Positions 1 to 44,793 of a DNA stretch of 44,793 bases are shown piece by piece. The stretch covers positions 1 to 44,793 of the forward strand of contig CAIYPD010000049.1 in NCBI GenBank assembly GCA_903928075.1, written 5' to 3'. Position 1 is the stretch's first letter. The number at the start of each line of letters is the position of its first letter. The stretch is from Candidatus Firestoneibacteriota bacterium (GTDB taxonomy: Bacteria > Oederibacteriota > D2-FULL-39-29). The notes beneath the pieces were generated by a model, which was not told the DNA's origin, made no database searches, and worked only from the letters and a program-made list of their open reading frames with translations. The translations under genes were made by a program, and so were the position numbers.

Positions 1-1
1 C

Positions 2-310
2 GGGTACTGCGCGGTGGACGAACCAAAACTTGACAGGCTGATGCCCTATCTGGCGGAGGTGACTGCAAAAACCGGCTATCTCAGGTTTCACGGCAGAAAC
101 ACTAACTGGTTTAATGCTTCACTTGAAGAAAGGTATAATTACCTCTACAGCGAAGAGGAATTGAAAGCCTTCCTGCCTGATATTAAAAAAATGGCAGGGA
201 GATGCCGGAACCTTTATATATATTTTAATAACTGCCATCAGGGTTTTGCCGCTAAGAATGCGGATCTGATGCGAAGATTAATAGTCCAATATCTGCTGGA
301 GGAAATATAA
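2..310 (+). CDS. DUF72 (YecE-like) protein, C-terminal part, cut by window start
   Basis: The reading frame is open from base 2, so the gene begins outside the window and only about the last 100 residues are seen. The visible part carries the C-terminal signature of the DUF72/YecE family: CAVDEP near the start, then YLRFHGRN, YLYSEEEL and YIYFNN. The family adopts a TIM-barrel-like fold, and its biochemical role is not established. The GTG at base 14 is internal to the frame and is not taken as the start because family similarity (CAVDEP) continues upstream of it. The next gene follows after 3 bases, suggesting co-transcription. Confidence 0.85.
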   Translation, partial: GYCAVDEPKLDRLMPYLAEVTAKTGYLRFHGRNTNWFNASLEERYNYLYSEEELKAFLPDIKKMAGRCRNLYIYFNNCHQGFAAKNADLMRRLIVQYLLEEI

Positions 311-313
311 AAA

Positions 314-775
314 ATGAAAATACATGAAGAAGCAGCGGAATATTTTTTATCAGGTTTTTCCTGTTCCCAGGCGGTGCTTTATGTTTTTGCGGAGAAATAT
401 GGACTCGCTAAAACTACTGCGCTTAAATTAGCCGATGCTTTTGGCGGTGGTATGGGCGGGCAGGGTTATACCTGCGGCGCGGTTACGGCTGCTTATATGG
501 TAATAGGTTTAAAGCATGGCCGCACCGGGGTGTCAGAATTAAAAAAGAAGGAAGAAACACGCAGGCTTGTGAAGTTGTTTTCCGAAGAATTTATAAAAAA
601 ACACGGGGCTTTAAACTGTAGCGAGCTTTTAAAGTGCGATATGGGGACGGCTGAAGGAAAAAAATTTGCCAGGGATTCAGGGCTTTTTGTCGAAGCGTGC
701 CCGAAATATGTCAAGACCGCGGTTTTACTGCTTGAGAAACTTCTCGAGATTAATGATGCCGGCGCTTCCTCTTAA
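314..775 (+). CDS. C_GCAxxG_C_C family protein
   Basis: This 153-residue protein matches the C_GCAxxG_C_C family of putative redox or metal-binding proteins. It has GFSCSQAVL (Cys17), then an FGGGMG stretch followed by GYTCGAVTAAYMVIG (Cys54), and later cysteines in LNCSELLKC and EACPKYV. These spaced cysteines are the family hallmark and suggest binding of a metal or FeS centre, though the function is not known. The start ATG lies 3 bases after the DUF72 stop codon, so the two are probably one transcript. The last 26 bases overlap the 3' end of the convergent membrane-protein gene. Confidence 0.88.
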   Translation: MKIHEEAAEYFLSGFSCSQAVLYVFAEKYGLAKTTALKLADAFGGGMGGQGYTCGAVTAAYMVIGLKHGRTGVSELKKKEETRRLVKLFSEEFIKKHGALNCSELLKCDMGTAEGKKFARDSGLFVEACPKYVKTAVLLLEKLLEINDAGASS

Positions 776-1442
776 ATAATTTGTGAAAAAGTACCGGCAT
801 TAAAGAAATGACCCCCAGCAGGAAAAAGGTGAACAGCATTTGAAACGAAAAAATCTGCCCCGGTTCCTCAATTCTTGAAAGATTACTCCCTGCATAGGAA
901 TAAATAAGTGTTCCCGGCAGTATTCCGAGCGCGGTAGTCCAGACAAAAGACTTGAGATCAAGTTTTGATATACCCGCGAGTATGTTTAAGATAAAAAAAG
1001 GCGGCAAAGATATAAGCCTGAGTGTTAAAATATAGTATTTACCATTCTCCTCAATTTCCCGGTTTGCTTTTAAGAGTTCATGCTTGTAGCGTTTTTGAAT
1101 GAAATTACCAACCAGATACCTGGAGGAAAGGAAGGCAAGAATAGCTCCCGAGGTGGCGCCGGCCAGTATATATGCGGTGGAGAGCATTGTCCCGAAAAGG
1201 AATCCGCCGGCAATGCTTAGAACAAAAGCCCCGGGGACAGAAAGAGCTGCCACCACGAAATAGATACCTATAAAATAGAAGACGGCTAAAAGATAATTTG
1301 CGTGAACATAATCTTTGAATACAGCGCTGTTGTTTTTAAAGTCCTCAAAGGTAAGATAGTTGGTGAATTTGGTAAAATAGCTGGCAGCAACAAGCATCGC
1401 AATTATGAGTAGTATGACTAGCACTATAGTCCGGTTTGACAT
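750..1442 (-). CDS. TVP38/TMEM64 family membrane protein
   Basis: This 230-residue integral membrane protein belongs to the TVP38/TMEM64 (DedA-superfamily, SNARE-associated Golgi) group. Residues 5-22 form the first TM segment. The family core follows: an LSVPGAF turn near residue 68, AGGFLFG at 78-84, an AGATSGAILAFLSSRYLVG segment, and the LRLISLPPFFILN re-entrant region. A basic C-terminus (KLFKRKRRHH) fits a cytoplasmic tail. DedA-superfamily members are implicated in lipid or ion transport across the bilayer; the substrate here cannot be read from sequence. It is convergent with and overlaps the preceding gene. Confidence 0.88.
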   Translation of the reverse strand: MSNRTIVLVILLIIAMLVAASYFTKFTNYLTFEDFKNNSAVFKDYVHANYLLAVFYFIGIYFVVAALSVPGAFVLSIAGGFLFGTMLSTAYILAGATSGAILAFLSSRYLVGNFIQKRYKHELLKANREIEENGKYYILTLRLISLPPFFILNILAGISKLDLKSFVWTTALGILPGTLIYSYAGSNLSRIEEPGQIFSFQMLFTFFLLGVISLMPVLFHKLFKRKRRHH

Positions 1443-1740
1443 GGCATGAATCTTTTACCATAATTAGAAGTAAAATACAACAAGTAGGATAAGAGAATAG
1501 ATGATATAAGATAGATAATAAGAAACAATAGAATAAGAGATAATTGATGAAAAATAGTTTGCCCAAGTGAAGCTATTGCTGGGTTGGAATTTGCAGGTTT
1601 GCCATTCTTGTCTGCCCTGACCGGTGGGCGCAGAGCCTGTCCAACAAGTTAATTGCTTGCCTGAAATATCTATTATTTTTTTATTATTTATGTGGTAAAA
1701 TTACATCTAATATAAGTTTCAAATTCTCGTTGAGTGAAGT
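1443..1740. other. Divergent intergenic region with low-complexity AT stretch
   Basis: These 298 bases separate two divergently transcribed genes and must hold both promoters. The first ~110 bases are a degenerate purine-rich stretch built from units like AATAGATAATA, resembling the stretch at 8396-8480. The middle (about 1570-1660) is richer in GC and has a short imperfect hairpin around 1612-1634. I see no convincing coding sequence or known RNA family. Confidence 0.4.
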
Positions 1741-2646
1741 GTGGGGGAAATGGAAAAAAAGAGGATATTGGTCGATACTTTGTTGGGGGCGGCGCTTGCT
1801 TCTATTTCTAATATTGACGGGAATAATTTTATTTCGGATGATATGAGTAAACGGGCTTTGAAGGCAGGGGAAAAGAAGAAGATGCACCCTTATTGCGGTA
1901 AGCATACGCATAAGTATATTGAGATGAGCTGTGTTATAGACGGGACCTGTCTTATCGGAATTAAGGATGCGCAGTATGTTGCGGCGAAGGGGGATCTTTA
2001 TTTGTATCCGCCGGAGACGCCGCATTATGAGTCGTATTATTCCCAAAACATACCCTACAAGATGCTCTGGTTCTCCTTCGGGATGAACCAGAGGAGAATA
2101 TTTTTAACGACTTATGACAGGGCGAAGGGTTACTGTATCGCGAGTAATTTACCTTTTATAAGATATAACCAGGAAGTTAAAGAAAAATTGGATGTATTGT
2201 TGAACGAGGCCGGAAAGAAGAAGGGGGACAAAATAGAGATTAAACTGGCGCTCCTTAAACTTACGGAACAGGCGCTGGAAAGCATATTCTCTCTGGAGAA
2301 AGAAACAGAAAAAGATTACCAGCGCGCGGATATTAAGACTATTGAGAAATATATAATAGATAACTTTGATAAAGATTTGAGCGTGGAAAAACTTTCCCGG
2401 CTGATAATGCTCTCGCCTAATTATCTTTCCTCGATATTTAAGAAATATAACAAGGTCTCTCTTTCCCGGTTTATAAACAAAATAAGGATAGAAAAAGCGA
2501 AAGAGATGATAAAAACAGGCAAGTATAATATGAAGGAGACCGCCGCGCTTGCCGGGTATGAGGACCAGTATTATTTTTGCAGGATTTTTAAGGCATTGAC
2601 AGGGTATACACCGTCGGGGTTTAAAGGAAAAATAAGGGCATTGTAG
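1741..2646 (+). CDS. AraC-family transcriptional regulator with cupin sensor
   Basis: This protein of about 300 residues has an N-terminal AraC-type cupin ligand domain (HTHKYIEMSCVIDG, then GDLYLYPPETPHYES). The C-terminal part has the two helix-turn-helix motifs of AraC/XylS regulators: LSVEKLSRLIMLSPNYLSSI and the second, ETAALAGYEDQYYFCRIFK, followed by GYTPSGFK. Such proteins usually sense a sugar or small carbohydrate and activate neighbouring catabolic genes. The start is uncertain: a GTG at 1741 or the ATG at 1750, neither with an ideal ribosome site. It lies upstream of, and on the same strand as, the aminotransferase/dehydrogenase/amidohydrolase group that it may control. Confidence 0.9.
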   Translation: MGEMEKKRILVDTLLGAALASISNIDGNNFISDDMSKRALKAGEKKKMHPYCGKHTHKYIEMSCVIDGTCLIGIKDAQYVAAKGDLYLYPPETPHYESYYSQNIPYKMLWFSFGMNQRRIFLTTYDRAKGYCIASNLPFIRYNQEVKEKLDVLLNEAGKKKGDKIEIKLALLKLTEQALESIFSLEKETEKDYQRADIKTIEKYIIDNFDKDLSVEKLSRLIMLSPNYLSSIFKKYNKVSLSRFINKIRIEKAKEMIKTGKYNMKETAALAGYEDQYYFCRIFKALTGYTPSGFKGKIRAL

Positions 2647-2742
2647 AAAAGTACAAAAGATAGTAGTTCTCTCCATTTACTAATTTTCGGAGTTTCCTTA
2701 GAATAGTCAAAGAAATCGTTCTATCCAAGGGAGGAGTTAAAT

Positions 2743-3930
2743 ATGTATAGAGTCGGGAATGAGGAAGTAAAAGCGGTAGGAAAAATAATACTCAGTAAAC
2801 AGTATTTCAGGATGGCGGATAAAAAGAGCGGTTGTTTTCAGGAGTGTGATAAGTTTGAAAAAGAATGGTCAAAATATATCGGGACTAAACATTCTTTGCT
2901 TATGTCGGGCGGGGGTACTGCCGCTTTGATCTGCGCGCTGGCCGGGTTGGAGATAGGCCCCGGGGATGAAGTGATTGTCCCGGCGTATACCTTTATGGCT
3001 TCCGCATCTGCCGTTCTTTGTGTCGGCGCGATTCCGGTCCTTGCCGAAGTGGATGACACTTTGATGCTCGACCCGATTGATGTTGAAAAGAAGATAACTA
3101 AAAATACAAAAGCCATCATGCCCGTGCATCTTTGCGGCTTGCCCTGCGATATGGGCAAACTTATGGCTATAGCCAGGAAATATAAACTGCTTGTAATTGA
3201 AGACGCCTGTCAGGCAAGCGGCGTAACTTACAACGGCGTAAAAGTCGGCAAGATAGGGCACGCCGGGGCTTTCAGTTTCAACTACTTTAAGACGATAACC
3301 TGCGGAGAAGGCGGCGCGGTGGTAATGGATAACAAGAAAGTATTTGAAAGAGCCCTCGTCTATCATGACAGCGGCGCGAATTTCCGGCCTTTCGCAAAAA
3401 AATTAAGCATACCGGTCTTTCTCGGGATGCAGTTTAGAGCCAGCGAAATAATGGGTGCGATGCTAAGGGTCCAGCTCAAGAGACTTCCGGGCATTCTTAA
3501 GGACCTGCGCAGGCTTAAAAATAAATTGGTAGAGGAAGTTTCGGGTTCCAGAAATCTTACTTTCATCAGGAGCAACGATGAAAAAGGGGAGAACGGGGCC
3601 GGGGTGCATTTCCAGTTTGAAAACGAAGCCGCCGCCAGAAAATTTGCCAAGGCGCCGGGCGTGGGCGGAATGCTACCCATTGATTCCGGCAAGCATGTCT
3701 ACTCCAACTGGGATCCTATCCTGGAGAACCGTGTCGGAGTAAAAAAAGCAGCCAATCCATACTTCTTTCCTGCAAACAAGAAACTGAGACTTAAATACAA
3801 CAAAGTTATGTGCCCGAAGACGCTGGACATTCTCAGCCGGGCGGTCAGGGTGGGTATAAATCCTGATTGGAAAGAAAAAGATCTTGCGAAGAAAATAAAG
3901 GCGATAAAAATAGCGGGAGAAAGCCTTTAA
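2743..3930 (+). CDS. DegT/DnrJ/EryC1/StrS family aminotransferase
   Basis: This 395-residue protein is a PLP-dependent fold-type I enzyme of the DegT/StrS sugar aminotransferase family. Visible motifs are SGGGTAAL (residues 55-62, phosphate contact), GDEVIVPAYTFMASA (74-88), VIEDACQASG (151-160, the Asp that pairs with the pyridine nitrogen) and AFSFNYFKTITCGEGG (176-191) with the probable Schiff-base Lys183. Family members transaminate keto-sugars; some act as dehydratases. The start ATG follows the ribosome site GGGAGGAG. It is followed by a Gfo/Idh/MocA dehydrogenase, a frequent partner that makes the keto-sugar. Confidence 0.93.
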   Translation: MYRVGNEEVKAVGKIILSKQYFRMADKKSGCFQECDKFEKEWSKYIGTKHSLLMSGGGTAALICALAGLEIGPGDEVIVPAYTFMASASAVLCVGAIPVLAEVDDTLMLDPIDVEKKITKNTKAIMPVHLCGLPCDMGKLMAIARKYKLLVIEDACQASGVTYNGVKVGKIGHAGAFSFNYFKTITCGEGGAVVMDNKKVFERALVYHDSGANFRPFAKKLSIPVFLGMQFRASEIMGAMLRVQLKRLPGILKDLRRLKNKLVEEVSGSRNLTFIRSNDEKGENGAGVHFQFENEAAARKFAKAPGVGGMLPIDSGKHVYSNWDPILENRVGVKKAANPYFFPANKKLRLKYNKVMCPKTLDILSRAVRVGINPDWKEKDLAKKIKAIKIAGESL

Positions 3931-3961
3931 AAATTAAAGAGCAAGTGTTATACTAAATAAG

Positions 3962-4013
3962 AGCCAAAAGCGCGTTCATCCGCCCAATATTTAAGGCGCA
4001 TGAACGCTTTTGG
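3962..4013. repeat. Long imperfect inverted repeat after the aminotransferase gene
   Basis: Two arms of about 20 bases (GCCAAAAGCG...TTCATCCGCC at 3962-3983 and the complementary arm at 3994-4013) pair almost perfectly around a 10-base AT loop. No T-run follows, so it is not a standard intrinsic terminator. It could be a transcript-stabilising hairpin or a mobile palindromic repeat. The remainder of the 349-base gap 3931-4279 holds AT-rich sequence and the repeat listed separately. Confidence 0.6.
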
Positions 4014-4170
4014 CATAGTAGATAGAATTTAAGAAGCTGATTAAAAAAAGACACTGGATCCTCGATTAAAACATTCGAGGATGAAGAAATATTTGCAAGG
4101 AATTATTTTCTGCTTTAACTATTTTATAAGCACTGATATTTTATTTCTGTGCTTCTAATTAGTTAATCAG

Positions 4171-4255
4171 TCCACCTACGGTGAGATCTCGCCTTAAGGC
4201 GGACAATCAGCAATTTTGAGCGAAATAGCGAAATCCGCCTACGCTTTGTGGCGGA
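4171..4255. repeat. Dispersed TCCGCC...GGCGGA palindromic repeat, copies 1a and 1b
   Basis: Two short hairpin-forming units occur here. The first (4171-4204) begins TCCACCTACGGTGAGATC and closes with GGCGGAC; it resembles 16251-16297. The second (4226-4255) begins TAGCGAAATCCGCC and ends TGTGGCGGA; it recurs at 9626-9655 with one difference in 30 bases. Both carry complementary TCCGCC and GGCGGA arms. They lie directly upstream of the dehydrogenase ribosome site. Confidence 0.7.
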
Positions 4256-4279
4256 AGTAATTCGGGGAAGGAGGAGCGG

Positions 4280-5410
4280 ATGAAAAAACTCAGAGTTGGT
4301 ATGATAGGCGGCGGCGGTCCTCAAAATTTCTTCGGCGGCGTGCATAGACGGGCATTGCATCTTGACGGCACCCGTGAACTTGTAGCCGGTGCTTTGAGAA
4401 GAACCAAAGAAGGCTCCTTAGCTGCGGCCGCTGACCTGGGTATAACCGGATATGCGGATTATACTGAACTTTTAAATTCAGGTGAAGACCTGGATTATGT
4501 AGTTATAACGACGACCAATGATGCGCATTTTGCCCCTGCCAAAGCCTGTTTGGAAAAGGGTATTCCTGTCTTATGCGAAAAACCTATTACGCTTACAGTT
4601 AAAGAAGCAGAAGAACTGGCTCTTTTGGTAAAGAAGAGCAAAGTTCCTTTTGTCCTGGCGCATACTTACACGGGGCATCCTATGCTGATGCTCGCCCGGG
4701 AGATGGTAAAAAACGGCGACCTCGGGGAAGTAAGAAAAATTGAGAGCTGGTATAATCAGGGCTGGCTGGCGCAGGATATAGAAAAAGACGGCGCGAAGCA
4801 GGCGGAATGGCGTGTTGATCCAAAAAGAGCGGGGATTTCCTGCTGCGGCGGGGATATCGGGACGCACGCGCATATGGCGGCAAGATGGGTGACAGGCCTG
4901 GAAGTTAAAGAAGTTTCGGCGCGGCTTAACACTTTTGTAAAAGGCAGGAAATTGGACGATGATTTTAATACCGTCTGCGAAATGACTAACGGAGCGACGG
5001 CGCTAATTACCGCTACCCAGGTCGCGATAGGTTATAAAAATGATAATGGCCTTAAAATTTACGGCACGAAAGGTTCTCTGGAATGGCATCAGGAACGGTC
5101 GGGTTGTTTAACGGTAAAGTCCGGACGGGAAGATAAAGTTTACTGGATAGGCGCCGGGTATGATTATTTTCCCGCTTCGATAAAACCATATCTCCGGCTC
5201 CCCGCGGGTCATTTTGAAGATTTTCTGGAAGCCCTTGCGAACCTGCACCTCACAATGGAGTTTACGGTAAGAAAAGCCAAAGGGGAAAATAATATTCCCG
5301 AGGCCTACCCGCATCCTTCCGCTGCCGACGGTCTGGCCGGAATGAAGTTCATAGCCGCTGCCGTAAAAAGCTCGGTGAAAAAAGGCGCCCGGGTTAAAAT
5401 CTCAAATTAA
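4280..5410 (+). CDS. Gfo/Idh/MocA family NAD(P)-dependent oxidoreductase
   Basis: This 376-residue protein shows the N-terminal Rossmann fold of the Gfo/Idh/MocA family (RVGMIGGGGPQNFFGG, residues 5-20), the EKP signature in VLCEKPIT (Glu100-Lys101-Pro102), and GGDIGTHAHM (190-199) whose D-x3-H pattern supplies the catalytic His. Family enzymes oxidise or reduce sugar or polyol hydroxyls with NAD(P); the substrate is not apparent. The start ATG follows GGGGAAGGAGG. The next gene begins 28 bases downstream on the same strand, so it is likely in one operon with the amidohydrolase pair. Confidence 0.93.
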   Translation: MKKLRVGMIGGGGPQNFFGGVHRRALHLDGTRELVAGALRRTKEGSLAAAADLGITGYADYTELLNSGEDLDYVVITTTNDAHFAPAKACLEKGIPVLCEKPITLTVKEAEELALLVKKSKVPFVLAHTYTGHPMLMLAREMVKNGDLGEVRKIESWYNQGWLAQDIEKDGAKQAEWRVDPKRAGISCCGGDIGTHAHMAARWVTGLEVKEVSARLNTFVKGRKLDDDFNTVCEMTNGATALITATQVAIGYKNDNGLKIYGTKGSLEWHQERSGCLTVKSGREDKVYWIGAGYDYFPASIKPYLRLPAGHFEDFLEALANLHLTMEFTVRKAKGENNIPEAYPHPSAADGLAGMKFIAAAVKSSVKKGARVKISN

Positions 5411-5438
5411 AGCGTATGCCGGAGAAAACAGGAGAATT

Positions 5439-6197
5439 ATGAAAATAAAATTCTTTGATGCCAATGCCTATATAGGAACGCAGATGCTCGGGGTTTACAA
5501 ATCTGCTGCCACGGCCGCCGAACTACTCGAGAAGATGGACGAGGTTGAGATAGAGAAGGCTCTGGTTTACCATATGGCCCAGTTTGATTATTCCCCGGAA
5601 GAAGGGAATAAAATGCTCGTCGAAACGATGGCCGGCAATAAACGGCTTTTCGGGTGCTGGACTTTGCTGCCCCCGCAGACAGAGGAAGTAATAGCAGACA
5701 ATTTTTTTACTCAGATGAAGAAAAACAGGATCTTTGCCCTGAATCTCTTTCCGGTCCACCACAGGTTTTTGCTTAACGGCGTCGTTTTCGGCGAATTTTT
5801 TAAGGAATTGATAAAAAGGAAAATCCCCCTGGTGCTTTCGATGAGGGAGGGCGGGGCGACCTGGGAGATGCTCTATAGCCTGCTTAAAGAATTCCCCAAC
5901 CTTACCTGTATTCTTACTGACCTGAGTATCTGGGGCGTGGATAGATATACTTTTCCGCTCCTGGAAAAATATGAGAAGGTCTATCTTGAGTCGGGCGTGC
6001 TTTCCTTGCATGAGGGAAGTTTTGAAATGACCGTCAAGAAGTTCGGCGCGAAAAGGCTGGTCTTTGGAACCGGCTTTCCGGAAAAATACCAGGAAGCCTC
6101 GATGCTGCATCTTTTGCATTCAAATATAAGCAAAACGGATAAGCAGAAAATAGCCGCCGGCAATATGGAAAAGCTCCTTTCTGAGGTGAAATTATGA
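5439..6197 (+). CDS. Amidohydrolase-fold protein lacking metal ligands
   Basis: This 252-residue protein aligns along its length with the next gene product, a COG2159/Amidohydro_2-like TIM-barrel hydrolase, but the positions of the metal ligands differ. The HxH motif is replaced by FDANAYIG (Asn9, Tyr11), the strand-5 His by Ser in LVLSMREGG (about residue 134), the strand-6 His by ILTDLS (about 160), and the strand-8 Asp by Gly in FGTGF (Gly212). It is therefore probably not a metal-dependent hydrolase itself and may be a structural or regulatory partner. The stop codon overlaps the next start in ATGA, which implies translational coupling. Confidence 0.85.
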   Translation: MKIKFFDANAYIGTQMLGVYKSAATAAELLEKMDEVEIEKALVYHMAQFDYSPEEGNKMLVETMAGNKRLFGCWTLLPPQTEEVIADNFFTQMKKNRIFALNLFPVHHRFLLNGVVFGEFFKELIKRKIPLVLSMREGGATWEMLYSLLKEFPNLTCILTDLSIWGVDRYTFPLLEKYEKVYLESGVLSLHEGSFEMTVKKFGAKRLVFGTGFPEKYQEASMLHLLHSNISKTDKQKIAAGNMEKLLSEVKL

Positions 6198-7003
6198 GAA
6201 ATATGTCACAGCTGGCCAAGGATATCTTTAAGTATGGAAGGGTAAAAGACTGCCCGGTCTATGATATGCACGGCCATATGGGTTCGCATTACGGGATACA
6301 TTTCCCGACCAAGAGCGCCGAAAAGACGGTAAAGTCGATGCAGGCAGCCAATGTACAAAAACTTATATTTTCCCATCACGGCAGTCTGATGATGCGGGAT
6401 GGCAATAGCTTAAGCCTGAAAGAGGCGAGAAAATTTCCTGGGCTGTTAAAAGTGTACTGTACTATCAATCCCAATTTCCCTGAAGTTACGGAAAAAGACC
6501 TGGCAGCTTTTGATGAGGCCCGGCATGTTTATGTAGGTATCAAACTGCTGGCGGCCTATCACAAAAAGCCGATAACCGACGACGGCTATAAAAAGGCCTG
6601 GGAGTTCGCTAATAAAAGAAAATTATTTGCGCTTGTTCATACATGGGGGGATAATAACATGAACGGGCCGGAACAGATAGACGAGGTGGCCAGGAAATAT
6701 CCCGACTGTAAAATATTTATGGGCCATTCCTGTCACGGGGAATGGGATAAAGCCGTACTGCTGGCTAATAAATATAAAAATGTATATCTTGAACTTACCG
6801 CCGTGCCGGATGAACGCGGGCCGATGGAAAAATTCATAGAAAAAGCGGGTTCAAAGAAAATACTTTTCGGGACCGATATGCCCTGGTTTTCCTACCATAA
6901 CTATATAGGTGCGGTGCTGGGCGCAGTGCGGAAAGAAGAAGATTTAAGAAATATTTTCTACCTTAACGCAAAAAAACTGCTCGGGGAGATAGGCCAACTT
7001 TAA
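6194..7003 (+). CDS. Metal-dependent amidohydrolase (Amidohydro_2 / COG2159-like)
   Basis: This 269-residue TIM-barrel hydrolase retains a full set of metal and catalytic residues: DMHGHMG (His26, His28), LVHTWGDN (His149), FMGHSCHG (His178) and ILFGTDMPW (Asp228). The family includes decarboxylases and hydrolases of small carboxylates, lactones and sugar derivatives; the substrate is not readable here. It starts inside the stop codon of its metal-free paralogue, so the two are made together and may form a heteromer. Together with the upstream dehydrogenase and aminotransferase this suggests a small carbohydrate-derivative pathway. Confidence 0.9.
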   Translation: MRNMSQLAKDIFKYGRVKDCPVYDMHGHMGSHYGIHFPTKSAEKTVKSMQAANVQKLIFSHHGSLMMRDGNSLSLKEARKFPGLLKVYCTINPNFPEVTEKDLAAFDEARHVYVGIKLLAAYHKKPITDDGYKKAWEFANKRKLFALVHTWGDNNMNGPEQIDEVARKYPDCKIFMGHSCHGEWDKAVLLANKYKNVYLELTAVPDERGPMEKFIEKAGSKKILFGTDMPWFSYHNYIGAVLGAVRKEEDLRNIFYLNAKKLLGEIGQL

Positions 7004-7044
7004 AACCTGTGCAGTGTATTTTATTGCTTTTTAAAAAACCGCGG

Positions 7045-7722
7045 TCAGAAACCTATACCGGCTGTGATCAGGAAACTTCCACAAGCGGCGCCGGCTAAAC
7101 TTGAAGCCAGGTTTTTTGAGCAGAAATGATTTTTGGGCCCGGAAGAGTTGGCCAGTTCAACAATGGTCATAACAACAGCCGTGAGCAGAAAAGCCTTCCC
7201 CCGGTCCTCCATCTTTAAGCCGTCTTTATTATAGAAAGTTAAAAAAGAAAGCGCTGAAATTGTGGTCGCGAACTGAAAGTTGAAAACTTTAGACATGCCG
7301 TCCCAGGAATCGCCGGGCCTGTTTAGCGTAAGATCGTCCAGGCAGTTCTCCCACTTGATGCCCTCGGTTTCTGCTTTTAATCTTTCATAGACCCATTCAG
7401 GAGAATTTTCAGCGGGGACATAATATCTGCCGCTGACATTTAAAGTGGGCTTGGGCGGAAAAGTCGGATTATTATCTCTGCTTCTGGTTTTAAGTATAAT
7501 ATTTTGGTCTGTTGACCGGAGGTCCGGGTTATTTTTATTCTCGGGAATAATACTGTCCGGGGCGACATTAACATTTCTTTTTTGGCCCGGCAGTTCGATC
7601 ACGAGTACCCCTTTATTATCCGGGATTTGTTTCTGCTGTTCCGTAATATTGCCTTCTGCTCTTAACAGTGAGGTTGCCGCAAGAAATAACGCAAGTATTG
7701 CAGTTGTCCTTATTCTCTTCAT
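7045..7722 (-). CDS. Exported protein of unknown function, C-terminal hydrophobic domain
   Basis: This 225-residue protein begins with a signal peptide (positively charged MKRIR, hydrophobic core, cleavage likely after LLRAEG). It has a disordered Asn/Pro-rich stretch to about residue 95, then a domain with two hydrophobic segments (about 150-190 and 205-225). The pattern DSWDGMSKVFNFQF...ELANSS...KNLASSLAGAACG faintly resembles the YfiM/DUF2279 family, but I do not regard that as proven. The ribosome site GGAGCGGAGG precedes the ATG. It is convergent with the amidohydrolase and divergent from the next lipoprotein gene. Confidence 0.75.
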   Translation of the reverse strand: MKRIRTTAILALFLAATSLLRAEGNITEQQKQIPDNKGVLVIELPGQKRNVNVAPDSIIPENKNNPDLRSTDQNIILKTRSRDNNPTFPPKPTLNVSGRYYVPAENSPEWVYERLKAETEGIKWENCLDDLTLNRPGDSWDGMSKVFNFQFATTISALSFLTFYNKDGLKMEDRGKAFLLTAVVMTIVELANSSGPKNHFCSKNLASSLAGAACGSFLITAGIGF

Positions 7723-7873
7723 AAAAGCCTCCGCTCCTGTCTTTTAACTTCTATAGCTACATATATTAGTAGCATTTATTGACCAAAAGTTCAAAGGTTT
7801 GTTATAGAAAAAAGGCCTGTTTTTGTGTACAATATATGAAGCAACCCACAAATTTCGGGTTAAGGCGGGAAAA

Positions 7874-8395
7874 GTGTTTAAAAACTCAAGGTTAGCACTG
7901 CTTATTGCTGCTTTGCCTCTTCTATTTGTTATTTCGGGTTGTGGAACCTCCGGGTATTTAAGACGCGCGGATGGCAGCCGCATAATGGGCACTGAAAGTT
8001 TTAAGCAGGCGGCAAACGAGACCATAAATAAATATACCCGCGGGCAATGCAATCTTTATGTGCAGGACCTGCTCGGGCAATACGGGATTTCCCTTCCGGG
8101 TCTGGCAGAAGATATGATATTTTCCCTGAAAAAATCTCCGGACTGGAAAAAAATAGGAATGGAAGAAGCCAATGACCGCGCCGGGAGAGCGCAAATAGTT
8201 CTTGCTGTGCAGCTTCCACCGAAGCCCAATACCGCCGCGCATGTGTCTTTTGTCCTTTATAACCGCGATTATAAACCCGGAAAACTTCCGAATGTCATCG
8301 GGACCTATATTCTACACGAGACGGGGCTTAATTATGAATTTGATCTAAGTAAACCACCGCCGGTGGAGTTTTATTACTACAAAAAAATAAAGTAA
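7874..8395 (+). CDS. Lipoprotein with a Cys/His peptidase-like domain
   Basis: Using the GTG start at 7874, preceded by AAGGCGGGA, the protein is 173 residues. It begins with a lipoprotein signal (hydrophobic core, lipobox VISGC) and would be anchored in a membrane facing the periplasm. A longer frame from TTG 7823 exists but would bury the signal peptide. The domain shows RGQCNLYVQDLLGQYGISLP and later NTAAHVSFVLYN, a Cys then His order typical of NlpC/P60- or CHAP-like cell-wall amidases or thiol peptidases. Assignment to that fold is an inference from this spacing; sequence identity is weak. Confidence 0.7.
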   Translation: MFKNSRLALLIAALPLLFVISGCGTSGYLRRADGSRIMGTESFKQAANETINKYTRGQCNLYVQDLLGQYGISLPGLAEDMIFSLKKSPDWKKIGMEEANDRAGRAQIVLAVQLPPKPNTAAHVSFVLYNRDYKPGKLPNVIGTYILHETGLNYEFDLSKPPPVEFYYYKKIK

Positions 8396-8480
8396 TGGAT
8401 AATAGATGACAGATGATAAAAAATAAAAAAGAGCAAAAGCATGAGAGCAATAGAAAATAGACAATAGACATTATAGAAAA
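8396..8480. repeat. Low-complexity AATAGATAATA-type stretch
   Basis: The gap between the lipoprotein and the UroD-like gene is made of degenerate units such as GGATAATAGATGACAGATG and CAATAGACAATAGACA. A similar stretch occurs at about 1490-1555. No gene is seen. Confidence 0.45.
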
Positions 8481-8492
8481 AAGGAGACAGTG

Positions 8493-9557
8493 ATGACTTC
8501 AAAGGAAAGAGTACTTAGGGCGGTTAATCATAAACTTGGAGATAAGACACCGGTGACTTTTGATGCGCAAAAGGAAGTTTATGATATTCTTTATAAGCAT
8601 TTTAAGACGGAGAAGAAGGAAGAGCTTTTTGACCTCTTGAATGTGGATACCTGGCTTCTCGGGCCGAAGACTTTTCAAGAACCGCGGCCGGCGCAAGATA
8701 AAAAAGAAAGCGTGGATATCTGGGGCTGCAAGTCAAGGACGGCTTACTACTCCGGCGGGACTTATGATGAACTCTGTTACAGCCCGCTGGCCGGGAAGGA
8801 CGAAGTTTCCGATATAAAAAAACACGAGTGGCCTAAAAACAACTCCCTGGATTTTTCGCAGATGCCGGCGCAGATAAAAGCCCGCCCGGACAAGGCGATT
8901 ATAGGGCACTTTACCTGGGGAGCTTATTTTATTGCGACCAAGGTGCGGGGTATGGAAGATGTGATGATAGATATGGCGATAAGAAAAGATTACGCACGGG
9001 AACTGATAGACACCATAGCGGAGAGAAGCGAATACTTCCTTAATAAAATGCTCGAGGAAAGCGGCGACGGCTTAGATATTGTTTATATGGCCGATGATAC
9101 CTGCTCGCAGACGGCCCCGCTCTTTTCGCCGGAGAACTTCAAAGAATTTATTGCGCCTTATCTTAAAAGATTTGCCGCGCTGACCCATAAACATAATAAA
9201 AAATTCCTTTTGCATACCTGCGGCAGTGTCAGGCCGTTTATGCCCCAAATAATTGAATGCGGTGTGGATATTTTAGAACCCCTCCAGGTAAGGGCGGCCG
9301 GGATGGAAACGGCGGCGTTAAAGCGTGATTTTGGAAAGGATATCTGTTTTTACGGCGGAGTGGACCTCCAGCAGGTGCTTTCCACCTACAAACCGGAAAA
9401 GGTGAGCGACGAAGTAAAACGCCTTATAGATATACTCGGAAAAGACGGAGGCTATATTCTCGGTCCCGGGCATACCTATATTCAGGTGGATGCGCCGCTT
9501 GAAAATATCCTGGCGATGTATAAAACAGCAGAAGAGTACAGGCCGTATAGGGTGTAA
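8493..9557 (+). CDS. Uroporphyrinogen decarboxylase-fold (UroD/MtaA-type) protein
   Basis: This 354-residue protein has the UroD superfamily fold shared by uroporphyrinogen decarboxylase and corrinoid:CoM-type methyltransferases. Motifs include SKERVLRAVNHK at the N-terminus, LLHTCGSVRPFMPQIIECG in the middle and ILGPGHTYIQVDAPLEN near the C-terminus. The HxCG motif is the zinc-binding part typical of MtaA-like methyltransferases, and the N-terminal RxR-type substrate motif of true HemE is not evident, so a methyltransferase or an unknown decarboxylase is more likely than HemE. The ATG at 8493 sits 5 bases after AAGGAGA; a GTG directly before it is too close. Confidence 0.88.
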   Translation: MTSKERVLRAVNHKLGDKTPVTFDAQKEVYDILYKHFKTEKKEELFDLLNVDTWLLGPKTFQEPRPAQDKKESVDIWGCKSRTAYYSGGTYDELCYSPLAGKDEVSDIKKHEWPKNNSLDFSQMPAQIKARPDKAIIGHFTWGAYFIATKVRGMEDVMIDMAIRKDYARELIDTIAERSEYFLNKMLEESGDGLDIVYMADDTCSQTAPLFSPENFKEFIAPYLKRFAALTHKHNKKFLLHTCGSVRPFMPQIIECGVDILEPLQVRAAGMETAALKRDFGKDICFYGGVDLQQVLSTYKPEKVSDEVKRLIDILGKDGGYILGPGHTYIQVDAPLENILAMYKTAEEYRPYRV

Positions 9558-9745
9558 AGTACGAAGTACTAGGGACAGGGCACAAGGTACAGGGAAAAAC
9601 AAGATGAATTATGAGAAGTTGAGCATAGCGAAATCCGCCAACGCTTTGTGGCGGAGAAACTGACGAAAAGCTGAGGTTGTGTCAAACAGGACATGAAAAA
9701 ATGAAGAATTTTTAGCGAGGAATCTTTTTCTGCTTTAATTGTTAA
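9558..9745. repeat. Composite intergenic repeat region
   Basis: Immediately after the stop codon comes an ACGAAGTAC...CACAAGGTACAGGG block (to about 9594), one of four such blocks in the window (others at 18960, 24289, 36389). At 9626-9655 lies a near copy of 4226-4255 (TAGCGAAATCCGCC... TGTGGCGGA). At about 9700-9740 sequence like GAGGAATCTTTTTCTGC resembles about 4085-4122. No coding sequence is seen in this 219-base gap. Confidence 0.65.
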
Positions 9746-9776
9746 TCAGCAATCAGTAATTGATAAAAGGAGATAT

Positions 9777-11417
9777 ATGAAAAAGTTAATTTTACTTCTT
9801 TTAAGTGCGTTTCTGCTTTCAGGTTGTTTTCAATATAAAAGAGAGTTGATATTGAATCCGGACGGGTCAGGGAAGATGACAGTTGAAACGGAAATGATGA
9901 AAGGCCTTTCTTTTGGCGCGGAGCAGGACGAAAAAGAAACGATGAAGACCGCGGTCGCGAACCTGATAAAAAGCAGCGAAGGCATAGAGGCCTGGACCGG
10001 GATAAGTTATAAAATGACCGAGGCGAATATGATTGCCTTCAAAGGCACCGCCTATTTTAAAGATGTTACAAAAATAAAATTATACAATGTCAATGCTGCG
10101 GGTATTTCAACTGAAAAACTTCCAAACGGGGATATCAGAATAACGCTGCAGAGAGGCGGGAACAAGAGCAAAGGAGAGCAGGCAAAAAAGCTTTCAAAGA
10201 AAAAGAAAATAACGCCGGAGAATGTGGGGGAAGAAATGACCCGGCAAAGAGCGGAGTATAAAAAAAGCCACCCGCTTTTTACCGCCATCTTAGCCATGAC
10301 CGACAACGAAGATACAATTACAGTTTTTGGAGAAGTGAAAGAATATAAAAATATTATAAAACTTGAGGATGGCAGATTCAGATATATCTTTAAAGGCGAA
10401 GAAGCCATAAAAGAAATTGATGCGTTTATGACCAACGATGAACTTTTGAAAAATGCAATCCTTGAAGAAGGAGCTGTACTTCATCTCGACCTATCATCAA
10501 GCAATGTCCTTAAGGATATCGGAGAAAGACTGGGAAAGAGTGTAATTGTTTATACCCCGAAGACAGGGCGGGCTTTTGATTTTGAGCAGGAGGTTGCGGC
10601 AGCAAAAGCGGAAGCTAGAAATGTTGCACAGAGTCTGGCCCCGGAGGGCCCCAAGGTTGTTGAGCTTTTAACAGGAAATTTTGAGTTCAAAGCAACTAAA
10701 ATTGTTGCGGTTACCATGACAAATTACGATCAGGATTTCAAGGAACGATACAATACAGGGACTTGTACGGAAGTACTTGTTCAGGGGCTTTTTAACGGGA
10801 GTGTACTAAAAGTTGATAAGGTCGAGCTCTTTAAAGCTGTTTCTGAAGGCGGGGAGAATCTAATCCCGGAGAAAAGTGGTTTATCCTATAAACAAACTCC
10901 CACATTGAACAATACGAAAGATTCTGTGGAGTTTAGCATTTTCCTTAAATCGTTACCTAAAGGGAGTCTCGGGATAAGAGAAATAAGCGGTAGATGCAGA
11001 GTTTTTACCGGGTCGGGTACGGAGTTTGTTGATTTGGGTTTTAAGGAATTAAAAGAAGGCAAAGCCGGGACGGCCCTGGGCGCTAAAATAGGCGCAATTA
11101 ACAAAAGTCAGATTATAAGCACGAGCAAGCCCGCGGTAGAAGAAAGCAACGTACAAATAGATATAAAAGTCGGTTCCAGCTTTGTTAAGTCCTGGAAAAT
11201 ACTTGACGAGACAGGGAAAGAAGTAAAATTTTCTGACGGGGGCGCCTGGACCACCGATAATACCATTAGCAAAACCTGCATTTTAGAAGGAAAAGTGCCG
11301 GTTAAAGGAAAGATTTTAGTGGAAGTCTATAAAGACCATCAGGCGGGCAGTGCTTCTTTTAAGTTTGAAAACATTAAACTGACCGACTTTACCGGAGCGC
11401 CGGAATTAGAACGCTAA
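9777..11417 (+). CDS. Large lipoprotein, tandem paralogue 1, unknown function
   Basis: This 546-residue protein starts with a lipoprotein signal (MKKLILLLLSAFLLSGC, lipobox LLSGC, Cys17). The mature protein begins FQYKRELILNPDGSGKM, a pattern found in exported proteins of unknown function that read out a quadratic 'DGSG' motif. The middle is Lys-rich (about residues 130-150), and the C-terminal half is predicted beta-rich with repeats of 'KSLPKGSLGI' and 'VGSSFVKSWKILDETGKE'. The ribosome site AAAGGAGATAT precedes the ATG. The downstream gene is a paralogue in direct tandem; the first ~110 residues are nearly identical. Confidence 0.85.
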   Translation: MKKLILLLLSAFLLSGCFQYKRELILNPDGSGKMTVETEMMKGLSFGAEQDEKETMKTAVANLIKSSEGIEAWTGISYKMTEANMIAFKGTAYFKDVTKIKLYNVNAAGISTEKLPNGDIRITLQRGGNKSKGEQAKKLSKKKKITPENVGEEMTRQRAEYKKSHPLFTAILAMTDNEDTITVFGEVKEYKNIIKLEDGRFRYIFKGEEAIKEIDAFMTNDELLKNAILEEGAVLHLDLSSSNVLKDIGERLGKSVIVYTPKTGRAFDFEQEVAAAKAEARNVAQSLAPEGPKVVELLTGNFEFKATKIVAVTMTNYDQDFKERYNTGTCTEVLVQGLFNGSVLKVDKVELFKAVSEGGENLIPEKSGLSYKQTPTLNNTKDSVEFSIFLKSLPKGSLGIREISGRCRVFTGSGTEFVDLGFKELKEGKAGTALGAKIGAINKSQIISTSKPAVEESNVQIDIKVGSSFVKSWKILDETGKEVKFSDGGAWTTDNTISKTCILEGKVPVKGKILVEVYKDHQAGSASFKFENIKLTDFTGAPELER

Positions 11418-11472
11418 AAATATTTTTCCCGGGTTTTAAAAAATAGTGAGTAAAGACTAAAGGGAGAGACGG

Positions 11473-13128
11473 ATGAAAAAGTTAATTTTGCTTCTTTTGG
11501 GGGCGTTTTTGCTTTCAGGGTGTTTTCAATATAAAAGAGAGCTGATATTGAATCCGGACGGGTCCGGGAAGATGATATTAGAAACGGAAATTATGAAAGG
11601 TCTTTCTTTTGGCGCGGAGCAGGACGAAAAAGAAACGATGAAGACCGCGGTCGCGAACCTGATAAAAAGCAGCGAAGGCATAGAGGCCTGGACCGGGATA
11701 AGTTATAAAATGACCGAGGCGGATATGATTGCCTTCAAAGGCACCGCCTATTTTAAAGATGTTACAAAAATAAAATTATATAATGTCAACGCGGCCGGGA
11801 TTGAAACTGAAAAACTTCCAAACGGAGAGATCAGATTAACTCTTCTGAGAGGCGGAAAAACAAGCAAAGAAGAGCAGGCAAAAGTTTCTGCAAAGAAAGG
11901 GAAGAAAATAACGCCGGAGAATGTAGGTGAAGAACTGGCCCGGCAAAGAGCGCAGTACAAAAAAATTCGCCCAATGTTGTCTGCCATCTACGCCATGACA
12001 GATAACGAAGACATAATTACCATTTTTGGAGAAGTTAAAGAATATAAAAATATCACAAAACTTGATGACGGCAGATTCAGATATGTCTTTAAAGGCGAAG
12101 AGGCGGGCAAAGAACTGGATGCGTTGTTGGATAATGACGAGTTGATGAAAAAAACACTCCTTGAGGATGGCGCGCTAATGTCTACCGGTCTTGAATCAAT
12201 GAATATCGTTAAAAATATCGGGGAGAAACTGGGCAAGAGCGTAATTGTTTATACGCCGAAAGCGGGCAGAGCTTTTGATTTTGAGCAGGAAGTTTTGGCC
12301 GCCAAGGCAGAGATGAAAAATATTGCAAAGGAACTGGATCCCAAAAGCGCCCCGGCTGCGCAGAAAATGACCGCGAATTATGAATTCAAAGCGAGTAGAC
12401 TTGCCGCGATCACGCTGAAAAACTATGACCCGAAGATCAAGGGCCCCGCCTTCGGAGGGAACCTGACCGAAGTTGTTTTCCAGGGGGTTTTTGACGGAAG
12501 TGTGGTAATTGTAGACAAGGTGGAACTCTTGAAGGCGGTCGCCGAAGATGGCGGGGATATTGCCGTCCCAAAAGAGTTCTATACAATTAATCCCAATCTT
12601 AACCCGGCAGGCGACACCGTGCAGTTTGCTATTTATCTTAAGTCTCTGCCTAAAGGCAGTCTCGGGATAAAGGAGCTAAGCGGCAAATGCAGGGTGCTTA
12701 CCGCGTCGGGTACGGCTTTTGTGGACGCGGGTTTTAAAGAATTAAAAGAAGGCGAAGCGGGTTCAGAGCTGGGGGCGAAGATAAGCACAATTAAAGAAAG
12801 GCCAGCACAGAAAAGGGGTTTAAACAAGGGTAAAGCCGCAACAGAAGAAAGCGACGAGGAAATTCGAATAGATGTGAAACTCGGTTTTGGCCTTGTTAAG
12901 TCCGTGAAAATACTTGACGAGAAAGGAAATGAAATGAAATTCTCAGACGGGGGAAAATGGGGCGGAGACAACTCCCTCAGTATAACTTGCAATCTGGAAG
13001 GCAAAGTACCGCTTAAAGGGAAAATTTTGCTGGAAGTCTATAAAGACCTGAAAGAAGGCAGCGCTGCTTTTAAATTTGAAAATATTAAACTTGCCGATTT
13101 CACCGGGGCTCCGGAATTAAAACGCTAA
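11473..13128 (+). CDS. Large lipoprotein, tandem paralogue 2, unknown function
   Basis: This 551-residue lipoprotein (MKKLILLLLGAFLLSGC, Cys17) is the direct tandem copy of the gene upstream. Over residues 1-110 only about five substitutions are seen, and at 11624-11720 the DNA matches the first copy base for base over long runs. Beyond residue ~200 the copies diverge strongly, although colinearity continues to the shared end (FTGAPELER versus FTGAPELKR). A short insertion near residues 455-465 (KKRGLNKGK region) is specific to this copy. It probably arose by duplication followed by divergence or partial gene conversion. No function can be named. Confidence 0.85.
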   Translation: MKKLILLLLGAFLLSGCFQYKRELILNPDGSGKMILETEIMKGLSFGAEQDEKETMKTAVANLIKSSEGIEAWTGISYKMTEADMIAFKGTAYFKDVTKIKLYNVNAAGIETEKLPNGEIRLTLLRGGKTSKEEQAKVSAKKGKKITPENVGEELARQRAQYKKIRPMLSAIYAMTDNEDIITIFGEVKEYKNITKLDDGRFRYVFKGEEAGKELDALLDNDELMKKTLLEDGALMSTGLESMNIVKNIGEKLGKSVIVYTPKAGRAFDFEQEVLAAKAEMKNIAKELDPKSAPAAQKMTANYEFKASRLAAITLKNYDPKIKGPAFGGNLTEVVFQGVFDGSVVIVDKVELLKAVAEDGGDIAVPKEFYTINPNLNPAGDTVQFAIYLKSLPKGSLGIKELSGKCRVLTASGTAFVDAGFKELKEGEAGSELGAKISTIKERPAQKRGLNKGKAATEESDEEIRIDVKLGFGLVKSVKILDEKGNEMKFSDGGKWGGDNSLSITCNLEGKVPLKGKILLEVYKDLKEGSAAFKFENIKLADFTGAPELKR

Positions 13129-13184
13129 AAAATATTTTTCTCAAGGTATTTTAAAAAAGTTTGCAAAGACAAAACGGAGGCTTT

Positions 13185-14714
13185 ATGGCCGGTAAAAATA
13201 TAATTATTGTCGGTGCGGGACCGGGCGGGCTTTCTGCCGGAATGATTCTCCAAAAGAGAGGCTTTAAGGTAACAATTTTGGAAAAAGAGAGCGTAGCCGG
13301 CGGCAGGAACGCGCCTCTGAAGCAAGATGGCTATACTTTTGACACCGGGCCTACTTTTCTTATGATGAATTATATCCTCAAGGAAATATTTGAGGAGGCG
13401 GGTAAAAAAGCCGAAGATTATATGAAAGTAAAAAGGCTGGACCCTATGTACCGGCTTAAGTTTACAGACAAAGAAGTTATGATCAGCAGCGGCTTTGAAG
13501 CGATGAAGGCGGAGATCTCAAAGAGTTTTCCCGGAAACGAAGACGCTCTGGCAAAGTTCATGAAGACGGAAAAAAAACGGTACGGGAATATGTTTGCGTG
13601 CCTGCAAAAAGATTATTCTAAACTCCGGCATTTCCTCAGGCCGGTATTTTTAAAGGCTCTGCCCTCGCTCCAGCTGCACAAAACCTTCTGGCAGAATCTT
13701 TCCTCCTATTTTAAACAGGCTGACCTGAAGATCTGTTTTACTTTTCAGGCAAAATACATAGGAATGTCGCCCTGGGAATGCCCTGCCGCTTTTACCATGA
13801 TACCTTATGTTGAGCATGAATACGGTATTTACCATGTTATGGGCGGTTTAAATCAAATTTCCGCGGGGATGGCCCGGGCCTTTAAGGAACTGGGCGGAGA
13901 ACTGCTACTGGATACGCCCGTAGAAGAATTGCTAATTGAAAAGAAAAAAGTGCGCGGGGTAAGGCTGAAAGACGGGCGGGAGATGCTTGCTGACGAAGTG
14001 ATTGTTAACGCCGATTTTGCCTACGCGATGTCCACCCTTGCAAAGAAAGCTGCACTAAAAAAATATTCCTCGGAAAAACTCAAAAAGAAAAGATACTCCT
14101 GTTCGACCTTTATGCTCTATCTCGGAGTAAAGAAGCAATACAATATCCCGCATCACAATATTGTTTTTGCGGAAAATTACAAAAAAAATGTAGAGGAGAT
14201 ATTTAAAAAAGGCTCGCCCTCCGAGGATATGTCGGCCTATATACAGAACGCTTCGGTTACGGATTCTACGCTGGCGCCCGCAGGCAAATCAACTATCTAT
14301 ATTCTGGTCCCCTGTCCGAATAAGGCCTCAGGGACAAACTGGCAAAATATAAAGGAAGAATACAAGAACAAGGTGCTGGATATGCTTGAAAAGCGCACTG
14401 AATTAAAGGATTTAAGAGAGAATATCGAAACAGAGATAGTATATACCCCCGACGATTGGGAGAATAAACATAATGTGTTTTATGGCGCGACTTTCAATCT
14501 TGCCCATAATCTCGGGCAAATGCTTTATTTTAGACCCCGGAACAAATTTGAAGAACTCGAGAATTGCTATCTTGTCGGCGGGGGCACGCATCCGGGCAGC
14601 GGGCTGCCTACAATATACGAATCCGCACGAATCACCTCTAACCTGATCTCCAAAAAGTACGGTGTGCCTTTTACTCCGCCTACCACTTTAAGCAAGAAAG
14701 AAAGCTTTGACTGA
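13185..14714 (+). CDS. CrtI/CrtN-type FAD-dependent oxidoreductase (phytoene desaturase family)
   Basis: This 509-residue protein has the N-terminal FAD dinucleotide fold (IIIVGAGPGGLSAGMIL, then VTILEKESVAGGRN) and the C-terminal signature GGGTHPGSGLPTIYESAR of the carotenoid desaturase/isomerase family. The middle GYTFDTGPTFLMM is also typical. The family oxidises or isomerises polyenes, but many bacterial members act on unknown lipids, and no phytoene synthase is next to it. The ATG at 13185 lies 4 bases after GGAGG, which decides it over an upstream TTG. It follows the lipoprotein gene by 56 bases and may share its transcript. Confidence 0.9.
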   Translation: MAGKNIIIVGAGPGGLSAGMILQKRGFKVTILEKESVAGGRNAPLKQDGYTFDTGPTFLMMNYILKEIFEEAGKKAEDYMKVKRLDPMYRLKFTDKEVMISSGFEAMKAEISKSFPGNEDALAKFMKTEKKRYGNMFACLQKDYSKLRHFLRPVFLKALPSLQLHKTFWQNLSSYFKQADLKICFTFQAKYIGMSPWECPAAFTMIPYVEHEYGIYHVMGGLNQISAGMARAFKELGGELLLDTPVEELLIEKKKVRGVRLKDGREMLADEVIVNADFAYAMSTLAKKAALKKYSSEKLKKKRYSCSTFMLYLGVKKQYNIPHHNIVFAENYKKNVEEIFKKGSPSEDMSAYIQNASVTDSTLAPAGKSTIYILVPCPNKASGTNWQNIKEEYKNKVLDMLEKRTELKDLRENIETEIVYTPDDWENKHNVFYGATFNLAHNLGQMLYFRPRNKFEELENCYLVGGGTHPGSGLPTIYESARITSNLISKKYGVPFTPPTTLSKKESFD

Positions 14715-14840
14715 CGCCGCAGTACCCGGGCAGTATATTTCCTTAAAAAAAGCCGGAATTCCAATGATTTACTGAAAAATTGCTGGAAGAACCCGGAATT
14801 AAATGCTAAAATCAAACATCTTACTGTATTGGAGGCCTAA

Positions 14841-16247
14841 ATGGGCGGCTATTTTGGAGTTGTTTCCAAAAAAGATTGTGTAGCAGAACTTTTTTTCGGC
14901 ACGGATTATCATTCCCACCTCGGGACGAAACGCGGCGGAATGACGACGGTACACAAGGGCAGTTTTATAAGATACATTCATGACATCTCCAACGCGCCCT
15001 TCCGTTCGAAGTTCGACGAAGATGTACTCAAAATGCGCGGCAATATGGGAATAGGCATAATCAGCGACTACGAAGACCAACCCCTCCTCATTACCTCGCA
15101 TCTGGGGGATTTTTCCCTGGTCACCGTCGGGGTAATAAAGAACGCCGATAAACTTGTTAAGAAACTTTTTAAGAAAAAATCATCGCACTTTGCGGAGATG
15201 GGCGGCGGTTATATAAATCCGACCGAACTGGTCGCCTCCATAATCAATCAGGAAAAATCTTTTGAAGCCGGTATAGAAAAAGCGCAAGATGTGATAGAAG
15301 GCTCCTGCTCGATGCTCCTCCTTACAAAAAAAGGTATTTATGCGGCGCGCGATAAAATGGGGCGGACCCCGATTATTCTCGGTAAAAAGAAAGACGCTTA
15401 CGCGATGACTTTCGAAACTAGTGCTTTCCCCAACCTGGGTTATAAATATTTAAGGGACCTGGGGCCGGGTGAGATAGTTTTTATCACAACAGGCGGCGTG
15501 CAGGTAAAAAGAAAACCGCTTAAAAAATTGCAGATCTGCGCCTTCCTCTGGGTCTATTACGGTTACCCTTCCTCAGATTATGAAGGGATAAATGTGGAAG
15601 TAGCCAGGAACCGCTGCGGCGTAATGCTGGCAAAAAGAGACACGGCGAAAATTGATCTTGCCGCAGGTATACCCGATTCCGGCACGGCGCATGCCATTGG
15701 ATATGCCAATGAAAAAGGAGTGCCATTCCAGCGGCCTTTCGTAAAATACACTCCGACCTGGCCCAGAAGTTTTATGCCGCAGGACCAGAAAATAAGGGAT
15801 CTGGTAGCGAAGATGAAGCTCATTCCCATAAAAGAACTGATTGACGGTAAGCGGCTCCTCTTTTGCGAGGATTCTATTGTGCGGGGGACTCAGTTAAGAG
15901 ATATTATTGCCAGACTTTATGAGATGGGGGCAAAAGAGGTGCATATGCGACCGGCTTGTCCGCCCCTGGTTTACGGCTGTAAATATCTTAATTTTTCCCG
16001 CTCCCGGTCTCTCCTCGATCTGGCCGGCAGGTGGGCGATTAAAGACCTTATAGGAAAAGAAATAAAAGACCCCAGGGCATATGTCGATCCTGATTCGAAA
16101 AATTATAAAGCGATGGTGGAAGTAATAAGAAAACGATTAAAGCTGACTACACTGAAATACCAGCGGTTGGAAGACCTTGTCGAGGCCATCGGTTTACCCA
16201 AGGAAAAGCTGTGCACTTATTGCTGGGACGGATGTGAAGGGAAGTAG
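14841..16247 (+). CDS. PurF-like amidophosphoribosyltransferase paralogue without glutaminase Cys
   Basis: This 468-residue protein has the two-domain plan of glutamine PRPP amidotransferase. The N-terminal Ntn-type domain starts MGGYFGVVS where real PurF matures to a catalytic Cys1 (CGI/CGV), so the nucleophile is Gly. The C-terminal phosphoribosyltransferase domain keeps the PRPP loop FCEDSIVRGT (341-350). Cysteines at 233, 380, 458 and 461 are at positions expected for the [4Fe-4S] ligands of the Bacillus-type enzyme, ending in LCTYCWDGCEGK. It may be an ammonia-dependent PRPP aminotransferase, or a regulator; it is not in a purine operon. Ribosome site TGGAGG precedes the ATG. Confidence 0.88.
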   Translation: MGGYFGVVSKKDCVAELFFGTDYHSHLGTKRGGMTTVHKGSFIRYIHDISNAPFRSKFDEDVLKMRGNMGIGIISDYEDQPLLITSHLGDFSLVTVGVIKNADKLVKKLFKKKSSHFAEMGGGYINPTELVASIINQEKSFEAGIEKAQDVIEGSCSMLLLTKKGIYAARDKMGRTPIILGKKKDAYAMTFETSAFPNLGYKYLRDLGPGEIVFITTGGVQVKRKPLKKLQICAFLWVYYGYPSSDYEGINVEVARNRCGVMLAKRDTAKIDLAAGIPDSGTAHAIGYANEKGVPFQRPFVKYTPTWPRSFMPQDQKIRDLVAKMKLIPIKELIDGKRLLFCEDSIVRGTQLRDIIARLYEMGAKEVHMRPACPPLVYGCKYLNFSRSRSLLDLAGRWAIKDLIGKEIKDPRAYVDPDSKNYKAMVEVIRKRLKLTTLKYQRLEDLVEAIGLPKEKLCTYCWDGCEGK

Positions 16248-16250
16248 AGG

Positions 16251-16297
16251 TTTGTCCGCCTACGGCGAGATCTTGCCAAGCAAACTTGGCGGAGACG
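16251..16297. repeat. Dispersed TCCGCC...GGCGGA palindromic repeat, copy
   Basis: The segment begins TTTGTCCGCCTACGGCGAGA and closes with TTGGCGGAGAC. It is closely related to the unit at 4171-4204 and shares the TCCGCC/GGCGGA arms. It follows directly after the PurF-like stop codon. Confidence 0.65.
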
Positions 16298-16399
16298 GTT
16301 AGAGGGTCGGAGGGTTGGCAAGAACGAAGATAGAGGCTTGGATGCTTAGATGTTTGGAGGCTTAGCAAAAACAAGAGCATAAAATAGGTGAAAATTATA

Positions 16400-16429
16400 A
16401 AGGGCGCTTTTTTAAGCGCCCTTTTTTTT
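16400..16429. terminator. Rho-independent bidirectional terminator
   Basis: A perfect 10-base stem (AAGGGCGCTT / AAGCGCCCTT) with a TTTT loop is followed by a run of Ts. The stem's own A/T ends supply T-tracts in both directions. It lies between the PurF-like gene and the convergent nitronate monooxygenase gene. Confidence 0.9.
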
Positions 16430-16454
16430 AGGTATAAAAATTAGCTTATTGAGT

Positions 16455-17534
16455 TTATGCTTTGCTGTATTCTTCTACCAGAGTGTCTACAAGCTTTTTT
16501 ACCGGAAGTATTTCATTTACCCGGTAGGCATTACTGCCTGCGAAAGCAAAGCCGTGGTCCATTGTGCCTTTTCTTGCGTTTAAAAGAGCCAGCGCAATAC
16601 AATACGGCGCGTTGACCACATCACAGGTTATTATGCAGTGATAGGGACATTCGAAAGGTTCTTTGTTTCCATGCTCCACCGCAGTAATGAATTTATTCCG
16701 GATGGCCCTGCCGGGCATTCCGACCGGGCTTTTTATTAAAACAAGATCTTCTTCTTTGCAATCGATAAAGGCTTTTTTGAAAACATCAGAGGCATCGCAC
16801 TCATTGGTGGCCACAAACCTTGTCGCCATCTGTACTCCGCCTGCGCCCAGCGCCATTATTTTTTTAATATCTGCACCGGTATAAATACCGCCGCCGGCAA
16901 TAACAGGTATCTTTCTGCCATGCGCTTTTCCCAGTTCCTCGGCTACGGCAACAACATCAGGGAGTAGTTTTTCCAGGGCAAAATCCGGGCTGTCGATGTT
17001 TTCCAATTTATATCCGAGATGACCGCCTGCTTTAGGGCCTTCCAGCACAAAAGCATCCGGCACATAATTATATTTTTTTACCCAGGTGTTACCGATTATT
17101 TTGGCGGCCCGGCCCGAAGAAACAATGGGCACAAGCTTGGTCTTGGTACTGCCGTATAAAAACTCAGGAAGATTTAAGGGCAGGCCCGCGCCGGAGAAGA
17201 TAAAATCTATGCCTTCTTTGATGGCGGTTTTGCAAAGCTCGGCATAATTTGTAAGCGCGTACATTATATTCACGCCGATAAGCCCTTTGGTCAGGCCCCG
17301 GGTTTTTTTTATTTCTTCGGCCAGCGCAATATTGTTGGCTTCAACAAAATTTTCTTTAAGATCGGCTTTATTGAAGGCAATACCCGCCGTAGCCAGCACG
17401 CCTATGGCGCCTGCATTGGCAACGGCAGAAGCCAGGCCGGACATGGAAATAGCCACGCCCATCCCGCCCTGGATGACGGGTATTTTTGCAATAAGGCCGC
17501 CGATATTAAGTTCTGGTATAGTATTTTGTGTCAA
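16455..17534 (-). CDS. Nitronate monooxygenase / FabK-like FMN oxidoreductase
   Basis: This protein of about 359 residues is a TIM-barrel FMN enzyme of the nitronate monooxygenase (2-nitropropane dioxygenase) family. Evidence is the start-proximal VIQGGMGVAIS, the GPKAGGHLGYK motif with the catalytic-type His, VIAGGGIYTGADIKKIMALG and GVQMATRFVATNE (phosphate binding and barrel end). These enzymes oxidise alkyl nitronates; related FabK enzymes reduce enoyl-ACP, and the split cannot be made here. I chose a TTG start at 17534 because AAAGAGGA lies 7 bases upstream; the frame extends to ATG 17627, giving an atypical extra N-terminus. Confidence 0.88.
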   Translation of the reverse strand: MTQNTIPELNIGGLIAKIPVIQGGMGVAISMSGLASAVANAGAIGVLATAGIAFNKADLKENFVEANNIALAEEIKKTRGLTKGLIGVNIMYALTNYAELCKTAIKEGIDFIFSGAGLPLNLPEFLYGSTKTKLVPIVSSGRAAKIIGNTWVKKYNYVPDAFVLEGPKAGGHLGYKLENIDSPDFALEKLLPDVVAVAEELGKAHGRKIPVIAGGGIYTGADIKKIMALGAGGVQMATRFVATNECDASDVFKKAFIDCKEEDLVLIKSPVGMPGRAIRNKFITAVEHGNKEPFECPYHCIITCDVVNAPYCIALALLNARKGTMDHGFAFAGSNAYRVNEILPVKKLVDTLVEEYSKA

Positions 17535-17745
17535 GATGGAATCCTCTTTATTAAAATTCAGCGATTCCGCTTGGTCTAAGGCCGGAAGGTCTGTAAAACA
17601 AAAAAGCAATACAAAATAATTATACATAAATTTCTAAAAAAAAGCAACTGTATTCCCTAGTTTTGGCGGCGACCCTGGAATAAAAGGCAATAGATAATAA
17701 GTTTATAATAATATATAATATGATAAAGTTTTCGGGAGAGGATTA

Positions 17746-18957
17746 ATGGAAACGGAAGAGAAAAAAGGCAAGAGTATAATATTTTATATTTCTTTGATAG
17801 GTTTTTTCGGAATTTTCACCACTACGATATCAAAGAATCCCGTACTGCCTTATCTTGTTAACTCACTTGGCGCGGGTGACCAGATCCTGGGGCTTATTTC
17901 CGCGATTTCCCCTTTTGCGGGCATTGTTTTTTCTTTCCCTGTCGGGGTGCTGGCGGACAAAATAGGCAAGAGATTAATGCTCCTAATCGCGGCTTTTATC
18001 TTTCTTCTAGCGCCTTTGTTATACCTGCTGGTGACCAACGCCTGGTGGCTTATTCCGGTCAGGTTTTTCCACGGGATGGCCACGGCGATTTTAGGGCCGC
18101 TTGCCGCAACAATTATTGCCGGAGCCTATGACAGCAATAGAGGCGAAAAATTGGGGGTCTATTCTTCAGCAACTTTGATAGGCCGGACGCTTGCGCCTTT
18201 GGCCGGGGGCGCGCTGATTGCTTTCTTTGCGATGCACGGTGAACTCTTCAGTTACCGGATGGTCTATGTGGCGGCGTTTATAATGGCCATCCCCGTTGTT
18301 ATTGCCGCTTTTTTGGTTAAGACCGGGGACGCAGCGGTAAAAAAAAGTATCTCTCTTAGCGAATTCTTCATCAGTCTTAAATATATAATTGGCAATAAAA
18401 TGATACTGGCGACTGCGTTAGTTGATCTTTCGACCTATTTCTCTTTCGGAATTTTTGAAACCTTCGCGCCGGGTTATTTAAAAAGCGCCGGTTATAAACC
18501 GGAGATAGTGGGCCTGATATTTTCCCTGCAGATCTTATCCATAGCGCTTACTAAGCCCCTTTTTGGACGGCTCGCCGATAAAATAGACAAGCGGGTGCAA
18601 ATAGCGGCGGGGCTTCTTGTCCTCGGGCTTTCCGTGGCGGCTCTGCCTTTTGTGAGTTCCTTTGTTCTGGTCCTCGCTGTCAGCCTGTTATTTGGTCTGG
18701 CGATGTCTTTTTCCACCGTCGCAACGAGTGCTTATGTGGCGGATGTGGCTAAAAAAGAACAGCTGGGCGCTTCCATGGGCGCGCTCTCTTCTATCATGGA
18801 TGTGGGGCATTCGACCGGGCCGCTACTTGCCGGGACCGTCATAGTCGCTCTGCACTCTTCAAAGGCGGGTTTTCTTTCAGGTTTTGTTTTAACCCTGCTG
18901 GTGGTCCTCCTGTTTGTATATTTTGCGTATTCGAAAAAAATTGAACGCGCCAGGTAG
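17746..18957 (+). CDS. MFS transporter
   Basis: This 403-residue protein has 12 hydrophobic segments of the major facilitator superfamily. The cytoplasmic loop 2-3 motif is present as GVLADKIGKRLML, and the corresponding loop in the second half is FGRLADKIDKRVQ. The N-terminal half carries FFGIFTTTISKNPVLPYLVNSLGA, common in drug or sugar-efflux MFS of the DHA1 type. The substrate cannot be inferred from sequence. The ribosome site GGGAGAGGA precedes the ATG, and a poly-AT region upstream likely contains the promoter. The ADP-ribosylglycohydrolase gene follows after about 100 bases filled with a dispersed repeat. Confidence 0.9.
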   Translation: METEEKKGKSIIFYISLIGFFGIFTTTISKNPVLPYLVNSLGAGDQILGLISAISPFAGIVFSFPVGVLADKIGKRLMLLIAAFIFLLAPLLYLLVTNAWWLIPVRFFHGMATAILGPLAATIIAGAYDSNRGEKLGVYSSATLIGRTLAPLAGGALIAFFAMHGELFSYRMVYVAAFIMAIPVVIAAFLVKTGDAAVKKSISLSEFFISLKYIIGNKMILATALVDLSTYFSFGIFETFAPGYLKSAGYKPEIVGLIFSLQILSIALTKPLFGRLADKIDKRVQIAAGLLVLGLSVAALPFVSSFVLVLAVSLLFGLAMSFSTVATSAYVADVAKKEQLGASMGALSSIMDVGHSTGPLLAGTVIVALHSSKAGFLSGFVLTLLVVLLFVYFAYSKKIERAR

Positions 18958-18959
18958 GA

Positions 18960-19026
18960 GAAAAGTACAAAGTACAAGGCACAAAGTACGAAGTACAAAG
19001 CACAAGGTACGAAGTACAAAGTACAA
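18960..19026. repeat. ACAAAGTAC-type dispersed tandem repeat block
   Basis: Some seven degenerate units of 9-10 bases, such as GTACAAAGTAC, GGCACAAAGTACG and AAGTACAAAGCACAAGG, fill the space from the MFS stop to the leader of the next gene. Similar blocks lie at 9556-9594, 24289-24328 and 36389-36420. Confidence 0.75.
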
Positions 19027-19056
19027 TGGATAAGAAAGCTGATGAAAAGGAGAATT

Positions 19057-20601
19057 ATGAATAAAAAAATACAACTGAGTAAAAAAGAATACTATGACAA
19101 AATGTACGCGTGCTGGCTCGGGAAAAATATCGGCGGGACCCTGGGCGCGCCTTACGAGGTGAAAAAATATGTCAATGACCTTACCTTCTATCATCCGGTC
19201 CCGAACGGCTCGGCGCCTAATGATGACCTGGATCTCCAGCTTGTATGGCTTAAACTCCTTGAAGATAAAGCTACATTGCCCGAAGTCGAGGATTTTGCAA
19301 ATTATTGGCTTAAATACACAAGTTATTATCCCTGGGATGAATACGGCTTTTGCTCGAGAAATCTTGAAAGGGGTTTGCTGCCTCCGGTGTCAGGATGTTT
19401 TGAGAACTTCTTTATAGATAATATGGGCTCACCCATAAGAAGCGAAATCTGGGCCTGCTTGTTTCCGGCCAATCCTCAGGCGGCCGCGGTAATGGCCTGG
19501 AAAGATTCGTCACTGGATCATGCCGGCGGGGAAGGGACTTACGGTGAAATGTTCTGGGCCGCCGTCGAAAGCGCGGCTTTTGTGGAGTCCGACCCGGAAA
19601 TGCTTATTAAGATAGGGCTTGAGATGATACCCGCCTATAGCGAGATCTCCCGTGTCATAAGGGATGCGGTCTGGTGCTATAAAAATGGAGTAAGATGGGC
19701 CAACGCCAGGAACAAGATTGTAGAATGTTACGGAGGTAATCACGGTTGTCATGCGGTGCCCAATCACGGCTTTACTATATTGGGCTGGCTTTACGGAAAG
19801 GATTTTGGCGATAAATTATGCAAAGCCGTAAATTGCGGTTATGACTCTGATTGTACAGGCGCGACGCTGGGTTCTTTGCTCGGAATAATCGGAGGAAGAA
19901 AAGGCATACCCAAAAAATGGCTGGCACCTATCGGCGAGCAGATTGTGACACATCCTCTTACAGGGAAATGCGGTGCCCCGAAAACAATAAAGGAACTCTC
20001 CGGCCGGATGCTTAAAATGGCGGAGAAATTTGAAGCTTGTTCGTCAACTGCCGGCTTTGGAAATAAATCCGTGCTGTCGAAGGACTTAAGGTCACTGCTT
20101 TTCAAGAACGAAAAAGCCAGAAATATTCTCAAAATCGACCCGCTTTCAACAATAGTGGTCAGAGAGGGATTGACTATAACACTGCATTACAACGGCGACC
20201 CCGTAATACTCTCCGGGATACGAAAATCCCTGGAAGTGACTGTGAGTGCAAAGGGTGCACCGGTGCAGGCAAAGATAGAACTCAAAGCTCCGAAGGGCTG
20301 GCAGGTGGAGGGAGTAGATGTGGAAAAAACGGGCAGCCGGTCCTTTGAACTTCTGACGAAGAATGAGAAGGGCAGAAATATAATTACTGTTGCTGTTAAT
20401 TATCAGGGACAGGAAATTACCGTGAATTTTATGATATTTGGGATTCAAGAGGCGAAAGGCTTTGAACTTGGCAGGAATGTCCGGAGTTGCAAGAATTGCG
20501 GCAAGAGAATAGAAAAATGCGGATGTAAAAAGAGCAGAATACTTGATTTCGGAATTGTCGGTTTTGATACGAAGGATTTTCTGGATCATTTTTTTATGTA
20601 A
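19057..20601 (+). CDS. ADP-ribosylglycohydrolase family protein with C-terminal Cys motif
   Basis: This 514-residue protein has the DraG/ARH all-helical fold. Residues for the dinuclear metal site are visible in PNDDLDLQLVWLKLL and later in CGYDSDCTGATLGSLLGI, the expected Asp pairs. The family removes ADP-ribose from proteins, though many environmental members lack a proven substrate. A C-terminal region of about 140 residues is beta-rich and ends with SCKNCGKRIEKCGCKKS, four cysteines suggesting a small zinc site. The start ATG at 19057 follows AAGGAGA; the same leader precedes leuC. It probably acts in the cytoplasm. Confidence 0.87.
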   Translation: MNKKIQLSKKEYYDKMYACWLGKNIGGTLGAPYEVKKYVNDLTFYHPVPNGSAPNDDLDLQLVWLKLLEDKATLPEVEDFANYWLKYTSYYPWDEYGFCSRNLERGLLPPVSGCFENFFIDNMGSPIRSEIWACLFPANPQAAAVMAWKDSSLDHAGGEGTYGEMFWAAVESAAFVESDPEMLIKIGLEMIPAYSEISRVIRDAVWCYKNGVRWANARNKIVECYGGNHGCHAVPNHGFTILGWLYGKDFGDKLCKAVNCGYDSDCTGATLGSLLGIIGGRKGIPKKWLAPIGEQIVTHPLTGKCGAPKTIKELSGRMLKMAEKFEACSSTAGFGNKSVLSKDLRSLLFKNEKARNILKIDPLSTIVVREGLTITLHYNGDPVILSGIRKSLEVTVSAKGAPVQAKIELKAPKGWQVEGVDVEKTGSRSFELLTKNEKGRNIITVAVNYQGQEITVNFMIFGIQEAKGFELGRNVRSCKNCGKRIEKCGCKKSRILDFGIVGFDTKDFLDHFFM

Positions 20602-20688
20602 TTACCGTCGCGGAAAAATTAGCAGGAGCCGCGGCTTTAGAAAAACGGGGTGTTGATATATTTTCAGAAAAGGCTAACTGAGCCGCTT

Positions 20689-21456
20689 ATGAAAGAAAAA
20701 ATGGCAGTGAATAAAAAAGAACTTTTACAGAACCTGGCGGAGCTGGGTGTAGAAAACGGAGCCGTTCTTCTGGTGCATAGTTCGCTCAGTAAAATGGGCT
20801 TTGTAGAAGGCGGGGCCGATACTTTTATTGAAGCGCTCCTGGAAGCGGCAAAGCCGGACGGGACAATAATGGTCCCGACTTTAACCGGCAGTGAAAAACT
20901 AAATAAGGCCAACCCGCCCGTATTTGAGGCGCAAAATACCCCCTGCTGGACCGGAAAAATTCCGGAAACCTTCAGGTTAAGAAAGGACGCAAAAAGAAGC
21001 CTGCATCCCACGCATTCAGTTTCCGTTATTGGAAAACTTGCGGAATATTTTATTTTTGGGCACGAAGATTCCCCCACCCCCTGCGGAAAAACCAGTCCTT
21101 ACGGGAAACTGACAGAAAAGAACGGCCGGATTCTTTTTGTAGGCACGGGTCTTGCCTGCTGTACTTACTTTCATACTCTGGAAGAAATTGCAGGCTCACC
21201 CTACCACCTCCAGCCGGAAAAAGTAAGAGCGCGGATCCTTACAAAAAATGGCGAAATAACAAGGGAGCTTTTTATCCACAAATACGGCACGAAAGTGTAT
21301 TTTGAAAAAGTTGAACCGCTTTTAACCGCAAAAGGCGCGCTTAAAAAAGGGAAGCTCGGAGAGGCGGATGCAATGCTTCTGGACACAAAGAAGACTGCTG
21401 GAATATTACTACCGCTTCTTGAGAAAGACGGGCTTTTTTTTACAAGAAATGATTAA
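20689..21456 (+). CDS. AAC(3)-family N-acetyltransferase (aminoglycoside acetyltransferase fold)
   Basis: This 255-residue protein shows the Antibiotic_NAT (AAC(3)/YokD) fold. Signature segments are VLLVHSSLSKMGFVEGGADT, DGTIMVPTLTG, LHPTHSVSVIGKLAEY, and SPYGKLTEKNGRILFVGTG with HTLEEIAG. The HPTHSV motif is the family's conserved His region. Members acetylate amino groups of aminoglycosides or of unknown amines using acetyl-CoA, and most chromosomal ones are not resistance genes. The start is uncertain: ATG at 20689 or ATG at 20701, or GTG at 20650. It is 87 bases after the ADP-ribosylglycohydrolase gene, perhaps in one transcript. Confidence 0.87.
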   Translation: MKEKMAVNKKELLQNLAELGVENGAVLLVHSSLSKMGFVEGGADTFIEALLEAAKPDGTIMVPTLTGSEKLNKANPPVFEAQNTPCWTGKIPETFRLRKDAKRSLHPTHSVSVIGKLAEYFIFGHEDSPTPCGKTSPYGKLTEKNGRILFVGTGLACCTYFHTLEEIAGSPYHLQPEKVRARILTKNGEITRELFIHKYGTKVYFEKVEPLLTAKGALKKGKLGEADAMLLDTKKTAGILLPLLEKDGLFFTRND

Positions 21457-21480
21457 AAAATCAGGATAATTACCGGTATT

Positions 21481-21554
21481 TGGTTGCCGGGGAAGGAATC
21501 GAACCTCCATAAGATGGTTCAGAACCAGCTGTCCTACCATTAAACGACCCGGCA
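21481..21554 (-). tRNA. tRNA-Gln (anticodon CTG)
   Basis: Read on the minus strand this folds as a complete cloverleaf. The acceptor stem TGCCGGG pairs with CCCGGCA, followed by discriminator A and an encoded CCA. The D-arm has a 3-bp stem, and the anticodon loop is TTCTGAA with anticodon CTG (codon CAG, Gln). The T-arm GGAGG/TTCGATT/CCTTC is intact. One C-T mismatch is seen in the anticodon stem. The 3' end faces the acetyltransferase gene. Confidence 0.92.
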
Positions 21555-21644
21555 ACGCTCGGCCACTTTTACAAACCGGTAGAGAGAGATTGTACCATAA
21601 GTCATTTTGAAAATCCAATAAAATTGGCATTTAATGACAGGTTT

Positions 21645-21889
21645 TTAAGGTTCGTAAAGTTTGTAAGGTTTGTAAGGTCTAAAATCGTGGAAGGATATTG
21701 GAATAGGTCTGTAAAAGTCCGTAAAGGTCCATAAAAGTCTATAAAGTCTAAAATCGTTGAAGGATATTTAATTTTTAAGATTGTGTATCTGTGCCATCTA
21801 TTTTTTATCCATGCCCGCCGATCTCTTTGGAGGGTGTGACATCAGCTGCGCTTTTAGCAGCGTAAGGTCTAAAATCGTTGTGGGATATT
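21645..21889. repeat. GTAAAGGT/TATAAAGTC-type repeat with three copies of a 26-base unit
   Basis: Three direct copies of a 26-base unit, beginning AAGGTCTAAAATCGT and ending GGATATT, occur at 21674-21699, 21743-21768 and 21864-21889. Between them run degenerate units such as GTAAAAGTCCGTAAAGG. Related sequence is at 37713-37755 and 41819-41938. This is part of the 511-base gene-free gap between the tRNA and nadB. Confidence 0.7.
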
Positions 21890-22000
21890 GTTTGAGTGGG
21901 TGAAAGATTTTTATCAGGAATTAGCAATTGTTCTTCATATATCTTTGTCATCTCTTTACCTATCTGTGCCATCATCCTGATCCGTGCTGATTTCCAGGTA
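21780..22000. repeat. TATCTGTGCCAT-type dispersed repeat in the gap before nadB
   Basis: Phrases such as GTGTATCTGTGCCATC and CCTATCTGTGCCATC recur, together with GATCCGTGCTGATTTCC. A similar phrase series sits at about 31905-31975 upstream of ilvC. No coding potential is seen here. Confidence 0.5.
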
Positions 22001-22065
22001 GAGATATAATTTGGTTTGTGTTATAAGAGTGAAGAGATAGAAATAGAGCAAGGAAGGATCAGGCT

Positions 22066-23682
22066 ATGAAAGAAAAGCTTTTTAAGACAGAATGTGCTGT
22101 CATTGGCGGGGGTTTTGCGGGGCTTTCGGCGGCGCTGGAACTGGCGGACGCGGGGAAGAAAGTTGATATTTTTGTCAAATGCGGCCTGGACCAGGACTGT
22201 AACAGTTATCTTGTGGCGGGCGGGCTGGCGGCAGTGCCTGAAGGGGCCGGAGATTCCCACGCCCTGCATGTAAGGGATACGCTCAAAGCCGGGAAATATT
22301 TAAATGACCGGGAAGTGGTCAAATATTGCGTGGAGCATTTTTACCCGGATGTTATTCAGTGGCTGGTCAAAAAGGGCGTGCATTTTGACGGCGAACTGCA
22401 CATGGAAGGCGGCCATTCCAAAAACAGGATATTTCATGTCTCGGATACCACGGGCGCTGCTATTATGGAAGTGCTTAACCGGCTGGTAAAAGAACACCGC
22501 AATATTTGCGTTCATGAAAATCATATGGCCCTGGACCTTATCACCAGAAAAAAAATGGGCCTGCTCTCAGGCCGGGACCGGGTGCTCGGGTTTTATGTGC
22601 TGGATACGCAGACCGGCGCGGTTAATACTGTTTCGGCAAATAGTGTCTTCCTCTGCACCGGCGGATTGGGGAAGGTTTTTACTTACACCAGTAATCCGGA
22701 TATTGCCACCGGTGACGGATTTGCCATGTGCTACCGTGCGGGTATGACGCTTATTAATATGGAGTTCATCCAGTTCCACCCCACCGTCTTTTACGATCCC
22801 TCTGCGCCCAATGAATTTTCAAGAAGATTTCTCCTCACCGAAGCTTTAAGGGGTGCCGGTGCTTTTATTAAACTGGAAAAAAACGGCAAAGAGGATTTTG
22901 TTAAAAAGTATGATAAGCAGGGTTCGGGTTCTACCCGGGATGTCGTTACCAAAGCCGAAGATATAGAGATGCGGCGGCTGGGCCTGAATAATGTCTGGCT
23001 GGACTGCACAAAAATCGGCAGGGAAAAACTGATAAGGGAGTTCAACAACTCTTATGAGTTCTGCCTGGAGAAAGGGATAGATATTTCTAAAAATCCGATA
23101 CCCGTGGTCTACGCGGAGCATTACAGCAATGGCGGAGTTTTCTCCGGAAGACACGGCGAAACCGAAATCCCGGGCTGTTATGTTATCGGTGAAACCTCCT
23201 ATACCGGACTCCACGGCGCGACCCGACTCGCGAGTAATTCCGCTCCCGAATGCATCCTTTTTGGCCGGCTGGCTGCTTTACACTATGTAAAAAATAACGG
23301 CCGGATTCAGTTTGAAGAGATACCTCTCTGGATACCAGGAAGGGCCACCAAAATAAAAGACCTGGCAACGATAAGCTATTACTGGGATATGGTGAGGCGC
23401 ACCATGACTTCGCTTTGCGGTATTTCCAGAAACGAAGCCAGACTTACGGCGGCTAAGCATGTGCTGGCGGAACTTAGTAAAAATATCAAGGAATACTACT
23501 GGAATTATTCGGTCACGAAGAACTTTCTTGAGGTGAGGAATATTGCGGCGGTTGCCTCCATTATTGTGGAAAGCGCGCTTTCAAGAAAAGAAAGCCGGGC
23601 CTGTCATTTTCGCGAAGACTTTCCGCGGGAAGATGAGCAGTTTAAAAAAGTTACAGCCATAAAGAAAAAGAAGTATATTTAA
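22066..23682 (+). CDS. nadB: L-aspartate oxidase (quinolinate synthesis, NAD de novo)
   Basis: This 538-residue flavoprotein matches NadB, the succinate-dehydrogenase-like enzyme that oxidises L-aspartate to iminoaspartate for NAD synthesis. Motifs: FAD fold CAVIGGGFAGLSAAL (residues 10-24), SYLVAGGLAAV, FIQFHPTVFY with the substrate region, FLLTEALRGAG, GVFSGRHGETEIPGCYVIGE, and the C-terminal FAD clamp GLHGATRLASNSAPECILFG. Length fits NadB rather than the larger SdhA. nadA and nadC are not adjacent, so the rest of the pathway must be elsewhere. Alternatively it could be a fumarate reductase-like paralogue, but the motif order favours NadB. The ribosome site AAGGAAGGA precedes the start. 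Confidence 0.88.
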   Translation: MKEKLFKTECAVIGGGFAGLSAALELADAGKKVDIFVKCGLDQDCNSYLVAGGLAAVPEGAGDSHALHVRDTLKAGKYLNDREVVKYCVEHFYPDVIQWLVKKGVHFDGELHMEGGHSKNRIFHVSDTTGAAIMEVLNRLVKEHRNICVHENHMALDLITRKKMGLLSGRDRVLGFYVLDTQTGAVNTVSANSVFLCTGGLGKVFTYTSNPDIATGDGFAMCYRAGMTLINMEFIQFHPTVFYDPSAPNEFSRRFLLTEALRGAGAFIKLEKNGKEDFVKKYDKQGSGSTRDVVTKAEDIEMRRLGLNNVWLDCTKIGREKLIREFNNSYEFCLEKGIDISKNPIPVVYAEHYSNGGVFSGRHGETEIPGCYVIGETSYTGLHGATRLASNSAPECILFGRLAALHYVKNNGRIQFEEIPLWIPGRATKIKDLATISYYWDMVRRTMTSLCGISRNEARLTAAKHVLAELSKNIKEYYWNYSVTKNFLEVRNIAAVASIIVESALSRKESRACHFREDFPREDEQFKKVTAIKKKKYI

Positions 23683-23704
23683 AATATTATCCGGAGCTAA
23701 AAAA

Positions 23705-24286
23705 ATGGAAAGAATGGAATATTTTTCACGGTACTTTAAGGGTTGTAAAAAGGTTCTGGATGTCGGCTGCGGGACCGGGCCTTTTCTGGAAATTATGCAG
23801 AAACAAGGGATACCTGCTCTGGGGGTGGATATCGGTGAGGAACCGGTAAAAGCCTGCGTGGAGAAGGGACTCGCAGCGGTTTGCGCGGACGCGTTTGTCT
23901 TTTTGACCGGCAAAGATAATTTATACGACGGAGTTATGATAAGTAATTTGGTTGAACACCTTGAGCCGAAGCAGGTTAAGGACCTTTTAGAGAAGTGCTT
24001 CAGGTCTTTAAAGAAAGACGGGATAATCCTGGCCGCTCTGCCGGATCCGAAAAACATAAAGGATGTGCTGGGGGATTTCTGGGAGGATACTACGCATGTA
24101 AGGATGTATCCCGTGAGTGTTTTAAATAAGATGTTCATCGCCGCCGGTTTTAAGGTGGAAAAAATAGTCGAAAAGAAAATTGAGTATCCGAAACTTTTGT
24201 GGAAACTAAGAGACGCTTTCAGGAATATGCTGGTCGGACCCTACTGGGGCCGGTCGGAGATATATGTCGTAGCGAGAAAGAGATAA
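23705..24286 (+). CDS. Class I SAM-dependent methyltransferase
   Basis: This 193-residue protein carries the SAM-binding motif I VLDVGCGTGPFLEIM and, on the following strand, ALGVDIGEEPVKACVEKG with the acidic residue that binds the ribose. Motif post-I is followed by DGVMISNLVEHLEP, typical of Methyltransf_11/UbiE-like small-molecule enzymes. The substrate is not identifiable. It starts 22 bases after nadB and may be in the same transcript; a related role in NAD synthesis is not implied. Confidence 0.87.
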   Translation: MERMEYFSRYFKGCKKVLDVGCGTGPFLEIMQKQGIPALGVDIGEEPVKACVEKGLAAVCADAFVFLTGKDNLYDGVMISNLVEHLEPKQVKDLLEKCFRSLKKDGIILAALPDPKNIKDVLGDFWEDTTHVRMYPVSVLNKMFIAAGFKVEKIVEKKIEYPKLLWKLRDAFRNMLVGPYWGRSEIYVVARKR

Positions 24287-24288
24287 AA

Positions 24289-24328
24289 AAAGTACAAAGT
24301 ACGAAGTACCAGGCACAAGGAACAAGGG
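24289..24328. repeat. ACAAAGTAC-type dispersed repeat block
   Basis: Directly after the methyltransferase stop codon, units such as AGTACAAAGTACGAAGTACC and CACAAGGAACAAGG appear. This resembles the blocks after three other stop codons in the window. Confidence 0.65.
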
Positions 24329-24395
24329 AGAGCAAGACGACAGTCCTCCTGAGGCGGGCTGCTTCGCAGGATAAGATAAAAAGGGGGAGGGCGGG

Positions 24396-24548
24396 ATGGG
24401 GTGTAAAAAAGACGAAAATGAAAAAAGTTGTGCTTGTAAGGATACGGACTGTGAGAGACATGGGATTTGTTGTGACTGTGTGCGGTACCATAGAAAAGCG
24501 GGGAATTTGCCGAAGTGCTTGAGAAAAAATACGGCGGACGGAAAATAA
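24396..24548 (+). CDS. Cys-rich 50-residue protein of unknown function
   Basis: This small gene runs from ATG 24396 to TAA 24548. The product has eight cysteines in 50 residues, in the order Cys3, Cys12, Cys14, Cys19, Cys25, Cys26, Cys28 and Cys41. The core reads CACKDTDCERHGICCDCV, then RYHRKAGNLPKCLR. This C-x-C...CxRHGxCCxC...HR..G.LP.C pattern is familiar from small proteins in anaerobic bacteria, and I read it as a probable zinc or metal-binding module. The purine-rich GGGGGAGGG just upstream is a strong ribosome site. It lies between the methyltransferase and the SGNH hydrolase. No function is claimed. Confidence 0.75.
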   Translation: MGCKKDENEKSCACKDTDCERHGICCDCVRYHRKAGNLPKCLRKNTADGK

Positions 24549-24699
24549 ATTTGCAAAAACAAATAATAATTTTCAGCGGTTTGTAAAAATACCTGTGAAG
24601 AGAAAAATAAAAAACCTGCATCTTAAAATAAACGCCACCCGGGGAAGCAGGGAAACCGGAATTTTCGGGATTTATTTAAGATAGTATTTTTCAAGCAGC

Positions 24700-24766
24700 C
24701 GGCACGAGTCTTGCGAAATCAAGTGATCTACCCTGCGATTCCGGAGAAAGGTTGGGTAGGGGAAAA
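24700..24766 (+). other. Short sequence resembling a fragment of 23S rRNA
   Basis: The stretch GCGAAATCAAGTGATCTACC, then after 20 bases GGTTGGGTA, parallels a conserved region near position 700-760 of bacterial 23S rRNA, with a spacing of 19 against 17 bases from memory. The flanks show no such match. It lies in the 218-base gap before the SGNH hydrolase start. It may be a decayed rRNA fragment or chance; I only note it. Confidence 0.2.
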
Positions 24767-25597
24767 ATGAAAAGACAAAATATAGCAATGTTAATACTCT
24801 TTGTTTTGTTGAACAGTCTCTTGTTTGCAGAGACAGCTAAACCGTTGAAAATACTTTTTATTGGGAATAGTTTTACTTTTCATCATAATATTCCCGATCT
24901 GGTCGAACAAATCGCTTATTATAAATTCAAAAAAGTGCAAATTGACGAATATGTCCCCGGAAGCACTGCTTTTAGAGACCACTATAAGAGCAAAGAATGT
25001 TTAAATATGATCAGGAATAATAAATATGATGTTGTGGTTCTGCAAAGTTCCAGTTTTGAACCGGTAAGCAACCCGGAACAGTTAATAACCTATGGTAAAA
25101 AACTCCAGGAAGAAATAAAAAAATCCGGCGCCAGGACTGTATTTTTCATGACATGGGAATACCGCGGGATGGCGGAATGGATAACAGAAACAAAAGATGA
25201 GAAATTAATTAAAATGGCGGAAAAAGAGATTCCGGCAATGTATTCCAAAGTAAGAGATGTATATATTAACCTTGCGAAGGAAACTTCCTCGGAAATAGCT
25301 CCGGTAGGCATGGCCTGGAATATGATAAGGAAAGAAATTCCCGACCTGATGCTATACGAGAGTGATAATTCTCATCCTTCTGAAAAAGGTTCCTTCCTTA
25401 GCGCAATCGTTCTTTACTCTGTTATTTTCCAGGATGAGCCGAAAAACATGCCTGCATCTCTTTACCCGTATAAGAGAGAAAAGGAACAACAAGCAAAGAG
25501 TTACCTTATTAAACTTGACTACAGCGAAAAAATTAAAATGGAACAGATTGCGGCAAAAGCCATTACCGAAGCGAAAAAACTAATTGCCGGGAAATGA
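24767..25597 (+). CDS. Exported SGNH-like hydrolase
   Basis: This 276-residue protein starts with a signal peptide (MKRQNIAMLILFVLLNSLLFA). Residues after it match the SGNH/GDSL hydrolase family of the DUF4886 type: ILFIGNSFTFHHNIP holds the Ser nucleophile block, the oxyanion Gly is near EYVPGSTAF, VVLQSSSFEP provides the Asn-like position, and DNSHPSEKGSFL supplies the Asp/His pair. It would act on an ester in the periplasm or outside. The ATG at 24767 follows AGGGGAAAA; a TTG upstream at 24752 is in frame but less likely. It is followed by the exported beta-helix protein after 86 bases, suggesting joint action on polysaccharide. Confidence 0.87.
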   Translation: MKRQNIAMLILFVLLNSLLFAETAKPLKILFIGNSFTFHHNIPDLVEQIAYYKFKKVQIDEYVPGSTAFRDHYKSKECLNMIRNNKYDVVVLQSSSFEPVSNPEQLITYGKKLQEEIKKSGARTVFFMTWEYRGMAEWITETKDEKLIKMAEKEIPAMYSKVRDVYINLAKETSSEIAPVGMAWNMIRKEIPDLMLYESDNSHPSEKGSFLSAIVLYSVIFQDEPKNMPASLYPYKREKEQQAKSYLIKLDYSEKIKMEQIAAKAITEAKKLIAGK

Positions 25598-25683
25598 TAT
25601 ATTACTGTCTATAAAAAGTAACCGATAAAAAACTTGGAAATTTTAGTTGAAGTGCAACTGTAAATATTATTCAGGGGGAAAAA

Positions 25684-27573
25684 ATGTTAAAGTTGTTTTT
25701 AAAGGAAAAAAATAGCTTATATCTGATATTTATTCTACTTCTTCTCCCTTCTTATTTTCTCGCCGCCGCTTATTACATTGATTTTGAAGGTGGTTCTGAT
25801 AAAGCAGACGGCCGGTCGGCTAAAACAGCCTTTAAACATGCTCCCGGTGACCCTGCGGCCGGGGAAAAAGTGTCCGGTCTTAAATTCCAACCCGGGGATA
25901 AAATATTATTTAAAGGCGGAGTGACTTATCGCGGAAGCGTCTCAGCTATTTGTTCAGGAGAAGAGGGAAACCCTGTAGTCTATGACGGCAGCCCGGAAGA
26001 CTCCTTTGGTGCAGGCAGGGCAATCTTGGATGGTTCGGACCTTGTGCCAGACTGGATACCCTGTGCTTCGGCGGCGGACTGCGGCGGCAGTCCTTACTGG
26101 AAAAACATATTTATAGCTTGGCTTCCGGCAGGTGTCGAACCACTCACCGCGAATCTGTTTGAAGATGACAAACTGCTATGTGTGGCACAGGAACCCAACC
26201 TGAAAGATTTCCTTTATTCTGATGACCTTGCGACTTATAGAAAAATTCCTCCCGGACAGGCTACGGATTCGACCCTGGTGGACCCGAAAAACATGACTCA
26301 GAAGGGGGTTCATGATTGGGATGGAGTGCTGTTAATGATCTGGGCGGAGGGGAACCGTGTTTTTAAGAGCGAGGTTACCGCTTTTGACCCACTGGCTCAC
26401 AAACTCACATTTAAAAAACTGCCGGTTGGAATTTATAAGGCTCGTGAAACACCCTATGCCCTTGCCAACCATCTGCGGGTGCTGGACAAACCCGGTGAGT
26501 ATGTGGTGGAAAAGGGGAATGATGCTCAGGGGCGCAGCAAGGTATATCTTTGGCCGCTGACCAGCGGAGATATCAAACAAAAAAAGATAACAGTTTCGTT
26601 AAGGTCCTATGGTTTTGACTTTGCGGATAAGGATTATATAACCTGCCGGGGTTTTATTGTTCAGAAACAAAGCGGTACAGTCGCACATCCCGCAGGATTC
26701 ACCAAAGGCCCGGGTAAAAAGACGACCGGCATTAATATCCTGCATAATGTGGTCCGGTGGGTACGCGCCCCTCAGCGTTCGGCTGCTGTTTCGGTGTCAG
26801 ATGTGGACCACAGCCTTATAGACAGCAATGAAGTCTATGAAAATGTGTTTTGTTCGGGTTTGATACTGAGCGGGTTCGACGACTCTGTTGCCTCCAATAA
26901 TATTTTGAAAAAGAACGGTTCAACCGCGCTTGATTTTTACAGATGCCATCGAAGTAAAATGCTCGGAAACCTTGTTGCGGACAACAACGGCGTGCATGGC
27001 AACGGTTTGACTGTCTATGTGAATTCAGAGGATATACTTATTTTTGGCAACAAAGTCTTTAATTCGAATATTGCTTTTACCTGTCAGAATTCAAAAAACC
27101 TTACACTGGCGTACAACCTGCTGATAAATACTCCTTCCCGTAGTGATGGCAGTTCTTATGTTGCCGCGGATTGGGGCCATTGCGAAAATGTGAAATATTA
27201 TAATAATGTTATTTTTCAAACTGGCGGCGGCTTTTTAGCGGCCGGTAATATATATGCTTCTCCCGGTTGTGTTATAAAAAATAACATCTGTGTAAATCCC
27301 AAACTGACGCCGGGAGTGGATGCTTCCAATAATATTTATACTACACCGGGGAATACCAAGGGAAAATTAGACGCCGGCTCCCGGTTGGTTTTGGATGTTA
27401 AAACTATTTTTGTTGATCCCGATAATAATGATTTCCATTTAAAGCCGGGAAGCCCCGCGATTGGAGCCGGGGTGCCGGTCGGCTTTAACCGTGATCTTGA
27501 CGGTTGTGTTATCCCTTCCGGTAAAGCCCCTGATATCGGCGCCTATGAATATAATAAGGCTCCATCAAAGTAA
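25684..27573 (+). CDS. Exported right-handed beta-helix protein (pectate lyase-like)
   Basis: This 629-residue protein has a signal peptide (LYLIFILLLLPSYFLAAA) and a family-typical start YYIDFEGGSDKADGRSAKTAF, found in choice-of-anchor/DUF1565-type parallel beta-helix proteins. The region 330-560 has repeated N-rich turns (SDVDHSLIDSNEVYEN, DDSVASNNIL, NSEDILIFGNKVFNS), forming coils of a beta helix. The C-terminus FHLKPGSPAIGAG then DIGAYEY is the usual closing motif. Related proteins bind or cleave acidic polysaccharides. No catalytic Arg/Lys is proven. The ribosome site TCAGGGGG precedes the ATG; it lies next to an exported SGNH hydrolase. Confidence 0.88.
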   Translation: MLKLFLKEKNSLYLIFILLLLPSYFLAAAYYIDFEGGSDKADGRSAKTAFKHAPGDPAAGEKVSGLKFQPGDKILFKGGVTYRGSVSAICSGEEGNPVVYDGSPEDSFGAGRAILDGSDLVPDWIPCASAADCGGSPYWKNIFIAWLPAGVEPLTANLFEDDKLLCVAQEPNLKDFLYSDDLATYRKIPPGQATDSTLVDPKNMTQKGVHDWDGVLLMIWAEGNRVFKSEVTAFDPLAHKLTFKKLPVGIYKARETPYALANHLRVLDKPGEYVVEKGNDAQGRSKVYLWPLTSGDIKQKKITVSLRSYGFDFADKDYITCRGFIVQKQSGTVAHPAGFTKGPGKKTTGINILHNVVRWVRAPQRSAAVSVSDVDHSLIDSNEVYENVFCSGLILSGFDDSVASNNILKKNGSTALDFYRCHRSKMLGNLVADNNGVHGNGLTVYVNSEDILIFGNKVFNSNIAFTCQNSKNLTLAYNLLINTPSRSDGSSYVAADWGHCENVKYYNNVIFQTGGGFLAAGNIYASPGCVIKNNICVNPKLTPGVDASNNIYTTPGNTKGKLDAGSRLVLDVKTIFVDPDNNDFHLKPGSPAIGAGVPVGFNRDLDGCVIPSGKAPDIGAYEYNKAPSK

Positions 27574-27814
27574 TATGAATTGATATAGAAGCTCAAAATG
27601 TGAAATATTTGCTTAATTGCTTTAAGGACATAATGTAGAATGGCATGTGCTCTTAAGGGAAAGAGCTTTTCGTCTTTTTTAATGGACTTGCGCTTAAACC
27701 TTTAATAATGATATAAGTTTATATTCCTTGCAAAGGGTTATGTGCTGATAGTCAGGAAATTTAAGTGTCGAAAGGCAGGATATTACAGGTAAAAAATCAA
27801 TGGAGGCTATTTTT

Positions 27815-28375
27815 GTGATTAAAAATATTTTATTTTATTTTTTATGTATTGTATTAATAAATAATGCGTTTGCGGAAGAAGTGTTTAAATTAGATGCTCC
27901 CGGTTTCGAGGTCAAAAATACTGCCGTAGGAACTAAGGATAAAACTTATAATTCACTGTTAAATGGCACGGTCTTAAATTCAGAGCCACTTTATCTTAAT
28001 GGATTTGGGTACATCTTAATAGAAAATGGAACGGATTCTGATGCCTTAGCCAAGCTGGTATTGAAAGATCCCAAAATATCGGTTTACACGGTTTATATAA
28101 AAGCCAAAGAGACCTATAAGATCAGTAAAATTTCCGACGGCCTATATGATTTGGTTTTTGCGCAGGGCAAAGATTGGAGCAAAGAAAGTAAAAAATTTCT
28201 TACTGATAATTCTTATTCTAAATTTGAAGAAACTTTTAAATTTATCACAAAAACCGAACAGGAAGCAAACGGAGTCAGAAGGACATTTTCTACTTTTAAA
28301 GTCACCCTGCATACCGTTGCGGGCGGTTCTGCTAAGACCGATGCGGTTTCTGAAAAGGAATTTAATAAATATTAA
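27815..28375 (+). CDS. Exported small protein, unknown family
   Basis: Taking the GTG at 27815, 8 bases after GGAGG, the product is 186 residues. It has a signal peptide (MIKNILFYFLCIVLINNAFA). An ATG in frame at 27800 would contain the ribosome site and give a less clean signal. The mature part holds NGTVLNSEPLYLNGFGYILI, ENGTDSDALAKLVLKDP and YKISKISDGLYDLVFAQGKDW, a pattern that I have seen in secreted or kinase-attached domains of unknown function. It is followed by the remnant of a YhcG nuclease. No function can be assigned. Confidence 0.75.
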   Translation: MIKNILFYFLCIVLINNAFAEEVFKLDAPGFEVKNTAVGTKDKTYNSLLNGTVLNSEPLYLNGFGYILIENGTDSDALAKLVLKDPKISVYTVYIKAKETYKISKISDGLYDLVFAQGKDWSKESKKFLTDNSYSKFEETFKFITKTEQEANGVRRTFSTFKVTLHTVAGGSAKTDAVSEKEFNKY

Positions 28376-28390
28376 TTATGCCCCCTAGTT

Positions 28391-28650
28391 TGGCGTGACT
28401 CAATTCCGGATGGAGATTGAGGGAAAAGAGCATTTTAGTGATATTCTTCTTTATCACCGCCATTTGAAAAGACTTGTAGCCACAGAGCTTAAAATAAGAG
28501 AATGTAAACCTGAGTATGCAGGCAAAGTCAATTGTATTTGTCGGCGCTTGACTCAATAGATCAGAAATTACAGAAATCCGGTTTATTTGTTGGACAGACA
28601 CAGATTGTGTTTTTTAAGCGAAAAAACGCACTGCAATTGAAAAAGCAAAT
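28391..28650 (+). pseudogene. Remnant of a YhcG/DUF1016-type PDDEXK nuclease, frameshifted
   Basis: Translated from 28391, the frame reads FGVTQFRMEIEGKEHFSDIL, LYHRHLKRLVATELKIRECK and PEYAGKVN before a stop at 28557. This corresponds to the DUF1016 (YhcG) C-terminal nuclease domain, whose hallmark is LLFYHR and VAIELK plus PEYxGK. After about 28530 the similarity continues in the next frame with LYLSALDSIDQKLQKS. A frameshift and missing N-terminal part mark it as a decayed gene. It fills most of the 327-base gap between two genes, with a terminator at its 3' end. Confidence 0.75.
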
Positions 28651-28682
28651 AAAAAAACCCGCTCATTACTGTGCGGGGTTTT
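28651..28682 (-). terminator. Intrinsic terminator of the CsgG/FlgT-like gene
   Basis: Read on the minus strand, AAAACCCCGC pairs with GCGGGTTTT (one bulged base) around a 10-base loop and ends in a T-run (complement of the A-run at 28651-28657). It lies 20 bases past the stop codon of the minus-strand gene. Confidence 0.75.
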
Positions 28683-28702
28683 ACTTTTTTAAAAATGAAA
28701 TT

Positions 28703-30268
28703 TTAGAATTTCAGTCCAATTCCTACCCCAAAGGTGTTTAAATCAAAAATATACTTTTGAGTTCCGATTTTTGATTTGCTGGTACTGTTAGCTACATCCG
28801 TGTTACCTTCGAGTGTGGAAAGCACCCGCCAGAATGCTTCAGCATAAAGTGTATTTCCTACTTCAATACCTGCCTTGAGATCAAGTCCAAAACCAAGGAG
28901 GAAAATAGAGTTTACATTTACAAACACCGTATCAGTTTTTAGTCTGGTAATTGCAACATCGGGCTCAAATAGTCCCAGATACAGGTTGCCATCGAGGGCA
29001 ATATAAGGCTGGAAATCCCCTCTTGGCTGTGAAGGTGTACTGTACTTCGCAACTGAAGGATTTGATAAGCCTACAATAGGTTTGGGATATGCCCCTAGTT
29101 CTTTATATTTTAAAACTGAAGGTTTTAATAAGCCTACTAACGGATAAAATTTTAGCATCAGTCCGTCGCTCATAAGCATAAAGAATCTGCTGCTATCTGC
29201 TGTGCCTGAGGTATCTGTGAACCCCGGAATGGTGAATTGTATCATGTTTTCGATATCCATGAATTCAGACACAGCGGAACCAAAACCCAGAGTAAAGTTA
29301 AGATAGTTGTTAAATGTCGCTATTTTGGTCTGCGGGATGGAAATAGTCGAGCCGTTGGTTGTATATCTGATAAAAGACAGAGATCCGTTGAAACCCATAG
29401 TAACCCCTAAATCGAATTTTAATTCCTCATCATTGTTGACTGCTTTTGCGCTTTTGAACCTGGTTTCAGCTCTGGCTCCTTTAGTGTCGTAGGAAGGCGG
29501 AGTATAAGTGGTCGAATCTACTGAACTTAATATCGGATCGAGCCGCCGGAGTTTTTCAATTTTTAGTTCAACTACGTCGCTGTTCTTAATATTCCCGTCA
29601 CCCTCGGTAACCAGTGCTTTTGAGCCGGAAGTTGAAGCATCCTTGACGGAGATGGTTCCTATTTTACTTTTTTCCTGAAAAACAATTTTCCCGGTTTCAT
29701 CCTTGACAGCCTCGCCAAAGCGCTCAACAGTTAAAAAATCACCGTTTTTAACGCCGTCATCCATACCGAGATTAATGATAACATCATTGCCGGAAACTTT
29801 TATAACTTTACCTTTAACTGCCACACCCTTGCTGAAATGTCCAGCTAATATTTGTGAGCCTGTATTTAGAAGTTCAACTGAGCCGCATTCGACACTGTCA
29901 GTCAGACTTATTTTACCCGCTTCTACATCCACAAGACTTAAGGAAATAACTATCCTTTTGCCCATCTGCGATACTCTGCCGGAGACAATGTTATTGACAT
30001 TTAGCATTTTACCTATCTCGACCGCACAATCTGTAGAGGTACAACCGATTTTTTGGAACATTTGTTCTTTGAGTAATTTTTGAACATTCTTTCTCTCAAT
30101 TACGGTAAACCTACCGGTTTGACGCAAGCCATCCTGGATAAAATCGGCGACGGAAGCGGCTATTTCCGGTGTAACTCCGGTGGCGTCAAAATCAGTTATG
30201 GCCATAGAAATCTTGTCGCTTGCCCAGATGTTTGCTGCCAGAAACAATAAAAAACTTAAACGCTTCAT
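28703..30268 (-). CDS. CsgG/FlgT-domain protein with C-terminal beta-barrel
   Basis: This 521-residue protein has a signal peptide (MKRLSFLLFLAANIWA), then a CsgG-like domain (about 20-145: ISMAITDFDATGV, FTVIERKNVQKLLKEQ, GCTSTDCAVEIGKML). A FlgT C-terminal-like segment follows (about 153-235: KVIKVSGNDVIINLGMDDGV). The last 240 residues are beta-rich and end in GVGIGLKF, the terminal Phe of an outer-membrane beta-barrel. It may be a secretion or outer-membrane assembly factor; the family link to curli secretion is by the CsgG-type domain only. A TTGACT-N17-GATAAT promoter is at 30299-30327. Confidence 0.85.
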   Translation of the reverse strand: MKRLSFLLFLAANIWASDKISMAITDFDATGVTPEIAASVADFIQDGLRQTGRFTVIERKNVQKLLKEQMFQKIGCTSTDCAVEIGKMLNVNNIVSGRVSQMGKRIVISLSLVDVEAGKISLTDSVECGSVELLNTGSQILAGHFSKGVAVKGKVIKVSGNDVIINLGMDDGVKNGDFLTVERFGEAVKDETGKIVFQEKSKIGTISVKDASTSGSKALVTEGDGNIKNSDVVELKIEKLRRLDPILSSVDSTTYTPPSYDTKGARAETRFKSAKAVNNDEELKFDLGVTMGFNGSLSFIRYTTNGSTISIPQTKIATFNNYLNFTLGFGSAVSEFMDIENMIQFTIPGFTDTSGTADSSRFFMLMSDGLMLKFYPLVGLLKPSVLKYKELGAYPKPIVGLSNPSVAKYSTPSQPRGDFQPYIALDGNLYLGLFEPDVAITRLKTDTVFVNVNSIFLLGFGLDLKAGIEVGNTLYAEAFWRVLSTLEGNTDVANSTSKSKIGTQKYIFDLNTFGVGIGLKF

Positions 30269-30298
30269 AACTGAACCCCCTAGGTCAACTCTTAGTGA

Positions 30299-30327
30299 AT
30301 TATCATATTTTTTTAACTGAAAGTCAA
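30299..30327 (-). promoter_or_regulatory. Sigma70-type promoter of the CsgG/FlgT-like gene
   Basis: On the minus strand TTGACT (complement of 30322-30327), 17 bases, then GATAAT (complement of 30299-30304). The gene's ATG lies about 30 bases downstream with ribosome site AGGGGG. Confidence 0.65.
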
Positions 30328-30349
30328 TAAAATTGATGATAAAGCATAA

Positions 30350-30709
30350 AAAACAAAAAAATTCATAATAGCGGAAAGAAACAAGTTGAAAGATATTTTA
30401 GAAGAACAAAAACTCCAATTATCAGGTTGTACAAGTACTGAGTGCGCAGTAGAAATAGGTAAAATCCTGAATGTTCGTTTTATGGTTATAGGAAACATTG
30501 TAAAAAAAACATATACAATTAATATAAGAATTGTTAATGTTGAAACTTCTGCTATTGTAATTGCCGACATGGAAAAGTGTAAAAATGAAACAGAGCTTAT
30601 TGACACTATAAAAGTAATTGTTGATAGAATATCCGGAAATAAAGCATTCAGCAGTGATTTAAAACAGAATTCAACAGCTGTACTTGATCTGGAAACAAAA
30701 AACGAATAA
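30350..30709 (+). pseudogene. Truncated CsgG-like gene fragment, divergent copy
   Basis: The frame opens after a stop at 30347 and reads KTKKFIIAERNKLKDILEEQ then KLQLSGCTSTECAVEIGKIL, colinear with residues 53-120 of the neighbouring CsgG/FlgT protein (FTVIERKNVQKLLKEQMFQK and GCTSTDCAVEIGKML). No signal peptide, FlgT-like part or beta-barrel is present. It stands back to back with its probable parent gene, 80 bases from its start. It is probably a decayed partial duplicate; the alternative, a short CsgG-like gene starting at TTG 30386, is weaker because similarity begins upstream of any start codon. Confidence 0.6.
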
Positions 30710-30780
30710 AAAATAACAGGCTAAAATATCTTTACATTAACCTTCTCTTTCCTATATAATGAACAAATTTCGGAGGTTTT

Positions 30781-31170
30781 ATGACTTTGAAAAGTTTAAG
30801 GACCGGTCTGCTTTTGGCTTTGTTTTTGGTCTCTCTAGGGGGAGTTTTACTGCATTACAGGATACATACTTTAGACAAGCCGGCAAATATTATTCCGTTT
30901 TTATGCGGTCTTATCAGTATGACTGTGGTTATGGTAATGTTTTTTTATAAGAAAACTGCGGCTTACGCGTATTTGATAAACGGGATGATAGTCATTCTTG
31001 GGATAATCACTATGGCTCATTTTTCCTATACGCATTTTGTTCTGCCTTTTACCCTGAAGAAACTCTTTGTAAATACCCTGTTTGCCGATATAGCCCTGCT
31101 TGCGGGAAAATTCTTTCTTTCGAAAGCAATTTATGAGACGCATTTTATTAAAGAGCCGGAGGCCCTATGA
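30781..31170 (+). CDS. Four-TM membrane protein of unknown function
   Basis: This 129-residue protein has four hydrophobic segments (about residues 8-26, 37-53, 62-81 and 95-113). It has LLHYRIHTLDKP near the N-terminus, FLCGLISMTVVMVMFFYKKT, AYLINGMIVILGI and TMAHFSYTHF, with histidines placed at the membrane edges that could bind heme or metal. I do not recognise a named family. It ends in ATGA, overlapping the next start, and is followed by two tiny membrane proteins, so these are one operon. The ribosome site CGGAGG precedes the ATG. Confidence 0.8.
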   Translation: MTLKSLRTGLLLALFLVSLGGVLLHYRIHTLDKPANIIPFLCGLISMTVVMVMFFYKKTAAYAYLINGMIVILGIITMAHFSYTHFVLPFTLKKLFVNTLFADIALLAGKFFLSKAIYETHFIKEPEAL

Positions 31171-31271
31171 AAATACCCGCTGCTTTTAAGTATTTAACCC
31201 CGGGCTGGTGGCTTTTGCATCTTCTTGGGATGACGGCCGCTTATGTCTTGGGCGCGTTACTCTGGAAATGA
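31167..31271 (+). CDS. 34-residue membrane protein with GWWLLHLL motif (1)
   Basis: The start ATG overlaps the stop of the four-TM gene. The product is 34 residues: a soluble start MKIPAAFKYLTP, then GWWLLHLLGMTAAYVLG and a short tail ending LLWK, one predicted TM helix. The same GWWLLHLL box occurs in the next small gene, which makes chance unlikely. Both seem to be single-span partners of the four-TM protein. The function is unknown. Confidence 0.6.
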   Translation: MKIPAAFKYLTPGWWLLHLLGMTAAYVLGALLWK

Positions 31272-31280
31272 GGGGGCAAA

Positions 31281-31376
31281 ATGTTTAGATTTTTCTTTCC
31301 AAAAGCCGGCTGGTGGCTGCTGCATCTCCTCGCGCTCGCGTTTATGTTCTGGCTCGGGCATGCGGTCAGACTCTAA
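31281..31376 (+). CDS. 31-residue membrane protein with GWWLLHLL motif (2)
   Basis: The start ATG follows GAGGGGGCAAA, a strong ribosome site, 9 bases after the previous stop codon. The product is 31 residues: MFRFFFPKA, GWWLLHLLALAFMFWLGHA and VRL. It shares GWWLLHLL plus the spacing to LG with the previous micro-protein, indicating a paralogous pair. One TM helix is predicted. Confidence 0.6.
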   Translation: MFRFFFPKAGWWLLHLLALAFMFWLGHAVRL

Positions 31377-31422
31377 TAATGGGAGAAACAGGGAAGAATT
31401 AAAAATTATCAATTACACTGAC

Positions 31423-31536
31423 ATGATTGAAGAGCTCTATCCGGGCTTCGGCAAATGCGACTATGTTTGTCCGGTGCACGGAACCGCCGGAATAAATATG
31501 ACCGGGAAAGCCGAAAAAACCGGTGTTTGGGAATAG
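31423..31536 (+). CDS. Small ORF with CDYVCPVHG, doubtful
   Basis: From ATG 31423 the frame gives 37 residues ending at TAG 31536, with MIEELYPGFGK and the CDYVCPVHG motif. No ribosome site precedes the ATG, and the coding status is unsure. The C-x3-C-x2-H order could bind a metal. It lies 13 bases before the start of the YgbA-like gene. Confidence 0.3.
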   Translation: MIEELYPGFGKCDYVCPVHGTAGINMTGKAEKTGVWE

Positions 31537-31549
31537 TCCGGGAGCTAAG

Positions 31550-31864
31550 TTGAAAGACAAAACCGAAAAAATATTGGAAAAAGAAAAAAAGACGGTTTGG
31601 GTGATGATAGACCTGTATTGTCAAGGCAGGCACAACCCGGGCGCCGGCGGATGCGGGGAATGTAAAGAACTTAAAGAGTATACCGCCTTAAAACTATCCA
31701 AATGCCCTTTTGGAGCAAAGAAACCAGCCTGTTCTAAATGCAAGGTCCATTGCTATGAACCGGCAAAGAGGGAGAAAATAAAAGAAGTTATGCGCTACGC
31801 CGGCCCGCGAATGCTTACAAAACACCCTCTAATGGCAATCCGCCACCTGCTGAAAAGCAAATAA
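31550..31864 (+). CDS. ygbA: YgbA-like protein (nitrous oxide-stimulated promoter family)
   Basis: This small protein (104 residues from TTG 31550, preceded by GGGAG; GTG 31523 would extend it by 9 residues) matches the YgbA_NO family. Typical motifs are MIDLYCQGRHNPG, GGCGECKELKEYTALKLSKC, GAKKPACSKCKVHCYEPAKR and the C-terminal MRYAGPRMLTKHPL. In enteric bacteria ygbA is induced by nitric oxide and linked to recovery from NO damage of FeS clusters. The many conserved cysteines suggest metal or FeS chemistry. It closes the operon of the small GWWLLHLL proteins. Confidence 0.85.
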   Translation: MKDKTEKILEKEKKTVWVMIDLYCQGRHNPGAGGCGECKELKEYTALKLSKCPFGAKKPACSKCKVHCYEPAKREKIKEVMRYAGPRMLTKHPLMAIRHLLKSK

Positions 31865-31904
31865 AACAAAGGAAGCTCTCTTCTTCCGCAAAAAACATAT
31901 TTCG

Positions 31905-32015
31905 CTTCTATATATGATATATCTGTGCCATTTCCTTCTTATCTGTGATATCTGCCTTTCTTTATATATCAATGTTTAGGCATCCGCCTGGGCGGAAGGC
32001 CATCAGGCCCTATTT
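31905..32015. repeat. TATATCTGTGCCAT-type repeat and TCCGCC hairpin upstream of ilvC
   Basis: The sequence holds ATATCTGTGCCATTTCC, TTATCTGTGATATCTGCC and then CATCCGCCTGGGCGGAAGG, whose CCGCC/GGCGG arms form a hairpin. The first part is like 21786-22000. A promoter follows. Confidence 0.45.
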
Positions 32016-32019
32016 CGCC

Positions 32020-32048
32020 TTGACTTATCCCACTTCTTGTTATAATAT
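32020..32048 (+). promoter_or_regulatory. Sigma70-type promoter upstream of ilvC
   Basis: TTGACT at 32020-32025 and TATAAT at 32041-32046 (spacer 15) or the overlapping TAATAT at 32043-32048 (spacer 17) precede the ilvC start by about 50 bases. The gene's ribosome site AAGGAGGAAG follows. Confidence 0.55.
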
Positions 32049-32094
32049 AGTATTTCACGACTAAAAGCTCAAAATTCCTTAAGGAGGAAGTTTT

Positions 32095-33087
32095 ATGGCA
32101 AAGATTTATGTTGAAAAAGATGCAGATCTAAAGAATTTGAAAGGCAAAACCGTGGCAATCATAGGTTTTGGCAACCAGGGTCATGCCCAGGCGGCTAACC
32201 TTAGAGACAGCGGAATAAGCGTGGTCGTTTGTGAACTCGAAGGGACCCCGGCTTATGACCTGGCAAAGAAAGAAAAATTTAAAATAGTATCCGTGGAAGA
32301 AGCTGCGAAAACAGCCGATCTGATACAGATACTTACGCAGGACGATCTTCAGGCGAAGATTTATAAAGAATCTATTGCCAAGTATATGAAGAAAGGAAAG
32401 ACCCTGGTCTTCTCCCACGGCTTTAATATTCATTTTGATCAGATTCTGCCGCCGGCGGAGATTGATGTTATTATGATTGCTCCTAAAGGCCCGGGCTTTC
32501 TGGTAAGAACGCAGTATGAAGCCGGCAGAGGCGTGCCCGCATTAATTGCTATCTATCAGGATGCTTCCGGAAAGGCGAAAGATACGGCGCTGGCTTATGC
32601 AAAAGCTATCGGCGCAACCAGAGCCGGCGTGCTTGAAACTACCTTTAAAGAAGAGACCGAGACGGATTTGTTCGGCGAACAGGCCGTGCTTTGCGGCGGC
32701 GCTTCGGCGCTGGTCAAAGCCGGTTTTGAAACGCTTGTAGAAGCCGGTTACCAGCCGGAAGTTGCTTACTTTGAGTGCCTGCACGAGCTTAAGTTGATTT
32801 GTGACTTAATGTATGAATACGGCATTCAGGGAATGAGAGCGAGAGTTTCCACGACGGCCCGCTACGGCGACCTTGTGGTCGGCCCCCGCATCGTGAATGA
32901 CGAGACCAAGAAGGAAATGAAAAAGGTCCTCGAAGAAATCCAGAACGGAAGATTTGCGAAAGGCTGGTTAGCCGAGAATCTGGTCGGCAGGCCCCAGTTT
33001 AACGCTTTGATGAAGAAAGATAATGTGCACCAGATAGAAAAAGTCGGTAAAGAGCTCAGAAGTATGATGAGCTGGCTCAAGAAGTAA
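32095..33087 (+). CDS. ilvC: Ketol-acid reductoisomerase, class I, possible NADH type
   Basis: This 330-residue enzyme converts acetolactate/acetohydroxybutyrate to the dihydroxy acids of valine and isoleucine synthesis. The N-terminal fold has [17 protein letters not shown] (24-40). The cofactor loop reads [13 protein letters not shown] (43-55) where the usual NADP form has VVVGLREGSPSAE; the conserved Arg is Leu48, the two Ser are Thr51 and Ala53, and Glu47 is added. This pattern suggests NADH use. The C-terminal knot has SNTAR-like STTARYGD and the metal-binding [16 protein letters not shown]. Mg-binding residues (D,E in ETDLFGEQ) are intact. psd, pssA and leuA follow. Confidence 0.95.
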
Positions 33088-33264
33088 GAAGCTTTTGAGC
33101 TTTGCCCAAAAGTTTCTTGTTTTGATAGGAAGGGATATTAACATCGGACAGAAGAACCCTGCAAAAGAACAGGATTCCCTGACCCGTATGCAAAATAACT
33201 CTTTTTAAATTTCGGAGTTAAATCGGGGGGCGCCTAAAAATGCCCCCTGTGTTAAAAGAGGAAA

Positions 33265-33999
33265 ATGAAAAGTAAAAAAGAAAAAATAAACCCGGTTAAT
33301 ACAGGGATGGCCAAGCAGGAGATGTTTGTGCCTGCTATGATAATTTTTGCGGTCTTTGGCGGACTGGCGCTCGGTAACTATCTTTACTGGCCGAGAGAGT
33401 CCCACTGGATAGGGCTTACGCTTAACGCTATCGGCATAATTCTATTCGTATTTCTCTATTACTTTTACCGGGACCCGGAAAGAAAAATAAAGGCAGGGAA
33501 AGAAGATATAGTTTGTCCTGCTGACGGGAAGGTTGTCGGTATCGAAGAAGTGACTAACGCGCCAGGGGTTAAAGGGAGGTATATAAGGATAAGCATTTTT
33601 CTAAATGCTTTTAATGTGCATATTCAAAGAATGCCGATTTCAGGCAAAATAGACAATATTACCGTATTACCCGGTCTCCTTTTACCGGCGTTCCATAAAA
33701 ACGCCGGGACAAAAAACAGACAAAATATTATTTTAATAAAGGGGGACATAACCGCGGTGGTCAAGCAGATCGCCGGGGTACTGGTGCACAGGCCTATAGC
33801 CTGGGTAGAGGAAGGCGAGGAATTACTGGCCGGCGACCGGTTCGGGATGATAACTTTTGGTTCAAGGGTGGAGCTCTTTGTTCCCTCCTCTTGTGAAATA
33901 ACGGCAGAGGAAGGGGATTTTGTGACCGGAGGCAGTACGCTTCTCGGGACATTTTCAAAAAAAGAAACAGAAAATAAAAAGCCCGAAAAAGAGGCTTAG
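33265..33999 (+). CDS. psd: Phosphatidylserine decarboxylase (short type)
   Basis: This 244-residue protein is a pyruvoyl-type phosphatidylserine decarboxylase of the short form. It has two N-terminal TM segments (about 22-60), then FYRDPERKI, CPADGKVVG, AFNVHIQRMPISGKI and VHRPIAWVEEGEELLAGDRFG. The self-cleavage motif is VTGGSTLLG, Ser224 giving the pyruvoyl group. It makes phosphatidylethanolamine at the inner membrane. The next gene, pssA, makes the substrate and starts 8 bases downstream. Placement between ilvC and leuA is a gene order known in several anaerobes. Confidence 0.92.
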   Translation: MKSKKEKINPVNTGMAKQEMFVPAMIIFAVFGGLALGNYLYWPRESHWIGLTLNAIGIILFVFLYYFYRDPERKIKAGKEDIVCPADGKVVGIEEVTNAPGVKGRYIRISIFLNAFNVHIQRMPISGKIDNITVLPGLLLPAFHKNAGTKNRQNIILIKGDITAVVKQIAGVLVHRPIAWVEEGEELLAGDRFGMITFGSRVELFVPSSCEITAEEGDFVTGGSTLLGTFSKKETENKKPEKEA

Positions 34000-34007
34000 A
34001 AACCTAA

Positions 34008-34868
34008 ATGAAAAACAAATTTTATATAATTCCCAACCTGCTGACCACCGGCAATCTCGTTTGCGGTTTTTTTGCGATACTTATCGCTTTAACGGACGCT
34101 CTTAAACTCACCTTCTACAGCGATTTTATCAACCCGTTTATACTTTCGAGCTGGTTGATACTCGCAGCGATGATCTTTGATGTGCTGGACGGAATAGTGG
34201 CCCGGCTCACAAAGACGGACAGTCAGTTCGGGAAGGAACTGGATTCACTTGCCGATTTGACTTCGTTCGGGATAGCTCCGGCGGTGATTTTATACCTGTC
34301 GGTGCTCCGCCACTCGGGCAAACTGGGCATGGGTATTGCGGCGGCTTACGCCGTCTGCGCGGCTTTCCGCTTAGCCAGATTTAACGCTATGAAAAAAGCG
34401 GACCTGACGAGCTTTACGGGGTTGCCGACCCCTGCCGCCGCGGGCGTGATGGTTTCCTATGTGCTCTTTGCGCAGTGGGGCGAATGGTACTATGTTACCG
34501 TACCGCATGCTGACAGCCTGGCGATGATAAACTGGTACAATGTGACCGTGACAAAATTCAATGCCTATTTTTTGCCGGGTTTGATGATAGTAATCGCGCT
34601 TTTAATGGTGAGCAATATAAAATTTATCTCTTTAAAGAAATATGTCAATAAAGAGAAGGCGCCGTTTATAGCGATAGTCTCGATTGGTTTAACGGTCCTG
34701 GCCTTTTTCTTGAGGCCCGAACCGATGTTCTTTGCCGTGACCCTGGGTTATGTGACTTTAAGTCTTATCCGGGATATATATTTAAAATTTAGAACGATTA
34801 AATCAAATTCCAAGACAGCCGGTAAAAGCAGTGCTATGACAATTAAAAAACAGAGGAAAAATATATGA
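34008..34868 (+). CDS. pssA: CDP-diacylglycerol-serine O-phosphatidyltransferase
   Basis: This 286-residue multi-TM protein carries the CDP-alcohol phosphotransferase signature with all acidic residues: Asp58, Asp61-Gly62, Ala65-Arg66, Gly75, Asp79 and Asp83 (MIFDVLDGIVARLTKTD then SQFGKELDSLADLTSFG). The start IIPNLLTTGNLVCGFFAI is typical of PssA. It makes phosphatidylserine from CDP-diacylglycerol and serine, the substrate for the Psd protein just upstream. Its last 4 bases overlap the start of leuA (ATGA), so translation is coupled. Confidence 0.93.
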   Translation: MKNKFYIIPNLLTTGNLVCGFFAILIALTDALKLTFYSDFINPFILSSWLILAAMIFDVLDGIVARLTKTDSQFGKELDSLADLTSFGIAPAVILYLSVLRHSGKLGMGIAAAYAVCAAFRLARFNAMKKADLTSFTGLPTPAAAGVMVSYVLFAQWGEWYYVTVPHADSLAMINWYNVTVTKFNAYFLPGLMIVIALLMVSNIKFISLKKYVNKEKAPFIAIVSIGLTVLAFFLRPEPMFFAVTLGYVTLSLIRDIYLKFRTIKSNSKTAGKSSAMTIKKQRKNI

Positions 34869-36382
34869 AAGATAAAATAATAATATTCGACACTACGCTG
34901 AGAGACGGCGAGCAGGTTCCGGGCGGTTCGCTTACGAGATTTGAAAAGCTGGAGATAGCGAAACAGCTGGAGAAACTTAATGTGGATGTTATCGAAGCCG
35001 GTTTTCCAATTTCTTCACCGGGAGACCTGGAGTCGGTTAAGGAAATATCAAAGGCGCTTAAGCGGCCGGTAATTGCGGGTTTGGCCCGGGCGGTAAAGAA
35101 AGATATAGACGCCTGCAGGGAAGCCCTGAAGCCGGCAAGACGCCCGCGCATCCATACTTTTATCGGAACTTCTGATATCCATGTGAAGTTCATTACGAAT
35201 ACAACCCGGGAAGAAGTGCTGCGGCGCTCTATCGAAGCCGTGAAGCTGGCGCGTAATTACTGCGACGATGTGGAATACTCTGCCATGGATGCGACCCGGA
35301 CGGATTTTGATTACCTTTGCAAGATAGTGGAAGAGACCATAAAGGCCGGCGCCCGGACTATAAACATTCCGGATTCCGTGGGTTATTCCGAACCGGCAGA
35401 GCATGGGAAACTTATAAAAGACCTTATGAACACAGTTCCAAATATAAATAAAGCTGTTATTTCGGTCCACTGCCATAATGACCTGGGCATGGCTACGGCT
35501 AATTCGCTGGCGGCTGTTATGAACGGCGCGAGACAGATAGAATGCACCATAAACGGCCTCGGTGAAAGAGCGGGAAACGCCGCGCTTGAAGAAGTGGTAA
35601 TGGCGCTCAAGGTGAGAAAGGAACTGTACAATCTTGAAACCGCGATAAAAACCGAAGAAATATACAGGACCAGTAAACTTGTGGCCAGGTATACAGGGAT
35701 TTCTGTCCAGCCGAATAAATCCATCGTCGGACAGAATGCATTTGCTCACGCTTCTGGGATCCATCAGGATGCTATTCTCAAAAAGGAATCCACCTTCGGC
35801 ATTATGTCGCCGAAGTCCATCGGAATCACGGGACATGAACTGGTGTTGACCAGCCGTTCCGGCCGGCATGCACTTTCCCACAGGCTCGAAGAACTGGGAT
35901 ATAAAGTTACCGCGGAGGAATTGAATTTGATCTATGTTAAGTTCCTGGCTGTTGCCGATAAGAAAAAAGAGGTTTTTGACGAAGACCTGACGGCGATGAT
36001 GGAGACGGAAGGGAAAAAGGGTTTTGACGCCTCCTATGTGCTTGAAGATATATATGTGGCCACAGGCACGAAGATAACTCCCATGGCAACGATTACCTTG
36101 AAAGTTAAAGGAAAATCCTTTAAAGCCGCAGCAATAGGCGATGGGCCGGTTGATGCCGCCTATAAAGCCATTAACAGTATAGTAAAGCAGGATATTTCAC
36201 TTGTGGATTATCAGCTTAAGGCGATTACCGGAGGGAAGGAAGCTCAGGGTGAAGTAAGCGTTAGGATAAAGAAGGGACCCATAGAAGTTAATGGAAGGGG
36301 CCTTTCTACGGATATTATCGAGGCCAGTGCAAGGGCGTATTTGGATGCACTTTCCAAACTGGAGCGGACTAAGGCCCGCTGA
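34865..36382 (+). CDS. leuA: 2-isopropylmalate synthase
   Basis: This 505-residue enzyme has the HMGL-like TIM-barrel ([17 protein letters not shown], the LRDGEQ motif), the metal ligands in [20 protein letters not shown], and [20 protein letters not shown]. The C-terminal dimerised LeuA regulatory domain is present (about 390-500: [20 protein letters not shown] then [20 protein letters not shown]), so leucine feedback is likely. It condenses 2-oxoisovalerate and acetyl-CoA, the first committed step to leucine. It overlaps pssA by 4 bases. Confidence 0.95.
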
Positions 36383-36388
36383 TAAAAA

Positions 36389-36420
36389 AGGGACAAGGTA
36401 CAAAGTACAAGGTACAAGAG
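36389..36420. repeat. ACAAAGTAC-type dispersed repeat block
   Basis: After the leuA stop come GGGACAAGGTACAAAGTAC and AAGGTACAAGAG, like the other blocks after three stop codons. The leader GATGAAAAGGAGAATTA follows, as before 19057. Confidence 0.65.
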
Positions 36421-36450
36421 AGAAGTAAACTGATGAAAAGGAGAATTAGA

Positions 36451-37710
36451 ATGGGAATGACTATCACCGAAAAAATACTTGCGGCGCACGCGGGTAAAAA
36501 AGAAGTCAGGCCGGGCGACCTGGTCTGGGCCAAGTTGGATATTGCGCTGGGCAATGACATTACTGCGCCGATAGCGATAAGCGAATTTAGAGGGTCAGGT
36601 GCCAAAAAAATCTGGGATAAGAATAAAGTAGTACTCGTGCCGGACCATTTTACGCCTAATAAAGATATAATGTCGGCCGAGCAGTCCAAGATTCTCAGGG
36701 ATTTTGCAAGAGAACAGAAACTCAAATTTTATTTTGAAGTCGGCGAGGTCGGAGTGGAGCACGCACTCCTGCCGGAAAAAGGTATAGTGACCGCCGGAGA
36801 CGCCATAATCGGCGCGGACTCGCATACCTGCACTTACGGCGCGCTGGGTGCTTTTTCTACCGGTGTTGGTTCGACTGACCTGGCTGCGGCCATGATAGGC
36901 GGGAAGGTCTGGCTGAAGGTCCCGGAAGCGATGAAATTTGTTTTCAACGGTAAACTGCCAAAATGGGTCTCGGGCAAAGACCTTATTCTTAAAATAATCG
37001 GGGATATCGGTGTCGACGGCGCGCTTTACCGTTCTATGGAATTTACCGGAGACGCGATAAGATCCCTCTCTATGGAAAGCCGTCTTTCGATGTGCAACAT
37101 GGCTATTGAAGCCGGCGGGAAGAACGGGATAATTGAGCCGGATGAAATTACAAAAAAATACCTTAAAGGAAGAAGCATCAGGAAACCGGTTTTCTACGCG
37201 AGCGACAAGGACGCAAAATATGTTTCTGTGACCGAATATGACGCTTCCAAACTTGAACCGATGGTAGCGTTTCCGCACCTGCCTTCCAATACGAGGCCTA
37301 TCAGTAAGGTCGGTAATGTCAGGATAGATCAGGTGGTCATCGGCTCCTGCACCAACGGCAGAATAGAGGATATGCGGATTGCAGCAAAACTGATGAAGGG
37401 TAAAAAGGTGGCACCTTATGTTAGAACTCTTATAATACCGGCAACCCAGGCAATTTTTAAGCAGATGATAAAAGAAGGGCTTATGGAGATATTTGTGGAC
37501 TGTGGTGCGGCTGTTTCGACGCCGACCTGCGGTCCCTGTCTCGGCGGCCATATGGGAATACTTGCGGCCGGGGAAAGAGCACTGGCGACAACCAACAGGA
37601 ATTTTGTCGGCAGGATGGGTTCTCCCAAAGCTGAGGTTTACCTCGCAAATCCCGCGGTAGCCGCGGCGACGGCGATATTTGGCAGGATAGCGGGGCCGGA
37701 GGAGTTGTAA
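36451..37710 (+). CDS. leuC: 3-isopropylmalate dehydratase, large subunit
   Basis: This 419-residue protein is the aconitase-type large subunit. It starts [15 protein letters not shown], typical of LeuC. FeS-cluster cysteines are in [11 protein letters not shown] (with the Ser-His motif), [13 protein letters not shown], and [17 protein letters not shown]. It isomerises 2- to 3-isopropylmalate with the small LeuD subunit. The ATG at 36451 lies 7-8 bases after AAGGAGA; an ATG at 36433 overlaps the ribosome site and is rejected. leuD follows after a 101-base gap holding a dispersed repeat. Confidence 0.94.
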
Positions 37711-37712
37711 AC

Positions 37713-37755
37713 GAGGTTAATAAAGTTTATAAGGTTTGTAATGTTTGTAAAGTAG
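37713..37755. repeat. TTTATAAGGTTTGTAA-type dispersed repeat
   Basis: Units AAAGTTTATAAGGTTTGTAA and TGTTTGTAAAGTAG follow the leuC stop codon. They belong to the same type as the stretch at 21645-21770. Confidence 0.5.
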
Positions 37756-37811
37756 AAAAAAGCTAAAAATAGTCCGGGAAATAAGATTCCGGCAAAAAGG
37801 ATGGTAAAAAT

Positions 37812-38297
37812 ATGCTTTTTAAAGGTAAGGTTTTCAAATATCGTGATGATGTGAATACGGATGAGATAATTCCGGCAAGATATCTTAATACTTCGGATCC
37901 GAAGGAACTTGCCAAGCACACTATGGAAGATATTGACAAGGATTTTATGAAGAAGATGAAGCCCGGGGATATTATTGTCGGGGAGAAGAACTTCGGCTGC
38001 GGGTCTTCCAGAGAACACGCGCCTATTGCCATTAAAGAAGCCGGGGTGTCTTGCGTTATCGCCAAGAGTTTCGCACGAATATTTTACCGCAACTGTTTTA
38101 ATATGGGTCTGCCGATTCTTGAAAGCGCGGAAGCGGTTGACGGAATCAGTAACGGTGACCTGGTCGAAGTGGATACCGTGAAGGGTGAGATAATAAATAA
38201 AACAACCGGCAAGACCTTTACGGTCGCGCCCTATCCGGCATTTATGCAGGAGCTGATAAAAGCAGGCGGGCTGATTAAATATGTAGCGAAAAAATAG
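37812..38297 (+). CDS. leuD: 3-isopropylmalate dehydratase, small subunit
   Basis: This 161-residue protein is the swivelling aconitase domain that partners LeuC. It has [19 protein letters not shown] at the start, [19 protein letters not shown], and [19 protein letters not shown], the usual LeuD signatures. Length is that of the short (archaeal/HacB) type. leuB, the next gene of the pathway, is not found downstream in this window, so isopropylmalate dehydrogenase must be encoded elsewhere. Confidence 0.94.
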
Positions 38298-38397
38298 AAG
38301 GCCGGAAGAACGGAAGGGCAGAGGGTCGGCAAAAGAATAATAAATACGCAGGGGCGGGACGTCTGTCCCTGTGCATTTTAAAGGATAGCGGGGGAAG

Positions 38398-38658
38398 ATG
38401 AGTAATAAAAATACCTGGGGAGCAAAAATAAAAAGGACGATGACCTCAATACTGCCGGTTGCGAAAAACCGCAGGGGGGACTGTGCGTCTTGCGGGGATT
38501 GTTGTAAACTTCCTAATATCTGTCCTTTTCTTACTTTTAATGCCGAAAACAAGTCAATGTGCACCGCCTATTTAGTAAGGCCTTTAAACTGCAGAAAATA
38601 TCCCCGGACCAAAGACGAATGGATAACTGAAGGAAAGTGCGGATATAAGTTCGAATAG
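38398..38658 (+). CDS. YkgJ-type cysteine cluster protein
   Basis: This 86-residue protein has the CxxCxxCC core of the YkgJ family: CASCGDCCKLPNICPF, then SMCTAYLVRPLNCRKYP. Such small proteins are thought to bind zinc or an FeS centre, and the role is unknown. It starts 100 bases after leuD; the gap has an imperfect palindrome GGGACGTCTGTCCC (38356-38369). The ribosome site GCGGGGGAAG precedes the ATG. Confidence 0.85.
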   Translation: MSNKNTWGAKIKRTMTSILPVAKNRRGDCASCGDCCKLPNICPFLTFNAENKSMCTAYLVRPLNCRKYPRTKDEWITEGKCGYKFE

Positions 38659-38797
38659 CTAATTCCTAATTGCTGATTGCTAATTAGAGGAGTAGCGTCC
38701 GGTTTTAACCCGCCGCGGCTGTTGAAATAAAGCGGAATATCAAATAGTTGTGTGCAAGACACCCTGATGCGAATAAAATCAAAACCTGCCCTTCTTC

Positions 38798-38850
38798 TTG
38801 ACTTCTCCCGGGAATATGTGTAGAATACAATAGAGTACAAAAGAATACAT
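38798..38850 (+). promoter_or_regulatory. Promoter with three 10-bp tandem repeats (likely autoregulatory operator)
   Basis: TTGACT (38798-38803), 17 bases, then TAGAAT (38821-38826) forms a near-consensus sigma70 promoter. From 38821, three direct units follow with exactly 10-base spacing: TAGAATACAA, TAGAGTACAA and AAGAATACAT. Units repeated on one helical face are a usual arrangement for ribbon-helix-helix repressors, and the next gene encodes such a protein. Confidence 0.7.
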
Positions 38851-38863
38851 TAGGAGGCCATAT

Positions 38864-39112
38864 ATGTCCAAGATGATAACCTTAAGACTGTCGGAGGCGG
38901 AATATAAGTTGATACAAAAGAAAGCAGAAATAGAGTACCGGCCAATTTCAAATTATATTACTTCTGTAGTGCTTAGGAACATCGAAGAATCTTCCAATGT
39001 TGATGCTGTCGAAATGGCTCAAATAAGCAATGACGAAATTTTGCAAAGGAAATTGAAAGCCGGCTACAAAGAGGCGAAAGCTATGAAGGGTAAATTCGTT
39101 GCCGGGTTATAA
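38864..39112 (+). CDS. Ribbon-helix-helix antitoxin
   Basis: This 82-residue protein begins MSKMITLRLSEAEYKLIQKK, an RHH DNA-binding strand and helix of the CopG/DUF6290-like antitoxin type, with an acidic C-terminal half (SNVDAVEMAQISNDE) that likely wraps the toxin. It is expected to repress its own promoter alone or with the toxin. The ribosome site TAGGAGG precedes the ATG. It overlaps the toxin gene by 14 bases. Confidence 0.85.
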   Translation: MSKMITLRLSEAEYKLIQKKAEIEYRPISNYITSVVLRNIEESSNVDAVEMAQISNDEILQRKLKAGYKEAKAMKGKFVAGL

Positions 39113-39377
39113 AATATTTGAGACCGCTCAGTTTCAAAAAGATCTGGATAGTGATTTTAGCGGAATTAAAAAGAAAATCAGAGATAAATTGCTAAGTTAT
39201 ATCTATCCTCAACTAAAATTAAACCCTTTCTTTGGCAAAAATATAAAAAAACTAATCAATTATAATCCTGAAACATGGCGTTATAGAATAGGTAACCATA
39301 GATATTTTTATATAATTGATCAGAAAAAGAGGATAGTATTTATGATCTCAGCCGATAATAGAAAAGATGCATATTAA
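39099..39377 (+). CDS. RelE/ParE-family toxin
   Basis: This 92-residue protein fits the RelE/ParE toxin fold: YKIFETAQFQKDLDSDF, KLLSYIYPQLKLNPFFGKNI, KKLINYNPETWRYRIGNHRY and FYIIDQKKRIVFMIS. The RYRIGNHR strand is typical of YafQ/RelE-like mRNA interferases and ParE gyrase inhibitors; the exact activity is open. The start TTG 39099 is 8 bases after GAAGGG and lies inside the antitoxin gene, as usual for such pairs. Confidence 0.87.
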   Translation: MPGYKIFETAQFQKDLDSDFSGIKKKIRDKLLSYIYPQLKLNPFFGKNIKKLINYNPETWRYRIGNHRYFYIIDQKKRIVFMISADNRKDAY

Positions 39378-39450
39378 GTAAGGCAGGGAAAGCAAGGACA
39401 GGGAGTAAAGTGAGAAAAGTGAAAAAGTGAGAAGTGGGAAATAATTTAGA

Positions 39451-39804
39451 TCAGCCTTTTGCGATTACAATTACTCCGGTAATGACTAAAAGCGTGCCTA
39501 TTACTTTTAGGGTTGTTACAGGTTCTTTGAAGAGAAAAATAGAGAAAAGGAAGATAAAGACATAGGCGAGAGATTGAAATGGAAAAGCGTAGCTAAGATC
39601 AACCCTTTGAAGAGCCAGAATCCAGACCACAGAGCTTCCTAAAAGCATAATACAGCCGAGAACAAACCAGAGATTAGTAACGGTTTTGAGAAGAGGCGCA
39701 CCCGCGCCGGTCTGGTTGGTCCCGAGTTTCCAAAAAACCTGCCCCAGCGCTATCATAAGCACCGAAACAACTATTAAGATTATGGATTTCGCTCCTGCTG
39801 ACAT
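39451..39804 (-). CDS. Small multidrug/EamA-like transporter subunit
   Basis: This 117-residue protein has four TM helices of the SMR/EamA (DMT) type: SIILIVVSVLMIALGQVFWK, LWFVLGCIMLLGSSVVWILA, DLSYAFPFQSLAYVFIFLFS and VIGTLLVITGVIVIA. The conserved helix-3 LSYAFPF and GTLLVITGVI are typical of ArnE/ArnF-like members. The ATG at 39804 gives the usual length; an upstream in-frame ATG (39897) would make an unlikely N-terminus overlapping feoB. The substrate is unknown. It is divergent from feoB. Confidence 0.83.
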   Translation of the reverse strand: MSAGAKSIILIVVSVLMIALGQVFWKLGTNQTGAGAPLLKTVTNLWFVLGCIMLLGSSVVWILALQRVDLSYAFPFQSLAYVFIFLFSIFLFKEPVTTLKVIGTLLVITGVIVIAKG

Positions 39805-39847
39805 ACGGACATGATAACATATAGTAAATACCTGTTCAACTTGTTTC

Positions 39848-39865
39848 TGATAATTGTCATATAAT
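39848..39865 (+). promoter_or_regulatory. Candidate metal-repressor operator at the feoB promoter
   Basis: TGATAATTGTCA (39848-39859) is a near-palindrome (10 of 12 positions) that abuts a TATAAT box (39860-39865). It lies 30-48 bases upstream of the feoB ATG. A DtxR-type regulator is encoded next to feoB, so binding by it is an inference. Confidence 0.45.
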
Positions 39866-39895
39866 AAACCTGCTAAAACCTGTAAAATAATAAAC

Positions 39896-41815
39896 ATGAA
39901 GGCTAAAAAAATAATTATTGCGGGAAACCCGAATGTCGGTAAAAGCGTTATCTTTAACGCTATAACCGGCAGTTATGCCACGGTCTCCAATTATCCGGGG
40001 ACGACAGTAGAGGTTTTTCGCGGAAAAACAAAAATAAACGGCGAGGAATTTGAGGTTATAGATACGCCCGGGATGTACTCGTTTGTCCCTGTTACCGAGG
40101 AAGAACGGGTTTCCAGAAATATTATTTTTGCGGAAAAGCCCGTGCTGGTCATACATGTTCTTGACACAAAAAATATAGAAAGAATGCTCCCTTTTACGCT
40201 CCAGCTTATCGAAGCCGGACTGCCCGTTGTGCTGGTCTTGAATATTATGGATGAGGCCGACCGGCTGGGTTTTAAACTCAGCACTAAAATACTGGAAGAG
40301 CAGTTGGGAGTTGCCGTCATCTCTTCAATCGGGACTATGGGCAAGGGCATTGCCGGCATCAAAGATAAAATAGCCGCGTATGCTTCTTTAGAGCCTTCAA
40401 AACTTAAAGTGAGCTATGAACCCGCTATTGAAAAATTTCTGCTTACTTCCGGCCTGGGCCGGCTGCGGTCACTCCTCGTTTTGCAGGATGACACGGAGAT
40501 AATAGAGTCGGTTAAAAAAGAACAAAAAGCAAAGTACAAGGAACTTGAAAAAGAAATAGATAAATTAAAAAAGAAATATTCCCAGCCTCTGAGTTATATT
40601 ATAGCTTTGACCCGCCAGCATACAGCCACAAAGATAGTCGAAGAAGCAAAAGAGAAGAAGGGCCGGGTCCTGGAAAATTTTTCTGAAACACTGAGCCGCT
40701 TGACTATGAATGCTTTTTCCGGCTATGTAATCCTGTTCCTGGTGCTTTACTTCGGGCTTTATAAATTTGTCGGGGAATTTGGCGCCGGCTACCTTGTGGG
40801 ACTTATGGAGAGCAAGGTTTTCGGTGAATGGATAATTCCGCCTCTTGCGAATTTTATTAAACATGCCTTACCTCAAAAATGGTTGCAGGATATTTTTATA
40901 AATGATTATGGGATAGTTACACTCGGGATGCGCTACGCTTTTGCTATTATTCTCCCCATAGTGGGAACATTTTTCTTTGTCTTTGCTATTATTGAAGATA
41001 CCGGCTATTTGCCGCGGCTGGCTATGCTCATTGACCGGATTTTCAAAAAGATGGGCCTCTCCGGAAGAGCGGTCATACCAATGGTCCTCGGCCTCGGCTG
41101 CGGGACTATGGCGACGATGGTAACCCGGACTCTTTCTACAAAAAGAGAACGACTTATTGCCACTCTGCTTTTAGCCCTGGCTATCCCCTGTTCGGCCCAG
41201 CTCGGGGTTATTATGGCCATACTTACCACCCTGCCGGTTCTTATGATGATATGGCTCGTAATAATTAATCTTGTCTTCATTACTGCGGGGATTCTTTCAA
41301 CAAAATTAATTCCCGGCGAACCCCCGGTTTTCTTTATGGAGGTCCCGCCCCTGAGGCTGCCCAAGATATCGAACCTGTTTGTAAAGACCTATACCAGAAT
41401 GGAATGGTATTTAAAGGAAGTAATGCCGGTTTTTCTCGCGGTCAGTCTTATCATGTGGACCGCGGACTATTCGGGGCTGCTTAAGCTGGCAATAAAACTC
41501 ACCGCTTATCCGCTTAGTGCCCTCGGCCTGCCCGTTTCAACGGCCACCGTTTTTATTATGGGTTTCTTTAGAAGAGACTACGGGGCCGCGGGATTATATG
41601 ATATGTCCAGGAACGGCCTGCTTAATCATAACCAGATTCTTGTGGGCATAGTGGTTATGACTCTTTTTCTGCCCTGTATTGCGCAGCTTATTATGATGAT
41701 AAAGGAAAGAAAACTCGGGACGGCGATGGCTATGACCGGAGTGGTAACAATAGTAGCGTTTGGTACGGGATACATCTTGAACTTGGCGCTGAATATATTT
41801 AGAATAGTGCTATAG
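39896..41815 (+). CDS. feoB: Ferrous iron transporter FeoB
   Basis: This 639-residue protein has the N-terminal G-domain with G1 GNPNVGKS (10-17), G2 PGTT (34-37), G3 DTPG (56-59) and G4 NIMD (116-119), a helical S-domain, and a C-terminal transmembrane core with the two Gate domains (GLGCGTMATMVTRTLSTKRE; LALAIPCSAQLGV). GTP-driven Fe2+ uptake is its role. It is shorter than the 770-residue E. coli protein. There is no separate FeoA in front; a FeoA domain is instead fused to the DtxR protein downstream. The ATG at 39896 is favoured over an upstream ATG 39854. Confidence 0.95.
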   Translation: MKAKKIIIAGNPNVGKSVIFNAITGSYATVSNYPGTTVEVFRGKTKINGEEFEVIDTPGMYSFVPVTEEERVSRNIIFAEKPVLVIHVLDTKNIERMLPFTLQLIEAGLPVVLVLNIMDEADRLGFKLSTKILEEQLGVAVISSIGTMGKGIAGIKDKIAAYASLEPSKLKVSYEPAIEKFLLTSGLGRLRSLLVLQDDTEIIESVKKEQKAKYKELEKEIDKLKKKYSQPLSYIIALTRQHTATKIVEEAKEKKGRVLENFSETLSRLTMNAFSGYVILFLVLYFGLYKFVGEFGAGYLVGLMESKVFGEWIIPPLANFIKHALPQKWLQDIFINDYGIVTLGMRYAFAIILPIVGTFFFVFAIIEDTGYLPRLAMLIDRIFKKMGLSGRAVIPMVLGLGCGTMATMVTRTLSTKRERLIATLLLALAIPCSAQLGVIMAILTTLPVLMMIWLVIINLVFITAGILSTKLIPGEPPVFFMEVPPLRLPKISNLFVKTYTRMEWYLKEVMPVFLAVSLIMWTADYSGLLKLAIKLTAYPLSALGLPVSTATVFIMGFFRRDYGAAGLYDMSRNGLLNHNQILVGIVVMTLFLPCIAQLIMMIKERKLGTAMAMTGVVTIVAFGTGYILNLALNIFRIVL

Positions 41816-41818
41816 AAA

Positions 41819-41938
41819 TGTGTCCGTAAAAGTCTGTCAAAGTTCGTAAAGGTCTATAAAGGAAGAGATAAAAGCAAATTACTTTAGTTTTTGACCATTA
41901 AGGACATTTACAGACCATTATAGACTCTTATTGACCCC
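41819..41938. repeat. GTAAAGGTCTATAAAGG-type dispersed repeat with inverted part
   Basis: Units like CCGTAAAAGTCTGTCAAAG and CGTAAAGGTCTATAAAGG follow the feoB stop codon, and about 41907-41938 has the complement-like ACAGACCATTATAGACTC. This allows a long hairpin. The type matches 21645-21770 and 37713-37755. Confidence 0.55.
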
Positions 41939-42003
41939 GTCTTTCTTGGCGGGAAGTGTATATTTGCTTTTAGAAATCTTACAAACTGTATGGGAGATAA
42001 CTT

Positions 42004-42651
42004 ATGATAATGCATAAGTCGGAAGAAATACTGGAAGGTCTTTATATCAATATTGTCGAGAATAAAAAGAAAGCGGTTTCGCTTCTCGAATTAAAATTGA
42101 CCGAAGAGAGCGCCGAGGTTAAAGAACTGGTAAAAAAAGAGCTGGTAACACTTAAGACGGGTAATCTTAAACTTACCAAAGAAGGGGAGCCGGAAGCCCG
42201 GGATGTGGTACGGCGGCACCGGCTGGCGGAAAGGCTCCTCACCGATGTTTTTGATATGAAAGGCCTCTGTGTGCATGAGTCCGCGTGCGAGTTTGAACAC
42301 ATACTCCACAGGGGAATTGACGAACAGATTTGCCGGCTGCTGGGACATCCGAGAACCTGCCCCCACGGCTCTAAAATACCTGAAGGTAAATGTTGTAAGG
42401 AAAAAGGAATAAAAGATACACGGGTAATTTCGCCGCTCTCGCTATTAAAACCCGGTGAAAAAGGAAAAATCTCCTATATTCAGGCGGACGACCAGGCAAA
42501 ACTCCAGACAATAATGGCGATGGGCGTATTACCAGGAATGGAGCTCAGCCTTCTTTCAAATTTTCCTTCATATCTGTTTAAGTTGGGCAACAGTCAGTTT
42601 GCGGTGGATGAGACGATAGCAAGGCAAGTTTTCGTGAGAATCACAAAGTGA
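42004..42651 (+). CDS. DtxR-family iron-dependent regulator with FeoA domain
   Basis: This 215-residue protein has an N-terminal winged-helix (EEILEGLYINIVE...VVRRHRLAERLL), then the metal-binding and dimer domain with HESACEFEHILHRG, the Cys-x2-Glu-His metal-ligand motif, and a Cys-rich CPHGSKIPEGKCC segment as in other DtxR proteins. The C-terminal 75 residues form a FeoA/SH3-like domain (KPGEKGKISYIQADDQAKLQ, GVLPGMELSLL). It probably senses Fe2+ and represses the feoB promoter. The ribosome site GGGAGATAA precedes the ATG. Confidence 0.9.
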   Translation: MIMHKSEEILEGLYINIVENKKKAVSLLELKLTEESAEVKELVKKELVTLKTGNLKLTKEGEPEARDVVRRHRLAERLLTDVFDMKGLCVHESACEFEHILHRGIDEQICRLLGHPRTCPHGSKIPEGKCCKEKGIKDTRVISPLSLLKPGEKGKISYIQADDQAKLQTIMAMGVLPGMELSLLSNFPSYLFKLGNSQFAVDETIARQVFVRITK

Positions 42652-42812
42652 TGCCGGGGGTTCAAAGGCTTTGCAAGTACAATTGATAAGACGACAAGAG
42701 GAGAAGACTAAAGTAGGTGTTGGTATCTTAGAGAAGAATAGCCTTTATATGCTTCAATCTTGTTGTTTTATTATCTTGTATTTTTAATAAAGTGGACAAA
42801 AAGCTGAAAAAT

Positions 42813-43097
42813 ATGACGAAACAAAAAAATACAAATGTAAACGAAAAAAAACCGAGACTGCCTTTGGTTTTTAAAATAGGGATGGCGTTTTTAATTATTT
42901 CTCCTTTAAGGTATTTAGTGCTGCTGGGATTGCCCTGGCTACCCTATTCAAACGGAGTTAAAGTCGGGATTTGGTTGGCAATTTTCATTGCCGCGGAAAT
43001 ATTGTTCTGGATCGGCGCTTTTTTAGTTGGGGAAGAAGTCGTAAGGAAATATAAAGAATATTTGAAACCGGGGAGATATTTTAAGAAGAAAAAATAA
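42813..43097 (+). CDS. Small two-TM membrane protein of unknown function
   Basis: This 94-residue protein (a GTG at 42792 would give 101) has two TM helices: LVFKIGMAFLIISPLRYLVLLGL and VGIWLAIFIAAEILFWIGAFL. A conserved-looking stretch follows, GEEVVRKYKEYLKPGRYFK. Ending in KKK it likely has an N-in, C-in topology. A TTGTTG-N17-TTTAAT promoter-like sequence (42760-42788) would put the transcript start about 42795, after the GTG, which favours the ATG at 42813. No family is named with confidence. Confidence 0.65.
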   Translation: MTKQKNTNVNEKKPRLPLVFKIGMAFLIISPLRYLVLLGLPWLPYSNGVKVGIWLAIFIAAEILFWIGAFLVGEEVVRKYKEYLKPGRYFKKKK

Positions 43098-43213
43098 TAA
43101 ACAATAGCAACAACTCAGGCTTTTTATGCGTAGCCCTTGAAAAGTCCTGCTTGTTGTGGCCTTATTGCAGCGATAAATTGACGAAGGTTATGGGCTAAAT
43201 AGGTGTTTTTTGC

Positions 43214-43242
43214 TTGTTTTTTATGCTTATTTAGAGTACAAT
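43214..43242 (+). promoter_or_regulatory. Candidate promoter of the small membrane gene at 43253
   Basis: TTGTTT (43214-43219), a 17-base spacer and TACAAT (43237-43242) lie 11 bases before ATG 43253, so any transcript would have a very short or no leader. Confidence 0.4.
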
Positions 43243-43252
43243 TTGTTTGCGT

Positions 43253-43549
43253 ATGAAAAAATTGAGTTATAGTTTTATAATTTTGTTTATTGCTGTTATA
43301 GTCTCTTGTCTTGTTTTTACAAATATTGGTTTATGTTTTAAGATATTTCTTTTTGACAGCGAAAATGAATCTATTTTGAAAATTGATTCAAATCTCTTCG
43401 ATGATTCAAGAGATAACATAGTTGTTACTTGCTATCTGGCTACCTTGTTTTTGGTGTTAGTAACAATAAAAAAATATTTATCTCCAAAGTTTGTTGAATT
43501 GAATTATTATGTTGTATCCGGAACCAGGGCGCCGCCTTTAAGGCGCTGA
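43253..43549 (+). CDS. Small membrane protein, hypothetical
   Basis: This 98-residue protein has two hydrophobic segments: YSFIILFIAVIVSCLVFTNI near the start and NIVVTCYLATLFLVLVTI near residue 70, with an acidic stretch (DSENESILKIDSNLFDDSRD) between. It has no recognisable family. The frame extends 5' to a TTG (43247), but the ATG at 43253 is more usual. Coding status is moderately sure because base use is AT-rich and no homologue can be named. Confidence 0.45.
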   Translation: MKKLSYSFIILFIAVIVSCLVFTNIGLCFKIFLFDSENESILKIDSNLFDDSRDNIVVTCYLATLFLVLVTIKKYLSPKFVELNYYVVSGTRAPPLRR

Positions 43550-43602
43550 AATTTACTAAAAGTGTTGTTAAGCAGTTAAAAATAGAAATAAAGGAGAACA
43601 AG

Positions 43603-43971
43603 ATGAAAAAGTTAGCTTTGATTTTGGTAGTGTTGTTCGCGTTTGCTGCTGTAGGTGTTGCTGCGGAGAAAAAAGCTGCCGGAGCGGATAAACCCGCTGA
43701 TAAGGCTGCCGATACCAAGGGAGAAGTAAAATCTACCGGAACACTTATTTCCATCGATAAAGAAAAGAAAGAAATTGTTGTTGACCTCGGCAAAAAGAAA
43801 AAAGCCGAAAAGAAAACTTTTGCGGTTGATGCCAAGATTCTTGAAAGTTTGAAAGATGTAAAAGAAGGCGTTATGGTCACCGTAACTCTTAAGGACGATA
43901 AAGTTGTAAGCGTGAAGCTTGCCGAAAAGAAGAAAGAAGAAGGCGAAAAGAAAGGTAAAGGCGCGAAGTAA
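43603..43971 (+). CDS. Exported Lys-rich small protein
   Basis: This 122-residue protein has a signal peptide (MKKLALILVVLFAFAAVGVAA) followed by a Lys/Ala-rich linker (EKKAAGADKPADKAADTKGE). It then has a small beta domain (STGTLISIDKEKKEIVVDLG, KTFAVDAKILESLKDVKEG, VMVTVTLKDDKVVSVKLAEK) resembling DUF5666-like OB/SH3 folds, and a lysine-rich tail. It is probably periplasmic. The ribosome site AAGGAGAAC precedes the ATG. A strong terminator follows. Confidence 0.8.
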   Translation: MKKLALILVVLFAFAAVGVAAEKKAAGADKPADKAADTKGEVKSTGTLISIDKEKKEIVVDLGKKKKAEKKTFAVDAKILESLKDVKEGVMVTVTLKDDKVVSVKLAEKKKEEGEKKGKGAK

Positions 43972-43983
43972 AAGTATTGATTC

Positions 43984-44017
43984 AAAACGGCAGGCAAGAA
44001 ATTGCCTGCCGTTTTTT
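43984..44017 (+). terminator. Rho-independent terminator
   Basis: A 14-base perfect stem (AAAACGGCAGGCAA / TTGCCTGCCGTTTT) with a GAAA tetraloop is followed by TTTTTT. It lies 12 bases past the stop codon of the exported Lys-rich protein. Confidence 0.92.
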
Positions 44018-44058
44018 AATTTGCGGCAAAATTGACTTTCTATTTTAAGGGAGATAAA

Positions 44059-44793
44059 ATGACTAAAGTTGTTTTTTCCTGGCCAAAAGGTAAAGAGGGC
44101 GCACTAACTACCAGCTGGGATGACGGCACTATTCACGACCGGCGGCTGGTGGCCCTATTTAATAAACACGGTATTAAAAGCACCTGGAACTTAAACAGCG
44201 GAATATTTGACTCTTCACGAAAAGACCGTTTTAAGGAAAATTTTAACAAAGCCATCTACGGTTCTGCTGCAAAAAACTCTAATAAAAGTTTCCTTACGGC
44301 GACAGAAATTGCAAGGTTATTTAAAGGACATGAAGTAGCGGTTCACACCGAAGACCATCCGCATCTCTGGCGCTGTCCCGATGAGATGATATTTTCTGAA
44401 GTGGTAAAAGACCGCCTGACCCTTGAAAAACTTACGGGTTATCCCGTCCGCGGTATGGCTTTTCCCTGTGCGGATACCAATGACAAAAGAGTGAATAATG
44501 TATTAAAAAGAGCCGGTATTCTTTATTCGCGGTCGGATAAGAACTCCGGCAATTTTGAACTGCCGGCGGATTTCCTGTGCTGGACCGGAACCTGCCATCA
44601 AAGCGCAGATTTTGTTGAACTTTGGACCAAATTTCTTGCCGATAAAAACCCTGAGAAACTTTTCTATCTCTGGGGGCACAGCTTCGAGTTTGCAAAAGAA
44701 AATAATTGGGCAAGAATGGAAGATTTTGGAAAGTTAACGGGAAAGAATCCGAAGATCTGGTATGCAACCAATATGGAAATCTATAATTATGCC
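44059..44793 (+). CDS. Polysaccharide deacetylase-like protein, cut by window end
   Basis: The gene starts at ATG 44059, after AAGGGAGATAA, and runs open to the window end (245 residues seen). The NodB-type motif 1 is ALTTSWDDGTIHD, where TSWDD holds the catalytic Asp pair. Motif 2 is VAVHTEDHPHL, with the zinc-binding His residues. Later FYLWGHSFEF fits motif 5. Family members remove N- or O-acetyl groups from polysaccharides. No signal peptide is visible, so a cytoplasmic or small-substrate role is possible. The 3' part is outside the window. Confidence 0.87.
   Translation, partial: MTKVVFSWPKGKEGALTTSWDDGTIHDRRLVALFNKHGIKSTWNLNSGIFDSSRKDRFKENFNKAIYGSAAKNSNKSFLTATEIARLFKGHEVAVHTEDHPHLWRCPDEMIFSEVVKDRLTLEKLTGYPVRGMAFPCADTNDKRVNNVLKRAGILYSRSDKNSGNFELPADFLCWTGTCHQSADFVELWTKFLADKNPEKLFYLWGHSFEFAKENNWARMEDFGKLTGKNPKIWYATNMEIYNYA

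Follow-up and report, generated by a model that had tools for sequence, protein, structure and literature searches.

The locus and its genes

We analysed a stretch of 44,793 nucleotides (the window) from a Candidatus Firestoneibacteriota bacterium, in which positions 30731-31864 hold a compact run of genes and signals (Table 1). A gene for a protein with four transmembrane (TM) helices is followed by two very small genes, micro1 and micro2, and then by a 37-codon open reading frame (ORF) and a ygbA-type gene. The coordinates of the four-TM gene, the two micro-genes and the ygbA-type gene agree with those in a first-pass annotation made from the DNA letters, and micro1 does start in the stop of the four-TM gene, as had been noticed there, through an ATGA overlap. 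GGAGG-like ribosome sites occur once each for the four-TM gene, micro1 and micro2, and are also present in relatives, of which L004 is a close one.

Table 1. Features of the window between positions 30731 and 31864.
Feature	Position	Strand	Basis and remarks
Promoter-like site, TTTACA-18-TATAAT	30731-30760	+	Putative sigma-70-like promoter from a consensus scan, 11/12 matches; directly 5' of the four-TM gene
Ribosome site of the four-TM gene, GGAGG	30772-30776	+	Sequence; same in L004
Four-TM subunit, 129 aa, new family	30781-31170	+	ORF and homologue comparison
Ribosome site of micro1, GGAGG	31158-31162	+	Located within the four-TM coding sequence, at its 3' end; identical in L004 and L059
micro1, 34 aa, single helix, TPGWWLLHLLGMTAAYVLGALLW	31167-31271	+	Conservation; elsewhere a fifth helix of the four-TM protein or a helix C-terminal to rubredoxin
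Ribosome site of micro2, GAGGGGG	31270-31276	+	Sequence
micro2, 31 aa, single helix, AGWWLLHLLALAFMFWLGHAV	31281-31376	+	Conservation
37-codon ORF with CDYVCPVHG (CxxxCxxH)	31423-31536	+	Between micro2 and ygbA; weak family hits only
ygbA-type gene (PF11756)	31550-31864	+	Pfam/NCBIfam; neighbour, outside the conserved set

The YgbA-type identity of the last gene, suggested earlier, was established by a match to PF11756 (YgbA_NO) with E 6.7e-41 and 139 bits against a cut-off of 25. Its first in-frame start is a GTG at 31523, and a TTG at 31550 behind GGGAG is equally plausible. The 37-codon ORF may be a gene remnant or a further micro-gene, and is probably the former. Ahead of the run, at 30386-30709 (+ strand), is a CsgG-like fragment without a signal peptide that resembles part of the adjacent 521-aa CsgG/TolB_N-like protein (28703-30268, - strand) and looks like a broken duplicate.

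The micro-genes are real and form a homologous pair

The four-TM gene and both micro-genes are under strong purifying selection. In three Firestonebacteria genomes, both micro-genes had pN of 0.08-0.17 versus pS of 0.50-0.84. The first-pass annotation had argued that the micro-genes are not chance ORFs and had named two doubts, a lack of recurrence in other genomes and dN/dS near 1. Both were checked and the idea survived: pN is far below pS, the ribosome sites are kept in two relatives and the genes recur. The further claim, that the two genes form a pair of homologues tied to the four-TM gene, is borne out by recurrence and by a match between the micro1 and micro2 profiles (hhalign 97.5%), from which we judge them to be homologous.

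Both micro-proteins share the motif (W/F)(W/F/Y)xxH-x10-G. H18 and G29 are invariant in micro1 (26 sequences), as are W11 and H15 in micro2 (25 sequences). Across all 51 sequences the His is invariant, with aromatics at H-4 and/or H-3 and Gly (or Ala) at H+11; some micro2 sequences also have Pro at H+5. The charge pattern of the four-TM protein and of both micro-helices favours an N-in orientation, which would put the micro His close to the cytoplasm, on the same side as the rubredoxin that is fused N-terminally in some genomes (see below).

The conserved set has three parts and several gene orders

We found 27 genomes with the four-TM gene (10 of the 45 in the phylum, 11 in other families of the domain, one Aminicenantes, L005, and five more), with the micro pair alongside in 26 of them. 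Separate phylum-level searches placed the four-TM gene in at least five phyla, and it is probably present in more than five. When 369 whole genomes were searched with a 32-position profile built from both micro types, 20 genomes had exactly two hits of E < 1e-7 each, every one of the 20 carrying the four-TM gene, and no other genome had such a hit. Reading of wider flanks showed the conserved set to have three parts: the four-TM protein, micro1 and micro2. It adds a deeply conserved family of micro-proteins, and standard gene calling can miss such genes.

Four gene orders were seen. In order A, micro1 is fused to the four-TM protein as its fifth helix, and the next gene downstream is micro2 (L005, L060-L064, L066-L068). 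In order B, the four-TM gene, micro1 and micro2 follow one another as free genes (window, L058, L059). Order C also has all three free, in the sequence micro1, micro2, four-TM (L070-L073, L076-L079, L081). In order D, a rubredoxin-micro1 fusion is followed by micro2 and then the four-TM gene (L074, L075, L080). Two free-standing and adjacent small single-TM genes are found in the window, L004, L059, L070, L077, L079 and L081.

The rubredoxin domain that precedes micro1 in the three genomes of order D scored over the cut-off of RUBY_RBDX (PF21349) in each. Foldseek with a structure model of the fusion put rubredoxin structures on top, and the model has a helix at residues 57-79; the fusion is a feature of these three loci, the window having none.

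Some loci depart from these patterns. L065 follows order A except that the large gene is split; at 7720-8159 (G012) it reads as two ORFs by a frame change with an ATGA overlap, which is either an assembly error or a real split. In L078 (7916-8431, G390) the four-TM gene has its N-terminal portion in a different frame from the rest, and both micro-genes are intact. G162 alone has the four-TM gene without the micro pair. Its four-TM homologue (L069, 3082-6326) reads MTWFS instead of MAHFS, and two genes downstream is a multi-TM protein that resembles ferric reductase by eye.

The four-TM protein belongs to a new family

Residues H24, H28, F54, N67 and M78 (L063 numbering) are invariant in the four-TM family and H80 is frequent. 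The protein matched nothing above threshold in Pfam, NCBIfam or PDB sequences, and a plasmid tblastn with the five-TM protein gave no match. The structure of the five-TM homologue L063 was modelled with pLDDT 90 and pTM 0.84, and a fold search with this model in the PDB returned no match below E 0.001. VKOR-like fold ranks for the model were weak (TM 0.38) and were not used. Hits to Borrelia P13, DUF4381 and holins were likewise set aside, being far below cut-offs.

The micro pair resembles cytochrome b559

To our knowledge, cytochrome b559 (PsbE/PsbF, PF00283) has so far been known only from photosystem II (PSII) of plants and cyanobacteria, and the open-access literature that we searched held no report of a b559-like protein outside PSII or photosynthesis. 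We searched 177,635 PDB sequences with micro profiles. With the profile of both micro-proteins, all 30 hits were PsbF, the beta subunit of cytochrome b559 (best E 0.0052), and a further search gave 25 of 25. The micro1 profile alone gave PsbF in 21 of 23 hits, the micro2 profile alone in 24 of 24, and one bare micro sequence in 22 of 22. In these searches the micro His aligns to the PsbF His. A reversed profile gave four unrelated hits with E near 1 or above, and a column-shuffled profile gave no hits.

Similar results were obtained with other comparisons. Alignment of the micro-proteins with PsbE/PsbF by hhalign gave 87% and 89%, with 0.1% for the reversed control; the PsbE/PsbF sequences used here agree closely with the cyanobacterial pair in L124. 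When 1,425 TM-like ORFs were ranked with a PsbE/PsbF-seeded HMM, the micro-helices took 20 of the top 25 places, which, because the micro-proteins are one family, counts as one family on top and not as twenty independent events. In controls, 40 column-shuffled HMMs placed at most 7 in the top 25 and a reversed HMM placed 1. Cytochrom_B559 (PF00283) was the best family in a Pfam scan of micro1, with a match in 3 of 26 sequences (best E 0.0014); no micro sequence reached its gathering cut-off of 30 bits. Across 44 genomes of the phylum PF00283 gave chance-level hits, none of them at micro loci.

The match to b559 covers about 22 residues with marginal E-values, and in the whole-genome search the micro profile gave PsbF an E of 0.033, a level that about a dozen chance ORFs also reached. 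A W-H-G haem helix could arise by convergence. A 51-aa ORF in L125 (- strand, MALPDGLKFLQFGFWVVHALSIWLVWSWAYRQG...) also scores near PsbF with the micro profile; it encodes a small protein with a single helix that contains WVVH and is unrelated.

In both systems two tiny single-helix proteins are encoded by neighbouring genes, and the helix of each subunit carries a single invariant His towards its N-terminus. The setting of the in-membrane His in b559, R/x-W/Y-x-x-x-H-x10-G, is shared by micro1 and micro2, including the aromatics at H-4 and/or H-3 and the Gly at H+11, and the two families are each other's best match in the searches run. A further likeness is that a rubredoxin is encoded together with the pair. 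Unlike b559, however, the micro pair is partnered by a four-TM protein that represents a new family, and micro1 can be fused to that protein or to rubredoxin. No psb genes and no psbEFLJ operon were found in any micro locus read. Because it lies below the Pfam cut-off and lacks a photosystem context, we do not class the micro pair as b559. There is nonetheless a good probability that it works like b559, and binding of a haem by one His from each micro-protein is likely. Common descent with PsbE/PsbF is possible, with chances that we put a little short of even.

Genes for oxygen and redox stress lie beside some of the loci

The first-pass annotation had guessed at a link with NO or redox stress, and we read the neighbourhoods of 25 loci. 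In L060 a same-strand run comprises genes for a response regulator, desulfoferrodoxin (superoxide reductase), a lipoprotein, a peroxiredoxin-pterin dehydratase, the five-TM protein and micro2, followed by a WrbA-like flavoprotein, DJ-1/PfpI, a ferritin-like protein and then CBS and hemerythrin genes. Desulfoferrodoxin is also encoded upstream in L074; MsrB and an Fe/Mn-SOD are nearby in L075, flavodiiron FprA, WrbA and OsmC in L080, and DUF1858 in L076. Such stress neighbours occur at about 4 of the 25 loci, and the genes around most of the rest are unrelated, so the link with stress genes is partial. The redox-stress guess does gain support, from genomes other than that of the window: genes for superoxide reductase, thiol peroxidase, WrbA, ferritin-like protein, hemerythrin, flavodiiron protein, OsmC, SOD and MsrB surround the set at four loci. 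By association, defence against oxygen or nitrosative stress is the best-supported theme.

YgbA did not hold up as a fourth member of the set, which it adjoins in the window and in none of the other loci whose neighbourhood was read (1 of 25). The link to NO thus rests on one adjacency, and we rejected the four-gene NO operon as a conserved unit since ygbA does not recur. Overall, the earlier reading was right about the micro-genes, their pairing and their tie to the four-TM protein, and its YgbA membership found no support; the likeness to b559, the fusions and the breadth of distribution were absent from it.

A possible function for the set

On balance, the set is probably a small membrane electron-transfer complex, in which micro1 and micro2 clamp a haem b on the four-TM subunit, for defence against oxygen or NO. 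We infer the haem, its ligand pairing, the orientation, the electron direction and the substrate in the following model. The two micro-helices would run next to each other through the membrane, both with cytoplasmic N-termini, and each would supply its His to a single shared haem b close to the inner face, in the manner of PsbE/PsbF. The four-TM protein would be the scaffold and probably the reaction pocket; its invariant H-x3-H, which follows TM1, and M78, which follows TM3 and is often joined by H80, would be on the outer side, with N67 close to the inner end of TM3. On the inner side, the likely partner would be a cytoplasmic rubredoxin, such as that fused to micro1 in one group, or an equivalent donor. 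In the membrane the partner would be a quinone or a small oxidant, the oxidant being handled at the four-TM pocket. In anaerobes the complex would most likely serve to shuttle electrons, with the quinone pool or rubredoxin at one end and the chemistry of oxygen, superoxide or NO at the other.

The cytochrome b561-type superoxide oxidase CybB has a membrane haem b that links superoxide chemistry with quinone, which is the role proposed here for the micro set. CybB differs from the set in that the latter has three parts, with micro-proteins, and there is no sequence family match between them. In a rival reading, the set would be a quinol- or superoxide-linked membrane redox protein that is of the b561 type in function only; the histidines of the four-TM protein would carry the haem, the micro-helices would be structural accessories like CydX and the likeness to b559 would be convergent. 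The invariance of H24, H28 and M78 fits this, and an accessory helix would be expected to be fusible as a fifth helix, as micro1 is. However, no residue of the set is more invariant than the micro His, which an accessory helix would not need. No cytochrome b family matches the four-TM protein, with no b561/superoxide oxidase family found in Pfam scans of 18 four-TM members, and the micro profiles matched only PsbF in the PDB, leaving CydX-like and other small TM chains there unmatched. We consider this reading unlikely.

Less likely still is the suggestion of the first-pass annotation that YgbA is a functional partner in a four-gene NO-response operon. The genes are on the same strand, a scan of the + strand found no terminator-like site from micro2 to ygbA, and ygbA is controlled by NsrR in enteric bacteria (PMC2884951). 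The FprA and DUF1858 neighbours seen elsewhere fit NO as well as oxygen. Against this operon stand the single occurrence of YgbA beside the set and the 37-codon ORF that separates micro2 from ygbA.

It is improbable that the set is a transporter or sensor of zinc, iron or copper, with histidines that bind a metal ion and transfer no electrons. The four-TM protein does have HxxxH plus Met and His at its outer face, and in L058 a ZIP transporter gene is directly upstream. Yet L058 is the only locus where ZIP adjoins the set, both the rubredoxin fusion and the oxidoreductase neighbours point to electrons, and the motif of the micro-helices matches a haem protein. A small holin-like or toxin-like membrane module is hardly credible, since the holin-family hits of the four-TM protein (E 0.05-0.06) reach 14 bits against cut-offs of 24-29, no phage genes surround the loci, the polar residues are deeply conserved and rubredoxin is fused to the set.

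Comparison with RubA and the origin of b559

What cytochrome b559 does and how it arose have long been debated. A free-living b559-like pair, with a natural rubredoxin fusion and beside superoxide reductase, would make the proposed superoxide and rubredoxin roles testable without PSII. The micro pair and the new four-helix protein are a conserved set in unrelated bacteria, in loci without photosystem genes.

The fusion proteins of L074, L075 and L080 have a rubredoxin domain and then a C-terminal TM helix, as does RubA/RBD1, the membrane rubredoxin of oxygenic phototrophs that acts in PSII assembly. RubA is also encoded beside single-helix cytochrome subunits (rubA-ycf48-psbEF; PMC3772215). 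The RubA helix of L124 lacks a His, whereas these three fusion proteins have the b559-like His helix itself as their C-terminal helix, and their loci adjoin stress genes. No photosystem genes were found at any of the three. Cyanobacteria keep rubA-ycf48-psbE-psbF-psbL together (PMC3772215), an arrangement that we also found in G366. Both oxidase and reductase activity towards superoxide have been reported for cytochrome b559 (PMC3772215, PMC9214863), and rubredoxin is reported as the probable route by which superoxide reductase is reduced again (PMC3772215). The partners in phototrophs, namely RubA with psbEF, b559 with superoxide activity and rubredoxin with superoxide reductase, are the same as those of the micro set. 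A tentative reading, which we hold to be possible and somewhat doubtful, is that PsbE/PsbF have in the micro pair true relatives outside PSII, that a rubredoxin/b559-like module of anaerobes is close to what early PSII recruited and that b559 and RubA began as a unit for oxygen or superoxide defence.

A membrane protein is encoded close by in all three fusion loci (L074 6818-7561, L075 11829-12596, L080 6033-6830). That of L074 is a DUF1499 protein with N-terminal TM helices, and those of L075 and L080 are alike by eye. This protein is a possible fourth partner in the rubredoxin-fusion group.
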